From: Mogibacterium sp.
Lineage (GTDB): Bacteria > Bacillota > Clostridia > Peptostreptococcales > Anaerovoracaceae
Direction: 5' to 3'
DNA: 64,000 nucleotides
NCBI GenBank assembly: GCA_017403955.1
Contig: JAFRDH010000010.1
Coordinates: 62,001 to 126,000 of the forward strand
In this document: positions 1 to 64,000 of the stretch, piece after piece
How positions within the stretch are numbered: the first letter of the stretch is position 1
How the letters are laid out: the number at the start of each line of letters is the position of its first letter
The notes under the pieces: model-generated
Database searches by the model: none
Told to the model about the DNA's origin: nothing
Seen by the model: the letters and a program-made list of their open reading frames with translations, nothing else
Translations under genes and position numbers: made by a program

Positions 1-2129
1 ACATGTCCTACCAGCGGTACCATGATCTCAGGAACGATATCGAGGCCTTCCTCAGCGCGAACTTCGAGAGCTGCGGAGATGATAGCCTTTGTCTGCATTT
101 CTGCGATCTCAGGATATGTTACAGCAAGTCTGCATCCACGGTGTCCGAGCATCGGGTTGAACTCGTGGAGTTCGAGAGTCTTGTTTACGATCTTCTCATA
201 AGGGATTCCGAACTGCTCAGAAACCTGCTTGATGTCTTCGTCTGTCTTAGGCAGGAACTCGTGCAGAGGTGGGTCCAGGAGTCTGATTGTAACAGGTCTG
301 TCGCCCATTGCCTTGTAGATTCCCTTGAAGTCTTCCTTCTGATATGGGAGAAGTCCTTCGAGAGCTTCTTTTCTTTCTTCTACTGTATCAGCAAGGATCA
401 TTCTTCTGATCTTAGGAATTCTCTCATCCTCGAAGAACATGTGCTCTGTTCTGCAGAGTCCGATACCTTCAGCGCCGAATTCTACAGCCTGCTTAGCATC
501 TCTTGGGTTATCAGCGTTAGTTCTTACCTTGAGTGTTCTAGCCTCATCAGCCCACTCCATGATCTGACCGAAGTCACCGGAGAGCTCAGGTGCAAGAGTC
601 TTGATTGCTTCTGTGAATACGTTACCATCAGTACCGTTCAGGGAGATGCTGTCTCCTTCGTGATATACCTTGCCGGCAACTGTCATAGTCTTGTTAGCTT
701 CGTCAACTACGATTTCCTTGCAGCCTGCTACGCAGCACTTACCCATTCCTCTTGCAACTACTGCAGCGTGGGAAGTCATACCGCCACGAGCTGTCAGGAT
801 ACCTTCAGCAGCTACCATACCAGCGAGGTCCTCAGGGCTTGTCTCTTCTCTTACGAGGATGACCTTCTTGCCTTCTTCAGCGAATGCAGCAGCGTCATCA
901 GCGGAGAATACGATCTGGCCTGTAGCAGCACCAGGAGATGCAGGAAGTCCCTTAGCTACAGGAGTAGCCTTCTTGAGTTCTTCAGCATCGAATACAGGGT
1001 GCAGCAGCTGGTTGATCTGATCAGGCTCAACTCTCATTACAGCTGTATCCTTGTCGATGAGACCTTCCTTTACGAGGTCTACAGCAACCTTAACTGCAGC
1101 TGCAGCTGTTCTCTTACCATTACGTGTCTGGAGCATGAAGAGCTTACGGTCTTCTACTGTGAACTCCATGTCCTGCATGTCTTTGTAGTGGTTCTCAAGA
1201 GTGTCAGCGATCTTCTCGAACTGTGAATATACTTCAGGGAAAGCCTGTGCCATCTCGGAGATAGGCTGAGGTGTTCTGATACCTGCTACTACGTCCTCAC
1301 CCTGAGCGTTTACGAGGAACTCACCAAAGAGCTTGTTCTCGCCGTTTGCAGGGTTACGTGTGAATGCAACACCGGTACCGGAGTTGTTTCCGCTGTTACC
1401 GAATACCATTGACTGTACGTTTACAGCTGTTCCGAGTGAATCGGAGATCTCGTTCAGCTTTCTGTAAAGAATAGCTCTGTCGTTATTCCATGATCTGAAT
1501 ACAGCCTTGATAGCCTCGAGGAGCTGTTCCTTTGGTTCCTGTGGGAACTCTCTTCCGAGCTCTCTCTTAACTACTTCCTTATATCCTGCGATTACTTCCT
1601 TGAGGTCTTCTGTTGTAAGCTCAACGTCGAATTCTACGCCGGCTTTCTTCTTCTGGCCATCAAATACTTCGTCAAAGTTTGACTTCTTGATTTCCATTAC
1701 GACATCGCCGAACATCTGGATAAATCTTCTGTAGCTGTCGTAAGCAAATCTTTCGTTATTTGTCTTCTTAGCAAGTCCTTCAACGGCTACATCATTGAGT
1801 CCGAGGTTGAGGATAGTATCCATCATACCAGGCATTGATACAGGTGCTCCGGATCTTACGGAAACAAGAAGTGGGTTCTCGTTGTCACCGAACTTCTTGC
1901 CCATTACTTCTTCGAGCTCAGCAATGTGCTCCCATACTTCATCGATAACTTCCTGAGCAAGAACGCCGCCGTCCTCAGTGTACTTTCTGCATACATCTGT
2001 AGTGATAGTAAAGCCGAAAGGTACAGGCAGTCCGATATTTGTCATCTCTGCCAGGTTAGCGCCCTTACCTCCCAGAAGGCTTCTCATGTCCTTGGAGCCT
2101 TCGTTGAATGAGTAAACATACTTTGCCAT
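1..2129 (-). CDS. ppdK: pyruvate, phosphate dikinase (3' end beyond the left edge)
   Basis: Interconverts pyruvate, ATP and phosphate with phosphoenolpyruvate, AMP and pyrophosphate in the cytoplasm; in anaerobes it often serves pyrophosphate-linked glycolysis. About 710 residues are visible of a family length near 875. The N-terminal ATP-grasp part begins with GGKGANLAEM, and the swivelling phosphohistidine domain carries GGMTSHAAVVARG with the catalytic histidine at residue 454, nearly the same number as in the Clostridium symbiosum enzyme. The start ATG (2127-2129) follows AAAGGAGACAATTT. It is the last visible gene of the leftward rpsU operon, 68 bases after glyS. The PEP/pyruvate barrel is only partly in the window. 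Confidence 0.97.
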   Translation of the reverse strand, partial: MAKYVYSFNEGSKDMRSLLGGKGANLAEMTNIGLPVPFGFTITTDVCRKYTEDGGVLAQEVIDEVWEHIAELEEVMGKKFGDNENPLLVSVRSGAPVSMPGMMDTILNLGLNDVAVEGLAKKTNNERFAYDSYRRFIQMFGDVVMEIKKSNFDEVFDGQKKKAGVEFDVELTTEDLKEVIAGYKEVVKRELGREFPQEPKEQLLEAIKAVFRSWNNDRAILYRKLNEISDSLGTAVNVQSMVFGNSGNNSGTGVAFTRNPANGENKLFGEFLVNAQGEDVVAGIRTPQPISEMAQAFPEVYSQFEKIADTLENHYKDMQDMEFTVEDRKLFMLQTRNGKRTAAAAVKVAVDLVKEGLIDKDTAVMRVEPDQINQLLHPVFDAEELKKATPVAKGLPASPGAATGQIVFSADDAAAFAEEGKKVILVREETSPEDLAGMVAAEGILTARGGMTSHAAVVARGMGKCCVAGCKEIVVDEANKTMTVAGKVYHEGDSISLNGTDGNVFTEAIKTLAPELSGDFGQIMEWADEARTLKVRTNADNPRDAKQAVEFGAEGIGLCRTEHMFFEDERIPKIRRMILADTVEERKEALEGLLPYQKEDFKGIYKAMGDRPVTIRLLDPPLHEFLPKTDEDIKQVSEQFGIPYEKIVNKTLELHEFNPMLGHRGCRLAVTYPEIAEMQTKAIISAALEVRAEEGLDIVPEIMVPLVGH

Positions 2130-2197
2130 AAATTGTCTCCTTTTATGTTATATAATACGGATCAAAGCTGGATTGCCCTGACCCTTGGTTAACTGGA

Positions 2198-3634
2198 TCA
2201 GAATCTGAGTCTCTCTTCGATATATGATCTGACTTCGCTGACAGGTATTCTTACCTGTTCCATTGTATCTCTGTCACGGATCGTAACACAATTATCAGTT
2301 GCAGTATCAAAATCTACGCAAATGCAGAAAGGTGTTCCGATTTCGTCTTCTCTTCTGTATCTCTTGCCGATCGAACCGGATGCGTCATACTCTACCATAA
2401 AGTACTTGGTCAGTTCTTCATAGATAGGAAGCGCAACGTCTTCGAGCTTCTTGGAAAGAGGCAGTACTGCAGCCTTGTAAGGTGCGAGTGCCGGATGAAG
2501 TCTGAGTACGGTTCTGACATCTTCTTTGCCCTTGCCGTCAACAAGCTTCTCTTCGTCATATGCATCTACGAGGAACGCAAGCACAAGTCTTTCAACTCCT
2601 ACAGATGGCTCGATACAATAAGGAACGTATCTCTCGTTGGTCTCAGGATCAAGATAGCTCATGTCCTCACCTGAATGAGTCTGATGTGCCATGAGGTCGT
2701 AGTCAGTTCTTGAAGCGATTCCCCAGAGCTCGCCCCATCCAAATGGGAAAAGATACTCGATATCACTTGTAGCGTTGCTGTAATGCGAAAGTTCTTCAGG
2801 TGTATGGTCTCTGAGTCTTGTGAATTCCTCGTTCAGGCCGAGTGCCTTGAGGAAGCCTGTGCAATAGTCCTTCCAGTAAGCGAACCAGTCAAGTTCTGTT
2901 CCCGGTTTGCAGAAGAACTCAAGCTCCATCTGCTCAAACTCTCTTACTCTGAAAATGAAGTTGCCCGGTGTGATCTCGTTACGGAATGACTTACCTACCT
3001 GTGCAATACCGAAAGGTATCTTCTTGCGGGCTGTTCTCTGGACATTCTTGAAATTGACGAATATTCCCTGCGCTGTCTCAGGTCTCATATAGATCTCTGA
3101 CCTGGAGTCTTCTGTGACACCCTGGAAAGTCTTGAACATGAGGTTGAATTGTCTGATTCCTGTGAAATCCGACTTGCCGCATTCAGGACAGCAGATACCC
3201 TTTTCCTTGATGAAATTCTCCATCTCTTCGTTTGACCAGCCGTCTACGATGACTTCTTCGTCAGGAGCGTTTTCCTTGAAGTAGTCTTCGATAAGCTTGT
3301 CTGCTCTGTATCTCGTCTTGCATGCTCTGCAGTCTACGAGTGGATCGCTGAATCCGCCGACGTGTCCGGATGCTACCCATGTCTGAGGGTTCATCAGGAT
3401 AGCTGCATCAAGTCCGACATTGAGTTTGGACTCTCTTACGAACTTGGATCTCCATGCATCCTTGATATTATTCTTGAATTCAACTCCGAGCGGGCCGAAA
3501 TCCCACGTATTAGCAAGTCCTCCATATATCTCAGAACCAGGGAAAATGTAGCCTCTGTTCTTGCAGAGAGCTATGATCTTCTCCATTGTTACAACTCTAT
3601 CAACGGAAGGAACACCTGTCTTATCAATAGCCAT
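2198..3634 (-). CDS. glyS: glycyl-tRNA synthetase, dimeric class II type
   Basis: Charges tRNA-Gly with glycine. The 478-residue single-chain form is the alpha2 enzyme found in many Clostridia and mycoplasmas, not the GlyQ/GlyS tetramer. Visible: the N-terminal catalytic start with [16 protein letters not shown] (35-50), a zinc-type cysteine set (C102, C105 and C149, C152), RPETAQGIF from 184, the motif-2 stretch FRNEI (217-221), and the motif-3 glutamate-arginine segment EPSVGVERL near the C-terminal third, followed by an anticodon-binding domain. It starts only 3 bases after the DUF4342 gene stop, so it is surely co-transcribed with the era/recO group. No T-box leader lies in front of it. 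Confidence 0.97.
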
Positions 3635-3637
3635 TAA

Positions 3638-4474
3638 TTAAATCTCCTCATCCTTAAATTCTTCGTCTGCAGCTTCTTCTGCGTCTGCTTTGAAATCTTC
3701 TTCTGCCTTGGATGCTCTTTCAGCAGCATCTTTGGCAATACCTTTTGCAGTCTCAGCAGCCTTCTTAGCTACTTTCTCGACTGTATCCTTAACTTCATCG
3801 ATCTTGCCGCTCTTCTCGAGCTTGTCCCAAAGTTCCATGACTTTGGAAGTTCCCTTGACGAAAGCTTCTCTTACTTCGTCGATCGTGTTGCTCTCTCCGA
3901 GCTTGTCCCATGCTTCGCTGACCTTAGCTGAACTCTTGTCACCGAATTCCTGGAGCTTATCACTGAACTTATAAGCAGCATCTTCTACCTTGTCCATAGC
4001 CTCGTCAATAGATCCGCCTTCTTTTCCGGCTTTGCCTACTGCTGACTTAGCCTTGTCATAGATTCCTACGACCTTGCCGTTGATATCGATGATCTCGCCC
4101 TTGTCATCAACGAACTCGATGTCACACTGAGTTCCGAGTGCTGCAACGATACCGAGAATCGCTCCCCACGGAATGAGAACTGCACCAATAACACCTGCTG
4201 TAAGAGGGAAATTAACGATAGTTCTCTCGCCCTTCTTTACGATGATCTTTGTAACATTGCCCTTGTCAACGATTTCTTTCATCTTAGCGAAAATAGGGCT
4301 GTCCTTGAGGCTTCCGCCATCTACTGCATCGAACTCTTTGTTGAGCTTCTCTTCGATGTCGATAATTGCATCAACGACACTGCCGTCAGCTTTCTCAAGA
4401 GCTTCTTTGGCTTCTGCATAAGTGCAGCCTGTTCTGTCCTTCACAAGTTCAATCTTTTCGAGGTTAATATCCAT
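3638..4474 (-). CDS. DUF4342 protein with UBA-like N-terminus
   Basis: 278 residues. The first 45 residues resemble the UBA-like helical bundle seen in EF-Ts (ELVKDRTGCTYAEAKEALEK). Residues about 50-125 match the DUF4342 pattern: KKGERTIVNFPLTAGVIGAV, a short hydrophobic hairpin that may touch the membrane. The remaining 150 residues are charged amphipathic helices rich in K, E and A (KVEDAAYKFSDKLQEFGDK type). No enzyme motif is seen, and the biochemical role is not known. Its start overlaps the recO stop by 11 bases, so translation is coupled to recO. I am sure of the coding call but not of any function. Confidence 0.85.
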   Translation of the reverse strand: MDINLEKIELVKDRTGCTYAEAKEALEKADGSVVDAIIDIEEKLNKEFDAVDGGSLKDSPIFAKMKEIVDKGNVTKIIVKKGERTIVNFPLTAGVIGAVLIPWGAILGIVAALGTQCDIEFVDDKGEIIDINGKVVGIYDKAKSAVGKAGKEGGSIDEAMDKVEDAAYKFSDKLQEFGDKSSAKVSEAWDKLGESNTIDEVREAFVKGTSKVMELWDKLEKSGKIDEVKDTVEKVAKKAAETAKGIAKDAAERASKAEEDFKADAEEAADEEFKDEEI

Positions 4475-5264
4475 TTCTTACCTCCATTTCATTAGTTATG
4501 CCGAGTGCATCCGAACCAAGATAGCAGCGGGTGTACTCAGCTAATATCTGTCTGATCATCTCGGAAACGCCTTGTTTCAGGATGACCTTTTCAAACGAAT
4601 TCAGAGGTTTAGATAAAAAGAATCTAAACACATCAATTATATCGAAAGAAGGTTTGTAAATCAATGCACTGCCGTCCGTTTTCTCCCGGTTCGCACACTC
4701 TTCACAAATAATCCCGCCGGAGCTCACAGAAAAGAGTTTGATTTTGCCGGGAGCTCCTCCGTGTCCGTCTGAACCGAAAGTTTCAAGTCCCCTTCCGCAG
4801 TTGACACAGCAGCTTAGTTCAGGCATTACTCCAAGCATTCTCAGGGACTTGACGATAAACGCGTACAGTAAAGTGTCCGGATCTGTCTTTGTTCTCTCAA
4901 GCGATTCCATATAATCGATCGCCAGATTGAAAAGTCCCGGCATCGCCTCTTCATCCTGAAGTATTTTATCAAGATAATCGATGAAAACCGATGCTGACAT
5001 GAACTTATCGAGATTTTCTCCGATCGAATAATAGCTCTTCTTCACAGCTGCAGAATTGATACTGTAAGCTTCGCGCCCTCTGAAAAGATCATATTCCGCA
5101 TAAGTAAACGGCCTCAGCGCCAGCGCGGACTTGCTTCTGTTCCTCTCGTTGATGGATGTTCCCGCAGAAATCTTTCCGTACTGACGTGTGAAGATCACTA
5201 TCATACGCCTGTTATTCGCGATCTTGCGCTGTTTGAGTACAATCCCTTCTGTAGTGATCTGCAT
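4464..5264 (-). CDS. recO: DNA repair protein RecO
   Basis: Recombination mediator of the RecFOR pathway: it anneals single strands and loads RecA onto SSB-covered DNA. 266 residues, normal length. The N-terminal OB fold starts MQITTEGIVLKQRKI, and the zinc-binding cysteines of the helical part are present (C153, C156, C187, C190). It is placed directly after era (5-base gap) as in most Firmicutes, and overlaps the next gene by 11 bases. Confidence 0.95.
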   Translation of the reverse strand: MQITTEGIVLKQRKIANNRRMIVIFTRQYGKISAGTSINERNRSKSALALRPFTYAEYDLFRGREAYSINSAAVKKSYYSIGENLDKFMSASVFIDYLDKILQDEEAMPGLFNLAIDYMESLERTKTDPDTLLYAFIVKSLRMLGVMPELSCCVNCGRGLETFGSDGHGGAPGKIKLFSVSSGGIICEECANREKTDGSALIYKPSFDIIDVFRFFLSKPLNSFEKVILKQGVSEMIRQILAEYTRCYLGSDALGITNEMEVRNGY

Positions 5265-5269
5265 TTGTT

Positions 5270-6169
5270 CTATTCGTCTTTATATCCCCAGCTTCTGATG
5301 ATCCTTTCGGAATCTCTCCAGTTTTCTTTCACTTTGACCCAAAGGCTGAGATACACCTTGCATCCGAGGAGTTCTTCGATTTCTTTCCTTGCGGCTTTGC
5401 CTACTCCTTTGAGTTTGCTTCCGCCTTTGCCGATTATGATCGACTTATGGGATTTCTTTTCGCAGTAAATTACAGCACTGATGTCTGTAAGCTTGTCGCC
5501 CTCTTCGAAGCTCTCTATTTCGACAAAAACGCCGTGCGGCACCTCGTCATCAAGATAATTCATGAGCTTCTCTCTGATGATCTCGCTTACGATAAATCTC
5601 TCAGGGTGGTCTGTTGCTATATCGTCCGGATAATACATCGGGCCTTCCTGCATATAACCTGCAAGTCTGTCCCTGAGCATTTCCACATTATCGCCATTAA
5701 GAGCAGAGACTCCGTAGATGTCATCGAACAGCCCTGTTTCATTGTATCTGTTATACAGAGCAAGATACTCTTCAGGTCCCATAAGATCCATCTTGTTTAT
5801 TGCAAGAAGTTTAGGTGTGTCGACTTCTTTGAGAAGTTCGAGAATACTGCTGTCGCCCTTGCCGAATTCCTTGGTACCGTCGGCAAGCAGAAGGATTACA
5901 TCTACTCCACTGAGCGTATTAACTGCAGTTTCATTGATAGCCGATCCGAGTTTGTTATGCGGCTTATGGATACCCGGCGTATCCAGGAAGACCATCTGAA
6001 GACCTTTGCCCTCTTCATAGTTCTGGTCTGTATAAATACCGGTTATTCTGTTGAGTGTCGTCTGCGGCTTACTTGAAGTGATCGCTATCTTCTCTCCGAG
6101 CATAGCATTCATCAATGTAGACTTGCCGACATTCGGACGCCCTATGATTCCAATAAAACCTGATTTCAT
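5270..6169 (-). CDS. era: GTPase Era
   Basis: Essential GTPase that binds the 3' end of 16S rRNA and helps mature the 30S subunit. 299 residues. GTPase motifs are G1 GRPNVGKS (10-17), G3 DTPGIH (63-68) and G4 NKMD (125-128); the C-terminal KH RNA-binding domain has the GxxG loop in IIIGKGGSKLKG. Its ATG overlaps the ybeY stop (4 bases), giving translational coupling of two 16S maturation factors. Confidence 0.98.
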   Translation of the reverse strand: MKSGFIGIIGRPNVGKSTLMNAMLGEKIAITSSKPQTTLNRITGIYTDQNYEEGKGLQMVFLDTPGIHKPHNKLGSAINETAVNTLSGVDVILLLADGTKEFGKGDSSILELLKEVDTPKLLAINKMDLMGPEEYLALYNRYNETGLFDDIYGVSALNGDNVEMLRDRLAGYMQEGPMYYPDDIATDHPERFIVSEIIREKLMNYLDDEVPHGVFVEIESFEEGDKLTDISAVIYCEKKSHKSIIIGKGGSKLKGVGKAARKEIEELLGCKVYLSLWVKVKENWRDSERIIRSWGYKDE

Positions 6170-6666
6170 CTTACAACTCCGATCGCACCCATTATCTGTT
6201 CTTCTCTGGCTCTCATTATTATCTTGTCGTCTTCTTCCTCATGATCGTAACCCATCAGATGAAGAATACTGTGCACGAACAGATATACCAACTCTCTTGT
6301 TATACCTGTGCCATATTCTTCAGCCTGGCTCACAGCTCTGTCATAGCAAAGCACGACATCCCCCAGGAGCGTCGTGTATTCATTCTCGATGAGGTCATAA
6401 ACGAGTTCATCATAATCATCGAACTGAGGAAAGCTGAGGACATCCGTTACACTGTCCTTTCCTCTGTAATCTCTGTTCAGTTCTCTGATCTCATCACCGC
6501 TGACGACAGTAACACTCACTTCAGCATCGACTTCTGAAGCATCCATATCCGCGTCCCGGAGTTCGCTATCGAATTCAAGCTCTATCGCCTTCGCGGCAGC
6601 TGCTTCCATCAAAGTCTTTATTTCTTCTGTGAGTCTTCCGTCTTCATCACTGTAATATATCGTCAT
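6166..6666 (-). CDS. ybeY: endoribonuclease YbeY
   Basis: Zinc-dependent endoribonuclease needed for 16S rRNA 3' processing and 70S quality control. 166 residues. The signature HSILHLMGYDH supplies the three zinc ligands H132, H136 and H142. It overlaps phoH upstream by 4 bases and era downstream by 4 bases, the usual Firmicutes order. Confidence 0.97.
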   Translation of the reverse strand: MTIYYSDEDGRLTEEIKTLMEAAAAKAIELEFDSELRDADMDASEVDAEVSVTVVSGDEIRELNRDYRGKDSVTDVLSFPQFDDYDELVYDLIENEYTTLLGDVVLCYDRAVSQAEEYGTGITRELVYLFVHSILHLMGYDHEEEDDKIIMRAREEQIMGAIGVVR

Positions 6667-7658
6667 CTGCTGCTCACCTTGTTCCCTTTGGAAGTATTGG
6701 TCCTTACTTTGTTAGAGTTGTCATAGGCTTCATATGCTTTGATTATGCGCTTGACAAGTTCGTGTCTGACAACGTCAACTTCAGTAAAATAGTTGAACTT
6801 GATCCCCTCTACTCCGGTAAGGATCTTTCTTGCTTCTTTGAGGCCGGACATTGTTCCTGAAGGAAGGTCGATCTGTGTAATGTCGCCGGTAACGACTACT
6901 TTGGAATTGAATCCCATTCTTGTCAGGAACATTTTCATCTGTTCTCTTGTAGTGTTCTGCGCTTCATCAAGGATGATGAATGCATTATCAAGAGTCCTTC
7001 CTCTCATATATGCAAGAGGCACGACCTCGATAACACCTTTCTCTCTCAGTTTTGCAGCAGCCTCAATGCCGAGAACATCGTAAAGAGCATCATACAGCGG
7101 CCTGAGATACGGATCTACCTTTTCCTGCATATCTCCCGGCAGGAATCCCAGTCTTTCTCCGGCTTCTACAGCAGGCCTTGTAAGAATGATCCTCTCGACT
7201 TCTTTGTTCTTGTAGGCATTTATCGCCATAGCACATGCCAGATAAGTCTTACCTGTTCCTGCAGGGCCGATACCGAATACCATATCTGTGCTGCGGATAT
7301 TGTCGACATATTCTTTCTGAGCCTGTGTCTTCGGTCTGAGAGGCCTTCCCATATGCGTATAGCAGATGATGTCTTTGGATGTGCTCTTCTCGTCAAAACT
7401 CTTTCCGGCAGTTTCCATGTCGATTATGTAACCGAGGCGCTGTGTATCCATACCCGGTTCGATTCTGAGAGCATCTATGAGTCTGCCGATTATACGCACA
7501 GCAAGTTCGGGGTCCTTGCCTTTGATGATAAGAGCCCCGTCTCTGAGAACCATTTCCGTTCCGGTGATTTTCTCCACCGCCCTGACATTCGCATCGTAGT
7601 TCCCGAACAGTTCCTGAACATTGATGCCTTCAGGGATATTGATTGTGTATTCTGTCAT
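6663..7658 (-). CDS. phoH: PhoH-like ATPase
   Basis: 331 residues. An N-terminal KH-like part (about 1-90) is followed by the PhoH P-loop domain with Walker A GPAGTGKT (131-138) and Walker B IILDEAQN. The family is an RNA-associated ATPase almost always paired with ybeY; its exact role is unsettled. It ends in a basic tail (NKVRTNTSKGNK). It starts 5 bases after yqeY. Confidence 0.95.
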   Translation of the reverse strand: MTEYTINIPEGINVQELFGNYDANVRAVEKITGTEMVLRDGALIIKGKDPELAVRIIGRLIDALRIEPGMDTQRLGYIIDMETAGKSFDEKSTSKDIICYTHMGRPLRPKTQAQKEYVDNIRSTDMVFGIGPAGTGKTYLACAMAINAYKNKEVERIILTRPAVEAGERLGFLPGDMQEKVDPYLRPLYDALYDVLGIEAAAKLREKGVIEVVPLAYMRGRTLDNAFIILDEAQNTTREQMKMFLTRMGFNSKVVVTGDITQIDLPSGTMSGLKEARKILTGVEGIKFNYFTEVDVVRHELVKRIIKAYEAYDNSNKVRTNTSKGNKVSSR

Positions 7659-7663
7659 ATTGT

Positions 7664-8125
7664 TTATTTCAGTTTGCCGCTCAGGAAATCCTTGACAGCT
7701 TTGTTGACTGCTGAACCGTCTGCAGAATCCTTGAGCTCAGCCATTACAGCTTTCATAAGAGTTCCCATGTTCTTCATTCCGTCAGTGATTCCGAGCTTTT
7801 CGGCGATTTCCTTTACCTTGTCAGCAATCTGATCAGCAGACATCTCCTCAGGAAGATAGCCCTGAAGGATCTCGATTTCTTTCTTATATGCTTCGACCAT
7901 ATCGTCTCTTCCGGCCTTTGCGAAATCCGCAAGAGCGTCAGCTCTCATCTTGACCTGCTTCTTGATGATCTTGACGATATCAGCATCATCCTTGATCTCA
8001 ACTCTCTGATCTACTTCGTGCTGTTTGATCGCAGCTCTGACCATGTTTACAGTGTTCTTGCGAACAGTATCTGCATTCTTCATGGCTTCCTTATAATCTG
8101 CCATCAGTTGTTCTTTAAGTCCCAT
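7664..8125 (-). CDS. yqeY: GatB/YqeY domain protein
   Basis: 153 residues from the ATG at 8123-8125, chosen because GGAGG stands 7 bases in front. A longer frame reaching 8182 would start inside the rpsU terminator hairpin and lacks a ribosome site. The family shares the helical tRNA-binding tail domain of GatB (MGLKEQLMADYKEAMKN start, conserved LQGYLPEEMS segment). Its role is presumably in tRNA or translation biology and is not established. Confidence 0.93.
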   Translation of the reverse strand: MGLKEQLMADYKEAMKNADTVRKNTVNMVRAAIKQHEVDQRVEIKDDADIVKIIKKQVKMRADALADFAKAGRDDMVEAYKKEIEILQGYLPEEMSADQIADKVKEIAEKLGITDGMKNMGTLMKAVMAELKDSADGSAVNKAVKDFLSGKLK

Positions 8126-8146
8126 CGTATAGCCTCCTAATCTGAT

Positions 8147-8182
8147 AAAGAAAATGCGAACCGCCTGGCATGGAGTTCGCAT
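8147..8182 (-). terminator. hairpin terminator after rpsU
   Basis: Perfect 8-bp stem ATGCGAAC (8154-8161) with GTTCGCAT (8175-8182), followed on the minus strand by TTTTCTTT. It sits between rpsU and yqeY and probably lowers read-through so that rpsU is made in excess over the rest of the operon. Confidence 0.7.
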
Positions 8183-8197
8183 CTTGTTGATTGTCTA

Positions 8198-8377
8198 TTA
8201 ATACTTACGTGCTTTCTTACGCGCAGCTTCGGACTTTTTCTTACGTCTTACGCTTGGCTTCTCGTAATGTTCTCTCTTGCGAAGCTCAGCCATGACGCCG
8301 TCGCGAGCGCAAGATCTCTTAAATCTCTTAAGAGCGCTTTCTAAGCTCTCGTTCTCTCTAACGATAACCTGTGCCAT
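8198..8377 (-). CDS. rpsU: 30S ribosomal protein bS21
   Basis: 59 residues, reading [20 protein letters not shown] at the start and ending in a strongly basic tail ([18 protein letters not shown]), typical of bS21 of the small subunit. It is short but unmistakable. The ATG at 8375-8377 has AGGAGGTGAG 9 bases upstream. First gene of the leftward operon, with its own consensus promoter and followed by a terminator. Confidence 0.97.
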
Positions 8378-8434
8378 CTTCTTGTCTCACCTCCTGACGT
8401 CTTAGATATTTGTTGCCTAAAGCACAACACGTGC

Positions 8435-8463
8435 ATTGTACTACCTGCGGCTCGTCTTGTCAA
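8435..8463 (-). promoter_or_regulatory. sigma-A promoter of the rpsU operon
   Basis: TTGACA (minus strand, 8458-8463), 17-base spacer, TACAAT (8435-8440). A near-consensus vegetative promoter giving a leader of about 50 bases before rpsU. Confidence 0.85.
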
Positions 8464-8537
8464 TAACGTTTTATCATGACAGATGCGAAAATCATGATTT
8501 CGTCATTTCTTTCCGGCAACTAATTATAGCATATTAT

Positions 8538-8566
8538 TTGATTCTGACGATGATATCCTCTATTAT
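8538..8566 (+). promoter_or_regulatory. sigma-A promoter of the amidase gene
   Basis: TTGATT (8538-8543), 17-base spacer, TATTAT (8561-8566). Transcription should begin near 8573. This nearly removes the leader of an ATG at 8580 and favours the ATG at 8598. Confidence 0.65.
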
Positions 8567-8597
8567 AAAGGGAAGAAAAATGAACTCAGGGGGAAAT

Positions 8598-9389
8598 ATG
8601 CAGTTAACAGATGAAGAAATCCGATCAATACTGAAACGCGAGAAACTCAAGAAGCGCCGGAAGCAGCAAACCAGGCGAAGGCTCTTTCTTATCCTCCTCC
8701 TGATAATCGCCATCATCGTCGCAGCATTTATAAAGTTCCGGCCGCAGCCTGAACCTTTAGTGACTGAGGAGCAGCCTGTCCGGGGAGTCATATTTATAGA
8801 TCCGGGACATGGCGGAGATGATCCGGGTTCGGACAACGGAGCGCGCTATGAGAAGGAAGATGTTCTCAAGCTCGGACTTGCTGTCAGGACTTATCTGGAG
8901 GGCAAAGGCTTCGAAGTCCATATGTCGAGGATAAGCGACGAATCCGTTGACCGCGAGCTCAGAGCACAGATGGCCAATGAATGCAATGCTCAGCTCATGG
9001 TCTCAATTCACAGAAACAAAGCCGACGGCAAAGGTGAAGGCGTCGAGGCTTTCATCCCTAAGACTGATTCTGAGGAATCCAGACTTCTGGCTGTCAATAT
9101 AGTTAAAGCACTGGCTGAGGCAGGTTTCGCAGAGCGTACTGTAAGAGCCGGCACGCTGAACGATCCTGCTGTGGACTATCCTGAGATAGCAGCGACTACA
9201 ATGCCAAGTTGTCTAGTAGAAGTCGGCTTCATAAGCAACATGGATGACAACAAGCGCTTCGACAATAATCTTGACCAGAATGCTCAGGCAATAGCAGATG
9301 CTGTAGACAACACATTCCGAACGATCTACGAGCCGGGCGTTGAAACTGACGAGCAGGCTCAGGAAGAAGAATCCCAGGCAAAAGGCTAA
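8598..9389 (+). CDS. membrane-anchored N-acetylmuramoyl-L-alanine amidase
   Basis: Cleaves the bond between muramic acid and the stem peptide of peptidoglycan. A basic cytoplasmic start (KREKLKKRRKQQTRRR) is followed by one membrane helix (LFLILLLIIAIIVAAF), then an Amidase_3 domain outside the cell. Zinc-site motifs: DPGHGGDDPG, the acidic EKED segment, SIHRN, and the catalytic glutamate in CLVEVGF. Start: ATG 8598 after AGGGGGAAAT. An ATG at 8580 (AGGGAAG in front) is the alternative, but it lies within a few bases of the predicted transcript start. It stands alone, divergent from rpsU. Confidence 0.9.
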   Translation: MQLTDEEIRSILKREKLKKRRKQQTRRRLFLILLLIIAIIVAAFIKFRPQPEPLVTEEQPVRGVIFIDPGHGGDDPGSDNGARYEKEDVLKLGLAVRTYLEGKGFEVHMSRISDESVDRELRAQMANECNAQLMVSIHRNKADGKGEGVEAFIPKTDSEESRLLAVNIVKALAEAGFAERTVRAGTLNDPAVDYPEIAATTMPSCLVEVGFISNMDDNKRFDNNLDQNAQAIADAVDNTFRTIYEPGVETDEQAQEEESQAKG

Positions 9390-9391
9390 CC

Positions 9392-9420
9392 AAAAAACCG
9401 GACCTGTTCGTCCGGTTTTT
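9392..9420. terminator. bidirectional terminator
   Basis: AAAAAACCGGAC, 5-base loop, GTCCGGTTTTT. The A-run on one side and the T-run on the other let it end both the rightward amidase transcript and the leftward PyrK-like transcript. Confidence 0.85.
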
Positions 9421-9428
9421 GTGTGTCT

Positions 9429-10178
9429 TCAGTATGTAGATCTGTTCCAGTGTTCAAGCGAAAGTGAATTCCAGTCTACGATATTCTTATCGAATACAGG
9501 TCCAGCTTTGCTGCACTTGACCATTCCCGATTTGGTCCCGACGTCGAAGTCTCCTTTTTCAGCATGTGAAACATGCATCATCATGCTGAGACTGAACTGT
9601 CCTTCTTTGGCTCTTCCGGAAAGTGCCTTGAGCATTGCAGGTGTTCCGCTGGCACATACGTAGTCTGCATTTCTGACTGCATCAGATGCCATTCCTTCCC
9701 TGCCGTTACTTCCGTCAAGTGTCAGGACTTCTAGTTCATTACAGATGTTCCTGAAAGAATCCATCATTACAATACTGTCTTTATTATTGAACCCCAGAAC
9801 CATCTTGAACTTCTTTCCTCTGATAAGGAGTGCTCTTGCAAGTTCAAGCATTTCGATCACGCCCATAGAGTCTGCGACAAGAACAGAATTATCTGGCACA
9901 GCATCAACGTCAAACCCGTTTCCGAGGCCGGTTTCAGATTCGACTTCTCCTCCGAATCCGATACCCGCCAGTTCCTGTCCGTACTTATCTGTTGCTTTGA
10001 AGACAACAGTATATCTTTCGCTATCATAATCACATACCTGATAAGGTCTGCATTCACCGCCCGTTTTGATCAGTACATATTGACCGGGACGAGAGAATCT
10101 GCAGCTATCAGTCTCAAAAGTCATTTTGTAAATATCAGGGGCAAGTTGTACTCTGTGAGACATCTTACTCTTGCTCAT
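9429..10178 (-). CDS. PyrK-like flavin reductase fold protein without the 2Fe-2S cysteines
   Basis: 249 residues with the ground plan of the dihydroorotate dehydrogenase electron-transfer subunit: an FAD-barrel arginine motif (RPYQVCD, 44-50, where PyrK has RPISI-type), GLGNGF (84-89), an NAD-domain LGF (128-130), TLDGSNGREG (153-162), and the C-terminal GPVF (226-229). Three of the four cluster cysteines are gone: where PyrK has a C-x4-5-C-x2-C loop this protein has SMMMHVSHAEKGDF, and only C222 remains. The glycine-rich nucleotide loop is changed to ADSMGV. No pyrD lies nearby. Probably a diverged paralogue with another job; it cannot pass electrons in the PyrK way. It overlaps the RDD gene by 14 bases. 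Confidence 0.75.
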   Translation of the reverse strand: MSKSKMSHRVQLAPDIYKMTFETDSCRFSRPGQYVLIKTGGECRPYQVCDYDSERYTVVFKATDKYGQELAGIGFGGEVESETGLGNGFDVDAVPDNSVLVADSMGVIEMLELARALLIRGKKFKMVLGFNNKDSIVMMDSFRNICNELEVLTLDGSNGREGMASDAVRNADYVCASGTPAMLKALSGRAKEGQFSLSMMMHVSHAEKGDFDVGTKSGMVKCSKAGPVFDKNIVDWNSLSLEHWNRSTY

Positions 10179-11055
10179 TATTCTCCACCTTTTTAATTTC
10201 TTCAGATTTGATTTCTTCAGTTTCGTCAGATTTGGTTTCTTCTGTTTCGATTGCTTCCGTTTCGATTGCTTCCGTTTCGGTATCTTCAGATTTGATTGCT
10301 TCAGTTTCGTCAGATTCGATCACTTGTGTTTCTTCAGTATTGACTGCTACTGTTTCAGGCTCTCCGGAAACTACCTCAACAGCTATATCTTTTGCTGTAC
10401 TTGCAACAGTTTCAGCTGCTTTTATTACAGTATCGGTTACTTCAGGAGAGATGGTATTCTCTGTCACTACGACTTCGTCTGCTGCCGGAGCCGAGACAGG
10501 ATCGACTTTTTGTTTTGGCTTTCTCTTCGGTCTGGTATTGAGTTTAGCAGATTCCTTGAGATCGACTACATAAGTGTCGAGGATCTTATCATGCCAGCCT
10601 CTGTTCTTTTCATCGACCAGGACCCAGATGAAGCCGAGACAGAGAATCGAAGCGGATGCACTTTTGACGATCCACTCTCTGAAAAGCATTTTCCAGAATC
10701 CGATCGGCTCACCATTATCGCTTGATACGACCTGAAGCCCGAGGATAGCTTTACCGATAGTCTGTGACTTAGAGTAAAATACCATCTGGGCAACTACATA
10801 AACTGTCATCAGAATGAATGGGATGATGATTGCCGCTACTATTCCGCCGACATTAGGTCTGCTGTATCCGTATCCGTATCCATATCCGAAATCCGAGAAA
10901 GGATCATTCCCGAAGGACATCGGATTCGCAATAGCCAGAACTATCAATGTGATAAACCAGATACTGCCTGAAATGAAAGGTACTACAGCATCAATACAGT
11001 ATGCTCCGAGACGTTTTCCTCTCGAAGCCAGTTTCATGACTTTCCGTTTCTTCAT
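10165..11055 (-). CDS. RDD family membrane protein with repetitive acidic tail
   Basis: 296 residues from the ATG at 11053-11055 (AAGGGAG 9 bases upstream; the frame continues to 11136 without a ribosome site). An RDD domain with about three membrane helices follows the typical RGKRLGAYCIDAVVPF start and includes TIGKAILGLQV. A GY-rich loop (DFGYGYGYGYSRP) lies between the first helices. The last 110 residues are cytoplasmic-looking, acidic and repetitive (EAIET, DETE, KSEE units), encoded by near-tandem DNA repeats. Function unknown; RDD proteins are sometimes transporters. Confidence 0.85.
   Translation of the reverse strand: MKKRKVMKLASRGKRLGAYCIDAVVPFISGSIWFITLIVLAIANPMSFGNDPFSDFGYGYGYGYSRPNVGGIVAAIIIPFILMTVYVVAQMVFYSKSQTIGKAILGLQVVSSDNGEPIGFWKMLFREWIVKSASASILCLGFIWVLVDEKNRGWHDKILDTYVVDLKESAKLNTRPKRKPKQKVDPVSAPAADEVVVTENTISPEVTDTVIKAAETVASTAKDIAVEVVSGEPETVAVNTEETQVIESDETEAIKSEDTETEAIETEAIETEETKSDETEEIKSEEIKKVENNEQE
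10249..10278 (-). repeat. 15-bp exact tandem repeat in the RDD tail
   Basis: GATTGCTTCCGTTTC occurs twice in direct succession (10249-10263, 10264-10278), with looser copies from 10208 to 10330. It encodes the EAIET repeats and keeps the reading frame (15 bp), so length can vary without breaking the protein. Confidence 0.8.
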
Positions 11056-11124
11056 TACGATTAACTCCCTTAGGATGTGTTGTGAAATCTGATAAAAATC
11101 ACAACCTCTTCCAATATGATTTGT

Positions 11125-11171
11125 ATTATATAACACAAATCATCCAATTTGTTGTACAATTCGTGTACAAT
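11125..11171 (-). promoter_or_regulatory. probable promoter region of the RDD gene with an 11-bp-period direct repeat
   Basis: Minus-strand TATAAT at 11125-11130 without a good -35 box. At the expected -35 position lie two copies of TGTACAAT (11153-11160, 11164-11171) spaced exactly 11 bases, one helix turn. This fits an activator or repressor site. No regulator gene is next to it. 11172-11303 holds only a weak hairpin (11267-11289, GCCATAA/TTATGGC). Confidence 0.4.
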
Positions 11172-11303
11172 CCGTGACAAGTCCTTGTAACAGTCGAAAA
11201 GCCCGCTTTATTATACTCGCGGACTTTGACTATTTGTAATTAATTAAATCTATCGATGTCATCTATGCCATAAGCATTTCGTTTATGGCTGATGCGATTC
11301 GAA

Positions 11304-11723
11304 TCAATCCTCGTGCGGTTCGAATCCCACAAGGCTCTCAGGCATTTCTTTGCCGCTCTTTGTGTAATAATCTACGAGGGCAGCTTTGATAGCATCCTCT
11401 GCAAGAACGGAGCAGTGGATCTTTCTGGCAGGAAGACCGTCCAGAGCTTCTACTACAGCTTTGTTGGTAAGTTCAAGTGCTTCGTCAAGAGTTTTCCCTT
11501 TGATAAGCTCTGTAGCCATCGAGCTGGTTGCAATTGCGCTGCCGCATCCAAAGGTCTTGAACTTGACATCAACGATCCTGTCATCCTCTACCTTGAGATA
11601 CATCTTCATGATATCTCCGCAGAGCGGATTTCCAACTTCGCCGATTCCATCAGCATCTTCGATTACTCCTACATTGCGCGGATGCTCAAAGTGATCCATT
11701 ACTTTATCTGTATACAGTGACAT
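11304..11723 (-). CDS. iscU: iron-sulfur cluster scaffold IscU/NifU-N
   Basis: Scaffold on which IscS-derived sulfur and iron are built into 2Fe-2S clusters. 139 residues with all ligand residues: C35 and D37 in LCGD, C60 in FGCGSA, and H103-C104 in HCSVLAEDAI. It is followed by a short charged tail. It lies 27 bases after iscS in an iscR-iscS-iscU operon, a frequent minimal arrangement in Clostridia without hscAB-fdx. Confidence 0.95.
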   Translation of the reverse strand: MSLYTDKVMDHFEHPRNVGVIEDADGIGEVGNPLCGDIMKMYLKVEDDRIVDVKFKTFGCGSAIATSSMATELIKGKTLDEALELTNKAVVEALDGLPARKIHCSVLAEDAIKAALVDYYTKSGKEMPESLVGFEPHED

Positions 11724-11750
11724 TCTTATCTCCTTTCATTCTTGCATCTA

Positions 11751-12953
11751 TTACATATGTTCAGGGATGCAGTGCTCTCTGATACCATTCTGCAGATCTT
11801 CCCAATACGGGGACATACTTCTGTACAGTTCCACTACTGAGTGAACTTTCTCGATAATATAGTCGATCTGCTCTTCTGTATTCTCATAGTCAAGGCTGAA
11901 TCTCAGCGAACCGTGTGCGGCTTCGACCGGTATACCCATTCCGGTAAGTACATGCGACGGATCGAGAGATTCGCTGGTACATGCTGACCCGGACGAACAC
12001 TCAATGCCGTAAAGATCGAGGTGCAGAAGCAGGCTCTCGCCTTCAACGCCTTCAAATGACCAGTTGACATTTCCCGGAAGTCTCTTGACCGGATCTCCGT
12101 TAAGCTGTGAATACGGAATGTCCTTGAGGCCCTCAATGAGGCGGTCTCTGAGCGCTCTTACTTTGCTCATGTTCTGTTCCATGTTGTCACAGCCTTCTTT
12201 GAGGGCAACTGCCATAGAAGCGATCCCCGGTACATTTACTGTTCCGGCCCTCTTGCCTCTCTCCTGCGCTCCGCCTTCGATCACATTCGTAAGGCGGATG
12301 CCATTGCGCGCATATAGAATACCTACGCCCTTAGGTCCATGAAACTTGTGTCCTGACATGGACAACATATCAATATTCATAGCCTGTACATCTATCGGAA
12401 GATGTGCTGCAGCCTGTACAGCGTCAGTATGGAAGAGAACGTGCTTCTCTTTGCATATGGCTCCGATCTCAGGGATCGGCTGAATTGCGCCCATCTCATT
12501 ATTCGCGAACATTATGGATACGAGTGCAGTATCTTCTCTGATCGCATTCTTTACATCTTCAATGTCCACGATACCATTTGGCTGTGGCTTGAGATATGTG
12601 ACTTCAAAGCCTTCCTTCTCAAGCTTGGCCATTGTATGGAGTATAGCGTGATGCTCAATATTGAGTGTAACAAGATGCTTCTTGCCCTTGTTCCTGAGTC
12701 CTCTCGCAGCACTTATAAGTGCCTGATTGTCAGCCTCAGAACCGCCCGAAGTAAAGTATATCTCATTAGGGTTCTTCGCATTGATGCATCCTGCTACGAT
12801 AGCTCTTGCTTCGTCAAGGACTTCCTGTGTGCGCTGACCGTCTGTGTGAAGACTGTTCGGATTGCCATTGAAATTGTCAAGGCATTCGATCAGCTTGTCT
12901 CTTGCTGTTTTGCTGAGATATGTAGTTGCAGCATTATCAGCATATACTCTCAT
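11751..12953 (-). CDS. iscS: cysteine desulfurase IscS/NifS
   Basis: PLP enzyme that takes sulfur from cysteine for iron-sulfur clusters. 400 residues from ATG 12951-12953 with GGAGG upstream; the frame opens further but the MRVYADNAATT start is that of the family. Visible: the PLP lysine region SGHKFHGPKG and the flexible loop cysteine in SSGSACTSESLDPSHVL. It sits between iscR and iscU. Confidence 0.96.
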   Translation of the reverse strand: MRVYADNAATTYLSKTARDKLIECLDNFNGNPNSLHTDGQRTQEVLDEARAIVAGCINAKNPNEIYFTSGGSEADNQALISAARGLRNKGKKHLVTLNIEHHAILHTMAKLEKEGFEVTYLKPQPNGIVDIEDVKNAIREDTALVSIMFANNEMGAIQPIPEIGAICKEKHVLFHTDAVQAAAHLPIDVQAMNIDMLSMSGHKFHGPKGVGILYARNGIRLTNVIEGGAQERGKRAGTVNVPGIASMAVALKEGCDNMEQNMSKVRALRDRLIEGLKDIPYSQLNGDPVKRLPGNVNWSFEGVEGESLLLHLDLYGIECSSGSACTSESLDPSHVLTGMGIPVEAAHGSLRFSLDYENTEEQIDYIIEKVHSVVELYRSMSPYWEDLQNGIREHCIPEHM

Positions 12954-12981
12954 CTGTTGATCCTCCTGATAAATCTTGCTT

Positions 12982-13434
12982 TTATTCCTGATCGCAGTGC
13001 TCACAGTAATCTCCGAGCATCTTGCGCCGATTGCCGTTTATTATGTCAGCAAGTGTTATCTTGCTGAGGTAGTTGTCTATGACTCTGTCCAGTCCTGCCC
13101 AAAGCGGAAGTGTACTGCAAGTTGCAGCCTTGTCGCACTTGACACCGTCCTGCATGATGCAGTTTACCGGGGCGAGTGTTCCCTCCGTGAGGATCAGGAT
13201 CTCACTGATGTTGTAATCTTCCGGAGCTCTGGCAAGCTTATAACCGCCGTTCTTCCCCCTCAGACTTTCGAGCATACCGCCTTTATTGAGAATGGATATG
13301 ATGCTCTCGAGATACTTCATAGAAAGATTTTCTCTCTCTGCTATGTCAGCCAATGAAACATAACCGCCATCTGAATTTCTGGCAATATCTGTCATAACAG
13401 TAAGAGCATATCTGCCCTTGGTTGAAACCATCAT
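12982..13434 (-). CDS. iscR: Rrf2 family regulator, IscR-like
   Basis: 150 residues from ATG 13432-13434 (GGAGG 8 bases upstream). The winged-helix domain starts VSTKGRYALTVM. The cluster cysteines C92, C100 and C106 are present in the right region, plus an extra C-terminal C144-x2-C147 pair not usual in E. coli IscR. It probably senses Fe-S status and represses its own operon; a perfect palindrome lies inside its promoter. Confidence 0.93.
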   Translation of the reverse strand: MMVSTKGRYALTVMTDIARNSDGGYVSLADIAERENLSMKYLESIISILNKGGMLESLRGKNGGYKLARAPEDYNISEILILTEGTLAPVNCIMQDGVKCDKAATCSTLPLWAGLDRVIDNYLSKITLADIINGNRRKMLGDYCEHCDQE

Positions 13435-13469
13435 CTCCGTGTCCTCCTTCGTCTCATCTTTCCCGATAA

Positions 13470-13498
13470 ATCCTACCACCGTGGTAGGAATAAGTCAA
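13470..13498 (-). promoter_or_regulatory. promoter of the iscR-iscS-iscU operon
   Basis: Minus strand TTGACT (13493-13498), 17-base spacer, TAGGAT (13470-13475). The spacer and -10 box are almost entirely occupied by the operator at 13471-13489. Confidence 0.8.
13471..13489. promoter_or_regulatory. Rrf2/IscR-type operator, perfect 19-bp palindrome
   Basis: TCCTACCACCGTGGTAGGA: two 9-base arms with perfect dyad symmetry around one central base, lying between the -35 and -10 boxes of the iscR promoter. Position and symmetry fit autorepression by the neighbouring Rrf2 protein. The sequence differs from the E. coli IscR and Bacillus CymR sites. Confidence 0.75.
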
Positions 13499-13574
13499 CA
13501 AGCAATTATTCGCCATTTATCTTGATCATTATCGGCAACAACCGTTTTTTACGGGAATATACCAACTATGTCCC

Positions 13575-13603
13575 TTTACTTATTTAAATACTGTACATAT
13601 AAT
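13575..13603 (+). promoter_or_regulatory. sigma-A promoter of the Na/Pi transporter gene
   Basis: TTTACT (13575-13580), 17-base spacer, TATAAT (13598-13603), giving a leader of about 95 bases before the start codon at 13705. Confidence 0.75.
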
Positions 13604-13704
13604 ATATTTGGTGTAAGTTCGGTTTATTTCTAAATTGAACTTGCTACTGCTGATCACCGGTCTGTTGACCAGGATCATATTATTTCAGAAAGCAGGGATA
13701 CTAT

Positions 13705-15699
13705 ATGCATATTTTCTATACAGTTATCGCCTTCCTCGGCGGACTCAGCATGTTCCTTTACGGAATGCGTGTCATGGGCGACGGACTCAAGAGTTCATCC
13801 GGAGGCGCACTCAGAACTGTTCTCGCCAAGGTAACGAACAAAGCCTACATGGGATTTATCCTTGGAATGGTAGTTGCCTGTGTAATACAAAGTTCAACTG
13901 CTACCATTGTTATTACAGTCGGTCTTGTAGGTGCAGGTCTTCTCACCTTCCATCAATCTATCGGGATCGTTCTAGGCGCAAACGTCGGAACAGCTATCAC
14001 TGCTCAGATCATCCGGCTTATGGACGTCAGTTCAGGCATGGACAGTCCTCTCTATTTCTTCAAAGCTGACAACCTCGCTCCCCTTGCCCTCGTGATCGGT
14101 ATTGTGATGATCATGTTCGTAAGGAGCGGTTCTTCAAAAACTGTGGGCAATATCGCATGCGGATTCGGAATACTCTTCATGGGCCTTATCTACATGAGCG
14201 ATGTAGTCGCAGGATTCGGCGAACAGCTGAGTCATCTGCTCACAGCGTTCCAGAACAACTATCTTCTGGGATTCCTTTCCGGTGTTTTTGTAACCGGAGT
14301 CGTACAGAGTTCATCAGCTGTTGTCGGTATCATCCAGTCCATAGCAAGTTCTATCGGAGTCACGTTCCAGGCAGTTTTCGCAGTTATCATCGGTGTCAAC
14401 ATCGGGGACTGTATAACAACATATCTCGTCAGCCGCATCGGCGCTAAGCCAAGTCAGCGCAGGACTGCAGTAGTTCACATCGTTTACAACGTATTCGCTG
14501 CTGTCCTCATTTCTGCTCTGGTCGCCATCGGAAGATTTACCGGCCTCATCAGCGACGAACTATGGACCATGACACTTAACTCCGGCGGTGTCGCTAACCT
14601 CCATGGTCTGTTCAGACTTATCCCTGCCGTTGCTCTTCTCCCTCTCGTACCACTGTTTGAGAAGATCACAGTCTCGATCGTACGAGAAGAGCCGATCTCA
14701 GCCGAAGACAAAAATGCCATTGCTGCACTTGATGGTCTGGATGAGCGTTTATTCAGTTCCCCTGCCCTTGCACTTGACCAGGTCGAGCGTGTAACACTTG
14801 AAATGAGTGAGATCGCGATCCACAACTTCCACGCAGCTGTCTCGCAGTTCTATTCTTTTGATCCTAAGCGCAGTCAGAGGATACAGGAACGAGAAGATCT
14901 TCTTGACAGAATGACTGACGCCGGCAACAAATATATTGTATCGTTGTCGCCATATGTAACAAGAGATGTAGATACCAGGCAGCAGAACTCGATCCTCAAA
15001 GCCCTGATCTGTTACGAACGAATCGGCGATCTGGCTGTCAATATTTCAGATGAAGTCGAGAAACTCAAAGCAGATAATAAGGAATTCTCACCTAATGCAA
15101 TGGCTGAACTCAAAGTCGCCTTCGATGCTGTCGATGAGATACTAACAATAGTTACGAAAGCATACAGAAACAAAGATACTGCTCTTGCAGCCCAGGTCGA
15201 GCCTCTTGAAGAGGTCATCGATGACCTTATCGAAGGCATGAACGCAAGGCATGTATACAGAATGGTCAACCACCTGTGCGATGCAGTCAATGGTATTTAT
15301 TATCAGGCTATACTTACCAACATCGAGCACATCTCGGATAAGTGCAGTGATATTGCAGTTTATATTCTTGAAAGAGACAATTCTGAGATATTCGGTAACG
15401 AACATACATATGTACATGATCTTCATCACTCCAACAATGAAGACTATATGAGAAAGTATCAGGATGACTACGATAAGTACTTCGGTTCGCTTGAACGCAT
15501 TCCTGTCACTAACAAACTCGAGGAAAGCATTACTGTTTCCGAGTCCATCGCTGATACCATTGAGCCTGAAGAAAAGCATACCAGGAGATTGACCCTTAAA
15601 TGGGCAGGCGATAAGAACAAAACAAAACCAAAAGACCTTGACCCTGAGGATGCAAAAATCAAGAAAAAGCAGCAGGAAGCAAAATCTTTTGAACAATAA
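13705..15699 (+). CDS. Na+/phosphate symporter with C-terminal PhoU domain
   Basis: 664 residues. The membrane part (about 1-330) contains the two inverted Na_Pi_cotrans repeats with the hallmark QSSTATIVI and QSSSAVVGI motifs. Residues about 350-560 form a PhoU-like helical bundle, then a charged tail. The NptA/YjbB type with PhoU fusion imports or exports phosphate with sodium. Start ATG after CAGGGATACTAT. It stands alone between its own promoter and terminator. Confidence 0.94.
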   Translation: MHIFYTVIAFLGGLSMFLYGMRVMGDGLKSSSGGALRTVLAKVTNKAYMGFILGMVVACVIQSSTATIVITVGLVGAGLLTFHQSIGIVLGANVGTAITAQIIRLMDVSSGMDSPLYFFKADNLAPLALVIGIVMIMFVRSGSSKTVGNIACGFGILFMGLIYMSDVVAGFGEQLSHLLTAFQNNYLLGFLSGVFVTGVVQSSSAVVGIIQSIASSIGVTFQAVFAVIIGVNIGDCITTYLVSRIGAKPSQRRTAVVHIVYNVFAAVLISALVAIGRFTGLISDELWTMTLNSGGVANLHGLFRLIPAVALLPLVPLFEKITVSIVREEPISAEDKNAIAALDGLDERLFSSPALALDQVERVTLEMSEIAIHNFHAAVSQFYSFDPKRSQRIQEREDLLDRMTDAGNKYIVSLSPYVTRDVDTRQQNSILKALICYERIGDLAVNISDEVEKLKADNKEFSPNAMAELKVAFDAVDEILTIVTKAYRNKDTALAAQVEPLEEVIDDLIEGMNARHVYRMVNHLCDAVNGIYYQAILTNIEHISDKCSDIAVYILERDNSEIFGNEHTYVHDLHHSNNEDYMRKYQDDYDKYFGSLERIPVTNKLEESITVSESIADTIEPEEKHTRRLTLKWAGDKNKTKPKDLDPEDAKIKKKQQEAKSFEQ

Positions 15700-15703
15700 A
15701 CAA

Positions 15704-15738
15704 GACCCCGCTCAAAATCCTGAGCGGGGTCATTTTTT
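15704..15738. terminator. strong terminator after the Na/Pi transporter gene
   Basis: GACCCCGCTCA, 6-base loop, TGAGCGGGGTC, then ATTTTTT: an 11-bp perfect stem. It may also stop the leftward YitT transcript, less efficiently (TTGTTT on that side). Confidence 0.9.
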
Positions 15739-15760
15739 ATGAATCTGGCCGGCACACTTG

Positions 15761-16666
15761 CTATTCAGTAAATCTTTTCTGGAAGTTGCCGAATATCTTG
15801 GTGCCTTCATTTACCATAACAAAGGCCTGGGGATCTACACTCCTTACTATTTCGAGAAGTCTCGGGAGTTCATACTTTGTCACCATTGTCATAAGTATAT
15901 ATGTATCTTCGTTGGTGTACCCTCCTGCTCCCCTCCAGTAAGTCAGGCCGCGTCTGACCTCATTGATGACTTTGTCGGTTATTCCGTCCTTCTTGGTGAA
16001 GATCATCACCTGAACGTTGATATTCTGTGTATGCTGATAATCAAGCGCGAGAGCATTCACTACCGCATATATCATGGAATAAACAACGATACGGATGTCA
16101 AACAGGAAGAAGCATATCCCGTAAATGACTGTATTGATAGCGATTGCGATCTTGCCGACGCTGAAGTTAGGATGCGTCTTCGAAAGCGCCATTCCGATAA
16201 TATCCTGCCCGCCTCCCGAGGTCCCGCCTTTGAGCACGATGCCTGCTCCGGTCCCTGAGACTAGTCCGCCTACGAGACATGCAGTAAGATAGTCGTCAAA
16301 AATCGGTTCTTTCGCAACCGGCACAAGCGCCATTGCAAGCGATGCGATACCGATAGATATCATCGAAGTCACGCAGAATTCTTTGCCGAGAACTTTATAT
16401 CCCAATATGAACAGCGGAATATTGATTATGTAATAAATGATTCCAAGATAATCGACTCCGGGTATCTGCGGAAAATGCAGAAACTTCACAAGGAAGAGTC
16501 TCAGGAGCATCGACATACCCGTAAAACCGCTGCTGTAAAGGTTCATCGGTGAAATGATCACATTTACACCTATCGCAAAGAGAATATTTCCTCCGATGAC
16601 GAGACCGATCCTTTTGAGAAGATGTTTACGCTTCTCCGGAGTATCCGGCAGCCTTAATCCTTTCAT
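15761..16666 (-). CDS. YitT family membrane protein (DUF161 + DUF2179)
   Basis: 301 residues. Five or six membrane helices (about 20-210) include GGTSGGGQDIIGMAL, followed by a soluble C-terminal DUF2179 domain (RGLTYWRGAGGYTNEDTYIL) that resembles small ligand-binding regulatory domains. The substrate is not known. It follows the polyamine-binding lipoprotein gene by 13 bases. Confidence 0.9.
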   Translation of the reverse strand: MKGLRLPDTPEKRKHLLKRIGLVIGGNILFAIGVNVIISPMNLYSSGFTGMSMLLRLFLVKFLHFPQIPGVDYLGIIYYIINIPLFILGYKVLGKEFCVTSMISIGIASLAMALVPVAKEPIFDDYLTACLVGGLVSGTGAGIVLKGGTSGGGQDIIGMALSKTHPNFSVGKIAIAINTVIYGICFFLFDIRIVVYSMIYAVVNALALDYQHTQNINVQVMIFTKKDGITDKVINEVRRGLTYWRGAGGYTNEDTYILMTMVTKYELPRLLEIVRSVDPQAFVMVNEGTKIFGNFQKRFTE

Positions 16667-16679
16667 CTGATGCCTCTCT

Positions 16680-17747
16680 TTATTTGGACTTTACTTCCTT
16701 CCAGTACTTGCTGAACAGATCTGTAGTCTCATCGTCAAGCATTCTGAGAGACGAACAGCGTTCGAGAGTCTCGTCTGAAGGGAAAATCGCTTCTTCCTGA
16801 AGAGCCTCTTCGTCTTCGATAACATCAAGAGCTGCTATGTTAGGGGTAGTATAATACAGATAGTCGAAGTTCTGAGCTGCGACATCTGCTTTGCAAAGGA
16901 AATTGATCCATGCCTCAGCGTTCTCTTTGTTCGCTGCATTATTAGGAATGATCCAGGAGTCAAGGAAGAATTCAGAGCCTTCTTTAGGCACTACGAATTT
17001 AACATTCTCGTTGAGATCCTTAGTATAAGCATATTCTCCATTCCATACTACACCGATAGCAGCAGATCCGTCTGCCAGAAGGTCTCTTGCAGAGTCATTC
17101 GCATACTTATATACAAGTGGCTTCTGCTTGATGAGTTCAGCAGCTGCAGCCTTGATCTCATCTTCATTCGTTGTATTCTGATCATAACCGAGTTTGCGAA
17201 GTGCGATCATGAATGTATCTCTTACGCTGTCAGGCATGACAAGATGATCAGCGAAAGCCTCATTCCAGAGGTCATCCCATGAATCGATCTCGATATCTCC
17301 TACCATCTCGGTATTGTAAAGAATACCGGCAACACCTGCCATATAAGGAACTGAGTACTTGTTACCCGGGTCGAACACTTCGGATTTCTTCATATAGTTC
17401 TCTCCGATATTGCCCAGCTCAGGGATATTGTCCTTATTGATTTCAGCAAGCATATCTTTGCTGATCATTTTTTCGACCATATAATCTGATGTGCAGATGC
17501 AATCATATGTAGTCGCATTATTCTCAATTACAGTGTACATTTCTTCGGCTGTATCATAAGAATCCAGTACTACTTTGATACCTGTCTCAGCCTGAAATGT
17601 TTCAATCAGAGTCGGGTCAAAATAGTCACCGTAACAATACACATAAACTTCGCCCTTTTCTTCGGTCCTGCAGCCTGTAAATGCCATAGCAATGAGCATC
17701 ACACTAATTAAAATCAGTGCAGTTCTTCTGATCCTATTTTTGTTCAA
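16680..17747 (-). CDS. spermidine/putrescine-binding lipoprotein, PotD-like
   Basis: 355 residues. A type II signal peptide with lipobox AFTGC (lipid cysteine C26) anchors it outside. The mature part is a PotD/PotF-type periplasmic-binding fold (VYVYCYGDYFDPTLIETF start, LVMPDSVRDTFMIALRKLGY). The start is TTG at 17745-17747 with GGAGG 8 bases before. No potABC permease or ATPase genes lie on either side, so it must work with a transporter encoded elsewhere or do something else. It is in an operon with a YitT protein. Confidence 0.88.
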   Translation of the reverse strand: MNKNRIRRTALILISVMLIAMAFTGCRTEEKGEVYVYCYGDYFDPTLIETFQAETGIKVVLDSYDTAEEMYTVIENNATTYDCICTSDYMVEKMISKDMLAEINKDNIPELGNIGENYMKKSEVFDPGNKYSVPYMAGVAGILYNTEMVGDIEIDSWDDLWNEAFADHLVMPDSVRDTFMIALRKLGYDQNTTNEDEIKAAAAELIKQKPLVYKYANDSARDLLADGSAAIGVVWNGEYAYTKDLNENVKFVVPKEGSEFFLDSWIIPNNAANKENAEAWINFLCKADVAAQNFDYLYYTTPNIAALDVIEDEEALQEEAIFPSDETLERCSSLRMLDDETTDLFSKYWKEVKSK

Positions 17748-17793
17748 TTACCAATCCTCCTTGTAGTGAATAAGAAAAAACCAGTTAAAAATG

Positions 17794-17802
17794 ATTATAA
17801 CA
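17794..17802 (-). promoter_or_regulatory. extended -10 promoter of the PotD-like gene
   Basis: Minus strand TGTTATAAT, an extended -10 element about 45 bases before the TTG start; the -35 region is weak. Confidence 0.5.
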
Positions 17803-17820
17803 TATAGCGAGTGTAAGATG

Positions 17821-17853
17821 TAAAAAAAGAGAGACTATTCTGATAGTCTCTCT
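17821..17853 (-). terminator. terminator of the tRNA operon
   Basis: An 11-bp perfect stem AGAGAGACTAT / ATAGTCTCTCT with a 4-base loop and seven Ts on the minus strand, directly after tRNA-Cys. Confidence 0.9.
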
Positions 17854-17856
17854 AAC

Positions 17857-17930
17857 TGGAGGCGACACCCGGATTTGAACCGGGGATCAGAGTTTTGCAG
17901 ACTCGTGCCTTACCACTTGGCTATGTCGCC
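17857..17930 (-). tRNA. tRNA-Cys (GCA)
   Basis: A 74-base cloverleaf: acceptor GGCGACA/TGTCGCC, anticodon loop CTGCAAA, T-loop TTCAAAT, discriminator U73 (a cysteine identity element) and encoded CCA. Last gene of a six-tRNA operon. Confidence 0.95.
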
Positions 17931-17966
17931 ATAATGCCGGACTATATGGTCCGGCATTACAGTCCT

Positions 17967-18041
17967 TGGCTAGGGTAGCAGGATTCGAACCTGCGAATGA
18001 CGGAATCAGAATCCGTTGCCTTACCGCTTGGCTATACCCCA
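17967..18041 (-). tRNA. tRNA-Gln (CTG)
   Basis: A 75-base cloverleaf starting TGGGGTA with the weak U1-A72 pair usual for tRNA-Gln, anticodon loop TTCTGAT, T-loop TTCGAAT, G73 and encoded CCA. The CTG form is the less common glutamine isoacceptor in Firmicutes. Confidence 0.93.
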
Positions 18042-18090
18042 TCAGCAAGATGTATTGTACCACATAACTCGTGAAGTATCAAAGAAAATT

Positions 18091-18167
18091 TGGGGTGGAT
18101 GGTGGGATTCGAACCCACGAATACTGGAGCCACAACCCAGGGTCTTAACCGCTTGACGACACCCACC
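18091..18167 (-). tRNA. tRNA-His (GTG)
   Basis: Acceptor GTGGGTG/CATCCAC, anticodon loop TTGTGGC, encoded CCA, C73 and the extra 5' G-1 (18167) opposite C73 that marks tRNA-His. Confidence 0.95.
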
Positions 18168-18205
18168 ACATATTTTGCTCAGATTCACTTGAGTCAGTGA
18201 AAAAA

Positions 18206-18282
18206 TGGCGACCGGGAACGGGCTCGAACCGTCGACCTCCAGCGTGACAGGCTGGCATTCTAACCAGCTGAACTACCCGGCC
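18206..18282 (-). tRNA. tRNA-Asp (GTC)
   Basis: Acceptor GGCCGGG/CCCGGTC, anticodon loop CTGTCAC, T-loop TTCGAGC, G73 and encoded CCA. Confidence 0.95.
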
Positions 18283-18287
18283 GCATA

Positions 18288-18363
18288 TGGTGGGCGCAAT
18301 AGGGCTCGAACCTATGACCCCCTGCTTGTAAGGCAGGTGCTCTCCCAGCTGAGCTATGCGCCC
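18288..18363 (-). tRNA. tRNA-Val (TAC)
   Basis: Acceptor GGGCGCA/TGCGCCC, anticodon loop CTTACAA, T-loop TTCGAGC, A73 and encoded CCA. A second valine tRNA (GAC) lies at 34558-34633. Confidence 0.95.
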
Positions 18364-18367
18364 TTCT

Positions 18368-18444
18368 TGGTAGCGGCGACTGGACTTGAACCAGTGACCT
18401 TCCGGGTATGAACCGGACGCTCTAGCCAACTAAGCTACGCCGCC
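18368..18444 (-). tRNA. elongator tRNA-Met (CAT)
   Basis: Acceptor GGCGGCG/CGCCGCT, anticodon loop TTCATAC, A73 and encoded CCA. The anticodon stem is TCCGG/CCGGA, not the GGG/CCC of the initiator, and the sequence closely follows elongator tRNA-Met of Bacillus. First gene of the tRNA operon. Confidence 0.92.
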
Positions 18445-18482
18445 ACACTTGCAACTTATGATTTCTCAAGTCGCGCTTGATT

Positions 18483-18511
18483 ATATTAACAAAACATCGG
18501 CAGGTTGTCAA
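18483..18511 (-). promoter_or_regulatory. strong promoter of the tRNA operon
   Basis: TTGACA (minus strand, 18506-18511), 17-base spacer, TAATAT (18483-18488), about 30 bases before tRNA-Met. It lies back to back with the lgt promoter. Confidence 0.85.
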
Positions 18512-18528
18512 CAATTTCCGAAAAAATA

Positions 18529-18537
18529 TGGTATACT
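18529..18537 (+). promoter_or_regulatory. extended -10 promoter of lgt
   Basis: TGGTATACT (extended -10) with no good -35 box, about 35 bases before the lgt ATG. Confidence 0.5.
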
Positions 18538-18573
18538 ATTTCAGTAATTTTTTTCAGTGCAATCGGAGGCAAT

Positions 18574-19320
18574 ATGACACATCCGGATCCTATAGCTTTT
18601 TCAATAGCAGGTATCGACGTCAGATGGTACGGTATTCTTATAGCAACAGGTATGCTTCTTGCGACTCTTATCTCGTGTAAAAGAGCCCGTACACATAACC
18701 TCACCGAAGAGAATGTCCTGGACGTAGTTCTCTGGATGCTCCCTATCGGTGTTATCGGCGCAAGATTATACTATGTCCTTTTCAATCTGAATTATTATCA
18801 CTCATTTGCTGAAGCGATCAATATCCGCGAAGGAGGTCTTGCTATACACGGCGGACTTATTTGCGGTTCTATTGCCGTACTCTGTGTCTGCAGGCACGAG
18901 AAGATCAGTGCGCTCAATATGCTTGATCTTCTGATACCTACGGTCGCTCTTGCTCAGTCAATAGGCAGATGGGGCAACTTCTTCAACGGCGAAGCACATG
19001 GCGGACCAACAGACCTTCCGTGGGGAATCATCGTTGAAGGTGTTAAAGTACACCCGACATTCCTGTATGAATCGATCTGGTGTCTCCTGCTTTTCATATT
19101 CCTGAGCTGGTGGGATAGGAACAAGCGTCAGGCATACGGACAGACTTTCGCGATGTACGGTATCCTCTATTCCGTTGAAAGATTCTTCGTTGAAGCACTC
19201 CGTACTGACAGCCTGATGATCGGTCCGTTCAAGCAGGCACAGGTATTCAGTTTATGCGCGATCGTTGCTTCGATCTTACTTTATAAATACGCTGCAGCAC
19301 ATTTCAGGATTCAGTCGTGA
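18574..19320 (+). CDS. lgt: prolipoprotein diacylglyceryl transferase
   Basis: Transfers diacylglycerol from phosphatidylglycerol to the lipobox cysteine of prolipoproteins, the first step of lipoprotein maturation in the membrane. 248 residues from ATG 18574 (CGGAGGCAAT in front). About seven membrane helices; the Lgt signature SIGRWGNFFNGEAHGG and the IHGGL motif are intact. Its last 10 bases overlap the end of the convergent peptidase gene. Confidence 0.96.
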   Translation: MTHPDPIAFSIAGIDVRWYGILIATGMLLATLISCKRARTHNLTEENVLDVVLWMLPIGVIGARLYYVLFNLNYYHSFAEAINIREGGLAIHGGLICGSIAVLCVCRHEKISALNMLDLLIPTVALAQSIGRWGNFFNGEAHGGPTDLPWGIIVEGVKVHPTFLYESIWCLLLFIFLSWWDRNKRQAYGQTFAMYGILYSVERFFVEALRTDSLMIGPFKQAQVFSLCAIVASILLYKYAAAHFRIQS

Positions 19321-20201
19321 GCATTCATCCAGCTGATGAGTTCCTTGCAGTAGTCATCGTGTCTGTCGACAAAGCAGGTATGTCTTGCACGTTCCCACAA
19401 GATCCACTTCGAACCCGGAATGCGGTCAGCCATTGTCTTTGCGACAAGTGGTGAGCAAAGGTCGGAGATGCCGCTGCAGATCAGTGTAGGTATTTTGATT
19501 TCATGCAATCTGTCAATATATTCGAAATCACGCAGGGTTCCTGTAGGCGCGAATTCATTTGGTCCCCAGCCATATAAATACGCCTCAGAACCCGTTTTTT
19601 TCGGTCTCTTGCAGCATTCAGGCACATCATCACCGAGCCAGTAATTGCAATATCTGTCCATATACTCTTTGACAGCTGCATCATACTCTTCACCCGAGAA
19701 ATCTCCTGTGCTGAGGGCTTTCTGAATGGCATCCTGCATATTTTCAGGCATCATTTTGATCCTGCGAAGACCTTCTCTTTCCCACAGACTGCTCGAAGGA
19801 TGTCCGCTTGAAATAACAAATGATTTTATCCCTTCAGGATGGCGGTCGACCGCGTATGCAATCTGCTGCATCCCACCCCAGGACTGCCCGATTATGTGGC
19901 ATGTATCAAGACTCAGATGCTCTCTGAGAGCCTCAAGCTCGTCAAGCCATACTTCTTTATTCCAAAGCTCCGGATGACCGTCCAGATACGAGTTGCCGCA
20001 CCCGATCTGGTCATACATAACGATCATGCGGTCGTCTTCATCCGCTACATTATCGAGAACTTCAAAATAATTATGAGTCGAGCCCGGACCTCCGTGGAGG
20101 CAGATAAGAGGTGCTTTGTCGTTGTTTTTGCGCTCGCCTGCAATTCTGTAATACGTGTTATATCCCATAAAAGGCATATAACCTTCGGTGATCTTTGGCA
20201 T
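19311..20201 (-). CDS. proline iminopeptidase-type alpha/beta hydrolase
   Basis: 296 residues from ATG 20199-20201 (GAGGGGAG 8 bases upstream). Oxyanion-loop motif HGGPG (36-40), nucleophile S107 in GQSWGG, acid in GISDLCSP and histidine in RARHTCF: a complete catalytic triad of the prolyl aminopeptidase/tricorn-interacting factor family, releasing N-terminal proline from peptides. No signal peptide. It follows the Xaa-Pro peptidase gene by 16 bases. Confidence 0.9.
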   Translation of the reverse strand: MPKITEGYMPFMGYNTYYRIAGERKNNDKAPLICLHGGPGSTHNYFEVLDNVADEDDRMIVMYDQIGCGNSYLDGHPELWNKEVWLDELEALREHLSLDTCHIIGQSWGGMQQIAYAVDRHPEGIKSFVISSGHPSSSLWEREGLRRIKMMPENMQDAIQKALSTGDFSGEEYDAAVKEYMDRYCNYWLGDDVPECCKRPKKTGSEAYLYGWGPNEFAPTGTLRDFEYIDRLHEIKIPTLICSGISDLCSPLVAKTMADRIPGSKWILWERARHTCFVDRHDDYCKELISWMNAHD

Positions 20202-20217
20202 TTCTTTTACTCCCCTC

Positions 20218-21297
20218 TCAGACAATAATGATTTCTTCTTTCGGATAGTTATTCAGGACTTCGCATCCATCTTCCGTGATAAGAACTATATCTTCGATCC
20301 TTACGCCTATTCCTTCATCCTTCAGATAAATCCCGGGTTCTATCGAGAAGCACTGTCCCGGCTGTATGATCTCGTCATTGACAAGTGAAACATCACCGGT
20401 TTCATGATCTTCAAGTCCGATGGAATGCCCCGTTCTGTGAGTGAAGTATTCGCCGAATCCCATTTCAGTAATATAATCTCTGGCAGCTTTGTCGACATCA
20501 CTCATCTTGTTTCCAGGCTTTGCTGCTGCGATGCCCCTCTTATTTGCTTCGAGGACAATATTATATATTTCTTTCTGTCTCTCGCTTGCAGTCCCGATGA
20601 AAACAGTTCTTGTCATATCTGAAGCGTAATGATTCCACATACCTCCGATATCAAGAATAACGCAGTCTCCAAAGCGTCCTACAGAATCATCGGTGATATG
20701 GTGCGGATCGGCAGCTCCTCCGGCATAGGCCGTTATAGGAGCGAATGAAGGCCCCTGGAATCCTTCCTCCCTGATCAAATCAAGACATTTTGCACTGAGT
20801 TCTTCTTCAGTCAGTCCTGCTCCGGCAAACGGGATCAACTTTCCCATTACGCGGTCAAGTTTAGCTCCGGATTCACGCATTGCCTGCTGCTCGTTTTCAT
20901 CCTTGATCTGACGGACCTTATCTACAATAACAGAACCATTCCTGTATTCACTTGCTCCGCCCAGTTCCTGCAATCTCAGGAGGAATCTCGACGGCCAGTT
21001 CTTGTCGATCCCTATAGGAAGGTCATTGTCAGCGAGTTCCGCCAGTATTTCACAGCCGTCTTCTATATCATCATAATACCTGATCCTCACGCCAAGATCT
21101 CCATCCTGCGGGAAAAGCCTGTTCAGAACAAAGCAATCTTCTCCTTCAGTGCTGATATATAGCGCATGAAGTCTCTCGCCCGGGTATATCCACTTACCTG
21201 TAAGATAGAATATCGACACCGGGTCGGAAATGATCATCTGCGGGAGGCCATGGTTTTTCATTGCATCCTTGATCCTGTTCAGTTTGCAGATATCCAT
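20218..21297 (-). CDS. Xaa-Pro dipeptidase/aminopeptidase, M24B
   Basis: 359 residues: creatinase-type N-terminal domain (1-125) and pita-bread metallopeptidase domain. Metal ligands are visible in DIGGMWNHYASDMTRT (two Asp), HRTGHSIGLEDHE (His), IEPGIY (Glu) and VRIEDIV (Glu). It cleaves X-Pro bonds in the cytoplasm. It lies between TetR and the proline iminopeptidase in one leftward transcript. Confidence 0.93.
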   Translation of the reverse strand: MDICKLNRIKDAMKNHGLPQMIISDPVSIFYLTGKWIYPGERLHALYISTEGEDCFVLNRLFPQDGDLGVRIRYYDDIEDGCEILAELADNDLPIGIDKNWPSRFLLRLQELGGASEYRNGSVIVDKVRQIKDENEQQAMRESGAKLDRVMGKLIPFAGAGLTEEELSAKCLDLIREEGFQGPSFAPITAYAGGAADPHHITDDSVGRFGDCVILDIGGMWNHYASDMTRTVFIGTASERQKEIYNIVLEANKRGIAAAKPGNKMSDVDKAARDYITEMGFGEYFTHRTGHSIGLEDHETGDVSLVNDEIIQPGQCFSIEPGIYLKDEGIGVRIEDIVLITEDGCEVLNNYPKEEIIIV

Positions 21298-21309
21298 TAT
21301 TCGTCTCCT

Positions 21310-21882
21310 TTATTTTCTGATTCCCTGGATCATAAGCGGGAATATCTTTTCGCTGTACTCTCCGAGGTGATAATTGCCATTATTCATGCACCAGTCAGTT
21401 ACAAGTGCCCTTTCTGCGAGTCCGTAGAACTTGATGAGGTCAGGAATCGAGAGTTCATCTGTCAGTTCCCCGTTCTTCTTGCCTTCGTCCATGAGTTTTT
21501 CCAGATATCTGAAATAATATCTGTTGCGGTCAAGAAGGCTGGAAGGATCATCTTTGATGATCTGTGCGGAATAAAGATACGCAATGAGCCTGTGATCGAT
21601 ATGGTCGTTGATGAATGTATGGACCTCTTTGTTGATATAAATGAGCCTGTCAAACACACTCATTTCTTTGTCTTCATTCTGTTCGAGTTTGACATATTCA
21701 TTGTCAAGCACGACCGACAAAGTATCCAGCATATCGTCCTTGCTCCTGAAGTAGTAGTAGAACGTTCCTTTGGATATTTCTGCAGCTTTGATGATGTCGT
21801 TAATGGTCGTTTCACCAAAACCTTTTTCACGGAACAATTCCCATGCGGTCCCGATTATTCTGTCTTTGATCTTCGATGCCAT
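21310..21882 (-). CDS. TetR family regulator
   Basis: 190 residues. N-terminal helix-turn-helix DIIKAAEISKGTFYYYFRSK (about 28-47), then a helical ligand domain. It sits inside a leftward group of three proline-peptide hydrolases, 12 bases before the dipeptidase and 34 bases after aminopeptidase P, so those genes are its likely targets. No clear palindromic operator was found in the upstream promoter. Confidence 0.9.
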   Translation of the reverse strand: MASKIKDRIIGTAWELFREKGFGETTINDIIKAAEISKGTFYYYFRSKDDMLDTLSVVLDNEYVKLEQNEDKEMSVFDRLIYINKEVHTFINDHIDHRLIAYLYSAQIIKDDPSSLLDRNRYYFRYLEKLMDEGKKNGELTDELSIPDLIKFYGLAERALVTDWCMNNGNYHLGEYSEKIFPLMIQGIRK

Positions 21883-21916
21883 TGGTCTGTCTCCCTTCTC
21901 CCGTCGAGCTTTGATA

Positions 21917-23707
21917 TCAGATTTCCCTTGTATATCTCTCCAGCCAGATTCTTTCTTCGTCTGTCATAAATGGTGACAGCTTTTCGCGGCATTCTTTATG
22001 ATAATGATTGAGCCATTCTCTCTCATATTTTGTAAGTTCTTCAGGGTCTATCGCGTCAAGATCTATAGGAACAAATGTAAGGTTTTCAAAATGCATGAAC
22101 TGTCCGTATTTATTCTTTTCACCCTTGACTGTCACCACATTATTCTCGATGCGTATACCGAAGTCGCCCTCTTCATAGATCCCCGGCTCAATAGTAACGC
22201 ACATTCCCTCCTCGAACTGATGATGCTCATTCTTGGACGGAACTATATACCATCTGAATCCTGTGGGCGGCTCGTGAATGCTCCCGAGATAGCCAAAACC
22301 GTGTCCGGTCCCGCACTGATAGTCTTTATTGAGTTCCCAGATAGGCTGTCTTGCGAGGACATCCAGCGACCATCCGTGGTTGCCGTACAGGAAATTGGCT
22401 GCTGAGAGATGCTGTACTGCCCTGAATACAGCCGTATAGTATTTCCTGAGTTCCGGACTGATGCTTCCGAGAACCGTCGTACGTGTAATATCTGTCGACC
22501 CGTCAAAGTATCCTCCGCCTGTATCCGACAGGAGCATCCCACCTTCTCTCAGGACAACATCAGTCTCTTCTGACGGAGAATAGTGCATCATGGCAGCATG
22601 TTCCCCGAATGCCTGCAGCGGCTCAAATGAGTCTCTTATATATCCCTCCTGTTCTCTGCGGAGCGATGTCAGCTTTTCAGAAGCGCTGAGTTCAGTAATT
22701 TCGAACTTATCATAATTGTTCTTGACCCAATAGATGAATTTGGTCAGGGCAACACTGTCCTTGAGTTCAGCGTTCCTGATATTCGCGATCTCGACAGGGT
22801 TCTTCATCGCTTTCATGAGTATAGTGGGATTAGGCGCTTCGACTATACTGCATTCAAGGGATTTGTAGAGTGCATAGTTCATTTTCATCGGATCAATAAG
22901 TACTGTCTCATCCTTTCCGATCGATCTGACATCCTCATAGATGTCGTTATACGGATGTACGACGATGCCGTCCTCTGCGAAATGAGTTTTGATCTCATCA
23001 TTCAGTTTGCTCTCATCTACATACAGATCCGCCCTGTCTTCGCGTACGATGCAGTACGAAAGAACAAGAGGGAAAAAGTCGATATCATCTCCGCGGATAT
23101 TAAGAAGCCAGCAAACATCATCGAGTGAAGCGATTATGTGCACCGACGCACCATGCCGCTGCATTTCGGCTCTGACTCTCCCGAGTTTGTGAGCTGTGCT
23201 CTCTCCGGTCCATTTCTCTTCAAGATAGAAACACGGCTTATCTGATAATCCCGGTCTGTCTTCCCACAGGTAGTCTATCAGATCCTCCGAATAATCGATA
23301 TTAATGCCCTTAGGAGCGAATAAACGCTCGAATTCGAGTCCTTCTCCCATCGAAAGGACTCTTCCGTCAAAAGCGACTTTTCCGCCCTCAGGAACGTTCT
23401 CTGTGAGCCATTCTGCAACAGAAGGAGTATCATCAACAAACATCTTCATCAGTCTGATACCACTGCCTTCAAGCTCTCTAAGAGCCTGTGTGAAGTATCT
23501 TCCGTCTGTCCAAAGGCCTGCATCAGAAGTCCCGATCACAGCGGTGCCGTACGAGCCGGTGAATCCTGTTATAAACGGCCTGACCTTGAAGTGTTCTCCT
23601 ACATATTCACTTTGATGAAAGTCAGCGGTCGGAACGACATAAGCGTCTATCCCGCGTTCCTGCATCAGTTCTCTCAGTTTTTCTATTCTCAAAGCTGTTT
23701 CTGTCAT
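21917..23707 (-). CDS. Xaa-Pro aminopeptidase, long M24B type
   Basis: 596 residues: two creatinase-like domains followed by the M24 catalytic domain, the architecture of eukaryote-type aminopeptidase P1. Metal ligands occur in DTGGGYFDGSTDITRT, GTGHGFGYLGSIHE, IEPGIYEEG and IRIENNV. It removes N-terminal residues ahead of proline. A paralogue of equal length lies at 32702-34495. Confidence 0.95.
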   Translation of the reverse strand: MTETALRIEKLRELMQERGIDAYVVPTADFHQSEYVGEHFKVRPFITGFTGSYGTAVIGTSDAGLWTDGRYFTQALRELEGSGIRLMKMFVDDTPSVAEWLTENVPEGGKVAFDGRVLSMGEGLEFERLFAPKGINIDYSEDLIDYLWEDRPGLSDKPCFYLEEKWTGESTAHKLGRVRAEMQRHGASVHIIASLDDVCWLLNIRGDDIDFFPLVLSYCIVREDRADLYVDESKLNDEIKTHFAEDGIVVHPYNDIYEDVRSIGKDETVLIDPMKMNYALYKSLECSIVEAPNPTILMKAMKNPVEIANIRNAELKDSVALTKFIYWVKNNYDKFEITELSASEKLTSLRREQEGYIRDSFEPLQAFGEHAAMMHYSPSEETDVVLREGGMLLSDTGGGYFDGSTDITRTTVLGSISPELRKYYTAVFRAVQHLSAANFLYGNHGWSLDVLARQPIWELNKDYQCGTGHGFGYLGSIHEPPTGFRWYIVPSKNEHHQFEEGMCVTIEPGIYEEGDFGIRIENNVVTVKGEKNKYGQFMHFENLTFVPIDLDAIDPEELTKYEREWLNHYHKECREKLSPFMTDEERIWLERYTREI

Positions 23708-23750
23708 TTCTGTTACCTCGTCCCTTGTTACTCGTCAAGGTTTATTACTA

Positions 23751-23779
23751 ATTCTATACCGCAGTCTAAGAGTGTTCAA
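23751..23779 (-). promoter_or_regulatory. promoter of the proline-peptidase operon
   Basis: Minus strand TTGAAC (23774-23779), 17-base spacer, TAGAAT (23751-23756), about 45 bases before the aminopeptidase P start. Confidence 0.6.
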
Positions 23780-23814
23780 GTGAATAGAAAAAGTTACATA
23801 TATGTGATACAATG

Positions 23815-23842
23815 AAAACCGCCGCAGAATATCGGTTTTTTC
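23815..23842 (+). terminator. terminator-like hairpin before ychF
   Basis: AAAACCG, 11-base loop, CGGTTTT with six Ts. It stands 34 bases before the ychF start with no rightward gene upstream, so it is either part of the ychF leader or a barrier against antisense transcription. Confidence 0.45.
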
Positions 23843-23875
23843 AATTTACAATTTACCACGGGAGATTATCAAGAA

Positions 23876-24970
23876 ATGAAACTCGGAATCGTAGGCCTTC
23901 CAAATGTAGGCAAGAGTACACTGTTCAACGCTATCACCAAGGCAGGTGCCGAAGCCGCCAACTATCCGTTCTGCACCATCGAGCCTAATGTTGGTGTTGT
24001 TACTGTGCCGGATGAACGTGTTACCACACTTTCACGCATATACAATTCTAAAAGAACCATCTATACAACAATCGAATTCAGCGATATAGCCGGTCTTGTA
24101 AAAGGCGCATCCAAAGGCGAAGGATTAGGAAACAAGTTCCTCGGACATATCCGCGAAGTCGAAGCCATAGTCCATGTAGTACGCTGTTTTGACGACCCTA
24201 ACGTTGTCCATGTCGATGGCAAGATCAATCCTGTCGGCGATATAGAAACGATCAACATGGAGCTCATCATCGCTGATATGGAGGTTCTCGAAAGACGTAT
24301 CGCCAAGCTTGAAAAGCAGGCAAAAGCTGACAAATCAGCGCGTTCTGAGCTTGAACTTGTCAAAGAAATATATGACCACCTCTCCGAAGGAAATGTTGCA
24401 AGGAGCTTTGAAGATCTTGACGATGAGCAGACCGAGTTCGTCAAATCACTTGATCTCCTGACTTTCAAGCCGGTCATCTATGCCGCAAATGTGTCTGAAG
24501 ATGATATCTCAGGCGAGGATAACGACTATGTCAAAGCTGTCAGAGAATTTGCAGAAGCAGAGGGTTCAGAAGTCGTAGTTATCTGCGCCAAGATCGAAGC
24601 CGAACTTGCAGAGCTTGAAGATGAAGAGCGCGAGATGTTCCTTGAAGATATGGGAATCACAGAATCCGGGCTCGACAAACTTATCAAGTCCTCCTATTCT
24701 CTCCTGAATCTTATCTCCTTCCTAACTACAGGTGAAGACGAGACGAGAGCATGGACAATCAAAAGAGGTACGCTCGCACCGCAGGCTGCAGGTAAGATCC
24801 ACACAGACTTCGAGAAGGGATTCATCAGAGCAGAAACGATTGCTTATGACAAGCTGATGGAGTGTGAGGGAAAGTTGTCTGCTGCAAAGGAGCGCGGCTG
24901 GCTCAGATCAGAAGGAAAAGAATATGAGATGAAAGACGGAGATGTCGTACATTTCTTGTTCAACGTATAG
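23876..24970 (+). CDS. ychF: redox-linked ribosome-binding ATPase YchF
   Basis: 364 residues. An Obg-related P-loop protein that prefers ATP. G1 [13 protein letters not shown] (7-19), G3 [10 protein letters not shown] with the family-specific [14 protein letters not shown] stretch, a coiled-coil insertion (about 130-200) and a C-terminal TGS domain ending [21 protein letters not shown]-like. Monocistronic, facing away from the peptidase operon. Confidence 0.97.
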
Positions 24971-25069
24971 AAAAGGTCGGAAAAATACCCAATACGGCGC
25001 AATATTTCGATAGATAATGTAATTAAAAAAATTATTTTGTATTTTTTCAATTTATAACATTATAAGAAG

Positions 25070-25098
25070 TTGCAAATTATCCATTTGGAATATATAAT
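25070..25098 (+). promoter_or_regulatory. sigma-A promoter ahead of a candidate small RNA or leader
   Basis: TTGCAA (25070-25075), 17-base spacer, TATAAT (25093-25098): perfect -10 and spacing. The transcript should begin near 25105. Confidence 0.75.
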
Positions 25099-25104
25099 GC
25101 TTTT

Positions 25105-25190
25105 AGGGATCATGGAAATGATTCCTAATCTCTAGTCCCAATACCCTTTTTCGAGAGAGACTGCTCCCCCCGCAGTCTCTTTCACTTTGT
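25105..25190 (+). ncRNA. candidate small RNA or attenuated leader
   Basis: Between the promoter and an intrinsic terminator lie about 85 non-coding bases with two hairpins: GGGATCAT/ATGATTCC closed by a GGAA (GNRA) tetraloop (25106-25125), and the terminator stem AGAGACTGC/GCAGTCTCT (25156-25180) with loop TCCCCCC. C-rich single-stranded loops can pair with Shine-Dalgarno sequences. It either ends as an RNA of its own or acts as a leader for the gene at 25225. I do not recognise it as a known family. 24971-25069 is AT-rich and shows nothing else. Confidence 0.45.
25156..25188 (+). terminator. terminator of the candidate RNA
   Basis: 9-bp stem AGAGACTGC/GCAGTCTCT with a C-rich loop followed by an interrupted T-run TTTCACTTT; read-through seems possible. 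Confidence 0.6.
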
Positions 25191-25224
25191 CCGGACTCTT
25201 GATTTAGACCCGGAGATGTGATAA

Positions 25225-26241
25225 TTGTTATCCATGAAAGTTTTTACGAGAGATTACAGAATAACAGGCGATTATCCTTCTGCGTTCACAAGATATTTCG
25301 GAAATATGAAACCGTGCGTCTTTGATATCGAGACAACGGGTCTTGACGCATACAGATGCAAGGTATGCCTCACTGCTATGCTGACAAGAACGGAATCAGG
25401 CGTAAGGATCACACAGTTTCTTGCAGAAAATCATTACGAAGAGAACCGTGTCATCCAGGCAACTATGGATTTCTTTGAATCAGAAGGTATCGACTATCTC
25501 ATAACCTTCAACGGCCAGGCTTTTGATGTGCCATTCATGAACAGACGTATGGAATACACATTCATGGACGGCCGTATTTCAATGTTCAACTTTGATCTTT
25601 ATAAGCTTCTGAGCAAAGGCACCGACCTCAGAAAGCATCTTTCATCTCTCAGCCAGAAATCTCTTGAGAATTATTACGGTATCCTTGATGATCGTAATGA
25701 TGTTATCACGGGCAGAGAAAGTGTCACGATGTTCAACGAATATGCTGTTACCGGCAATTCTACTCTTGAGAAGATCATCCTGACTCACAACCGCGAAGAC
25801 GTTCTCCATCTCCACAGACTGATGTTCCTCAGTATAACTGATATAGAAGATTTTGACAGCGCAATTGCTTCCGTGGGCTTTCCCCTTCTCGAAGGCAAAT
25901 ACTCCGTGCGCCCTCATCTTTCAAGTGCCAGGAAACTTCTCAGGATACGCGGAGATCAATTGCAGGATGCCGTCTCAGCTGCTTTTTTCCCTGATCTTGA
26001 GAGCAATATCACTGCTCTGTTCAATTCAGCTTCTTCTGCATATGAAATAGACATCCCGGTAGGATGTCTGAATACTTCAAATGGTATTGAATTCTATTTT
26101 GATGCTGAAGCAGAAGGGATCGATCTGAGTGATGATCCCGACTGCATCAACGGATTTCTTATACTCAATCCAAGGACTGTCAATCTCGCGGCAGCAAGGC
26201 TGACCGAGAAAGTGATATCCCGCATTACTCCATGCTTCTGA
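25225..26241 (+). CDS. YprB-like DEDD exonuclease-fold protein
   Basis: 338 residues. RNase H-like 3'-5' exonuclease domain: DIETTG (Asp, Glu), FNGQAFDVPF (Asp) and NREDVLHL (Asp) supply the acidic set. The C-terminal 120 residues have no recognised domain. The start is probably TTG 25225, with CGGAG 9 bases upstream; the ATG at 25234 has no ribosome site. Target not known; the Firmicutes family is annotated as ribonuclease H-like YprB. Its 3' end overlaps the convergent YitT gene by 17 bases. Confidence 0.85.
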   Translation: MLSMKVFTRDYRITGDYPSAFTRYFGNMKPCVFDIETTGLDAYRCKVCLTAMLTRTESGVRITQFLAENHYEENRVIQATMDFFESEGIDYLITFNGQAFDVPFMNRRMEYTFMDGRISMFNFDLYKLLSKGTDLRKHLSSLSQKSLENYYGILDDRNDVITGRESVTMFNEYAVTGNSTLEKIILTHNREDVLHLHRLMFLSITDIEDFDSAIASVGFPLLEGKYSVRPHLSSARKLLRIRGDQLQDAVSAAFFPDLESNITALFNSASSAYEIDIPVGCLNTSNGIEFYFDAEAEGIDLSDDPDCINGFLILNPRTVNLAAARLTEKVISRITPCF

Positions 26242-27250
26242 TATCCGAGAAGCCTCTTCCAACACCCCATACAGAATTGACACTGTAAACAGCGACGAAA
26301 GACTTCGGATCATGTTTGGCGAGATGTCTTTTGATGAGAAAGCTCTCGCGAGGGGAGCAGATTATCTTGAGCTGCTTGCGCTTATCTCCCGTATATTCGC
26401 CTGTAACTTCTACACTGGATACGCCTCTTCCGAGTTCTTCCATGATGTAATGTGTAAGAGCATCAGGATCACCGGGAATGATCTCAAGCTCGACGAGTTT
26501 GGTAGAAAGACCGAACATTACAGCCTCTCCTATCCTCATCGAAACATAGATAGTAATAATAGCATAAAGAGCGATATCAAGGCCGAGTATGACCGCGCTG
26601 AGGAGCACGATCACGGAATTGATCACGAACATGATATCGTTGATACTCATATGAGGGAATTTCTTATATTTAATGACTTTGCCGAGCGAGTCTGTTCCGC
26701 CTGAAGAGAAGCCCGCTTTGAAAGTGAGTCCGTTGGATACACCCATCACGACGCCGCAGAATACTGCTGCAAGGAATTTGTCCTCAACGACAAATACAAG
26801 TCCCGTCAGCTCAATAAGGAACATGATCGCAGGATAAGCAATGGACATAAGTATGATCTTGCGGACTTCCCTGAAACCGAGTCCGGCCCAGACTATCGCG
26901 GTTATGATCATTGAAAGAACATAGTATATCAGAGAATAATCCCAGTTAGTATAGTTCTGGACAATTTTTGCTATACCTGTGATCCCTCCGTATGTGAGTC
27001 CGTTCGGAAGCATTATCGAAACTGTAGCGATAGAGCCGATAGCAGCTGCAAGAAGAGCTGTCATGATCTGCATCCCTTTTGCTTCTAATTTAGTCCTTCC
27101 CTGCAGTTCAGGATCCTGAGCAGCTATCCTGTTAGCCTCTAAAGTAGCGGCTTCTTCTTTGGCAAGCTTTTTGTCCATTGAGCTCATCTTGCCGAACTGC
27201 TCTTTCTTTTCATTCTTTTCTGTCTTTTCTGTTTTCTCTTTATCTGTCAT
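26225..27250 (-). CDS. YitT family membrane protein, second copy
   Basis: 341 residues. A long lysine/glutamate-rich cytoplasmic N-terminus (about 55 residues, KTEKTEKNEKKEQ type) precedes the DUF161 membrane part (GFSSGGTDSLGKVI) and the C-terminal DUF2179 domain. The gene overlaps the DNA methyltransferase stop by 4 bases, so the two are translated together. The reason for linking a transporter-like protein to a methyltransferase is not evident. Confidence 0.88.
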   Translation of the reverse strand: MTDKEKTEKTEKNEKKEQFGKMSSMDKKLAKEEAATLEANRIAAQDPELQGRTKLEAKGMQIMTALLAAAIGSIATVSIMLPNGLTYGGITGIAKIVQNYTNWDYSLIYYVLSMIITAIVWAGLGFREVRKIILMSIAYPAIMFLIELTGLVFVVEDKFLAAVFCGVVMGVSNGLTFKAGFSSGGTDSLGKVIKYKKFPHMSINDIMFVINSVIVLLSAVILGLDIALYAIITIYVSMRIGEAVMFGLSTKLVELEIIPGDPDALTHYIMEELGRGVSSVEVTGEYTGDKRKQLKIICSPRESFLIKRHLAKHDPKSFVAVYSVNSVWGVGRGFSDIRSME

Positions 27251-28551
27251 ATCCGGCCAATGCCTCCGTCTATCATTATTTCTGCCACATATTCCCTTCC
27301 GAATACATCTACAGCAACGATCTCAGCATTCCTGTCACATACTATGGTCATATCATCAAAGTCGTCTTCAATGATCGAAGATATCCCGTCTTCCCCATAT
27401 ACGATGATATGATCAACAAGCTGCATAGGATCCTGCTCTATGACTTCTTCGATATATTTACGGTCCGCAGTCTGTATATATCCTGTTTCTATGTCCGGGA
27501 CGAATTCATCCAGCTTGCATTTGAGGAGTCTCCGGCCGCTCTCAAGATCCTGTGCTTCACTTACGATCAGACTGATTCTTCCGTGCTCACGTGCTTCACC
27601 GTCATTCTGTATGAACTCGAAATCCGCGCCTGAATGAACAAGTCTCTTCCGTGCCATTGAAACAGCAAGCTTCTCATTATCACATCCTGCCCACTTACGT
27701 CCGAGGTTCTCAGCAGATTCAAGGAAGCTGCCGCTGCCGCAGAAGAAATCGCCAACGAGATCTCCTTCCCTGGAACCGGCTTTTATTATTCTGTTCATCA
27801 GTTCAAGAGGTTTCTGTGTTGCATATCCGGTTCTTTCATAAGATGTCCTGCCAACCATATCCACATTCCAGACATCTTTCATGTTGACAAGAGTGTACCA
27901 TCCTCTTTCATCGCAGTATTCTCTGACACCTTTGAAATTGTACGGTTTGAATCCTCTGTTGTAGGATTTTTCTTCCGGAATATCGATATAATACTTCTTT
28001 GTCTTGCTGTAAACAAGAATAGTATCGTGTTTCCTCGAGAAATGCTTCTTTCCTGACCCTCCGGACTTATAGCACCATATTATCTCATTGACAAAGTTCT
28101 TTTCACTCATCAGTTCGTCAAGAATGAGTTTTACATAGTGAGAGGAATGCCAGTCGAGATGGATCCATAGAAGTCCGTCATCAGCCAGAAGCTCTTTCAT
28201 AAGCAAGATCCTCACGGAAAGGTTCTCAATATAGCATTCAAGACTTCTCTCGAATCTGTCATCGAACACCAGATGACGGATCCTGTGGCCTTTGCCTGAT
28301 GCATCCTTTACAGAAACTGTTGCATTGAACTTGGACCGCGTGAAAAAAGGAGGATCGATATAGATCAGACGGAACGCTCCTGAATAACCCTGTCTGATGA
28401 GTGATTTCATATAATCTGTGTTATCACCAAGAGCAAGCTGGGATGATCCAAGCTCCGGCTTATCTGTTACGGCCTCTGTCTCAGACATGATGCGTCTGAA
28501 TTGTTCTCTTCCTGTGTTCATTCCGTTCGAGATCTGTTCTAAGATGCCCAT
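27247..28551 (-). CDS. orphan DNA methyltransferase, beta class (N6-adenine or N4-cytosine)
   Basis: 434 residues from ATG 28549-28551 (GGAGGAAAGT in front). The catalytic motif DPPF (66-69) comes before the SAM motif DFFCGSGS (268-275), the order of beta-class enzymes. A conserved ATQKPLELM precedes motif I, as in many Mod-type enzymes. The last 130 residues look like an extra domain of unknown fold. No restriction endonuclease or specificity gene is beside it, so it is either a solitary regulatory methylase or modifies RNA/DNA for another purpose. Confidence 0.88.
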   Translation of the reverse strand: MGILEQISNGMNTGREQFRRIMSETEAVTDKPELGSSQLALGDNTDYMKSLIRQGYSGAFRLIYIDPPFFTRSKFNATVSVKDASGKGHRIRHLVFDDRFERSLECYIENLSVRILLMKELLADDGLLWIHLDWHSSHYVKLILDELMSEKNFVNEIIWCYKSGGSGKKHFSRKHDTILVYSKTKKYYIDIPEEKSYNRGFKPYNFKGVREYCDERGWYTLVNMKDVWNVDMVGRTSYERTGYATQKPLELMNRIIKAGSREGDLVGDFFCGSGSFLESAENLGRKWAGCDNEKLAVSMARKRLVHSGADFEFIQNDGEAREHGRISLIVSEAQDLESGRRLLKCKLDEFVPDIETGYIQTADRKYIEEVIEQDPMQLVDHIIVYGEDGISSIIEDDFDDMTIVCDRNAEIVAVDVFGREYVAEIMIDGGIGRI

Positions 28552-28588
28552 ACTTTCCTCCTGATCATGTACACCGGGATCCAAAATG

Positions 28589-28623
28589 CAAAAAAATAAT
28601 ACAGCCCCGAGCAAGCCCGGGGC
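28589..28623 (-). terminator. terminator after the small ATPase gene
   Basis: GCCCCGGGCTTGCTCGGGGC followed by TGTATTATTTTTTT on the minus strand. It separates the ATPase gene from the methyltransferase unit. Confidence 0.8.
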
Positions 28624-28636
28624 ATTAAGAGCGCTT

Positions 28637-29059
28637 TTAGTTGAGGACTTCTATATTGTCGAAGTCAACGCCGATCATCTCTTCAAGTTCTGCGCTTACG
28701 CTGAGAATAAAGTCAATTCCTGATTCTTTTGAAATTGTCTTGATCTTCTCAATAAAGCTAGGAAGTATCTCAAGAGCGAAATCTCTATGTCTCATGATGC
28801 CATCGAGGAAGATCGTTTCAATATCATTATCGGAGCTCATGATTCCGAAAAGGAAGCCGATATACTCATCCTCATTAGTGATATGCGGGAAATCTTCCAT
28901 GCATACTACTCTAATCTTATAATCAAGGTCATAAATGAGTCTGGAATTCTTGTTTATAAAAACGATACTGCCTTTCGCAGTCTGAACTGTATTATTAGCC
29001 AGTTCTATCATTCTCTTCGTCTTGCCGCTTCCTTTATGTCCTATTAAAAGCTTCACCAT
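28637..29059 (-). CDS. small P-loop ATPase of the PilT-annotated Clostridia family
   Basis: 140 residues. Walker A GHKGSGKT (7-14), Walker B-like ETIFLDG (about 82-88). Close relatives in Firmicutes are labelled twitching motility protein PilT only through P-loop similarity; it is far too short for PilT and lacks the secretion-ATPase boxes. Role unknown. A single-gene unit with AGGGGTAGG-type upstream sequence and its own terminator. Confidence 0.75.
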   Translation of the reverse strand: MVKLLIGHKGSGKTKRMIELANNTVQTAKGSIVFINKNSRLIYDLDYKIRVVCMEDFPHITNEDEYIGFLFGIMSSDNDIETIFLDGIMRHRDFALEILPSFIEKIKTISKESGIDFILSVSAELEEMIGVDFDNIEVLN

Positions 29060-29136
29060 AGGTTCCTACCCCTCCTTTGCACTTTTAAATATTATACAAC
29101 AGCAAAAAATGCTATTCAACCGAAAGGCTTGATTTT

Positions 29137-31821
29137 TTACCGCTTTGTAAGGGATTCAAGGCGTGCGGAAACTGTTTCCAGCATCTCTTTATACTTCTCG
29201 CCCTTAGCTCTTTCCTCATCTACTACATGAGCCGGCGCCTTGGAAACGAATCCCTGATTGGAGAGTTTTTTCTCTACTCTCATTACTTCGCCTTCAAGTC
29301 TTTTCTTTTCCTTTTGAAGACGTTCGATCTCAGCTGCCATGTCAACAAGTTCATCAAGAGGTACGAGAATATCTCCGCCTTCGATTACTGCAGACATTAC
29401 ATCATCAGGAGCCTCTGCTCCGGCAGACTCGACACTGATACCTTCAACATTTGCGATCTTGCAGATATGGTTCTCGATCTCCGGAATGATATCTTTTAAG
29501 GTGTCTGTTCTGATGATGAGGCTTACTCTCCTTGAAGGTGCTGCTTCTGCTTCTACTCTGATCGCTCTTACAGCCTTGATGATCTCCATCGCAGTATCGA
29601 TCCTGCGGACTGCATCCTCGTATTCGAGGTCTTCCCTGTATTCAGGCCAGTGATCTCTTATGAGCAGACTTTCAGGATTGTCTGCTGTAGGAGCTTCCTG
29701 AGGCAGATATCCCCAGATTTCTTCTGTGATGAACGGCATATAAGGATGCAGAAGTCTCAGAAGATCCTTGAGAGTCTTCTGGAGAACGAATCTTGCAGTC
29801 TTTTTGTCTTCTTCATCGTTCCCGTACAGTCTTGCTTTGACAAGCTCGATATACCAGTCACAGTAAACATCCCAGATGAGATCGTAGATCTTCTGTCCTG
29901 CAAGACCTGTCTCGAATTTGTCGAGATCCTGTGTGATTTCTCTTGCTCCATCGTTGATCTTGGAGATGATCCACTTATCCTCATCTCTTAGAACAGCATC
30001 GGCTTCATCTGCCATTGGCAGGAACTCACCATTCTCATCAACGAGATTCATAATGGTGAATCTCGAAGCATTCCAGAGCTTGTTGGCAAAGTTTCTTGCA
30101 GATTCAAGTCTTCCCGGAATGAATCTCATGTCATTACCAGGAGAAATACCTGTAGCAAGCATGAATCTGAGAGCGTCAGCTCCTACTTCATCGATAACTT
30201 CGAGCGGATCGATACCATTGCCGAGAGACTTGGACATCTTGCGTCCCTGCTCATCTCTTACCAGACCATGAAGATATACATATTTGAACGGGATCTCTCC
30301 CATCGTATAAAGGCCTGAGAATACCATTCTGATGACCCAGAAGAAGAGAATATCGTATCCCGTTACCATTACACTGTTAGGATAGAAATAGTCGAGTTCA
30401 GGTGTCTTATCAGGCCAGCCGAGTGTTGAGAACGGCCAGAGAGCAGAACTGAACCAAGTGTCAAGTACGTCTTCATCCTGATGGAAGTGTGAACCTCCGC
30501 ACTTAGGGCATACGGATGGCATTTGGTGGTCTACAACGATCTCGCCGCAGTCATCGCAATAATAAGCCGGGATCCTGTGTCCCCACCAGAGCTGTCTTGA
30601 AATACACCAGTCACGGATATCATACAGCCAGTTAAGGTAGATCTTCTCAAATCTCTTAGGAACATGGATGAGGTCTCCACCTTCTCCCTCTGCAGCCTTG
30701 ATAGCAGGCTCAGCAAGAGTCTTCATGGCAACGAACCACTGATCACTGATCCTCGGTTCAACTACGGTATGGCATCTGTAGCATTTTCCTACAGGAATTG
30801 TCAGGTCGTCTATCTTGACGAGATATCCGGCATCCGTAAGATCCTTGACCCATGCCTTACGGCACTCATAGCGGTCCATTCCCTCATACTTGCCTGCAAG
30901 CGATGTCATTTTCGCATGCTCGTCGATACAGGAAAGGCTGGCATCGAGGTTATGTCTCTGGCCTACCTCGAAGTCGTTCATGTCATGAGCAGGTGTGATC
31001 TTAACAGCACCTGTACCCTTCTCCGGGTCAGCATGTTCATCTGTGATCACAGGGATCTCACGGCCGACGAGAGGAAGAATAACAGTTTTGCCTACAAGGT
31101 CTTTGTATCTTTCATCACCTTCTGCAACAGCGATAGCCACATCGGCGAACATAGTCTCAGGACGTGATGTCGCGATTGTGATGCCTTCGCCTCCATCTGC
31201 AGCAGGATAACGGAAATACCAGTAGTGTCCGTCAATGTCCTCATGCTCTACTTCTGCATCTGAAAGAGTAGTCTCGCAGCTCGGGCACCAGTTGATGATC
31301 CTGTCACCCTTGTAAATGAGACCGTTCTTGTAAAGATCGATGAAAAGTTCGGTAACAGCACGGTTGCAGCCCTCATCCATGGTGAAACGTTCTCTCCTCC
31401 AGTCGCAGGAGTCACCGAGCTTACGGCACTGTTTTGTGATCCTTCCGCCGTATTCTCTCTTCCAGTCCCATGCATATTCGAGGAACTCCTCACGTGTGAG
31501 GTCGTGCTTGTCTATGCCTTTTTCCTTACGAAGTTTCTCAACTACTTTTACCTCTGTAGCAATACTTGCATGGTCAGATCCCGGTACCCACAGTGATGCA
31601 TACCCCTGGAGTCTCTTCCATCTTGTCAGTATGTCCTGAAGTGTCTGGTCAAGCGCATGACCCATGTGAAGCTGGCCTGTGATATTTGGAGGCGGCATTA
31701 CGATCGTAAAAGGTTTCTTGTCTTCTTCGATCTCTGCATTGAATGCGCCCTTTTCTTCCCACATCTCATAGATGCGGTCTTCAAAGTCCTTAGGATTGTA
31801 AGTTTTAGCTAGATTCTTCAT
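29137..31821 (-). CDS. valS: valyl-tRNA synthetase
   Basis: 894 residues, class I. HIGH-type motif HMGHALDQTL within PPPNITGQLHMGH, editing domain (about 190-330), GRKMSKSLGNG as KMSKS loop, and a C-terminal coiled coil (EIERLQKEKKRLEGEV) that grips tRNA. There is no T-box leader: only 45 bases separate it from the upstream alarmone synthetase gene, so the two may be co-transcribed. Confidence 0.97.
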   Translation of the reverse strand: MKNLAKTYNPKDFEDRIYEMWEEKGAFNAEIEEDKKPFTIVMPPPNITGQLHMGHALDQTLQDILTRWKRLQGYASLWVPGSDHASIATEVKVVEKLRKEKGIDKHDLTREEFLEYAWDWKREYGGRITKQCRKLGDSCDWRRERFTMDEGCNRAVTELFIDLYKNGLIYKGDRIINWCPSCETTLSDAEVEHEDIDGHYWYFRYPAADGGEGITIATSRPETMFADVAIAVAEGDERYKDLVGKTVILPLVGREIPVITDEHADPEKGTGAVKITPAHDMNDFEVGQRHNLDASLSCIDEHAKMTSLAGKYEGMDRYECRKAWVKDLTDAGYLVKIDDLTIPVGKCYRCHTVVEPRISDQWFVAMKTLAEPAIKAAEGEGGDLIHVPKRFEKIYLNWLYDIRDWCISRQLWWGHRIPAYYCDDCGEIVVDHQMPSVCPKCGGSHFHQDEDVLDTWFSSALWPFSTLGWPDKTPELDYFYPNSVMVTGYDILFFWVIRMVFSGLYTMGEIPFKYVYLHGLVRDEQGRKMSKSLGNGIDPLEVIDEVGADALRFMLATGISPGNDMRFIPGRLESARNFANKLWNASRFTIMNLVDENGEFLPMADEADAVLRDEDKWIISKINDGAREITQDLDKFETGLAGQKIYDLIWDVYCDWYIELVKARLYGNDEEDKKTARFVLQKTLKDLLRLLHPYMPFITEEIWGYLPQEAPTADNPESLLIRDHWPEYREDLEYEDAVRRIDTAMEIIKAVRAIRVEAEAAPSRRVSLIIRTDTLKDIIPEIENHICKIANVEGISVESAGAEAPDDVMSAVIEGGDILVPLDELVDMAAEIERLQKEKKRLEGEVMRVEKKLSNQGFVSKAPAHVVDEERAKGEKYKEMLETVSARLESLTKR

Positions 31822-31866
31822 ATAGATTATCTCCGTAAGTATTATCTTCTTATCATTTGAAAATGA

Positions 31867-32568
31867 TCAATAGTTGCTGTATTTATTCTCATCATGGAGT
31901 ACCTGATGACGTACCTTGGAAAGTCTTTCATCGACCTTATGGAGTGTTTCAGCGCATTCCTTGAGTGTGTCAACGATATCCTGTGAAAGTTCGCCTTTAT
32001 TCTTATATCTCAGTTCATGTTCGAGACTTGCCCATGCATCCATAGCTATACTTCTGAACTGCAGCTCAACAGGCACCATTTTCTTTCTGTTGACCAGGTA
32101 GACCGGTACAGAAACCACCAGGTGCAGACTCCTGTATCCGCTTTCTTTAGGATTGTTGGTGTAGTCTTTGATCTTGATGAGCTCGATATCTTCCTGTGCG
32201 AGCAGAAGCCCTGACATAGTCTGGAGATCCTCTTCATAGTTGCATACGACTCTGATGCCGGCAATATCCAGGATCTCGCGCCTTACAACATCAAGATTGT
32301 TGATAGGATCCTCAATCCCGTATCTCTCAGCCTTCTCCATAATGCTCTCAATAGTCTTGAGTCTGGACTGGATATGGTGGATCGGCATATACGAATGCTT
32401 CTTGTCAAAATCATCAGACAGGATCTGAAGCTTGACTTCAACTTCTTTGATAGCTGAATTGTACAGAAGACTTACATCATCGATAGCATCCTGAAGTTCT
32501 TCATCAGTGCCCTTGTAATGAGGTACCTTCTCGCGGATCTTGTCAGCATAATAATATCTGAACGACAT
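31867..32568 (-). CDS. small alarmone synthetase, RelQ/YjbM-like
   Basis: 233 residues: synthetase domain only, no hydrolase, TGS or ACT domains. Motifs: REILDIAGIRVVCNY, ESGYRSLHLVV and VELQFRSIAMDAWASLEHEL, the last with the catalytic Glu. It makes (p)ppGpp from ATP and GTP/GDP, usually as a tetramer controlled at transcription. It lies directly upstream of valS, which may couple alarmone output to aminoacylation capacity. Confidence 0.93.
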   Translation of the reverse strand: MSFRYYYADKIREKVPHYKGTDEELQDAIDDVSLLYNSAIKEVEVKLQILSDDFDKKHSYMPIHHIQSRLKTIESIMEKAERYGIEDPINNLDVVRREILDIAGIRVVCNYEEDLQTMSGLLLAQEDIELIKIKDYTNNPKESGYRSLHLVVSVPVYLVNRKKMVPVELQFRSIAMDAWASLEHELRYKNKGELSQDIVDTLKECAETLHKVDERLSKVRHQVLHDENKYSNY

Positions 32569-32658
32569 ATAGCAATAAACTCCTTGTTGAACATGCCAAA
32601 TCGCGCAAGTTGAATTCTCACTCAGCTTGCACGACCGAATAACGTCAATAACCGTGTA

Positions 32659-32667
32659 ATTATATCA
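32659..32667 (-). promoter_or_regulatory. extended -10 promoter of the alarmone synthetase/valS unit
   Basis: Minus strand TGATATAAT, an extended -10 with perfect hexamer, about 90 bases before the start codon. Confidence 0.5.
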
Positions 32668-32701
32668 CAAATCAAGGGCGGTTGGCATCAAAAACAGCTA
32701 A

Positions 32702-34495
32702 CTATCTTGTGATTGGCTCTGTTTCTCTGATAACGAATTCAGCATCCTCCCCCTGCATGTGCGGAAGCAGGATATCTCTTACTATTGCATGATAGCTGTT
32801 GACCCATTCAAGTTCCTCATCAGTGAGAAGAGCCGGATCTATCGCAGCTCTTTCATAAGGAACATATGTGATCGGTTCGCTCACAAGGCATCCGCCTTCC
32901 GCATTCTTGAGAAGGATCTCATTCTCGATACGGATACCGAATTCACCTGCCATATAGAGTCCCGGTTCATTCGACATTATCATTCCGGCTTTGAGCTCAG
33001 CAGGTGTGTCTGTCTTTCTGACTCCTGCAGGTCCCTCGTGTACCGCAAGGACATGTCCGACTCCGTGGCTCACGCCATGCTTATAGTCAAGTCCTACTTC
33101 TCTGAGTGCAGTTCTTGTGCATTCATCGAGCTGTTTATGTGTTGTCTCAGGTGTGATCACATAACGTGACAGAGCGATATGTCCCTTGAGCACGCGTGTG
33201 TAACCATCGATCATCTCATGTGTCAGAGGTCCTACTGCGATCGTTCTTGTGATATCCGTAGTTCCGTCTATATACTGCCCGCCTGAATCAACAAGAAGAA
33301 ATCCTTCCGGTCTGATATCCAGATTGGTTTCTTCGGATGGTGCATAGTGGATAATTGCGCCGTTAGGGCCATAACCGGAGATCGTGCCGAATGAAAGATC
33401 AAAGCATCCGTCCTGTTCACGTCTTCTTGCTTCAAGGTAGTCAGCAGCACTGATCTCAGTCTGAGGCTCTTTGCCCGCTACATCCTTGATCCATCTGATA
33501 AACTTTGTGACCGCAACGCCGTCCTTGATATGAGCGTTGATAGAGCTCTTGATCTCGACAGGGTTCTTGACAGTTTTGGCAAGCGCTACCGGTGTCATCT
33601 CGTTTATGACATTGTTCTCATTGAGACGCATATAAAGAGCATAGCTTGCGGACGAAAGATCGATCCAGACTTTGGCGTCTGAAGGAATTCCGGAAACATC
33701 TTCGAAAATCGATTCATACTTTCTGACCTTGATACCTGCCTCCTCAAGAAGCGCTTTTTCTTTGCTGCCCAATGCTCCTTCCATCACATAGAGAATTACT
33801 TCGTTCTGTGACATGAGTGCGTATGAGAAAAATACAGGAGTATAGGCGATATCTGCACCTCTCAGGTTAGTGAGCCACGCTGTCTCCATAAGGTTGGTAA
33901 GAATGAGATAGTCAGCGTCTCTGTCAGCCATTGCCTTTCTGATCTCATCGATCTTCTCTGAAGATGTTTTGCCTGCGGATGACAGCGGCAGCTCCCAGAT
34001 CGTCGAAGGGACTATCTCAGGTCTTTCTTTCCAGTAACGGTCTGCCAGATCATCATCCCATGCGAATTGTACCTTGCTGTGATCTTTGAATGCTTCCTTC
34101 AGTTCTCTGTTAAGAGATGCCGGAACGCACTCGCCGTCAAAGCCTATAACGACACACTCAGCATCCGGATGATCCTTCTCAAATCCTTCTGCAAGAGAGA
34201 CCAGGAATTCCATCGCTGTAGGAACACCCTCTTCTCCCATCTTCATCAGCTCGATGCCGCTTCCGCTGAGTTCTCTGTCTGCCTGAAGGAAAAATCTGCC
34301 GTCAGTCCAGATATTCGCGCTCTTCTGTGTGACTATGAGAGTCTCATTCTCTGCAAGAAGTCCGCTCAGGTATTCACTGTTTTTGTAATGATCATTAACA
34401 TATTCCGATCCGTGAGGATCCCCTGCAGGTGCATAGAAAATATCGATTCCCTTGTCTTGCATCGCTTTACGAAGATCAACGATCTGCTGTCTCAT
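32702..34495 (-). CDS. Xaa-Pro aminopeptidase, long M24B type, second copy
   Basis: 597 residues with the same three-domain plan as the protein at 21917-23707. Metal motifs: DSGGQYIDGTTDITRT, GVSHGVGHVLAVHEG, SNEPGLYMAGE and IRIENEIL. The two paralogues differ widely in sequence, so this is an old duplication. It is transcribed alone, behind tRNA-Val and its terminator. Confidence 0.95.
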   Translation of the reverse strand: MRQQIVDLRKAMQDKGIDIFYAPAGDPHGSEYVNDHYKNSEYLSGLLAENETLIVTQKSANIWTDGRFFLQADRELSGSGIELMKMGEEGVPTAMEFLVSLAEGFEKDHPDAECVVIGFDGECVPASLNRELKEAFKDHSKVQFAWDDDLADRYWKERPEIVPSTIWELPLSSAGKTSSEKIDEIRKAMADRDADYLILTNLMETAWLTNLRGADIAYTPVFFSYALMSQNEVILYVMEGALGSKEKALLEEAGIKVRKYESIFEDVSGIPSDAKVWIDLSSASYALYMRLNENNVINEMTPVALAKTVKNPVEIKSSINAHIKDGVAVTKFIRWIKDVAGKEPQTEISAADYLEARRREQDGCFDLSFGTISGYGPNGAIIHYAPSEETNLDIRPEGFLLVDSGGQYIDGTTDITRTIAVGPLTHEMIDGYTRVLKGHIALSRYVITPETTHKQLDECTRTALREVGLDYKHGVSHGVGHVLAVHEGPAGVRKTDTPAELKAGMIMSNEPGLYMAGEFGIRIENEILLKNAEGGCLVSEPITYVPYERAAIDPALLTDEELEWVNSYHAIVRDILLPHMQGEDAEFVIRETEPITR

Positions 34496-34513
34496 TTCTC
34501 TTACCTCCTGAGT

Positions 34514-34549
34514 AAAAAAACAACGCCGGAAATATATTATACCGGCGTT
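34514..34549 (-). terminator. terminator of tRNA-Val(GAC)
   Basis: AACGCCGG / CCGGCGTT stem followed by GTTTTTTT on the minus strand. The 12-base loop contains TATAAT, which could double as a -10 box for the peptidase gene starting at 34495. Confidence 0.8.
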
Positions 34550-34557
34550 TTGTGACT

Positions 34558-34633
34558 TGGTGGCCCATATTGGACTTGAACCAATGACCTACAGGTTGTC
34601 ACCCTGTCGCTCTCCCAGCTGAGCTAATGGACC
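34558..34633 (-). tRNA. tRNA-Val (GAC)
   Basis: 76-base cloverleaf: acceptor GGTCCAT/ATGGGCC, anticodon loop GTGACAA, T-loop TTCAAGT, A73 and encoded CCA. A single-gene unit with its own promoter and terminator. Confidence 0.94.
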
Positions 34634-34644
34634 TCGCAAGCGCA

Positions 34645-34673
34645 ATTGTAACATATTAATAAATAAGTTTCAA
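34645..34673 (-). promoter_or_regulatory. promoter of tRNA-Val(GAC)
   Basis: Minus strand TTGAAA (34668-34673), 17-base spacer ending TGT, TACAAT (34645-34650): consensus spacing plus extended -10. It overlaps a 10-bp AT-only hairpin (AATAAATAAG/CTTATTTATT) after the RNase H gene. Confidence 0.8.
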
Positions 34674-34694
34674 CCTTATTTATTGTTCGGATTT

Positions 34695-36011
34695 TTATTG
34701 TTCAAGGGCTTGTCTGGCGAGCTTATCAGCGATCTCGTTATACTTGTTGCCGGAGTGTGCGGTGACCTTGATAAAGGTGATCTTCATGCGTGTTCTGGCT
34801 TTGGCTACATAGTTCCTGTAACTCTGGGTCAGCGGATTGTTTGCTTTCCAGATCCCGTCTGCCCACTTCCCTATTCCTTCGTAATCATGATAGATCTCGA
34901 CTTCAGGTATCCCATTTCTGAGACAGAAGTCTATCGCTGTCTTGGATCCCATGATCTCTCCGGCGACATTTCTCTGTTTAGCGGCTTCGGGATCATCGTA
35001 AGCCTGAGACATTTCTCTTGTCTTGATAATGCCGTCTGCACCGGTCCTGATCATGATGACGCCGCATGAGAATCTTCCGGAAGCAGCATCATAACTTCCG
35101 TCCACATACGCTCTCACTCCTTCAGGAAATGATTCTGCGCAGTCCTGAGCCGGGGAAGCCAGACCGAGATATGCTGCCGCGTCAGCAGGATCGGCAAAGC
35201 TCTTATATTCCGCTCCCGGGAATCCGTCAACCTGTTTTCTGCAGTCTTCCCATGTAGTGAAAATGCCTGTTGTCCTTCCGTTCCTGACTGCGTAGACTTT
35301 CTTAGCCACTGTACCGGTCTCCTTTTCGCTCTTTTGTTCTTCTTCAAACTTTCTCAGAAATGATCTCCTGTGTATCGGGGTGTAACCGAGATTCCTGAGG
35401 CCCTCATAGTGCTTCGCAGTACCATATCCTTTATTGCCTGCAAAATCATAACCCGGATAGACCTCATCCATCTCGACCATGAATGTATCTCTTGCGACCT
35501 TAGCTACGATTGACGCAGCCGCGATGCTGAGGCTTTTCTCGTCACCCTTGATGATTGGTTCACAAGGTATTCCTGCATCGAGTTTTACCGCATCGATCAG
35601 GAGCATGTCGATCCCCGCTCCGGCTTCTTCCCCGTAACGCTCCGACAGCATTGCGTTACAGGATTTGATCGCCCTCCTCATCGCATTTTTGGTCGCTTCG
35701 AGGATGTTGATCTCATCGATCTCATTATTGTCAGCTATACCTATGCCGTAGGCAAGTGCTTCCTCTTTGATCACGTCTGAGAGTTCCTGTCGTTTCTTTG
35801 CAGTTATCTTCTTGGAATCGTAGATCCCCGTAACGCTGAATTCCGCGGGCAGTACAACACACGCAGCATAAACAGGGCCGGCGAGCGGTCCTCTGCCGAC
35901 CTCATCTATTCCGGCTATATATCTGTATCCCTGCCCTCTGAGATCATCCTCATGGGCTTTCATCTGAGCCAGACGCTCAATATCTCTTTCCAGTCTTTCC
36001 TGCTTAGTCAT
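34695..36011 (-). CDS. rnhB: RNase HII - hybrid-binding domain - RNase HI fusion
   Basis: 438 residues with three parts. Residues 1-225 are a complete RNase HII: GIDEVGRG (D36, E37), D140 and D175. Residues about 237-285 are the small RNase HI N-terminal RNA/DNA hybrid-binding domain (KKVYAVRNGRTTGIFTTWED). Residues about 298-438 are RNase HI with D304, E352, D376 and D429 all present. One chain would therefore remove both long RNA/DNA hybrids and single ribonucleotides. The frame is continuous with no internal ribosome site evident at the junction. It follows rbgA by 7 bases, as rnhB does in Bacillus. Confidence 0.93.
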   Translation of the reverse strand: MTKQERLERDIERLAQMKAHEDDLRGQGYRYIAGIDEVGRGPLAGPVYAACVVLPAEFSVTGIYDSKKITAKKRQELSDVIKEEALAYGIGIADNNEIDEINILEATKNAMRRAIKSCNAMLSERYGEEAGAGIDMLLIDAVKLDAGIPCEPIIKGDEKSLSIAAASIVAKVARDTFMVEMDEVYPGYDFAGNKGYGTAKHYEGLRNLGYTPIHRRSFLRKFEEEQKSEKETGTVAKKVYAVRNGRTTGIFTTWEDCRKQVDGFPGAEYKSFADPADAAAYLGLASPAQDCAESFPEGVRAYVDGSYDAASGRFSCGVIMIRTGADGIIKTREMSQAYDDPEAAKQRNVAGEIMGSKTAIDFCLRNGIPEVEIYHDYEGIGKWADGIWKANNPLTQSYRNYVAKARTRMKITFIKVTAHSGNKYNEIADKLARQALEQ

Positions 36012-36018
36012 CCCGGTA

Positions 36019-36864
36019 TTATTTAACGTGCTCCAGTGTTATCCTTCCAATCTTGCCGCCTCTGAATTCATCCAGTACAGTGCGGCCCGTACGTTCATAG
36101 TCTATTCTCTTGCCGGACATAATAAAGCCTCTCTTGATGGCTATGTTGTCCATGTTTTCAATAGCAACATCCGATACCTCGTCAAGCTTATATCGTGCCG
36201 CAAGAAGCTCAGGATATGATTCTCCGAGCACCCTGATAAGTTCATAGCCAAGGTCCTGGACTCCGAGGATGTCATCCTTGATGCTTCCGCAAAATGCCAG
36301 GTTAAGACCTACATCAGGATCTTCGAACTTAGGCCAGAGTATTCCCGGTGTGTCAAGGAGCTGCATCCCGTTGGAAAGAGTCAGCCACTGCTTGCCCTTC
36401 GTGACGCCCGGCTTATCGCCTGTAAGTGCTGATTTTCTGCCTGTCAGTCTGTTGATAAGCGAGGATTTACCGACATTAGGCACACCAACGATCATTATGC
36501 GGAGAGGTCTTTTGATAGATTTCTCAGCATTCCTTCTTTCCTGCTCATCTTCAAGCACCCTGAGAAGCCTTTTGATATTTTCCCCGGACTGCAGATTGAG
36601 ATCCAGCACTCTGACAACTGATTTCTCTGAGGAGATCTTGTCTTTCCATTTTGCTGTCTCTGTCTCATCAGCAAGATCTGCTTTGCCTAACACAACGATC
36701 CTTCTCTTGCCTGAGATCAGCTCGTCGATAACAGGATTCCTGCTGGAAACAGGTATCCTGCTGTCGATTATCTCAACAACAGCATCGACCGCCTTGAGGT
36801 TTTCTTTGATCAGTTCCCGGGTCTTCTTCATATGGCCCGGATACCAGTTTATATTTTCGATCAT
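36019..36864 (-). CDS. rbgA: ribosome biogenesis GTPase RbgA (YlqF)
   Basis: 281 residues, circularly permuted GTPase: the G4 motif (GKADL, near 58) comes before G1 GVPNVGKSSLINRL (about 127-140) and G3 DTPGI. The N-terminal NWYPGHMKKTRE is the family signature. Needed late in 50S assembly. In an operon with the RNase H fusion, downstream of rplS. Confidence 0.96.
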   Translation of the reverse strand: MIENINWYPGHMKKTRELIKENLKAVDAVVEIIDSRIPVSSRNPVIDELISGKRRIVVLGKADLADETETAKWKDKISSEKSVVRVLDLNLQSGENIKRLLRVLEDEQERRNAEKSIKRPLRIMIVGVPNVGKSSLINRLTGRKSALTGDKPGVTKGKQWLTLSNGMQLLDTPGILWPKFEDPDVGLNLAFCGSIKDDILGVQDLGYELIRVLGESYPELLAARYKLDEVSDVAIENMDNIAIKRGFIMSGKRIDYERTGRTVLDEFRGGKIGRITLEHVK

Positions 36865-36905
36865 TTCTGTCTAATCACCTTTCGGATAATCATTCGTATG
36901 ATAAT

Positions 36906-36945
36906 GAAAAATGCATACCATTTGCCGTGGGCCTCTGGTATGCAT
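36906..36945 (-). terminator. terminator after rplS
   Basis: 10-bp stem ATGCATACCA/TGGTATGCAT with a GC-rich loop, then TTTTTC on the minus strand. Confidence 0.8.
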
Positions 36946-36953
36946 TGTGATTA

Positions 36954-37295
36954 CTATTCAGCGCTCTTGATTCTTGCTGCCTTACCGGTTCTCTGACGCA
37001 TGTAGTTGAGTTTAGCTCTTCTGACTTTACCCTTCTTAACTACTTCGATCTTGTCGATTCTTGGTGAGTGAAGTGGGAATGTCTTCTCAACTCCGATTCC
37101 GTTTGACAGCTTTCTTACTGTGAAAGTCTCATTGACTCCGCCGTGCTGTCTCTTCAGTACATAGCCTTCGAATACCTGGATTCTTTCTCTCTGGCCCTCG
37201 ATGATCTTGACGTGTACACGAAGTGTGTCACCTACGTTGAACTCAGGAATGTTTTCCTTTCTGTAATCCATTGTGATCTGGTCTAAAATATTCAC
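36954..37295 (-). CDS. rplS: 50S ribosomal protein bL19
   Basis: 113 residues from a GTG start (37293-37295) with AAGGAG 7 bases upstream; the in-frame ATG at 37316 would precede this ribosome site and add residues not typical of the family. Conserved [18 protein letters not shown] start and [10 protein letters not shown] end. Confidence 0.96.
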
Positions 37296-37394
37296 GTTAT
37301 TTCTCCTTCCTCTCATGACGTTCTTGGAGCTTCCAGACCGATCATCGCCTGTCCCCAGAGGACCGCCCGTAATAACTACACTGTTATGAACAGC
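37296..37394 (-). promoter_or_regulatory. structured leader of rplS
   Basis: About 100 untranslated bases between the promoter and rplS, with short GC hairpins such as GTCC/GGGAC. Firmicutes rplS genes often carry an autoregulatory L19 leader; this is in the right place, but I could not match its fold. Confidence 0.35.
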
Positions 37395-37400
37395 TTGAAT

Positions 37401-37429
37401 AGAATATCACATACAAAGAATGAATTCAA
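37401..37429 (-). promoter_or_regulatory. promoter of rplS
   Basis: Minus strand TTGAAT (37424-37429), 17-base spacer ending TGA, TATTCT (37401-37406), so also an extended -10. Confidence 0.7.
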
Positions 37430-37446
37430 GAAGTTTTTTTGATTTT

Positions 37447-38325
37447 TTATGCTCTTGGATGTGTCTTGCGGTATACGTCTTTGACATGTATGTCTGTGAC
37501 CGCGAGATAAGCGATTCCTACGGACATATCTTCGAATCCCATAAGCTCCTGCAGAGTCTTGAGATCGCCTCCGTTCTGGAGGATGTGCACAGCAAAAGTA
37601 TCTCTCAGGATCTGCGGTGTCATTCTGCTGCCTGCTCCGATCATTCCGCCGTAGTCCTTGAGGATCTTCCAGATACCCTGCCTTGTAAGAGGCTCCCCTC
37701 TGAAATTGATGAACACGAAGTCCTCGTCTGTATGAGAATCGTTCTTCATGAGATCATAGACTTCGTCAAAATACTTCTGAAGTGCTGCTCTGGCATACCT
37801 GCCGAGAGGTACGATCCTGCTCTCATCATTCGCATCCTTGAGTGTTACGAATCCCATCCTGAGATTGACATCTTCAAATCTCAGTCTGACGACTTCAGTG
37901 ACTCTCGCTCCGGTGCCGTACATGAATTCCAGCAGAGCTTTGTCTCTTATGCCTTTCCTGCTGTCATCAGGAAGATCCATGAGTTTCGCTGCATCTTCGA
38001 CTGAAAGATAGTCTATCTGCCTTTTATCGCCTCTTGCTGATTTGATACGTGCAAAAGGATTATCTGTTCTGTTGCCGCGGCTTATAGCATAGTCATAGAA
38101 AGTCCTGATAGCAGAAACCTTACGGTTGATCGTTGCCTTGGACTTATTCTCTGATCCGAGTTCTATTACATATGCGATAGCGTCTGCTTCTGTACAATTA
38201 TCAAGTCCGTCAGTGCCCCTTGATCTGAGGTATTTTTCAAAAGCTGTGAGGTCTCTCTCATATGCAATGAGAGTATTCTTTGCCTTACGCTTCTCGGTTC
38301 TCATATATTCAATAAAATCACGCAT
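37447..38325 (-). CDS. XerD-like tyrosine recombinase with altered catalytic residues
   Basis: 292 residues: SAM-like N-terminal domain (1-90) and tyrosine recombinase domain, ending KDVYRKTHPRA as in Bacillus XerD. Of the six catalytic positions, R141, K163, R241 and Y273 are kept, but the HxxR histidine is Q238 and the LGH histidine is F264. It may be a weak or specialised recombinase, with another Xer acting at dif. It sits behind the nudix gene, the region where Firmicutes keep xerD. Confidence 0.85.
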   Translation of the reverse strand: MRDFIEYMRTEKRKAKNTLIAYERDLTAFEKYLRSRGTDGLDNCTEADAIAYVIELGSENKSKATINRKVSAIRTFYDYAISRGNRTDNPFARIKSARGDKRQIDYLSVEDAAKLMDLPDDSRKGIRDKALLEFMYGTGARVTEVVRLRFEDVNLRMGFVTLKDANDESRIVPLGRYARAALQKYFDEVYDLMKNDSHTDEDFVFINFRGEPLTRQGIWKILKDYGGMIGAGSRMTPQILRDTFAVHILQNGGDLKTLQELMGFEDMSVGIAYLAVTDIHVKDVYRKTHPRA

Positions 38326-38356
38326 TGAATACCTCCCTTTTTTGTCCGGAATTTAC

Positions 38357-38890
38357 CTAAATCTCGCCGGCAGTTCTTGCAAACAATATACCGATTATTG
38401 TCTTCCCGTCTTCTATTTCACCATTAAGTATCATCCTGACAAGTTCATCTGCGTCATATTCAAGAATCTCTATGCATTCGTCCTTGTCCCAATGAGTTTC
38501 ACCCTTAGTAAGTCCCTTGCAGATATAGATATGAAGGTATTCATTGGAATACCCGCATGTCGGGTAGAATGATACCAGATGTCTGACTGAAGAAGCTGTA
38601 TATCCGGTCTCCTCTGCCAGTTCCCTCGAAGCAGTTATTTCAGGGGATTCATCAGGATCTGCTTTGCCTGCAGGAAGCTCCAGGAACCCTTTTTCAAGAG
38701 CTTTGCGGTATTGTCTTTCCACAAGGATCTTACCTTCATTGGTCACAGCAACCATAATGGCCCCGCCGCTGTGTTCGACTATATCTCTCTTGGATTCGCC
38801 TGACGGTGTAACAACTCTGTGTTTTCTTACATTGAAAACGATTCCTTCGTATACTATTTCACTGCTGATTGTCTTTTCTTCAAATATCAT
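38357..38890 (-). CDS. nudix hydrolase, ADP-ribose pyrophosphatase type
   Basis: About 177 residues. The nudix box is complete: G-x5-E-x7-RELAEETGY (GKADPDESPEITASREL...). An ADP-ribose pyrophosphatase-like proline/tyrosine region (YPTCGYSNEYLHIY) follows, as in NudF. The start at 38890 (MIFEEKTISSE) agrees with the family; an in-frame ATG at 38917 is possible and neither has a strong ribosome site. First gene of a two-gene unit with the XerD-like recombinase. Confidence 0.9.
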   Translation of the reverse strand: MIFEEKTISSEIVYEGIVFNVRKHRVVTPSGESKRDIVEHSGGAIMVAVTNEGKILVERQYRKALEKGFLELPAGKADPDESPEITASRELAEETGYTASSVRHLVSFYPTCGYSNEYLHIYICKGLTKGETHWDKDECIEILEYDADELVRMILNGEIEDGKTIIGILFARTAGEI

Positions 38891-39003
38891 TTCTTTAAAA
38901 TAACGGATCCGAGCCATCCGCGGGCTGTCTTTACGATAACAAGATTATCTATGTGAGTAATAATATCATATTTTGATGCGACAGGTATCCATAATGGGTC
39001 AAA

Positions 39004-39047
39004 AACACAAAAAAGAACCGCATCCTTTTTCATATAAGATGCAGTTC
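39004..39047 (-). terminator. terminator of the tig-clpP-lon-hpt-PHP region
   Basis: 10-bp stem with one mismatch, GAACTGCATC/GATGCGGTTC, followed by TTTTTTGTGTTTTTG on the minus strand. The stem begins within the last codons of the gene at 39030. Confidence 0.75.
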
Positions 39048-39377
39048 ATGTGCAAGTTCATAGATGAAAATCTGTTTCCATTTCTTCCAGGTGTTCGGAT
39101 GCGCGATGTCACTGAATGGCGATTTATATATGATATTGGCTATTATCTCCCGCCGGTATGCTTCAGGTATCTTGTGCAGAGCTTTGTTGATCGACGTAAG
39201 TTCTGTCTCTGCCCTTCTTATCACATTTTCATCAATGATCACCGCTTCGTCTTTCTCATCGGATCCATTCCCGGCCTCATTGCCCGGGCAGCAGGCTTCT
39301 GTTATTCTCTCGAGCCTTATACTGTCTCTTATCAGCCAGACACAGCGGTAATACACATCCTTTGGAATCCTGTGCAT
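39030..39377 (-). CDS. uncharacterised 115-residue protein
   Basis: Not recognised. Two helical segments flank an acidic linker (NGSDEKDEAV). The C-terminal part (KALHKIPEAYRREIIANIIY, then TWKKWKQIFIYELAHEL) recalls small Clostridia proteins and ArpU/RinA-like phage regulators, but too weakly to name. It begins 12 bases after the PHP gene and ends in the operon terminator, which supports it being real. Confidence 0.7.
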   Translation of the reverse strand: MHRIPKDVYYRCVWLIRDSIRLERITEACCPGNEAGNGSDEKDEAVIIDENVIRRAETELTSINKALHKIPEAYRREIIANIIYKSPFSDIAHPNTWKKWKQIFIYELAHELHLI

Positions 39378-39389
39378 TATTGTTTCCCC

Positions 39390-40265
39390 TCAGGGTCTGT
39401 GATATATGGAAAAATCACGCTTATGCGTATCAGTATGGAAATCCGATCCTTGCGATCTCAGAAGTCCGTTTTTAATTGCGTAATCAGTCAGGAGCTCAGA
39501 CTGTTCTGCTGAAGCTGACGGATGAAAACATTCGATTCCATCGACACCATAGTCTCTCATAGTATCAAGCAGCTCATACAGTCTTGGCCTGAATTCGTCA
39601 AAACTTTCATCATGGCGTCTCTGCTCCATCGGATGCGCGAAGAAAGCCAGCCCTCCGGCTGTATGGATCAAATCGATCACATCCTTGCTGGAATATGTTG
39701 CTTTAACGATCTGTTTGATTGAAGGCTTCTGGAAGATAGTTTTGAAAGCATCCTGCGGATTGTCGATAAAACCTTTTTTCTTGAGTATACGAGCGAATGT
39801 AGGTTTACCTACATATCTTCCTTCGTTTTCCTGACCAATGTCGTCAAGGGTGATCCCGTAGCCCATCTCATTCAGAGCATTCATGAGAGCATCATTTCTT
39901 TGGGCACGCTTGATTATGATATCAAGAAGCGCATGTCTCAGTTCATTGCAGTTGTAGTCTATCCCATATCCGAGTATATGGATATCCGTGCCCAGAGGAT
40001 CTTCTGAATCGAATTCGATCCCGGGTATAAACGTGATCCCTATACCCAGAGCATAGTCCATTCCGATCATAGAGCCTTCTATGCCGTCGTGGTCCGTGAT
40101 CGCGATCATCTTGTAACCCTCTGAATGCCATCTGTCAACTACTTCCTCAGGAGTCAGTGTTCCGTCAGAATAGCAAGTATGGATGTGAAGATCTTTCTTC
40201 ACATCAGACATAATGAGTTCAGCAGTATTTTCAGTTTTATAGTGTGTGTTACTGAATAATCTCAT
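39390..40265 (-). CDS. PHP domain phosphoesterase
   Basis: 291 residues. PHP metal motifs: DLHIHTCYSDG, ITDHD, PGIEFD, FAHP and the final GSDFHTD. Family members of this size hydrolyse small phosphoesters (3',5'-nucleoside bisphosphates in the YciV/TrpH type). The ATG at 40265 is used here; the ATG 18 codons later is nearer the domain edge. It starts 6 bases after hpt. Confidence 0.9.
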   Translation of the reverse strand: MRLFSNTHYKTENTAELIMSDVKKDLHIHTCYSDGTLTPEEVVDRWHSEGYKMIAITDHDGIEGSMIGMDYALGIGITFIPGIEFDSEDPLGTDIHILGYGIDYNCNELRHALLDIIIKRAQRNDALMNALNEMGYGITLDDIGQENEGRYVGKPTFARILKKKGFIDNPQDAFKTIFQKPSIKQIVKATYSSKDVIDLIHTAGGLAFFAHPMEQRRHDESFDEFRPRLYELLDTMRDYGVDGIECFHPSASAEQSELLTDYAIKNGLLRSQGSDFHTDTHKRDFSIYHRP

Positions 40266-40271
40266 GTTCTA

Positions 40272-40829
40272 CTATAATGAATCGACATCATCTTCTTCAA
40301 GATAACTGATGTATGGAAGTCCTCTGAACTTCTGGTCGAAATCAAGGCCGTATCCAATAACGAAAAGGTCATCTACTTCGAAGCCTACATAGTCTGCATG
40401 AAGATCAGCAACTCTTCTTGATTCTTTATTGAGCATGCTGCAGATTTTGATGGTCTTAGGACCTCTCTCTTGGAGCTTTGCCATAAGATACTTAAGAGTA
40501 TTGCCGGTATCAATGATATCTTCAACAATGATCACATTCTTATTGTACATATTGATCTGAGGCTCATAAGTGATCTTTACGACACCTGAACTTGTAGTGG
40601 ATGAACCATAGCTGCTTGCTGTAATGAAGTCAAGCTTAGAATCCACTGTAGTATGCTTCATGACATCAACAAGCCATGGAACGGAACCCTTAAGTGTTCC
40701 GAGGAAGATGATCTCTTCTCCTTCGAAATCCTTATCGATCTGTTTTCCAATCTCCTTGGCCCTCTTAGTGATGTCTTCCTGTGAGAAGAGGATTTTGCCA
40801 ATGACTTTGTCTTTTGCCTTCTCTGCCAT
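40272..40829 (-). CDS. hpt: hypoxanthine phosphoribosyltransferase
   Basis: Salvages hypoxanthine or guanine with PRPP. 185 residues from ATG 40827-40829, chosen because AAAGGAA lies about 10 bases before it, while an ATG 3 codons earlier touches that site. PRPP loop VIIVEDIIDTGNTL, LKGSVPWLVDV near the N-terminus, and VDDLFVIGYGLD. Confidence 0.95.
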   Translation of the reverse strand: MAEKAKDKVIGKILFSQEDITKRAKEIGKQIDKDFEGEEIIFLGTLKGSVPWLVDVMKHTTVDSKLDFITASSYGSSTTSSGVVKITYEPQINMYNKNVIIVEDIIDTGNTLKYLMAKLQERGPKTIKICSMLNKESRRVADLHADYVGFEVDDLFVIGYGLDFDQKFRGLPYISYLEEDDVDSL

Positions 40830-40861
40830 TTTGATCATTTCCTTTCGATGATTGATTCGTT

Positions 40862-41476
40862 CTATTGGTTCAGCAGCTCTTCTATCACCTTAAGGAGCTC
40901 TGCGTTACCTGTCTTCTTGAGTGCCGATACCGGTATTACGATCTCATTCTTCCCCATACCCAATGTCTGTTTGATCAGTTTGATATTCTTAGCACGCTCA
41001 TTGCTGCTGACTTTGTCTGCTTTGGTCGCGACAACGATCCCGTCAAGATCATAATATCTGAGATATTCATACATCTGCACATCCTGTGCGCTAGGCTTGT
41101 GTCTTATATCCACAAGCTGAACGACCTTGAGCAGATTGTCTCTGTGCTCGAGATATGATTCCATCATCTCGCCCCACTTCTCAGACTCATTCCTGCTTAC
41201 GCGCGCGAATCCGTAACCCGGCAGGTCAACGATCCTGAAGAACCGGTTCGTTTCATCCGATTCTGTCTTATAAGCACATCTGTAAAAATTGATCGTTCTG
41301 GTCTTGCCCGGGCTGCCTGAAACTCTTGCGAGGCTCTTGCGGCCTGTGATCAGATTGAGAAGCGAAGATTTGCCCACGTTAGACCGTCCGGCGAAAGCTA
41401 TCTCCGGAATATCTGGCGCGGGATATTGAGCAGGCTTTACTGCTACTACTTCAAGTTCAGAGTTGTTTATTTTCAT
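40862..41476 (-). CDS. engB: ribosome biogenesis GTPase EngB (YsxC)
   Basis: 204 residues. G1 GRSNVGKSSLLNLI (about 30-43), G3 DLPGYGFARV, G4 ATKADKV. Acts in 50S assembly. It follows lon by 5 bases, the classic Firmicutes lon-engB pair. Confidence 0.97.
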   Translation of the reverse strand: MKINNSELEVVAVKPAQYPAPDIPEIAFAGRSNVGKSSLLNLITGRKSLARVSGSPGKTRTINFYRCAYKTESDETNRFFRIVDLPGYGFARVSRNESEKWGEMMESYLEHRDNLLKVVQLVDIRHKPSAQDVQMYEYLRYYDLDGIVVATKADKVSSNERAKNIKLIKQTLGMGKNEIVIPVSALKKTGNAELLKVIEELLNQ

Positions 41477-41481
41477 AAAAT

Positions 41482-43806
41482 TTATTTGATAACGACCGGT
41501 ATCACTTCTTCAAATGACTCAACCGGTATAAATTCGATTTTCTTTCGTACCGAAGCAGGAATATCTTCAAGGTCCGGAACATTGTCGCGAGGAATGATTA
41601 TCCTGCGGATACCCTGTCTGTATGCTGCGAGCGATTTCTCTTTGAGGCCTCCGATCCTGAGGATCTTGCCTCTCAGGGTGATCTCACCTGTCATCGCAAT
41701 CGTCTTGTCTGCCTTACGGTCTGTGAGCAGAGAGAAAAGTGCGCTGCACATCGTGATACCTGCTGACGGACCGTCCTTAGGAGTAGCCCCTTCAGGAATA
41801 TGTATCTGGATATCATAGTCCTTGAAAATGTCTTTGCTGATCTTGTACTGGGAAGCGATCGACTTGATATATCCGAGTGCAGTCTGAGCGGATTCTCTCA
41901 TTACATCGCCCATTTGTCCTGTAAGAACAAGTCTTCCGCTGCCCGGCATCTTGACTGTTTCGATAGTGAGCGTGACTCCGCCTACACTTGTCCATGCCAT
42001 ACCTGTTGTAACACCGACCTCAGGCTCAAGATTCCCGATATCCTCAAGGAAGACCTTCTTGCCTATATACTTGCTCAGGTTCCTAGGTGTGACATTGTTC
42101 TTCTTATTCGTCCCGCTTACGATATTCCTTGCGGATCTGCGGCAGGCATTTCCGATCTCTCTCTCGAGATTTCTGACGCCGGCTTCACGTGTATAATATT
42201 CGATAATATCCCGTATAGCTGCTTCGTTGATCGAGAACTGGGTCTTCTTGATACCGTTCTCTTTCATTTTCTTAGGTACGAGATAGTCCATAGCTATCCT
42301 GACCTTTTCTTCCTCGGTATAGCTTGAAAGTTCAATGACTTCCATTCTGTCGAGAAGAGGTCTTGGGATAGTTGAAGTTGTATTCGCAGTTGTAATGAAC
42401 ATCACCTTGGAGAGGTCAAACGGTACTTCAAGATAGTGATCGGTAAAAGTACTGTTCTGCTCAGGGTCGAGTACTTCGAGAAGTGCGGATGCCGGATCTC
42501 CTCTGAAGTCGCTTCCGATCTTGTCTACCTCATCGAAAAGGAAGAGCGGATTGTTAGTTCCGGCTTCGACTATATTATTGATGACTCTTCCCGGAATAGC
42601 TCCGATATATGTACGTCTGTGTCCTCTTATCTCTGCTTCATCTCTGACTCCGCCGAGAGACATTCTTACAAATTCTCTTCCTGTCGCTCTCGCGATCGAT
42701 CTTGCGATAGAAGTTTTACCGACTCCCGGAGGGCCAACAAGGCAGATGATAGGGCCTTTGTTCTCTTTGGTAAGATGCTGAACAGCAAGATTCTCAAGGA
42801 TCCTTTCTTTGACCTTCTCCAGGCCGTAATGATCTTCATTGAGGATCTTCTCTGCTTTATTGATGTTGTTATTGATCTTTGATGAATTGTGCCACGGAAG
42901 ATCGAGGATCGTCTCGATATATGTCCTGCTCACATTCGCATCAGGGCTCATAGGATTCATCTTGGCAAACTTGTCGATCTCTTTGCGGATCTTGGTATCT
43001 ACCTTCTCCTCAAGCTTGAGAGACGCAAGTTTCTCTTTCCAGGCTTTTGCCTCATCATCAGAGTCCTCGTCTTCTCCGAGTTCTTCTTTGATGACCTGGA
43101 GCTGTTCTCTCAGATAGTATTCTCTCTGGCCTCTGTTCATGTTCTTGACGACTCTGTTATTGATCCTCTTGGCGATCGAAAGGATGTTGTTCTCCCTGCC
43201 GATCATGTCGATCAGATGACCGACTCTGAGTTTGACAGAATCGATTTCGAGCAGTGTTTGCTTGACATCGTAAGGCACATCGATCTCATTAGCGATAAGG
43301 CTGCAGAGCAAAGCTGCATCATCGATGCCATCGATGAGGTTCCTTCCGCCCTGATCCGACTGTCCGCTGAGATCGAGATACTTATTGTACATCTGTCTCA
43401 GAACTCTGATATTAGCCTGGAGATTGATATCTTCAGGGTCGTTGTCATAGTCTTCGACTACCTGACAGTCACAGACCAGCATGCTGCCTTTTTCATAGAT
43501 GCTGCTGATCCTTACCCTGCTCTCTACGACAACGAGAATACGCTCGAATTCATCATTCTTTTTAACGACCTGTCTGACTCTTATAATGGCTCCCGTCATA
43601 TAACAGTCCGACTGCACAGGATCGTTGACTGTAACATCACGCTGCGCTGACACGACAAGATACTTGTCGCCGTTCATCGCGTGATCAACTGCAGCAAGCG
43701 ATTTATCTCTGCCTATGTCAAAGCCCACAATAGTTCCCGGGAAAAAAGTCTGTCCCCTGAGAGGTATATACGGGGCTGCTGTATATGTTGTCTGGTTATC
43801 TGACAT
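41482..43806 (-). CDS. lon: ATP-dependent protease Lon
   Basis: 774 residues: N-terminal substrate domain (1-200), coiled coil, AAA+ module with Walker A GPPGVGKTS, and serine-lysine protease domain with PKDGPSAG holding the catalytic Ser. A soluble LonA, 3 bases after clpX. No CIRCE or other heat-shock site is visible in the gap. Confidence 0.97.
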   Translation of the reverse strand: MSDNQTTYTAAPYIPLRGQTFFPGTIVGFDIGRDKSLAAVDHAMNGDKYLVVSAQRDVTVNDPVQSDCYMTGAIIRVRQVVKKNDEFERILVVVESRVRISSIYEKGSMLVCDCQVVEDYDNDPEDINLQANIRVLRQMYNKYLDLSGQSDQGGRNLIDGIDDAALLCSLIANEIDVPYDVKQTLLEIDSVKLRVGHLIDMIGRENNILSIAKRINNRVVKNMNRGQREYYLREQLQVIKEELGEDEDSDDEAKAWKEKLASLKLEEKVDTKIRKEIDKFAKMNPMSPDANVSRTYIETILDLPWHNSSKINNNINKAEKILNEDHYGLEKVKERILENLAVQHLTKENKGPIICLVGPPGVGKTSIARSIARATGREFVRMSLGGVRDEAEIRGHRRTYIGAIPGRVINNIVEAGTNNPLFLFDEVDKIGSDFRGDPASALLEVLDPEQNSTFTDHYLEVPFDLSKVMFITTANTTSTIPRPLLDRMEVIELSSYTEEEKVRIAMDYLVPKKMKENGIKKTQFSINEAAIRDIIEYYTREAGVRNLEREIGNACRRSARNIVSGTNKKNNVTPRNLSKYIGKKVFLEDIGNLEPEVGVTTGMAWTSVGGVTLTIETVKMPGSGRLVLTGQMGDVMRESAQTALGYIKSIASQYKISKDIFKDYDIQIHIPEGATPKDGPSAGITMCSALFSLLTDRKADKTIAMTGEITLRGKILRIGGLKEKSLAAYRQGIRRIIIPRDNVPDLEDIPASVRKKIEFIPVESFEEVIPVVIK

Positions 43807-43809
43807 ATA

Positions 43810-45066
43810 TTATGCTTCCTCTTCTTTCTTGTCACCTTTGCGTATGAGCACAGGGTCCGCGCCATTTACGACAGTCTCTTTGGTGATTATGCACTTCGTC
43901 ACATCTTCCTGAGACGGGAGTTCGTACATGATGTCTGTCATGATGCTCTCGAAAATACCTCTTAGACCTCTTGCTCCTGTATTCATCGCAAGAGCCTTTT
44001 CAGCGATCGCTTTGATAGCATCTTCCTCGACCTCAAGTTCGATATCATCCATTGCGAACAGCGTCTGATACTGTCTTACGAGTGAATTCTTAGGCTCAGT
44101 GATGATCCTTATCAGTGCTTTCTCGCTCAGTTCACTCAGTGAAACAGTTACAGGAAGTCTTCCGATCAGTTCCGGGATCAGTCCGAACTTCAGAAGATCC
44201 TCAGGCTGTGCTTTGAGAAGGATATCTTCATCAGCTACATCAAGACTCTCATCATCCTGATTGAATCCGATGACCTTGCTTCCGAGTCTGACTTTGATTA
44301 TTTTGTCAAGTCCGGTGAAAGCTCCGCCACAGATGAACAGAACGTTTTTGGTGTCAAAATGGATGAACTCCTGGTGCGGATGTTTCCGGCCGCCCTGCGG
44401 AGGTACGTTCGCTACAGTTCCTTCGATGATCTTGAGAAGAGCCTGCTGAACGCCTTCACCGCTTACATCTCTTGTGATGGAAGTGTTCTCGGACTTACGG
44501 GCGATCTTGTCGATCTCGTCAACATATATAATGCCCTTCTGAGCTCTTTCAAGGTCTTCATCCGCAGCCTGATACAGTCTGAGAAGAATGTTCTCAACAT
44601 CTTCTCCTACATATCCTGCCTCTGTGAGAGATGTGGCATCCACGATCGCGAATGGTACGTCAAGTATTCTGGCAAGTGTCTGAGCCAGAAGTGTCTTGCC
44701 GCTTCCGGTCGGTCCGAGCATCAGGATATTACTCTTGGTGAGCTCTATAGTGTCCGGATCTTTTACTGCATGCGTTTCAAGGTGTCTGATCCTCTTATAA
44801 TGATTGTAGACGGCTACAGCAAGGCTTCTCTTCGCCGGATCCTGCTCGATAACATAATCATCAAGTTCAGCTTTGATCTCAGCAGGCTTCGGAAGCTTGC
44901 TGCGTTTCTTCCTGCGTACGGAAGTATCTCTGCCTTCCTCGATCATGGACTTGCAAAGATCTATACATTCATTACAAATATAGACATTCGGTCCTACAAC
45001 TATATTGCGGACCTGCGAATTTGTCTTACCGCAAAAAGAGCATACAAGCTCGTTTTTATTTGCCAT
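43810..45066 (-). CDS. clpX: ClpX unfoldase
   Basis: 418 residues. N-terminal zinc-binding domain ([10 protein letters not shown]...YICNEC), Walker A GPTGSGKT, Walker B VDEIDKI, and the IGF-like ClpP-contact loop region ([10 protein letters not shown]). Delivers unfolded proteins to ClpP. It starts 9 bases after clpP. Confidence 0.97.
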
Positions 45067-45075
45067 TACGACTCC

Positions 45076-45657
45076 TTAGTGCTTTTCGATAACTTTATCT
45101 ATAAGACCATATGCAGCTGCTTCTTCTGCTGACATATAGTTATCTCTGTCTGTGTCTTTTTCGATAGTTTCAAGATCCTGACCGGTTGATTCTGCAAGGA
45201 TCTTATTCAGTTTGTTCTTGATGCTTACGATATGATCAGCTGTGATCTTGATATCTGAAGCCTGTCCCTGGAATCCGCCCAGCGGCTGGTGGATCATGAT
45301 CTCCGCATTAGGAAGAGCATATCTCTTGCCCTTTGTTCCTGCAGAAAGCAGAACAGCGCCCATGCTTGCAGCCATACCCACACAAATAGTGCAGACATCC
45401 GGCTTGATGAATTTCATCGTGTCATAGATCGCAAGTCCGGCTGTGACCATTCCGCCCGGAGAGTTGATATAAATATTGATATCCTTATCCGGATCCTGTG
45501 CCTCGAGGAACAGAAGCTGTGCTACCACTACGCTGGCTGTGTGCTCTGTGATCTCTTCATCGATAAAGATGATCCTGTCTATGAGAAGGCGGGAATAAAT
45601 ATCATACGTGCGTTCTCCCTGGCCTGTCTGCTCGACTACATATGGAATGTAATTCAT
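45076..45657 (-). CDS. clpP: ClpP protease subunit
   Basis: 193 residues. Catalytic Ser in [11 protein letters not shown], His in [11 protein letters not shown] and Asp in the [18 protein letters not shown] region. Forms the tetradecameric proteolytic chamber with ClpX. It lies in the order tig-clpP-clpX-lon. Confidence 0.97.
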
Positions 45658-45728
45658 TTTAATTCATTATTCCTTTCGTGTATTAACTTCAAAACTGATC
45701 CGTAAGGCAAGAATTAAATGATATCTCA

Positions 45729-45758
45729 AAATCCGGAGAAGGCTTGTGCCCTCTCCGG
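45729..45758 (-). terminator. terminator after tig
   Basis: CCGGAGA/TCTCCGG stem followed by ATTTTG on the minus strand, in the 135-base gap between tig and clpP. The short T-run suggests partial termination. Confidence 0.6.
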
Positions 45759-45792
45759 TGATAAAGATCATATTCAATTCGGCAAAAGATCA

Positions 45793-47106
45793 TTATGCCT
45801 CTTCAGTTTCTTCTTTTTTCGCTACCTGAACAGCCTTATCGAATATGAATTCGATAGTCTTCTTGGTCAGAGCATCTTCCTTGAAGTAATCTTCGGTGCT
45901 ATCGCCGGCCATCTTCTTGACCTGATCTACATCCATTCCGTACTGAACTCCGAACTCTTCCATAAGAGCTTCGACCTCTTCAGCTGTTACTTCGAGATTT
46001 GCAAGTCTTGCAACGTTCTTGAGAAGGATTCTTGTGATGACTCTCTTCTCAGCATCTGTCTTGGCTTCTTCTCTTACTTCTTCGATAGTCTTTCCAAGGA
46101 ACTCCATGTACTGCTTAAGGCTGAGGCCCTGTGCCTGGAGGCTCTGATTCATATCGTAGAGCATGTTTTCGATCTCGTTCTTGACCATGACCTCTGGAAC
46201 TTCGATATCGTTTGCCTTGACGAGTGCCTCAAGAGCTCTGTCCTTCATAACGGACATATCTGTTTCAGCTGCCTGCTCCTGAAGTTTCTTCTGGAGATCT
46301 GCTTTGTACTCTTCAAGAGTCTCGAATTCGCTTACATCGCTTGCAAGTTCGTCATCGATCTCAGGGAGTATCTCGTTCTTGATTTCATGGATCTTGCACT
46401 TGAAGAGAGCTTCTTTTCCGGCAAGTTCTTCAGCATGATAGTCTTCTGGGAATGTAACGACAACGTCAACTTCCTCACCGGCATCCTTGCCTTCGAGCTG
46501 TTCTTCAAAACCAGGGATGAACTGTCCGCTTCCGAGCTTGAGCTCAAAATTCTCTGCAGTTCCGCCTGCAAAGTTCTCGCCGTCTACGCTTCCTTCGAAG
46601 TCGATGATAACTGTGTCACCGTTTTCAGACTTGCGACCCTCAACAGCTTCCATTCTGGCCTGCTGCTTCTGAACTTTCTCAAGTTCTGCCTGAACTTCCT
46701 TCTCACCGATAACTGTCTCAATTTTCTCGATTTCGAGTCCTTCAAAATTAACAGACTCGAGCTCAGGGAATACCTGAACAGATCCTGTAATAACTACAGG
46801 CTCACCCTTTTTGATTTCTGGAGCATCAAGCGAAGGCTGGGAAACAACTTCAATGCCGAGTTCCTTGATAGCGTCGTAGTAGCCATTCTCAAGCAGATTG
46901 TTCAGTGCCTCATCCCAGAAAATGTCATGTCCGTAATAATTCTCGATGATCTTTCTTGGAGCCTTGCCCTTGCGGAATCCGTCAACTGAGAATTTGTTTC
47001 TGTTTGCAAGATATGCCTTGTTAAGAGCATCATTGAACTCTTCTGCGCTGAACTCGATGTTGAATTTTACAACTCCGTTCTCCTTTGATACCTGTGTTGC
47101 CTTCAT
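45793..47106 (-). CDS. tig: trigger factor
   Basis: 437 residues: ribosome-binding domain with the GFRKGKAPRKIIENYYG signature, PPIase FKBP-like domain (about 150-245) and a long helical C-terminal chaperone domain. First folding helper for nascent chains; heads the tig-clpP-clpX-lon block. ATG with ACGGAGGAAC upstream. Confidence 0.97.
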   Translation of the reverse strand: MKATQVSKENGVVKFNIEFSAEEFNDALNKAYLANRNKFSVDGFRKGKAPRKIIENYYGHDIFWDEALNNLLENGYYDAIKELGIEVVSQPSLDAPEIKKGEPVVITGSVQVFPELESVNFEGLEIEKIETVIGEKEVQAELEKVQKQQARMEAVEGRKSENGDTVIIDFEGSVDGENFAGGTAENFELKLGSGQFIPGFEEQLEGKDAGEEVDVVVTFPEDYHAEELAGKEALFKCKIHEIKNEILPEIDDELASDVSEFETLEEYKADLQKKLQEQAAETDMSVMKDRALEALVKANDIEVPEVMVKNEIENMLYDMNQSLQAQGLSLKQYMEFLGKTIEEVREEAKTDAEKRVITRILLKNVARLANLEVTAEEVEALMEEFGVQYGMDVDQVKKMAGDSTEDYFKEDALTKKTIEFIFDKAVQVAKKEETEEA

Positions 47107-47173
47107 GTGAAATGTTCCTCCGTTTTATTTAAATATAATTATTGATAAAGTTGCGGTCTTGACCAGTAATTAA

Positions 47174-47794
47174 CTATTTCCTGATCTCTGTCGCTCTCTG
47201 TAGCTTGGATTTGTTCTCAGGAGCAAGTTCATATTTGCTCTGAATGAGATTTGCCAGAGCGATGAAGTCATCTTCATCGCCGTAATACCATTCTACTTCC
47301 AGCTCGCATACAGGAACCGAGTATCCGTCAATATGATGGATCAGTCCCTCATCAACAGAGATGCAGCTGATCGATTTTCCGGTATCCACCTTGAATTGTT
47401 TTCTGACATAGTCCATGCTTATTGTTCTGACAAGCTTGCGGTCTCCTGCAGCCTGGTAAAGAACATCATATGCATCGCTCGAGATGAACAATCTGATATC
47501 CGGGTGCTCCGCAAATCGTTCATCATTTACTACCAGATTGAATTCCTCGCGCCTGTAAAGTCCGTCAGTGACATCAACATCCCACTTGATAGTAGCGGTG
47601 ATCCTTTCGTTCTCCTGACGGATCCTGTAGGCTATCCCCCGTTTTCTGAAATCCTGATCCGGAGTATCAAAATATGAAGCATGCATGTCGATCGTCTCAA
47701 CAGCATCTAGTCCCATCTTATTGATTTCAGCGTTCTCGACTATTTTGTCAAACACTGAAGCGTCTTTAAGACTGAATTTGAATTCTGTTTCCAT
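47174..47794 (-). CDS. CYTH domain protein
   Basis: 206 residues. Begins with the E-x-E-x-K signature METEFKF and keeps alternating charged strands of the triphosphate tunnel (RKRGIAYRIRQEN, RITATIKWDV, CELEVEWYYGD). Likely an inorganic triphosphatase or related enzyme; the substrate cannot be told from sequence. Confidence 0.9.
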   Translation of the reverse strand: METEFKFSLKDASVFDKIVENAEINKMGLDAVETIDMHASYFDTPDQDFRKRGIAYRIRQENERITATIKWDVDVTDGLYRREEFNLVVNDERFAEHPDIRLFISSDAYDVLYQAAGDRKLVRTISMDYVRKQFKVDTGKSISCISVDEGLIHHIDGYSVPVCELEVEWYYGDEDDFIALANLIQSKYELAPENKSKLQRATEIRK

Positions 47795-47872
47795 ATAAGC
47801 TCCTGACTGTCAATTCGTATTATCGTGCGAATAATCTGTATCTTTCACGCGAATAAAACGCACAGCTTATTG

Positions 47873-47901
47873 ATTGTACTAGAAAATCAATTAATCTTCA
47901 A
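47873..47901 (-). promoter_or_regulatory. promoter of the CYTH gene
   Basis: Minus strand TTGAAG (47896-47901, inside the last codons of murI), 17-base spacer, TACAAT (47873-47878). Confidence 0.6.
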
Positions 47902-48691
47902 GTTTTATAAATTTAATCTTAAAATCTGTTCCTGCAAAAAGCAAATCGGTCATAGCTATGAAGTTCTCTGAGAGATCGCTGGCATAGTATCTGTCTCTGA
48001 GTTCCGAGCCTTTTGCCAGCATATCATTCTCCGTAAGGATCTTTGCTGCGTCTTTGATAACCTCTGCTGAAGAATTATAAAGTTTGATACCCGGATAATG
48101 CTTCCTGATGTGTTTTGCTACGAGGGGATAATGCGTGCATCCGAGAATCAGATGGTCAAAGTCATGATCCCTGACAAAATCGTCCATGTAGTGTTTGACT
48201 GTAAGTTCCATTATCTCAGAATCTGTGAACCCTTCTTCGATGAGAGGGACCAGTGCCGGACAGGCAAGGCTGTAAACCTGCATCTCAGGATCAAGGGATT
48301 TGAGGCTTCTGCCGTAAATGTCGCTTTTTATGGTAGCCTTTGTCGCAATTACGCCTACACGTTTGCATCCATCGCTGACGACTCTTCTTACTGTAGGCTC
48401 GATAACGCCCAGGATCGGGATCTCAGGATATCTCTCTCTCAGCGAATCGAGCGCCCACGAAGTTACAGTATTGCAAGCGATGATTATCATTTTGGGATTT
48501 TTGCTGACAAGATAATCTACTATCTGTGTCGCAAAAGTTTTGATTGTTTCAGGAGACTTGCTTCCGTATGGTGTTCTCGCTGTGTCTCCGTAGTATATTA
48601 CCTTTTCTTCGGGAAGTCTTTTGTGCAGTTCATGAACTGATGTCAGTCCACCAAGACCTGAATCAAAGAATCCGATTGGTCTGTTGTCCAT
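47891..48691 (-). CDS. murI: glutamate racemase
   Basis: 266 residues from ATG 48689-48691 (AAGAGG 9 bases before). Makes D-glutamate for peptidoglycan. The two catalytic cysteines are in IACNTVTS and LGCTHYPL; the DSGLGGLTS start is typical. It follows the beta-CASP gene by 25 bases. Confidence 0.96.
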   Translation of the reverse strand: MDNRPIGFFDSGLGGLTSVHELHKRLPEEKVIYYGDTARTPYGSKSPETIKTFATQIVDYLVSKNPKMIIIACNTVTSWALDSLRERYPEIPILGVIEPTVRRVVSDGCKRVGVIATKATIKSDIYGRSLKSLDPEMQVYSLACPALVPLIEEGFTDSEIMELTVKHYMDDFVRDHDFDHLILGCTHYPLVAKHIRKHYPGIKLYNSSAEVIKDAAKILTENDMLAKGSELRDRYYASDLSENFIAMTDLLFAGTDFKIKFIKLED

Positions 48692-48716
48692 CTGCAATAC
48701 CTCTTAGTTGTATAGA

Positions 48717-50336
48717 TTATTTGTATTTCTCAAGCAGCTCATTGAGCTCTCTTGTAAGCTTTTTGATTTCTTTGTTAGAACGTCCCTGTTCATTTTCGAT
48801 AAGGTGAACAAGCTTACTCTGTGTCTTGCGGAGTTCTTCATAAACTGCATTGTATTTCGTGCCGGAAGACTTGACTTCCACACCACCCTGTGCCTGTTTC
48901 CTGATGACCGGAACGACAGGCTCCTGATGTACGAGTTTGCAGTCAATCAGATCCCACACTTCACCGCTGTAAGGAGCAACGGCCGGCTTTCCGATAATGC
49001 GTGAAGCCTCTTCGGCGAACGACTCAACGACTTTGTCCTCACCATGATTTACAAACAGCTGGATCTTAGGCTGCGTGTTCTTGAGCCATGACAGGAGCAT
49101 ATTCTCATCGGCATGACTGCTGAAAGCCTCGACTCTTGTGATCTCCGCTCTGACCTGGATATCTTCTCCGAATAGCTTTACTACAGGAGCGCCCTCGAGC
49201 AATTTGGCTCCGACTGTCTCCCTGCTCTGGTAGCCGACGAACAGAATAGTACATTCCGGTCTCCATAGATTATGCTTAAGGTGATGTCTGATCCTGCCGG
49301 CTTCACACATTCCCGACGCTGAGATAATGACCTTAGGTGTATTGTTCTCATTGATCATTTTGGATTCGTCGCTCGATACCGACAGCTCAAGATCCGGGAA
49401 AGTGACCGGGTTGATACCGCTCTTGAGAAGCGCTATAGCCTCATCGTCATAGTATTCGTACATTTCTGTACTATATATATTAGTTGCCTCGACTGCAAGC
49501 GGGCTGTCTACTATTACAGGGAAATTAGCATGATTTCTGATCAGGCCTTTGTCCTTGATGATCCTGATATAGTAAAGCAGTTCCTGTGTTCTTCCTACAG
49601 CGAAAGCAGGGATGACAACATTGCCTCCTCTGTCAAGAGTCCTCTGGATAACAGATGTCAGCGTTCCGATATAATCAGGCTTCTCAGCATGGAGTCTGTT
49701 GCCGTATGTAGATTCAATAACTGTGTAATCTGCCTGAGGAGGTGTCTTAGGCGCATTGATGAGAGGCTTGTCAAAATTGCCAAGGTCTCCGGAGAACAAT
49801 ATGGTACGTTCTTCACCATTCTCCCTGAGTTTAAAGAAAACACTTGATGACCCGAGAAGATGTCCGGCATCTGTATAATTGATAGTTACATCATCAAAAA
49901 TCTCAACATCCTGTTCGTAGCCGGCGGTTCTGAAGAGCTTCATAGTATTCTGTGCGTCTTCAGTCGTATAAAGCGGCACGTAATCTTCGCGTCCTGCTCT
50001 CCTGCCTTTACGGTTTCTCCATTGCGCTTCAAATTCCTGTATATGAGCGGAATCAAGAAGCATTATACTGCACAGTTCACGAGTAGCTGCAGTTGAATAG
50101 ATCGGTCCGTTATAGCCATTTGCAACGAGGAAAGGAAGTTTTCCGGTATGGTCGATATGAGCATGAGTGATGACAATTGCATCAATATCGTCAGGAGCTA
50201 CCGGGATCGCAATATTCTCGAAGATATCAGCGCCCTGCTCCATTCCGCAATCGACAATAATATGTTTGCCATTTATCTCAAGCATGGAACATGAGCCTGT
50301 TACCTCATGAGTAGCACCGATAAATGTGATTTTCAT
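48717..50336 (-). CDS. beta-CASP metallo-beta-lactamase RNA nuclease-like protein
   Basis: 539 residues. Metal motif HAHIDHTG, then ISASGMCEAGRI and the RNA-metabolising C-terminal histidine segment SHADENMLLSW plus LFVNHGED: the CPSF73-like group distinct from RNase J. The last 40 residues are a charged helix. Predicted RNA processing or decay enzyme; exact target unknown. Confidence 0.9.
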   Translation of the reverse strand: MKITFIGATHEVTGSCSMLEINGKHIIVDCGMEQGADIFENIAIPVAPDDIDAIVITHAHIDHTGKLPFLVANGYNGPIYSTAATRELCSIMLLDSAHIQEFEAQWRNRKGRRAGREDYVPLYTTEDAQNTMKLFRTAGYEQDVEIFDDVTINYTDAGHLLGSSSVFFKLRENGEERTILFSGDLGNFDKPLINAPKTPPQADYTVIESTYGNRLHAEKPDYIGTLTSVIQRTLDRGGNVVIPAFAVGRTQELLYYIRIIKDKGLIRNHANFPVIVDSPLAVEATNIYSTEMYEYYDDEAIALLKSGINPVTFPDLELSVSSDESKMINENNTPKVIISASGMCEAGRIRHHLKHNLWRPECTILFVGYQSRETVGAKLLEGAPVVKLFGEDIQVRAEITRVEAFSSHADENMLLSWLKNTQPKIQLFVNHGEDKVVESFAEEASRIIGKPAVAPYSGEVWDLIDCKLVHQEPVVPVIRKQAQGGVEVKSSGTKYNAVYEELRKTQSKLVHLIENEQGRSNKEIKKLTRELNELLEKYK

Positions 50337-50380
50337 ATAAATCGCCTCCGAATCAAAAGATAAACATAATTAGACAAATT

Positions 50381-50389
50381 ATTATAACA
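50381..50389 (-). promoter_or_regulatory. extended -10 promoter of the beta-CASP/murI unit
   Basis: Minus strand TGTTATAAT, about 45 bases before the start, no clear -35. The bases 50390-50479 between it and the CIRCE element show nothing recognisable. Confidence 0.5.
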
Positions 50390-50479
50390 TGAAAAAAGCT
50401 CATTGCTCATACTTTGAGAAGAAATTGTTACGAGCAGATAACGGCATCACAAAATCTTCACAGTATTTTTTGATTTTTG

Positions 50480-50506
50480 TTAGCACTCAGTATTGACGAG
50501 TGCTAA
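50480..50506. promoter_or_regulatory. CIRCE operator (HrcA site)
   Basis: TTAGCACTC, 9-base spacer, GAGTGCTAA: an exact match to the CIRCE consensus. It overlaps the -35 box and part of the spacer of the hsp20 promoter, so HrcA repression is expected; hrcA is not in the window. Confidence 0.95.
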
Positions 50507-50521
50507 CAAAAGTGTTATAAC
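50493..50521 (+). promoter_or_regulatory. promoter of hsp20
   Basis: TTGACG (50493-50498), 17-base spacer, TATAAC (50516-50521), overlapped by CIRCE. It gives a leader of about 100 bases containing GC-rich inverted segments (CATCCGG/CCGGATG). Confidence 0.8.
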
Positions 50522-50629
50522 ATAATCGTCAAGAGAAAAGACATCCGGAACGGTCTTATGAGGCCGGATGAATCAGGATCCGGATGCATCAAACAGTCAA
50601 AAATGATCAATATATAAGGAGGCTATACT

Positions 50630-51073
50630 ATGTTCTATCCAACACTTTTCAACGATGACTTTTTCGAAGATTTTATGGGATTCGGTTTTCCGGGATTCAG
50701 AGATGCTGATCACGCAGGTCGTAAGCATGTCACAGGACTTATGAAGACTGATGTTCATGACAATAACGGCAACTATGAGCTTGATATAGATCTGCCTGGA
50801 TTCAAGAAAGATGAGATCAGCCTTACACTTGATAAGGGTTATCTGATCGTTGGTGCAGTCAAGACAGTCAATGAAGATGAAAAAGACAGTCGCGGCAAGC
50901 TTCTGCGTCAGGAAAGATATTCCGGAGCTATGCAGAGAAGCTTCTATGTAGGCGACTCGATCAATGAAACTGATGTTAAGGCTAAGTTCGAAGACGGAGT
51001 ACTCACACTCACCTTCCCTAAGGAAAAGGAACCTGTAATCCCTGAGAAGAAGACTATCATGATCGAGGGTTAA
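50630..51073 (+). CDS. Hsp20 small heat-shock protein
   Basis: 147 residues, alpha-crystallin domain (about 40-140) with the LPGFKKDEISLTLDKGYLIV strand and the GVLTLTFPKE motif. An ATP-independent holdase that keeps unfolding proteins soluble. ATG with ATAAGGAGGCTATACT. A single gene under CIRCE. Confidence 0.96.
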   Translation: MFYPTLFNDDFFEDFMGFGFPGFRDADHAGRKHVTGLMKTDVHDNNGNYELDIDLPGFKKDEISLTLDKGYLIVGAVKTVNEDEKDSRGKLLRQERYSGAMQRSFYVGDSINETDVKAKFEDGVLTLTFPKEKEPVIPEKKTIMIEG

Positions 51074-51095
51074 TTACAGATAGACCGGATTTGAA

Positions 51096-51137
51096 AAGGC
51101 GGTGCCCGGATGGCCGGATGGCACCGCCTTATTTTTT
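51096..51137. terminator. bidirectional terminator
   Basis: AAGGCGGTGCC / GGCACCGCCTT, an 11-bp stem with ATTTTTT on the plus side and TTTTC on the minus side, between the convergent hsp20 and aconitase X units. Confidence 0.9.
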
Positions 51138-51579
51138 ATCCTACAAGTACTGTTCCGTCTTCTTGTATAACTACATTCATTCCGTCTTTTACATAATCAA
51201 GGAATTCCTGCCCCAGTGAGTCTACTACCGGCATTCTCACGTTATCGAGCCATACATCTGCAAGCACTGCTCCTGCAGCAGCCAGAGAGTCGATCGGATT
51301 TGAGAAAAGCATGCAGGCTGGCTGTCTTCCCATTGAGCATGCGCAGTACAGAACCAGTCCTCCTGTCGTCGAGCCGATGGTCTGCGGAAGGCAAAGCGCC
51401 TTTCCTGCCATCTGCTTGCCGTAAAGATCAGGGTTATTCTGGTCCCCGCATGTAGCCTTCTTATCACCGAACTGAAGAGCTTTCTGGAATGAGGCAAGTG
51501 TATTCAGTCCCTGATGCGAAACCAGAACTTCAGCGGCAATCCTTCCGGGTACAACGACCCTTCCTTTGAACGCTTTCAT
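51136..51579 (-). CDS. aconitase X small (swivel, DUF126) subunit
   Basis: 147 residues: the DUF126 swivel domain with the catalytic-loop motif LPQTIGSTTGG and GLVLYCACSMGRQPACMLF. With the large subunit one base upstream it makes a two-chain aconitase X dehydratase. Known members dehydrate cis-3-hydroxy-L-proline (bacteria) or phosphomevalonate (archaea). Confidence 0.92.
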   Translation of the reverse strand: MKAFKGRVVVPGRIAAEVLVSHQGLNTLASFQKALQFGDKKATCGDQNNPDLYGKQMAGKALCLPQTIGSTTGGLVLYCACSMGRQPACMLFSNPIDSLAAAGAVLADVWLDNVRMPVVDSLGQEFLDYVKDGMNVVIQEDGTVLVG

Positions 51580-51580
51580 A

Positions 51581-52867
51581 TCACTTCCCTCCCTTCGTCA
51601 GCTGATCGAGTATCTCATCGTCCGTATAATAACGCGCAGACGTATATGTACGGAGTTTATTACTGGAAGTAATGACCGGCATTTTCTCGCTCAGCGGATT
51701 GTTCATATACATGAGCGGGCAAATATATGAAGTGATGACTCCGGTCGCTTTGAGTCTGTCAGCATAAGGTGTCCTGGCGAATTTCTCAAGAACATCAGGA
51801 GCTGCAGTGAACACAGTAGGAACTGTGACTTTCTCCTGGCCGCTCATCGCAAGACCCTTCTCTATCTTGTCGGTCCAGTCCTTGAGCTGTTGGAGACTCA
51901 TATGAGGACATCCCATGAAGCAAAGTTTCGGAGAAGCATCTTTGTTCTTCCAGATCACAGGATAGTCTCTGTACACGCGCTCAAGCTCTGCATCATCGAT
52001 AACATATACTTTCGCATCAGGCTTGATCAGATCTTCACCGTACTTTACGGCTTCAGGCGTCAGTCCGTCAATATGGTACAGACCGACAGCACCGTTCGAG
52101 GCCGTTGCAGCGCCGAAGTCCTTAAGATACGTGCATGCCTCATCATCAAGAACATTGCCCAGCCATTTGTCGAGGCCTTTGACATAAGGGACATCTTCCA
52201 TGACCTTCATGCCGATTGCTGATCCGAGAAGTTGTGCCTCAGGTTTCTTTTCAGTTCTGACCTCAACGATCCAGTCAGCTTTTCTTCCCTCGTCGGTAAG
52301 AAGCCCGAACTTTGGCACGAACCCGATGACTGAGCCCATGAGATCGATGATACCGGAGTTACGATTGCATCTTGCTCCTAGTACAGAGTTTGCATATACT
52401 ACAGCAGATGATTCAGACCAACTGAGAACATCGCCGAACTCAGGTTTATTGCCTACTTCGTCCATGTAGCATGTGCAGGTAAAAGCTTTGTCCGAGAGTA
52501 ACCCCAGCTCGCGGAGCTGTTTCTCATAGTCCTTCTGTCTGCTGTACATGAAATGTTTAAAGACAATATTCTGTGCAAAATTACTCGGAACGTTTTTGTC
52601 CAGCGGTTTTGGATCAACAGTGAACTTCTGTCCTGAAGGTGCGCCAGCCTCAATAAGCTTATCCATCAGTTCGTAAACCGGGCCGAGAGCCTTCAGTCCG
52701 AAAGATGTGACAAGATGGTTATATTTGCTGCTTACAGGAACCATCTCATCGGCTCCGAAGAGTTCACCATATCTGACCAGCGATTCCATTACTTTGGCCA
52801 GTGTTTCGCCTTTAGATCCTTCAAGCAGTGCTTTCTGCTCTTCTGTCAACTTCATCTTGTAGTCCAA
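51581..52867 (-). CDS. aconitase X large (catalytic, DUF521) subunit
   Basis: About 428 residues. Conserved stretches CTCYMDEVGNKPEFGD, WSESSAVVYANSVLGAR and CFMGCPHMS carry the cysteines that hold the Fe-S cluster or metal. A TTG start at 52867 lies behind GGGAG/GAGGTG; the ATG at 52855 (MKLTEEQKALLEG) matches the family N-terminus but has no ribosome site. Metabolite unproven; hydroxyproline is plausible given the many proline peptidases in the window. Confidence 0.92.
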   Translation of the reverse strand: MDYKMKLTEEQKALLEGSKGETLAKVMESLVRYGELFGADEMVPVSSKYNHLVTSFGLKALGPVYELMDKLIEAGAPSGQKFTVDPKPLDKNVPSNFAQNIVFKHFMYSRQKDYEKQLRELGLLSDKAFTCTCYMDEVGNKPEFGDVLSWSESSAVVYANSVLGARCNRNSGIIDLMGSVIGFVPKFGLLTDEGRKADWIVEVRTEKKPEAQLLGSAIGMKVMEDVPYVKGLDKWLGNVLDDEACTYLKDFGAATASNGAVGLYHIDGLTPEAVKYGEDLIKPDAKVYVIDDAELERVYRDYPVIWKNKDASPKLCFMGCPHMSLQQLKDWTDKIEKGLAMSGQEKVTVPTVFTAAPDVLEKFARTPYADRLKATGVITSYICPLMYMNNPLSEKMPVITSSNKLRTYTSARYYTDDEILDQLTKGGK

Positions 52868-52883
52868 AACACCTCATCTCCCT

Positions 52884-53417
52884 TCATTCTTTAAGCCATT
52901 TGCGAACATAATCAAATGCAGCGTCCTCTCCTTCATCCTTAAGAACGCGCAGCATTTCCTCGATCTCGGCTCCTGTTTCGGGGTGGATCATAGTCCATTT
53001 CTTAGCCTTGACATAATAGTCATAGGCTGCCGAATCGGTGTATTTATCTTTGAGATAAATCTTGCACGCAGCGACTCTGTCACAAAACATTTCAGCTACG
53101 TATTTTTTCGGCATCCGATTACCGCCGAATCCGACTGAGCCGTCTTCGTTTATCACATAATCGATCCAGTATTCAAAGTGGTGTTTGTTGCGGCCCTTAT
53201 GATGGAGCCAGGCTTTCGATACACCTGTCTGTCTTCGCTCAGCATCGTTAGGACTTCTTGTTCCCTGATAATAATAAGCCCCCCGCCAGAATTCGACAGG
53301 CGAATACTTACTGAGATCATGCATCAGCCCCTGTTTGACCAGGCCGAGTCTGATACAGTATTTGCGTACAAGTCTGCGATGCTCTGTAATGGTTTTAAAA
53401 TGTTTGACCGGGTGCAT
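52884..53417 (-). CDS. DUF5662 family protein
   Basis: 177 residues rich in His, Tyr, Trp and Lys. Conserved HDLSKYSPVEFWRGAYYYQG and KAWLHHKGRNKHHFEYW, with many histidines that could bind metal in an HD-like manner. Function not known. It stands between a STAS protein and aconitase X in one leftward unit (gaps 9 and 16 bases). Confidence 0.85.
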   Translation of the reverse strand: MHPVKHFKTITEHRRLVRKYCIRLGLVKQGLMHDLSKYSPVEFWRGAYYYQGTRSPNDAERRQTGVSKAWLHHKGRNKHHFEYWIDYVINEDGSVGFGGNRMPKKYVAEMFCDRVAACKIYLKDKYTDSAAYDYYVKAKKWTMIHPETGAEIEEMLRVLKDEGEDAAFDYVRKWLKE

Positions 53418-53426
53418 CTTTGGCTC

Positions 53427-53723
53427 CTACCTGATATCGAAGATGTCGTTGAAGCCAACCAGTTCGAACACTTCTTTGATCTCATCACAGACATTACAAA
53501 TGTACATACTGCCTTGCTTGCTCATGATCTTCTGCGCAGAAATGAATACACGAAGGCCGGCAGATGAGGTATACTTCAGTTCCGCCAGGTCGAAACCGAG
53601 CTCTGTTACTCCATCGAGTTCTTTCCTGACTACATCAGCAAGTTCAGGTGCAGTAGCGGCGTCAAGTTTACCAACAGGTGCAAGCACAAGAGTGTTTCCA
53701 TCACGCGTACGTTTGATTTCCAT
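53427..53723 (-). CDS. STAS domain anti-anti-sigma factor
   Basis: 98 residues, SpoIIAA/RsbV type: GKLDAATAPELADVV and the phosphorylatable serine region LKYTSSAGLRVF (about 51-62). It would release a sigma factor from an anti-sigma kinase, but no such kinase or sigma gene is nearby. It heads the DUF5662/aconitase X unit. Confidence 0.9.
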   Translation of the reverse strand: MEIKRTRDGNTLVLAPVGKLDAATAPELADVVRKELDGVTELGFDLAELKYTSSAGLRVFISAQKIMSKQGSMYICNVCDEIKEVFELVGFNDIFDIR

Positions 53724-53768
53724 ATCTGTTTTATCTCCTAATATATATATAAAAGTGTAAACTATTAA

Positions 53769-55268
53769 TTATTTTTTCTTATGTTTCGGAACTTTCCCTT
53801 TGACGATGAATCTGTCATCGATTTTGCCGCCAAGGTTCTTGTGTACCGAAAGATAATCTCTCAATGCACCGAATGCATCAGTAGTAGCTACTCTGGCTTC
53901 TCCGTTCTCCTGCATCTCATCAAGAGTCATTCCGAATCCGATCTCTGAGTTCGCAAAGTAGAACTCCTGCATACCCGTTACATAGAGGGTATCATCTTCA
54001 ATTTCCTTACCGTTGACCCACAGTTGCAATTCGCCGCTATCGTAATTGTACAATATCTTCATGCTGCTTGATGTCTGATAGAATGTCTCTTTCCAGTCTA
54101 CCAGTACTTCATCTCTGAGCATGTATTTGATCATTCTTTTGAGCTGCTTGCCGCTGAGATTTAATCTGTAGATCTTGCCATCATAAGGATAACTCTCTCT
54201 GAGGTCCTGCAGTGTTACAGTCATTTCCAGATAATAGCACCTCATGCTGGATGATGCGAGAAGCATCACATCGAAGTTCAAAGCATCGCGGAAGCAATCA
54301 GCATATAGCTGTCCGAGCTCAGTCGCATTGCCTCGTCCGTAATTGTCGAGCTTCCTGCTGAGTCTTGTTACTACTTCACTGTATTTAGCATCGATCTCAA
54401 GCTCGTAAGTACCTACCATAGCTTTTACCAGCTTGTCAGTCGGGCAATGCTCCTCGTCTACAGGAACCATTTCCCACTCCCAGCTGTCGATACTTTTATT
54501 CACTGTATCGATCACCATATCGAGTTTGCCGATATGTGTGTCTTCCATTCCTGCCTGGACGATAAGTATATTATTGCAAATTGTAGGTTCCTTGAGATAT
54601 GTGTGAGAATGTCCGCCTACAATAACATCAACGCCGCACTCAGGATCTATGGTTTTGGCAAGTTCGACATCCGCGTCATAACCTATATGTGTCAGTAGGA
54701 CCGTCAGATCGACCTTTAAACCGCTTTCCCTGATCATCGAAGTGATCCTCGTGACTTCTGCGGCAGGATCTTCGACCGTTACGAATGAACCGACGAGCCC
54801 TTCGGCTTTGGTCTGATCAACTATGTTCTCAGTCAGCAGCCCAATGAACAGTACATGGAAGCCGTCGACCTCAACAATATGGTACGGCTCAAACATATGG
54901 CTTCCGTTAGTCCTGATCTTGAAGTTCGTATTGACTATCGGGAAATCTGCACATTTTGCGACAAACAGCATATGTGAGATACCATAATCGAGCTCATGGT
55001 TGCCAAGTGACATTATATCTATAGGCAGCATATTCAGGATCTCCATTGTTGAGAGTCCCTGAAAGTCACTGTCTATAAGCGAACCCTGGAAAACATCGCC
55101 GGCGATGCAATAAAGCGTGTCAGGCTGTTCTTCCTTTATTTTATTGACATATCCTGCCACCTGCGCAAGACTGCAGGATAGTTTCCCGTTCTCGTCCTTC
55201 TTGCCGGTGAATTTGCCATGGATATCATTTGAATGAAGCAGTGTAAGCTTTTTCAGTTTCTTGCTCAT
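53769..55268 (-). CDS. metallophosphatase/5'-nucleotidase
   Basis: 499 residues from ATG 55266-55268 (AAGGAAG upstream; the frame runs on to 55349 without support). Metal motifs LLHSNDIHG, GNHELDYG, LLTHIGYD and GGHSHTYL; C-terminal nucleotide-binding domain with LRESYPYDGKIYRLNLSG. No signal peptide, so it is the cytoplasmic YunD-like form rather than secreted UshA. Confidence 0.92.
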   Translation of the reverse strand: MSKKLKKLTLLHSNDIHGKFTGKKDENGKLSCSLAQVAGYVNKIKEEQPDTLYCIAGDVFQGSLIDSDFQGLSTMEILNMLPIDIMSLGNHELDYGISHMLFVAKCADFPIVNTNFKIRTNGSHMFEPYHIVEVDGFHVLFIGLLTENIVDQTKAEGLVGSFVTVEDPAAEVTRITSMIRESGLKVDLTVLLTHIGYDADVELAKTIDPECGVDVIVGGHSHTYLKEPTICNNILIVQAGMEDTHIGKLDMVIDTVNKSIDSWEWEMVPVDEEHCPTDKLVKAMVGTYELEIDAKYSEVVTRLSRKLDNYGRGNATELGQLYADCFRDALNFDVMLLASSSMRCYYLEMTVTLQDLRESYPYDGKIYRLNLSGKQLKRMIKYMLRDEVLVDWKETFYQTSSSMKILYNYDSGELQLWVNGKEIEDDTLYVTGMQEFYFANSEIGFGMTLDEMQENGEARVATTDAFGALRDYLSVHKNLGGKIDDRFIVKGKVPKHKKK

Positions 55269-55536
55269 ATGTTGTTCCGGTACTTCCTTGTTTCTGATTC
55301 GTATGTGCCTTCTATCATTGTTATGGCACATACACATTAATAATAACACAAAAAAGGTAATAGTAAAAAACTCTGCAAGAATTTTGCAGAGTTTTTCATG
55401 TAGGTTTTGACGTTATTGGATTATTAAGAAGATATTTGCTATTGTATGATCGCGATCAAGTTGGGCCATAATGATCGTGACCATAGTGCCGATTGGTTGC
55501 TATAGTTATTGTACAACAGAAGGTGTGACAAGACTG
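55269..55536. other. intergenic region with palindromes
   Basis: 268 bases without a gene. It holds the terminator at 55365-55396, a 12-bp palindrome TGATCGCGATCA (55447-55458) with a nearby second TGATCG (55472-55477), and weak promoter-like TTGACG (+). I see no convincing RNA or operator. Confidence 0.4.
55365..55396. terminator. terminator after the two-component system
   Basis: AAAAAACTCTGCAA, 5-base loop, TTGCAGAGTTTTT: 8 GC-containing pairs extended by A/T pairs. It ends the leftward response-regulator transcript. Confidence 0.85.
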
Positions 55537-56328
55537 TTACAAATCGGCAGTGTGTTGCAAATTTGCTGCAGTATATTCTGCCCAATCGTACTGGCTCATA
55601 TATTCACCTCTGAATGATGCGATTGCAACAGGGTCGCGGTCAAGGAATCTGTAATAATCACAATTTAGTCTGGTCGTATCTATTGCAAATGAATCTCTTG
55701 TGTGGATAAGTACATCGGATGCGCCATAGGAGCCCAATATCCTCCGGAGTTCAGACACTACCTGTCTGAAATGATTCTTGGTCTTCTCTCCTCTGTCTGT
55801 CTCCCAGAGTACAGCACATATTCTGTTAGTATTTGATGCGGCACCTTTGCGGTCTACCAGGAAGGCAAAGAGTTCTTTGGCCTTGCTTCTGCCGAATTTC
55901 ACCTTCATGCCGTCATAAAATACTTCGAAGTCTCCGAAGCACTGGACTCTGAGTCCTTTGTCTTCTTTTTTGACAGGATATCTGAGATGTGCCAATGCGT
56001 TTCGCACATCCGTCAGAGTAGCCGGTTTTACGATAAAATCACTGACATATAGCTTGATTGCATCGAGAGCATAATGAGAATAGCCTGTCACCATGATTAT
56101 GTTAAGTTCAGGCACCAGTGATATCAATTCTTTTGCAAGACTCAGTCCGTCTGTATCAGGCATCTGAATATCCAGAAATGCGACCTGAATATTAGTGCTC
56201 CTGCAGATCTCTACTGCTTCCCGACTGCTGTCTGCAGCAAAAATCTCCGCATCAGGCTCAGCATTTCTTACTATCCTCTCCAGATCTCTCAGCGCACTTC
56301 TTTCATCATCTACAAGTAAGATATTCAT
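55537..56328 (-). CDS. response regulator with SARP-like winged-helix output
   Basis: 263 residues. Receiver domain 1-120 (LLVDDE acidic pair, phospho-Asp in FLDIQMPDTDG, VKPA lysine). Then a Trans_reg_C/SARP-type DNA-binding domain (FGDFEVFYDGMKVKFGRSKA, 130 onward) with the beginning of a BTAD-like region. Partner of the kinase 11 bases upstream. LytS-type kinases usually pair with LytTR regulators, so this pairing is less common. Confidence 0.9.
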   Translation of the reverse strand: MNILLVDDERSALRDLERIVRNAEPDAEIFAADSSREAVEICRSTNIQVAFLDIQMPDTDGLSLAKELISLVPELNIIMVTGYSHYALDAIKLYVSDFIVKPATLTDVRNALAHLRYPVKKEDKGLRVQCFGDFEVFYDGMKVKFGRSKAKELFAFLVDRKGAASNTNRICAVLWETDRGEKTKNHFRQVVSELRRILGSYGASDVLIHTRDSFAIDTTRLNCDYYRFLDRDPVAIASFRGEYMSQYDWAEYTAANLQHTADL

Positions 56329-56339
56329 TTCTCCGCCTC

Positions 56340-57617
56340 TTATTTCACTAACGTATTAGGTATTATGATCTGAGCCAAAGTCCCTTTTCCGGGTTCTGAC
56401 TTGATATTAAGTTGTCCGTTGCACATTATCTCGAGTCTTCTTCTTACGTTGTTGATCCCGGTTCCGCTTGTGATTTTTTCCGGATCGAAACCCGTACCAT
56501 TATCTTCTACTTCGATAATATGAGAATCCCCTGAAGAATAGCTCCTCATGATCAATGTGCCTTTTCCTTCGGAAGTCTTACGGATGCCGTGCTTTACAGC
56601 ATTCTCTGCGAGAACCTGCATACTGCATGACGGAAGCATGAATGATGTGTCACGAAAATCCCGGATGATCTCAAGCTTATCCTCAAACCTCAGTTTCTCC
56701 ATATATAGGTAATTATCTACAGTCTCTATTTCTGTCGTCATAGGGATACATGACTTCTCGTTCAGAAGTTCCATGCTACCGCGTATAAATCCGGCAAAGT
56801 GTCCGATAGCTTCATATGCTTCAGAGTCCATATCACATAGTGACCGGATCGCTGTCAGCGAGTTGAAGATAAAATGCGGCTGCACCTGACTGATCAGAAT
56901 ATTAGTCTTGAGCTGTGATATCTCTGCAAGCTGCCTGCGGTTTCTTTCTTTCATATCACGCAGAATGAAGATATACATGATGAAAGCAGAAATAATAGTA
57001 GCAAATACAACAAAATAAATACCGTAGAAGAATATCTGTATTCCTACAGACAAGCACGGGATAACCAGAATTATCCAGAAAGCAGTCTCCTCTCTGGCGC
57101 TTATTTTGTCACGTTCAGTTATCAGAATGAAAACATCAGTTGCAATAATGATAAGCGTCATTACATATGAAATAGGATAAAGCTGGCTCCGGTGATAGAC
57201 ATTCATCTCGTCTATTGTGTAATACAAACCTGTGAACTGAGATATTACAAGCATCAAGACATGTATTATCACAAGCAACAGCATCATACGTCTGAGAGCT
57301 TTGCGCTCATGTTCTGGATCTACTCTTGAAAGCAAATAGACCGTTAAAATGTATGCCAGCGCGCAAGGAAATGTGAATTCTCCGAAATTGCTTAAATAAA
57401 GTACTATCCTTGCCGCCTGTCCCGGTGTTCCTCGTAGAATGAAACCTACGAGGTTTGACAGAGCATAACATGCAAGGCATCCGAAAAACAACAGGAAATA
57501 CTTCTCTATCTCAGTTCTGACATCAGTCCCTATCAGTATCTGGATCATACTAAGAAGACAAATCGCGACCCCGGTCAGTCCTATTATTATATTGATCAGA
57601 AACAATACGTCTATCAT
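56340..57617 (-). CDS. LytS-like sensor histidine kinase
   Basis: 425 residues. About seven membrane helices (1-210), then a His_kinase domain with the phospho-acceptor motif QVQPHFIFNSL and HATPase boxes (LAENAVKHG, EVEDNGTGF, TGINNVRRRLE). The sensing part resembles 7TM-type receptors. It lies between an MFS gene and its regulator, gaps 15 and 11 bases. Confidence 0.92.
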   Translation of the reverse strand: MIDVLFLINIIIGLTGVAICLLSMIQILIGTDVRTEIEKYFLLFFGCLACYALSNLVGFILRGTPGQAARIVLYLSNFGEFTFPCALAYILTVYLLSRVDPEHERKALRRMMLLLVIIHVLMLVISQFTGLYYTIDEMNVYHRSQLYPISYVMTLIIIATDVFILITERDKISAREETAFWIILVIPCLSVGIQIFFYGIYFVVFATIISAFIMYIFILRDMKERNRRQLAEISQLKTNILISQVQPHFIFNSLTAIRSLCDMDSEAYEAIGHFAGFIRGSMELLNEKSCIPMTTEIETVDNYLYMEKLRFEDKLEIIRDFRDTSFMLPSCSMQVLAENAVKHGIRKTSEGKGTLIMRSYSSGDSHIIEVEDNGTGFDPEKITSGTGINNVRRRLEIMCNGQLNIKSEPGKGTLAQIIIPNTLVK

Positions 57618-57632
57618 TGTCAGCTCCGATTA

Positions 57633-58811
57633 TTATCTGTTTCCGCTTCTGATCCCCGCTATTGAAACTATAGTACCTGCAAGGCATACTGCAGCAGCTA
57701 TCCATAGCGTCATTGTCACGGATGTATTATCATACAGTCTTCCGCTGACTGTACCTGAGAGCACCGACGAGAACGTCGTCATTGTGAATGCAAGGCTCTG
57801 CGCTTTGGCAGAATCTTCATGCGGGATAGTTTTCTCAACATACGGTACGATAGCAGCTGTATAAAGTGCAAAAGACGGCGCCTGAAGCACAAAAGCACCT
57901 GTCATAAGGAGCATGCCAGGCGCAGCAGCAATAGCCACTGCTTTGGCTGTGAACACTGCAAATGCGAATTTCAGTATCGAAGCAGGATCCTTGTTACCGA
58001 AGAATCTGCTGAAAGTAAGCATCATCGGTATCTCGACAGCAGCCATGAATCCGTTGAGAAAACCCATTTCTGAGGTGCTGCCGCCTATGTTCTCGACCAC
58101 ATTTATAAGAAAGTTGCAAACTGTATTGTGAGAGAAGAACACCAGAACCGTCCCAAACAGGAGAACACAGAACCGTTTATTCGCACTCGCAAACTCAAAG
58201 ACCGTCTTCCCTCTGCCGAGGTCTGTATCTTTACTTGCTGCAGTGATCCCCGCACCTTTGCGGAAGAGGACGAATGCGGCAAACTGAAAAATCCCGACAG
58301 CTATACCGGCGCACGGAACAGCAATAACTGAAGTATTCGTGATTATTACTCCAAGTAATAAAGAAATCAGTACATATGCCAGTGATCCCATGCCTCTGGA
58401 AAAACCGTAATTGATCTTGATCCCATTATACTCCGCATCCACATACATTTTAAGGTTAAGGGAGTTTACGCTCATTGAAAAAGCAATATACAGCACAAAT
58501 CCGATCGAAGTGATCAATCCTTTAACCGGAAAGAAAACCATTAAAATCAGCATCACAGATCTGAATGCAAGAACCGGTGTCATCACTTTTTCAGCTGTGA
58601 CGTTTTCATATCGATCGATCAGCGAAGACAATCCCGGTCCGATCAGGGCGCTTATAAGATTTCCCGCAGCAATGATAATGCCAAGTGAAGCATTTGTATA
58701 TCCGAGGCCCAGCAAATAGACAGATGCGAAGCTTAAAGCCACGCAAAGGTCCATCCAGAAAGCAGCCTGTACAGCGGAATATGTAATTGTAAGATTCCTA
58801 TCTCTGCCCAT
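57633..58811 (-). CDS. MFS transporter
   Basis: 392 residues, 12 predicted membrane helices, of the nucleoside-symporter/MFS_1-like branch (SLIDRYENVTAEKVMTPVL loop, GFSRGMGSLAYVLIS). Substrate unknown. First gene of an operon with a sensor kinase and response regulator, so it may move the molecule the kinase detects. Confidence 0.87.
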   Translation of the reverse strand: MGRDRNLTITYSAVQAAFWMDLCVALSFASVYLLGLGYTNASLGIIIAAGNLISALIGPGLSSLIDRYENVTAEKVMTPVLAFRSVMLILMVFFPVKGLITSIGFVLYIAFSMSVNSLNLKMYVDAEYNGIKINYGFSRGMGSLAYVLISLLLGVIITNTSVIAVPCAGIAVGIFQFAAFVLFRKGAGITAASKDTDLGRGKTVFEFASANKRFCVLLFGTVLVFFSHNTVCNFLINVVENIGGSTSEMGFLNGFMAAVEIPMMLTFSRFFGNKDPASILKFAFAVFTAKAVAIAAAPGMLLMTGAFVLQAPSFALYTAAIVPYVEKTIPHEDSAKAQSLAFTMTTFSSVLSGTVSGRLYDNTSVTMTLWIAAAVCLAGTIVSIAGIRSGNR

Positions 58812-58835
58812 TTATTATTTCTATCGTTCTATGCA

Positions 58836-58861
58836 AAACACCCTGCCTGAGCAAGGTGTTT
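58836..58861 (-). terminator. hairpin after the NifX-SlyD fusion gene
   Basis: AAACACC/GGTGTTT outer stem with an inner TGC/GCA pairing; short TTTT on the minus strand. A TATAAT at 58885-58890 upstream of it could start the MFS transcript, in which case the hairpin lies in the MFS leader. Confidence 0.5.
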
Positions 58862-58905
58862 GAGAATCATCTGCTTATTGTTATTATACTGCAGAATTTC
58901 GATTT

Positions 58906-59784
58906 TTAAGCTATTTCGATCATTTCGATCCTGAAGTTGAGCTCTTTTCCGGCCATCTCGTGGTTGCAGTCGAATGTGATATTCTCGTCATCGACTTCTG
59001 CTACAACGCACTGGAAAGGTCTTCCGAGCTGATCCTGAAGAACGACTTTGTCACCGGCAGAAAGATCTTCTGTACCCTGTACATCAGCCTTTTTGACTGT
59101 GATGATCATTTTCGGATCTGGCATCCCGTATGCTTCTTCAGGCATAAGATGAACATCTATCACTTCTCCGACTTCAAGTTCAGCGACTGCGCGGTCGAAT
59201 CCCGGGATCATCTGGCCGATTCCGCAAATGAATTCAAGCGGCTCACCGCGGTCATAAGAAGCATCGAACTGCTCTCCGTCATTGAATGTTCCTTTGTAGT
59301 GGACTTTGACTTTTTTGCCGACGTTCTTGCCTTCGAAGAGATACTGTGGCTCACCGCAGCCCGGGCATCCGAAGCATCCTGCTTCTCCGCCGTCTCCGCA
59401 TCCGCCGCAGCCGCCTTCATCATGGCTGTGATGATCGTGGCCATGTTCATGATCATGGTGATCACAATTGACTCCCGTATTAACGAGTTCTCCTCTGAGA
59501 TAAGCCTCTACAGCTTCGTCAGTATTTCCCTCTGCACCGGCGCAGACCTCGATGCCTGCTTCAGCGAGCGCATCCTGTGCACCCTGGCCCATTCCGCCAC
59601 AGATCAGAACATCGATTGCACAGTCCTTAAGAAGCCACGCAAGAGCCTCATGTCCTACACCGTTGGATCCCATAACATCAGCAGAAACGACTTTGCCGTC
59701 TTCTACTTCATAAACTTTAAAGTTCTCAGTTCTTCCGAAATGCTGAAATACATTTCCATTATCATAAGTTACTGCAATTTTCAT
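58906..59784 (-). CDS. NifX-like / His-Cys linker / SlyD-type FKBP fusion protein
   Basis: 292 residues from ATG 59782-59784 (AAGGAG about 9 bases upstream). Residues 1-102: NifX/NifB-C fold that binds iron-molybdenum-type clusters or iron (MKIAVTYDNG, VFQHFGRTENF, DVLICGGMGQGA). Residues 103-147: metal-binding linker with His at 109, 110, 112, 114, 116, 118, 119, 121 and Cys at 107, 126, 129, 137, 140, 143. Residues 155-292: FKBP prolyl isomerase of SlyD type, including the IF-domain insertion and the NHEMAGKELNF motif. SlyD is a nickel chaperone with its own His-rich tail; here the metal-rich part sits in the middle. No nif genes nearby. Predicted metal or cluster chaperone. Confidence 0.9.
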   Translation of the reverse strand: MKIAVTYDNGNVFQHFGRTENFKVYEVEDGKVVSADVMGSNGVGHEALAWLLKDCAIDVLICGGMGQGAQDALAEAGIEVCAGAEGNTDEAVEAYLRGELVNTGVNCDHHDHEHGHDHHSHDEGGCGGCGDGGEAGCFGCPGCGEPQYLFEGKNVGKKVKVHYKGTFNDGEQFDASYDRGEPLEFICGIGQMIPGFDRAVAELEVGEVIDVHLMPEEAYGMPDPKMIITVKKADVQGTEDLSAGDKVVLQDQLGRPFQCVVAEVDDENITFDCNHEMAGKELNFRIEMIEIA

Positions 59785-59825
59785 TAAAAATATCTCCTTA
59801 TCTGCTTTCAAAAACTACAATTGAT

Positions 59826-59835
59826 ATCCTACCAC
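59826..59835 (-). promoter_or_regulatory. iscR-operator-like half-site in the NifX-SlyD leader
   Basis: GTGGTAGGAT (minus strand) is identical to the right half of the iscR operator at 13471-13489 plus one flanking base. It lies just downstream of the -10 box, where a bound repressor would block transcription. The other half is not conserved; instead it sits within ATTGATA/TATCAAT arms. Confidence 0.4.
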
Positions 59836-59844
59836 TTATTATCA

Positions 59845-59853
59845 ATTATAGCA
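59845..59853 (-). promoter_or_regulatory. extended -10 promoter of the NifX-SlyD gene
   Basis: Minus strand TGCTATAAT, about 60 bases before the start codon; weak -35. Confidence 0.55.
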
Positions 59854-59876
59854 ATGAGAAAAGAATCCTATCACAA

Positions 59877-60175
59877 TCAGATACTGTTGTGCTCCTTTTG
59901 CTGTTTCTTGAATCCGTAACCGCCGTAAGTGATCAGTCCGTCATCCAGAAGATCAGTTATTATCTCCTGAGCAAGAACCTCATAATTATATGAATGTCTG
60001 TAGTTTTCGGCTCTCTTCTCAATGCAGCCCCTGATCGCATCAGCATCAGCTACTTTGAATCTGTAAAGGTTGAGACCTTTATAACCGATTGAGCCCTCTC
60101 CGTTAGGCGGATAGTCATACTGAATAGTAAGTATCTGCGCGAGTCCGCTTCTGATATCCAGATTTTTTCTTTCAT
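59877..60175 (-). pseudogene. frameshifted small gene, unrecognised
   Basis: A good ribosome site (GGGAGG) precedes ATG 60173-60175, but after four codons the frame is lost at an A6 run and ends after 41 residues. One extra A would open about 98 residues starting MKEKNLDIRSGLAQIL and ending at 59877, with ordinary codon use (YDYPPNGEGSIGYKGLNLYR). So it is either a true one-base deletion, a sequencing error in the homopolymer, or a -1 slip at AAA-AAA. Product unknown. Confidence 0.65.
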
Positions 60176-60191
60176 GTTCGCTTCCTCCCGT

Positions 60192-60533
60192 TTACTTCTT
60201 GTCCTTGTAGCGAAGCATCTCTTCGCCATCCTTGATGATCATGTCCATCTTATCCACGCTTATGTCGTAGATATTCTTGAGTGGGTCACCGTCAATAACG
60301 ATCATATCAGCATTCTTGCCTCTGGTCAGTGATCCTGTGACGTGATAAACACCGAGCGCTCTTGCCCCGTTTGCAGTTCCCGCAATGATCGCATCCATTT
60401 CGGACATGCTGCAGCAATCTACAAATCTGTGTATCTCACCGATAGCAGTGACTCCGTAAGGTGTCGAATCAGAGTTAAAGCTGTCTGAGCCTACTGTGAT
60501 AAGGTGTTTTATTGTATTTGTACCACAGTAGTG
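60192..60533 (-). pseudogene. C-terminal remnant of an amidohydrolase
   Basis: About 105 residues matching the end of imidazolonepropionase-type amidohydrolases: ITVGSDSFNSDSTPYG, AIIAGTANGARALGV and GKNADMIVIDGDPLKNI, with normal stop. The frame is closed by TGA at 60534-60536 and the remaining 300 or so N-terminal residues are missing. A short ATG-started frame (60407) could still be translated but would lack the metal site. Confidence 0.8.
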
Positions 60534-60568
60534 TCATATTCATCAGCAGACGAATGTGGGCGAAATAA

Positions 60569-60712
60569 TTATTGTTTTTCAAAGACTAATTCAGCTCCGA
60601 GCATAGTGGTCTTGATGTTATCTCCATCATCCTTAAATGTCATCTTCATATCGCCTTTGGTCTTGAAACCATCACTTGTCAGTTCCCAGGTGAATTTTCC
60701 TGCATCACCTTT
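60569..60712 (-). pseudogene. C-terminal remnant of a lipocalin-like protein
   Basis: 47 codons ending in TAA and closed upstream by TAA at 60713-60715, with no ribosome site. The strand pattern GKFTWELTSDGFKTKGDMKM and TMLGAELVFEKQ looks like the last strands of a small lipoprotein barrel common in Clostridia. Truncated remains only. Confidence 0.6.
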
Positions 60713-60880
60713 TTATCTCACACGTATCTATTTCACGATTTGCCCGGAAGGCCCGGGCAGCTCGTATCAAAAGGAACTTAATGTAGAAATTATATAATAT
60801 ATGATGCCGTTTTGAGGATACTCATTCAACAGTCAGTATGTAACGCTCAAAGCAATAATAGAAACAATGCGAAGCAGATT
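60713..60880. other. non-coding stretch before the tRNA scar
   Basis: 168 bases without coding potential. A GC hairpin GCCCGG/CCGGGC (60744-60758) without T-run and an AT-rich patch with TATATAATAT are the only structures. Likely decayed sequence. Confidence 0.4.
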
Positions 60881-60918
60881 AAAAGGCTGCCATATTTATC
60901 AATATGACAGCCCCTTTT
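60881..60918 (-). terminator. terminator behind the tRNA 3' fragment
   Basis: GGCTGTCATATT/AATATGGCAGCC (one mismatch) with A-run and TTTT, directly after the CCA end of the tRNA fragment on the minus strand. It is placed as in the other tRNA units of this window. Confidence 0.7.
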
Positions 60919-60940
60919 GGTGGAGCATACGAGACTCGAA
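60918..60940 (-). other. tRNA 3'-end fragment, probable integration (att) site
   Basis: TTCGAGT (T-loop), CTCGT (3' T-stem), ATGCTCC (3' acceptor strand), A73 and CCA, followed by a terminator. The 5' part of any tRNA is missing: upstream bases TTTAAA do not pair with CTCGT. Such 3' remnants are left when a tyrosine-recombinase element integrates at a tRNA and rebuilds the intact gene at its other end. Confidence 0.65.
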
Positions 60941-60978
60941 TTTAAACGCTATTTCTGAACACGATAAACCTATATTTG

Positions 60979-61434
60979 TTACAGCATTCTGATAAATCGC
61001 GGCCCTTCTTCACCGCAAGTCCCAGATGGGCTGAATCCGCATTTTTCAAGGACGCGCCGAGATGCCTGATTGTTGGATTCTGTTTCAGCTTCAACACAAG
61101 TTATGCCCGGCTGCTGCAGTGCCCACATCACTGCCGCATCGACTGCCTCTGTTGCATATCCTTGTCCTTTATGCGTTTCTTTGATGCCATATCCGATCTC
61201 GACCGAGCCGTCATCGTTAACTCCCTTAAAGGACAAGTCTCCAACATGAGAACCGTCTTTACACTCAATTATCCAAATGGCATACCATATCCACTGATCC
61301 GGGTGATCAAGACAACCCTGCAACATCTCTTGATATGCTTTTCGCAGGATATCGTCCGTCTGACTATCAATGATTCTGAGCATCTCCTCTTCAGATGCTG
61401 TATGTATTGTTAAGCGAGTTGTTTCAAGATTCAT
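60979..61434 (-). CDS. GNAT family acetyltransferase, RimJ/RimL-like
   Basis: 151 residues. Acetyl-CoA loop in HKGQGYATEAV (Q-x-x-G-x-A type), EIGYGIKETHKG strand and a late NNQASRRVLEKCGF helix, typical of RimL-like N-acetyltransferases acting on protein N-termini or small amines. ATG directly follows the TGA of the upstream gene, so translation is coupled. Confidence 0.92.
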   Translation of the reverse strand: MNLETTRLTIHTASEEEMLRIIDSQTDDILRKAYQEMLQGCLDHPDQWIWYAIWIIECKDGSHVGDLSFKGVNDDGSVEIGYGIKETHKGQGYATEAVDAAVMWALQQPGITCVEAETESNNQASRRVLEKCGFSPSGTCGEEGPRFIRML

Positions 61435-61926
61435 TCAAAACTTCACCTTCCGTTTGACCAAATACCCTTCCTGAATCGCAGCTGTTGTTGCAACAACGCA
61501 GACAACTACGGCACTGTACTTCAGATTTATAACTGCAAGTGTTAAAGGAAAGAGAAACAGCATTCCTCCGGTCACCTTGTTCATTACGGAATGCACCGCT
61601 GTAAACTCTTTCTGCCGGATGTATCCTATAGCGATGTTTAACAGCTTTATCATCGCTATGACAGCTGTCCAAATGTAAAGCCAGACCGGAACATCCAGTA
61701 CTGGAAGCATCTTTATCAGGCATATCGCTACGAATACGATGTCTGCAACCGTATCCAGTTTTGAGCCGAACTCGCTGTCGGTACCAGTTTTTCTTGCCAC
61801 GGCACCATCGATCATATCGGAAGAGCCGGCAGCTACATATAGCATAAAAAAAGCTGGGGAAAAGGTCGGACAGAACAACAAAAATATGCTGATCACTATT
61901 CTGATTCCAGTTATGATATTTGCCAT
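61435..61926 (-). CDS. CDP-alcohol phosphatidyltransferase
   Basis: 163 residues from ATG 61924-61926 (MANIITGIRI, the family start; the frame continues upstream without a ribosome site). The catalytic motif D-x2-DG-x2-AR-x8-G-x3-D-x3-D is complete (SDMIDGAVARK...FGSKLDTVAD). About five membrane helices. It joins a CDP-linked lipid to an alcohol; probably an accessory phospholipid enzyme rather than the housekeeping pgsA. 61927-62047 shows no gene. Confidence 0.9.
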   Translation of the reverse strand: MANIITGIRIVISIFLLFCPTFSPAFFMLYVAAGSSDMIDGAVARKTGTDSEFGSKLDTVADIVFVAICLIKMLPVLDVPVWLYIWTAVIAMIKLLNIAIGYIRQKEFTAVHSVMNKVTGGMLFLFPLTLAVINLKYSAVVVCVVATTAAIQEGYLVKRKVKF

Positions 61927-62047
61927 CTTACTTATCTTATTTCTACAAGCATGAATTTGTAAATCTCTTTTCCTTAGTAATCGACTCGACAAACTACCGA
62001 TTTAGCGAAATCCCGACAAATGAGCTTTCTTATTGCACGTCTCTTTC

Positions 62048-62650
62048 TCACTTATCTGTAACGATCTTGCGAATGCTCTCCCAATCGGCGCATCTTTGAT
62101 AGTTTCCATTCGGAAAGGCCCATTCTCTGTTCCATGGTCTGTCAAACACCAGAACGTTAAGTTCCGGCAGATGTTCGAAAAATCTGAACGCCTTTGGAGA
62201 ATCCTCAACTGCGTAATCAAACTTAATCCTGTAATAGTCTTCAAGTTCAAGAGTGCTATTACTGTTTTTGATAAAGTGATCCCTTCCATATTTATTGAGA
62301 CAGTACAGTGTGGCGTTCTTAAGTCCATGCTCATCCAGCCATATACGGGATAGATCATAAGCGCTTGATGGGCGGCCGGTAATGATCGATACCTCGTGCC
62401 CGCAGGAAATCCATTCGTTTATGGTCTCCGCTGCCCCCGGCGTCGCATCAAACGACAACAGTATCTCCGGCTCGTGCCCCCGTAGCATAAACCGCTCGTA
62501 TTGTTCCGCATCCAGATCAAAGGACCTGTCCAGCTCAAAATAATGCATCTGATCATATGGAACATGCTTATTGAACATTTCCAGCGCAAGCCTAGAGAAG
62601 GCCCTGCCTGTTTCGCAAAGGCAATCGTCAAAATCAACATAGATACGCAT
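62048..62650 (-). CDS. 5'(3')-deoxyribonucleotidase-like HAD hydrolase
   Basis: 200 residues, HAD fold with motif I DFDDCLCET (6-14), motif II IITGRP and a late acidic motif AVEDSP. Resembles the NT5C group that dephosphorylates deoxynucleotides, although many family members have unknown substrates. Confidence 0.85.
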   Translation of the reverse strand: MRIYVDFDDCLCETGRAFSRLALEMFNKHVPYDQMHYFELDRSFDLDAEQYERFMLRGHEPEILLSFDATPGAAETINEWISCGHEVSIITGRPSSAYDLSRIWLDEHGLKNATLYCLNKYGRDHFIKNSNSTLELEDYYRIKFDYAVEDSPKAFRFFEHLPELNVLVFDRPWNREWAFPNGNYQRCADWESIRKIVTDK

Positions 62651-62687
62651 TATTTCATGATCTCACTTTCTCAAATACCATACTCTG

Positions 62688-63221
62688 TTACAATCTGTAT
62701 TCCATTTGGACATCAAAAGGCTCCGCTGCTGCCAGTCCCTCATCGACCTCCTCCGCAGGTGTACAGCCAAGTGCCCGGTATGCTGCCTGTGACTCTTTTG
62801 AGGAATGAGCAGAAATGTACAGTTTATCTGCACCCATCCGCCGGGCCTCTTCACAAGCCATTGAAAAGAGCTTCCTGCCGATACCCTGACGCCTGTATTC
62901 CTCTGAAATCTGGAAACAAACCAGCTGCACATATCTTGCCGCAGCTCCGAATATACGGTGGGAAATGGTAGCAAAACCAATGATCCGCCCGCCATCGAAC
63001 GCGCCAAAGCCAGTCTGCTCAAGGTCTATATTATACACCACATCTTCTGCAATTTCACGGCACTGCACCTGCGACCAGTTTTCTTCATAAACATTCGGCA
63101 CAAGCTTCCAATCATTGTCTATCTTTCTCCAACACTCAGTAACAGTCTGGTGACGGACAAAATCATCCAATGAATTCCCTGTGAAATTGTTATTGTTCAA
63201 TCTCTTGTATTGATAACTCAT
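62688..63221 (-). CDS. GNAT family acetyltransferase
   Basis: 177 residues. Acetyl-CoA motif EYRRQGIGRKLF, then KLYISAHSSKESQAAYRALGC. N-terminal 60 residues form an extra helical part (ECWRKIDNDWKLV). Target unknown. It overlaps the isochorismatase-like gene by 4 bases. Confidence 0.9.
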   Translation of the reverse strand: MSYQYKRLNNNNFTGNSLDDFVRHQTVTECWRKIDNDWKLVPNVYEENWSQVQCREIAEDVVYNIDLEQTGFGAFDGGRIIGFATISHRIFGAAARYVQLVCFQISEEYRRQGIGRKLFSMACEEARRMGADKLYISAHSSKESQAAYRALGCTPAEEVDEGLAAAEPFDVQMEYRL

Positions 63222-63712
63222 TTTCCCATATAAAAGGCAAGGTTCTTGACTTCACATCCCTTGTCCGTGTAGTAAGCAAACATTTCCGGCAGCTTCTTTA
63301 GGTCATAGCTGGTCACGCAATCGGAGATGACATGAACAGCATATCCTGACTTTGCCATGTTGAAACAAGTGGATTTCACACAGGCAGTGGCATCAGCACC
63401 GGTAATGTATAATTCTCTGATATCCTTTGACCGGATGAATTCTGAAAACGCCTCGCTGGTCAAAGCGTTGGCCTTTGTCTTAACGAAAATATGATCCGAG
63501 ACGATCTTGAGCTCCGGCACAAGTTCTGCTCCTTTTGTGCCAGACTTGAATGTGCGCGTACCGGAGGACAGGTTATTGTGTTGTATATACACAATTTCCA
63601 TCCCGCTTTCCACCGCCCATTCGATGGCAGCATTCAATCTGTCAATGATGTCCCTGTAGTGCTTGGTGATATCATTCTGTATATCGATGACAATAAGGGC
63701 TTTATGGTTCAT
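63218..63712 (-). CDS. isochorismatase-like cysteine hydrolase
   Basis: 164 residues with the catalytic set: Asp in VIDIQND (about 9-12), Lys in FVKTKANAL and Cys in ADATACVKST. Relatives act on nicotinamide, ureidoacrylate or amides; the true substrate cannot be told. Between YjdF-like and GNAT genes in one leftward unit. Confidence 0.9.
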   Translation of the reverse strand: MNHKALIVIDIQNDITKHYRDIIDRLNAAIEWAVESGMEIVYIQHNNLSSGTRTFKSGTKGAELVPELKIVSDHIFVKTKANALTSEAFSEFIRSKDIRELYITGADATACVKSTCFNMAKSGYAVHVISDCVTSYDLKKLPEMFAYYTDKGCEVKNLAFYMGK

Positions 63713-63713
63713 T

Positions 63714-64000
63714 TCATTTTCCTCTGTGTTTAGCTCTTTTCTTTTGTTGTTTCATTTCAAACCGGCGCTGCTTCTCTGCTTCCTTTTGTTCTTTACTGAT
63801 CTGCTTTCTCTCGATTTTGTTTTCTTCACGCTGCATCTGAAGCGCCTGCTGTGATTTGGTCCCGACGCCCTTTTGAGCGACCATTTTGCGCGCTTCCCTC
63901 TGTCGCCTTTTGGGATTTGTATGCTCCCTTTTCATATCTGCATCCACAGGCGGACTATATTTCAGGTCATATGAGTGATCAAGTACAAACTCATATATCT
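63714..64000 (-). CDS. YjdF family protein (DUF2992), 5' end beyond the right edge
   Basis: About 95 C-terminal residues visible. YEFVLDHSYDLKYSPPVDAD followed by NPKRRQREARK and the long basic helix KIERKQISKEQKEAEKQRRF, ending KKRAKHRGK, are the hallmarks of YjdF. In Bacillus the gene is controlled by a riboswitch for azaaromatic compounds; that region would lie outside the window. It starts the accessory cassette seen here, 1 base before the isochorismatase-like gene. Confidence 0.88.
   Translation of the reverse strand, partial: IYEFVLDHSYDLKYSPPVDADMKREHTNPKRRQREARKMVAQKGVGTKSQQALQMQREENKIERKQISKEQKEAEKQRRFEMKQQKKRAKHRGK

Follow-up and report, generated by a model that had tools for sequence, protein, structure and literature searches.

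A NifX-like domain joined through a His/Cys-rich stretch to a SlyD-type FKBP in gut Clostridia: a possible single-chain metal- or Fe-S-handling foldase

The window analyzed here, a 64,000-nucleotide stretch of DNA from Mogibacterium sp., encodes a protein that combines a NifX-like (Di-Nase) domain, a 45-residue stretch rich in His and Cys and a SlyD-type FKBP in one chain. We propose that this fusion is a single-chain foldase handling a metal or an Fe-S cluster, which would couple loading and folding in one molecule; the probability of this reading is, in our estimate, roughly 0.45. The domain content, as given in the initial annotation, is confirmed by Pfam matches above the cut-offs and by exact residue counts. 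Its more general idea of one chain able to hold both a metal or cluster and a client protein also gains support, with metal and client being what we infer. The features are located as follows:

58906..59784, minus strand: whole ORF (292 residues plus stop), NifX-like (Di-Nase) domain, His/Cys linker and SlyD-type FKBP
59470..59784, minus strand: Nitro_FeMo-Co (NifX/ORP/MTH1175-type) domain, residues 1-105, from Pfam, solved relatives and conservation
59335..59469, minus strand: His/Cys-rich linker, residues 106-150, beginning N-C107-D-H109-H110
58909..59334, minus strand: SlyD-type FKBP with insert-in-flap region, residues 151-292, from Pfam, PDB alignments and conservation
59116..59322, minus strand: FKBP_C match (PPIase core), residues 155-223, from Pfam
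59794..59799, minus strand: probable ribosome-binding site AAGGAG, 9 nt 5' of the ATG, read directly
59845..59874, minus strand: promoter-like pair GTGATA-18-TATAAT, the count of such sites being at chance level

The gene is read in a single frame from the ATG at 59784 to the stop codon at 58906-58908. Promoter-like sites are no more frequent in the region than expected by chance (three found, compared with 2.4 in shuffled sequences). Since the only in-frame ATG, GTG or TTG codon between residues 90 and 200, ATG192, lies within the FKBP core, a separate complete FKBP product is not expected. Synthesis of two products through an internal start was therefore rejected, with no in-frame start-type codon present between residues 90 and 191, and the single product favored by the initial annotation stands. 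The frame is also intact in relatives, with the NifX start present in 103 of the 106 ORFs that reach the FKBP end; some of these loci repeat the same genome, and 90 distinct rows remain in the alignment used below, which is free of identical rows, rows shorter than 240 aa and solo SlyDs. Just upstream in the window, on the minus strand (60192-60407), lies a 71-residue ORF that by eye resembles the end of an amidohydrolase and is perhaps a gene remnant.

The N-terminal part of the protein is matched by the Pfam family Nitro_FeMo-Co (PF02579) over residues 9-96, with 71.4 bits (cut-off 26.3). Its solved relatives comprise 1rdu, 1t3v, 1o13, 2yx6 (PH0822), 2wfb (ORP) and 1eo1 (MTH1175), with E values from 3e-7 to 0.004 and a weak alignment to MTH1175. 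Among NCBIfam models, the Di-Nase end of MrpORP matches best (E 2.4e-23), with residues 1-100 aligned to positions 265-365 of the profile; this is the only section of the model covered (83 vs 450 bits), the P-loop NTPase domain of the Mrp/NBP35 type being absent. The model for NifX proper stays under its cut-off (nifX, 15.2 vs 112 bits), as does that for NifB (23 vs 343.65 bits). The Di-Nase domain of MrpORP from Desulfovibrio was reported to carry a [3Fe-4S] cluster as isolated, and the authors proposed CXHFGHCE and CDH as the ligand motifs (PMC6345978, available part). The window protein lacks both Cys residues of the first motif (F13-Q-H-F-G-R-T) and retains HFG and CDHH. Residues H15-F16-G17 and C62 are conserved in 89-90 of the 90 aligned fusions (HFG in 89), and 86 of them have C-x-H-H at the place of CDH. 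In the same part of that report, the cluster of MrpORP is described as being transferred inefficiently to aconitase and as potentially structural, and other members of the Di-Nase family as binding a Mo-Cu-sulfide cluster or thioferrate (PMC6345978). Given that relatives bind different clusters and that hand-over is poor in MrpORP, the cargo cannot be read from the fold.

The linker contains exactly eight His and six Cys, and the remaining 247 residues hold eleven His and Cys residues in total; the binomial probability of 14 in 45 is ~5e-9, for a stretch that was picked after being seen. Across the aligned fusions, its length ranges from 10 to 61 residues, and C107, H109 and H110 are conserved in at least 87 of the 90. 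Its Cys content is steadier than its His content: among 89 linkers (L041 excluded), none has fewer than four Cys, and seven have fewer than four His (0-3), a pattern more in keeping with thiol/Fe-S or soft-metal chemistry than with a store of Ni on His. The notion of a SlyD tail moved inwards, as entertained in the initial annotation, had to be rejected: of 31 close NifX-like proteins that are not fused, 30 carry at their C-terminus a His/Cys tail resembling the start of the linker (for instance ...CDHHDHEHGEGHTCGEHGCG... in L143), and none of the three solo SlyDs inspected has such a tail at either end. The 31 proteins were hand-picked from the tops of the lists as the nearest relatives, at E 1e-8 and with the start aligned, and a tail was defined as at least four His and at least one Cys past the domain; it is absent from three more distant NifX-like ORFs of the same loci that lie outside this set (L049, L052 and the 127-aa ORF, one of two, of L050). 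Because tails are found on close solo NifX-like proteins and on none of the three solo SlyDs inspected, the stretch is, judged by sequence likeness, most probably part of the NifX partner and terminates in a Gly/Cys-rich segment ahead of the FKBP. Other fusions join this unit of NifX domain and tail to HTH proteins that have, by eye, a DUF134 look (L150, L145, L174, L155 and others) and to an Mrp-like ATPase (L159). Three DUF134-NifX matches on annotated plasmids bear the DUF134 name, and it is possible that such proteins serve as metal or cluster sensors. The NifX domain of L155 falls among the SlyD fusions on a weak tree, a possible sign of domain swapping.

The C-terminal half is matched by Pfam FKBP_C with 69.3 bits (cut-off 21.1). 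Residues 156-291 align unbroken, insert-in-flap included, with the FKBP12-SlyD chimera 5i7p, a comparison made by sequence only, and SlyD chains align over residues 177-291 (3cgm), 179-289 (2kr7) and 161-291 (2k8i). We take these three structures to be those of the T. thermophilus, H. pylori and E. coli proteins, respectively. Residues Y163, F173, D174, F185, I193, F196, Y219 and F284 are kept in 88-90 of the 90 rows; mapped through the 5i7p alignment, they presumably correspond to PPIase-site positions, as judged by their roles in FKBP12. The end-to-end alignment and the matches to SlyD chains bear out the earlier assignment as an FKBP of the SlyD type with an insert-in-flap, for which PPIase and chaperone function can be predicted. 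The NCBIfam model of E. coli-type SlyD scores 62 of 174 bits and thus below its cut-off, and the chain ends with EMIEIA directly after the FKBP fold, so that the C-terminal His/Cys metal tail is absent. This tail is variable among SlyD proteins and also absent from T. thermophilus SlyD, according to the available part of the source (PMC7055735).

The genome that contains the window (2.2 Mb, 25 contigs) has one match to the protein. Full-length relatives occur in 25 of the 36 genomes of its genus, its own included, and a 26th (G011) carries the two ends of the fusion at contig ends; in the 24 other genomes of the order, both halves were never found in one match. Among named records, MAGs of Mogibacterium sp. 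from goat and sheep come nearest, together with RUG-numbered MAGs, followed by records of Blautia, Anaerostipes, Lachnoclostridium, Mediterraneibacter and others and two of Erysipelotrichaceae; the named strains with the fusion belong to Blautia, Anaerostipes and Lachnospira. A relative is encoded by 372 of 395 candidate stretches, the best 80 of which all align from residue 1 or 2 as far as residue 281 or beyond. In a sample of the class, eight of 293 genomes have the fusion, and the SlyD half (E 1e-7) is found in exactly those eight, always fused. Of the 120 genera sampled from the family of G082, taken as Lachnospiraceae because its fusions resemble the named matches, 24 carry the fusion; a single alignment spans it in 22, and G384 and G349 show it as two pieces in the same frame. 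Three have a solo SlyD, such that SlyD is fused in 24 of the 27 genomes of the family in which it was found. In a sample of the phylum searched at E 1e-50, a threshold at which more distant SlyDs are invisible, four of 398 genomes have the fusion and two a solo SlyD.

The architecture thus recurs widely, gut Lachnospiraceae included, and is not the rarity it was first held to be. The annotated copy seen, which is carried by the 627-kb plasmid of Lachnospira eligens ATCC 27750, bears a name for the FKBP half only ('FKBP-type peptidyl-prolyl cis-trans isomerase'). None of the Pfam and NCBIfam models matched is a family model of the pairing, and the literature searched, with subscription papers mostly outside reach, yielded no description of a NifX-SlyD fusion. 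While both halves are known families, their pairing therefore seems undescribed. In the alignment of 90 fusions, identity reaches 95% or more at 94 positions of the window protein. Mean identity to this protein is highest in the FKBP core (0.76), followed by the NifX part (0.73), the linker (0.60) and the remainder of the chain (0.55). In a tree of 103 NifX columns, the fusion label requires five changes, two of them forced by supported branches, with 42 of 62 inner branches open. The solo SlyDs are placed among the fusions, to which they are up to 88% identical; this placement has low support and fits an origin by fission of the fusion. Two further copies deserve mention. A paralogue in G005 (L041:6787-7554, 256 aa) retains both halves, whereas HFG and almost the entire His/Cys linker are lost. 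A full fusion with 63% identity is encoded in an 11-kb 'Bacteriophage sp.' entry from human faeces (MT836829.1, 1298-2170), a phage record that may be host DNA.

In the mechanism that we propose, the NifX-like domain would hold an iron-sulfur (or related sulfide) cluster, with Fe-S appearing more plausible than another type. The linker, as the domain's own tail with CDHH at its root, would buffer metal in the cell and act as a tether, and the SlyD half would bind an unfolded client and speed its prolyl isomerization. With these roles united on one chain, both ends could act on a single shared client, and hand-over of the metal or cluster would be coupled to folding. This reading is favored by the match to the MrpORP Di-Nase end as the best one, the conservation of HFG and C-x-H-H, the retained FKBP site, the fused state of SlyD in all eight class genomes, the steady Cys content of the linker and the lack of significant tracking with HypA, LarA, MoeA or PF00148 (see below). 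Moreover, two-hybrid contacts with Fe-S assembly enzymes were reported for the E. coli protein (with IscU, IscS and SufS, not with IscA, SufA, SufB or SufC) and for H. pylori SlyD (with MisS and MisU), as stated in the available part of the source (PMC10653786). On the other side stand the missing Cys residues of CXHFGHCE, the lack of a widely shared neighbor, a lean of PF00374 that would fit Ni and the persistence of both halves in L041 despite the loss of HFG and most of the linker, as well as the poor transfer of the MrpORP cluster and the other clusters bound by its relatives (PMC6345978, available part). The three solo SlyDs, two more in the phylum sample (uninspected) and many solo NifX-like proteins indicate that neither half strictly needs the other.

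Neither gene neighbors nor regulation pointed to a client, and both routes were rejected. The commonest neighbor clusters each occur in 10 of 93 distinct loci, nearly all of them in one subgroup of the genus, with one also near L075; the 93 include three solo SlyDs, ORFs were called mechanically, and some flanks are short. Scans of 14 fusion loci gave no Rfam match at the gathering score, three matches close to the gene in the window all fall below theirs, and an inverted repeat noticed by eye upstream in the window was not seen in the relatives compared, again by eye only.

Co-occurring genes were counted in 80 hand-picked genomes, comprising 15 of the 36 of the genus (the more complete ones, 13 of them with the fusion) as well as 24 with the fusion and 41 of the 96 without it from the Lachnospiraceae-like family. 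As related genomes are not independent, the Fisher p values are rough. In the family, HypA is found in 10/24 genomes with and 12/41 without the fusion (p 0.42), LarA in 6/24 and 10/41 (p 1.0) at 30 bits, a line of our own (9/24 and 15/41 at the Pfam cut-off of 23.3 bits), MoeA in 1/24 and 7/41 (p 0.24) and PF00148 in 9/24 and 9/41 (p 0.25). The NiFe hydrogenase family PF00374 leans weakly to the fusion (7/24 vs 4/41, p 0.08), with matches confined to the first 70 of 508 profile positions except in the fusion-less G399. Within the genus, HypA exceeds its cut-off in 13/13 genomes with the fusion and 1/2 without, PF00148 does so in 12/13 and 1/2, and MoeA is present in 5/13 and 0/2; the window's genome has both HypA and MoeA. 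None of HypA, LarA (30 bits), MoeA and PF00148 is present in eight of the 24 family genomes with the fusion, and the fusion-less G017 carries HypA and PF00148. The distribution of the fusion as a whole is thus explained by no tested Ni, Mo or nitrogenase-like system, and Ni or a Mo cluster as the particular cargo, both among those named in the initial annotation, is not supported by these counts.

These counts bear on a store and metallochaperone for Ni, Zn or Co of the E. coli SlyD kind, in which the His/Cys stretch would buffer a divalent metal, the SlyD half deliver it and the NifX fold serve mainly as a dimerizing scaffold. The density of His and Cys and the presence of HypA in every fusion genome tested in the genus would suit this explanation, as would the lean of PF00374 and the reports that several Ni or Zn bind to the SlyD tails of E. 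coli and H. pylori and that SlyD serves NiFe hydrogenase maturation (PMC7055735, available part). However, the NiFe hydrogenase large subunit was found in 0/15 genomes of the genus (E 1e-6), and HypA and LarA do not track the fusion in the family. The eight fusion genomes devoid of all four markers, the HypA of G017, the linkers with few or no His and the Rfam result likewise speak against it, and we regard it as unlikely. A general foldase that rides with a metal or sulfide store or sensor, the NifX-tail part altering its activity or place with no hand-over to a client, appears less probable again. The occurrence of the NifX-tail unit on unrelated partners, such as the DUF134-look HTH proteins L150, L145 and L174 and the Mrp-like ATPase L159, fits a portable unit of this kind, Ni reversibly inhibits the PPIase of E. 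coli SlyD (PMC7055735, available part), and the gene is an orphan with no widely shared neighbors in the 93 loci; yet this explanation gives no reason why SlyD is fused in 8/8 class and 24/27 family genomes in which it was found.

There is little to recommend a role of the fusion in maturing a nitrogenase-like or hydrogenase-like cofactor made by the NifH/NifDK-like, HydE/F and HypD/E/F proteins of the same genomes. Contig 12 of the window's genome does contain a NifH-like protein, two NifDK-like (Oxidored_nitro) proteins and HydE (L208, ~141.7-149 kb, outside the window), and PF00148 is common among the fusion genomes of the genus. However, this cluster and the fusion are on different contigs, PF00148 is missing from 15/24 fusion genomes of the family and present in G017, and fusions in genomes lacking such a cluster argue against it as the sole role. 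The statement that the stretch is without nitrogenase genes accordingly holds locally at best; the genome has a nitrogenase-like cluster, not a classical nitrogenase, given that its NifH stays under the NCBIfam nifH cut-off (321 vs 394 bits). The cluster also holds one ORF matching ABC_tran and a TM1266-like family and a siderophore-type periplasmic binding protein. In G005, NifH/NifDK-like genes run into HypF, HypD, HypE and HydF, all four over their NCBIfam cut-offs (L211:5546-17801), and in G389 into a run of genes that look by eye like HypF, HypD and HypE, with HydE over its cut-off (L212:5530-14709); these links would suit a cofactor role, and the combination of nitrogenase-like, Hyp and Hyd genes in one operon looks unusual. 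A FeMo-co or Mo-cofactor carrier as in nitrogen fixation (NifX proper) is scarcely credible, as the Pfam domain name and the MoeA genes of the genus are outweighed by the nifX and nifB scores and by MoeA in 1/24 family genomes with the fusion vs 7/41 without.

Returning to the Fe-S-handling foldase, we would venture, as a speculation that may well prove wrong, that in gut Clostridia a cluster-binding partner has taken over SlyD almost completely, the two forming an Fe-S (or thiometallate) chaperone-foldase that charges its client during a prolyl-limited folding step. If true, the fusion would unite in one molecule the link between SlyD and Fe-S that has been reported for E. coli and H. pylori. 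Little is known of how strict anaerobes deliver metals or clusters to apo-proteins as they fold, and the fusion ties the SlyD foldase to a probable cluster-binding domain in common gut genera, a hint that in some bacteria a single tool may both load a metal and fold the protein that receives it. Recognizing the fusion would also amend an annotation limited to the PPIase.

Among known systems, the non-fused Clostridia proteins of the NifB/NifX family share the domain, with mostly 50-60% identity over ~130 residues (maximum 69%), and a like tail, but lack SlyD; in the fusion, a Gly/Cys-rich end of the linker precedes the FKBP. ORP (2wfb), MTH1175 (1eo1), PH0822 (2yx6), 1rdu and 1o13 belong to the same domain family by sequence; their solved chains, however, comprise 116-136 residues and have no second domain. 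With SlyD, the fusion has in common the aligned FKBP core and insert-in-flap, the retained PPIase-site residues and a His/Cys-rich stretch on the same chain, which is located N-terminal to the FKBP, like the tail of the NifX partner, instead of forming a C-terminal metal tail. MrpORP, finally, joins the same domain family to a protein-maturation partner, an ATPase of the Mrp/NBP35 type, and shares the HFG and CDH motifs, whereas the partner in the fusion is a foldase instead of a P-loop ATPase, both Cys of CXHFGHCE are missing, and the His/Cys stretch is longer.
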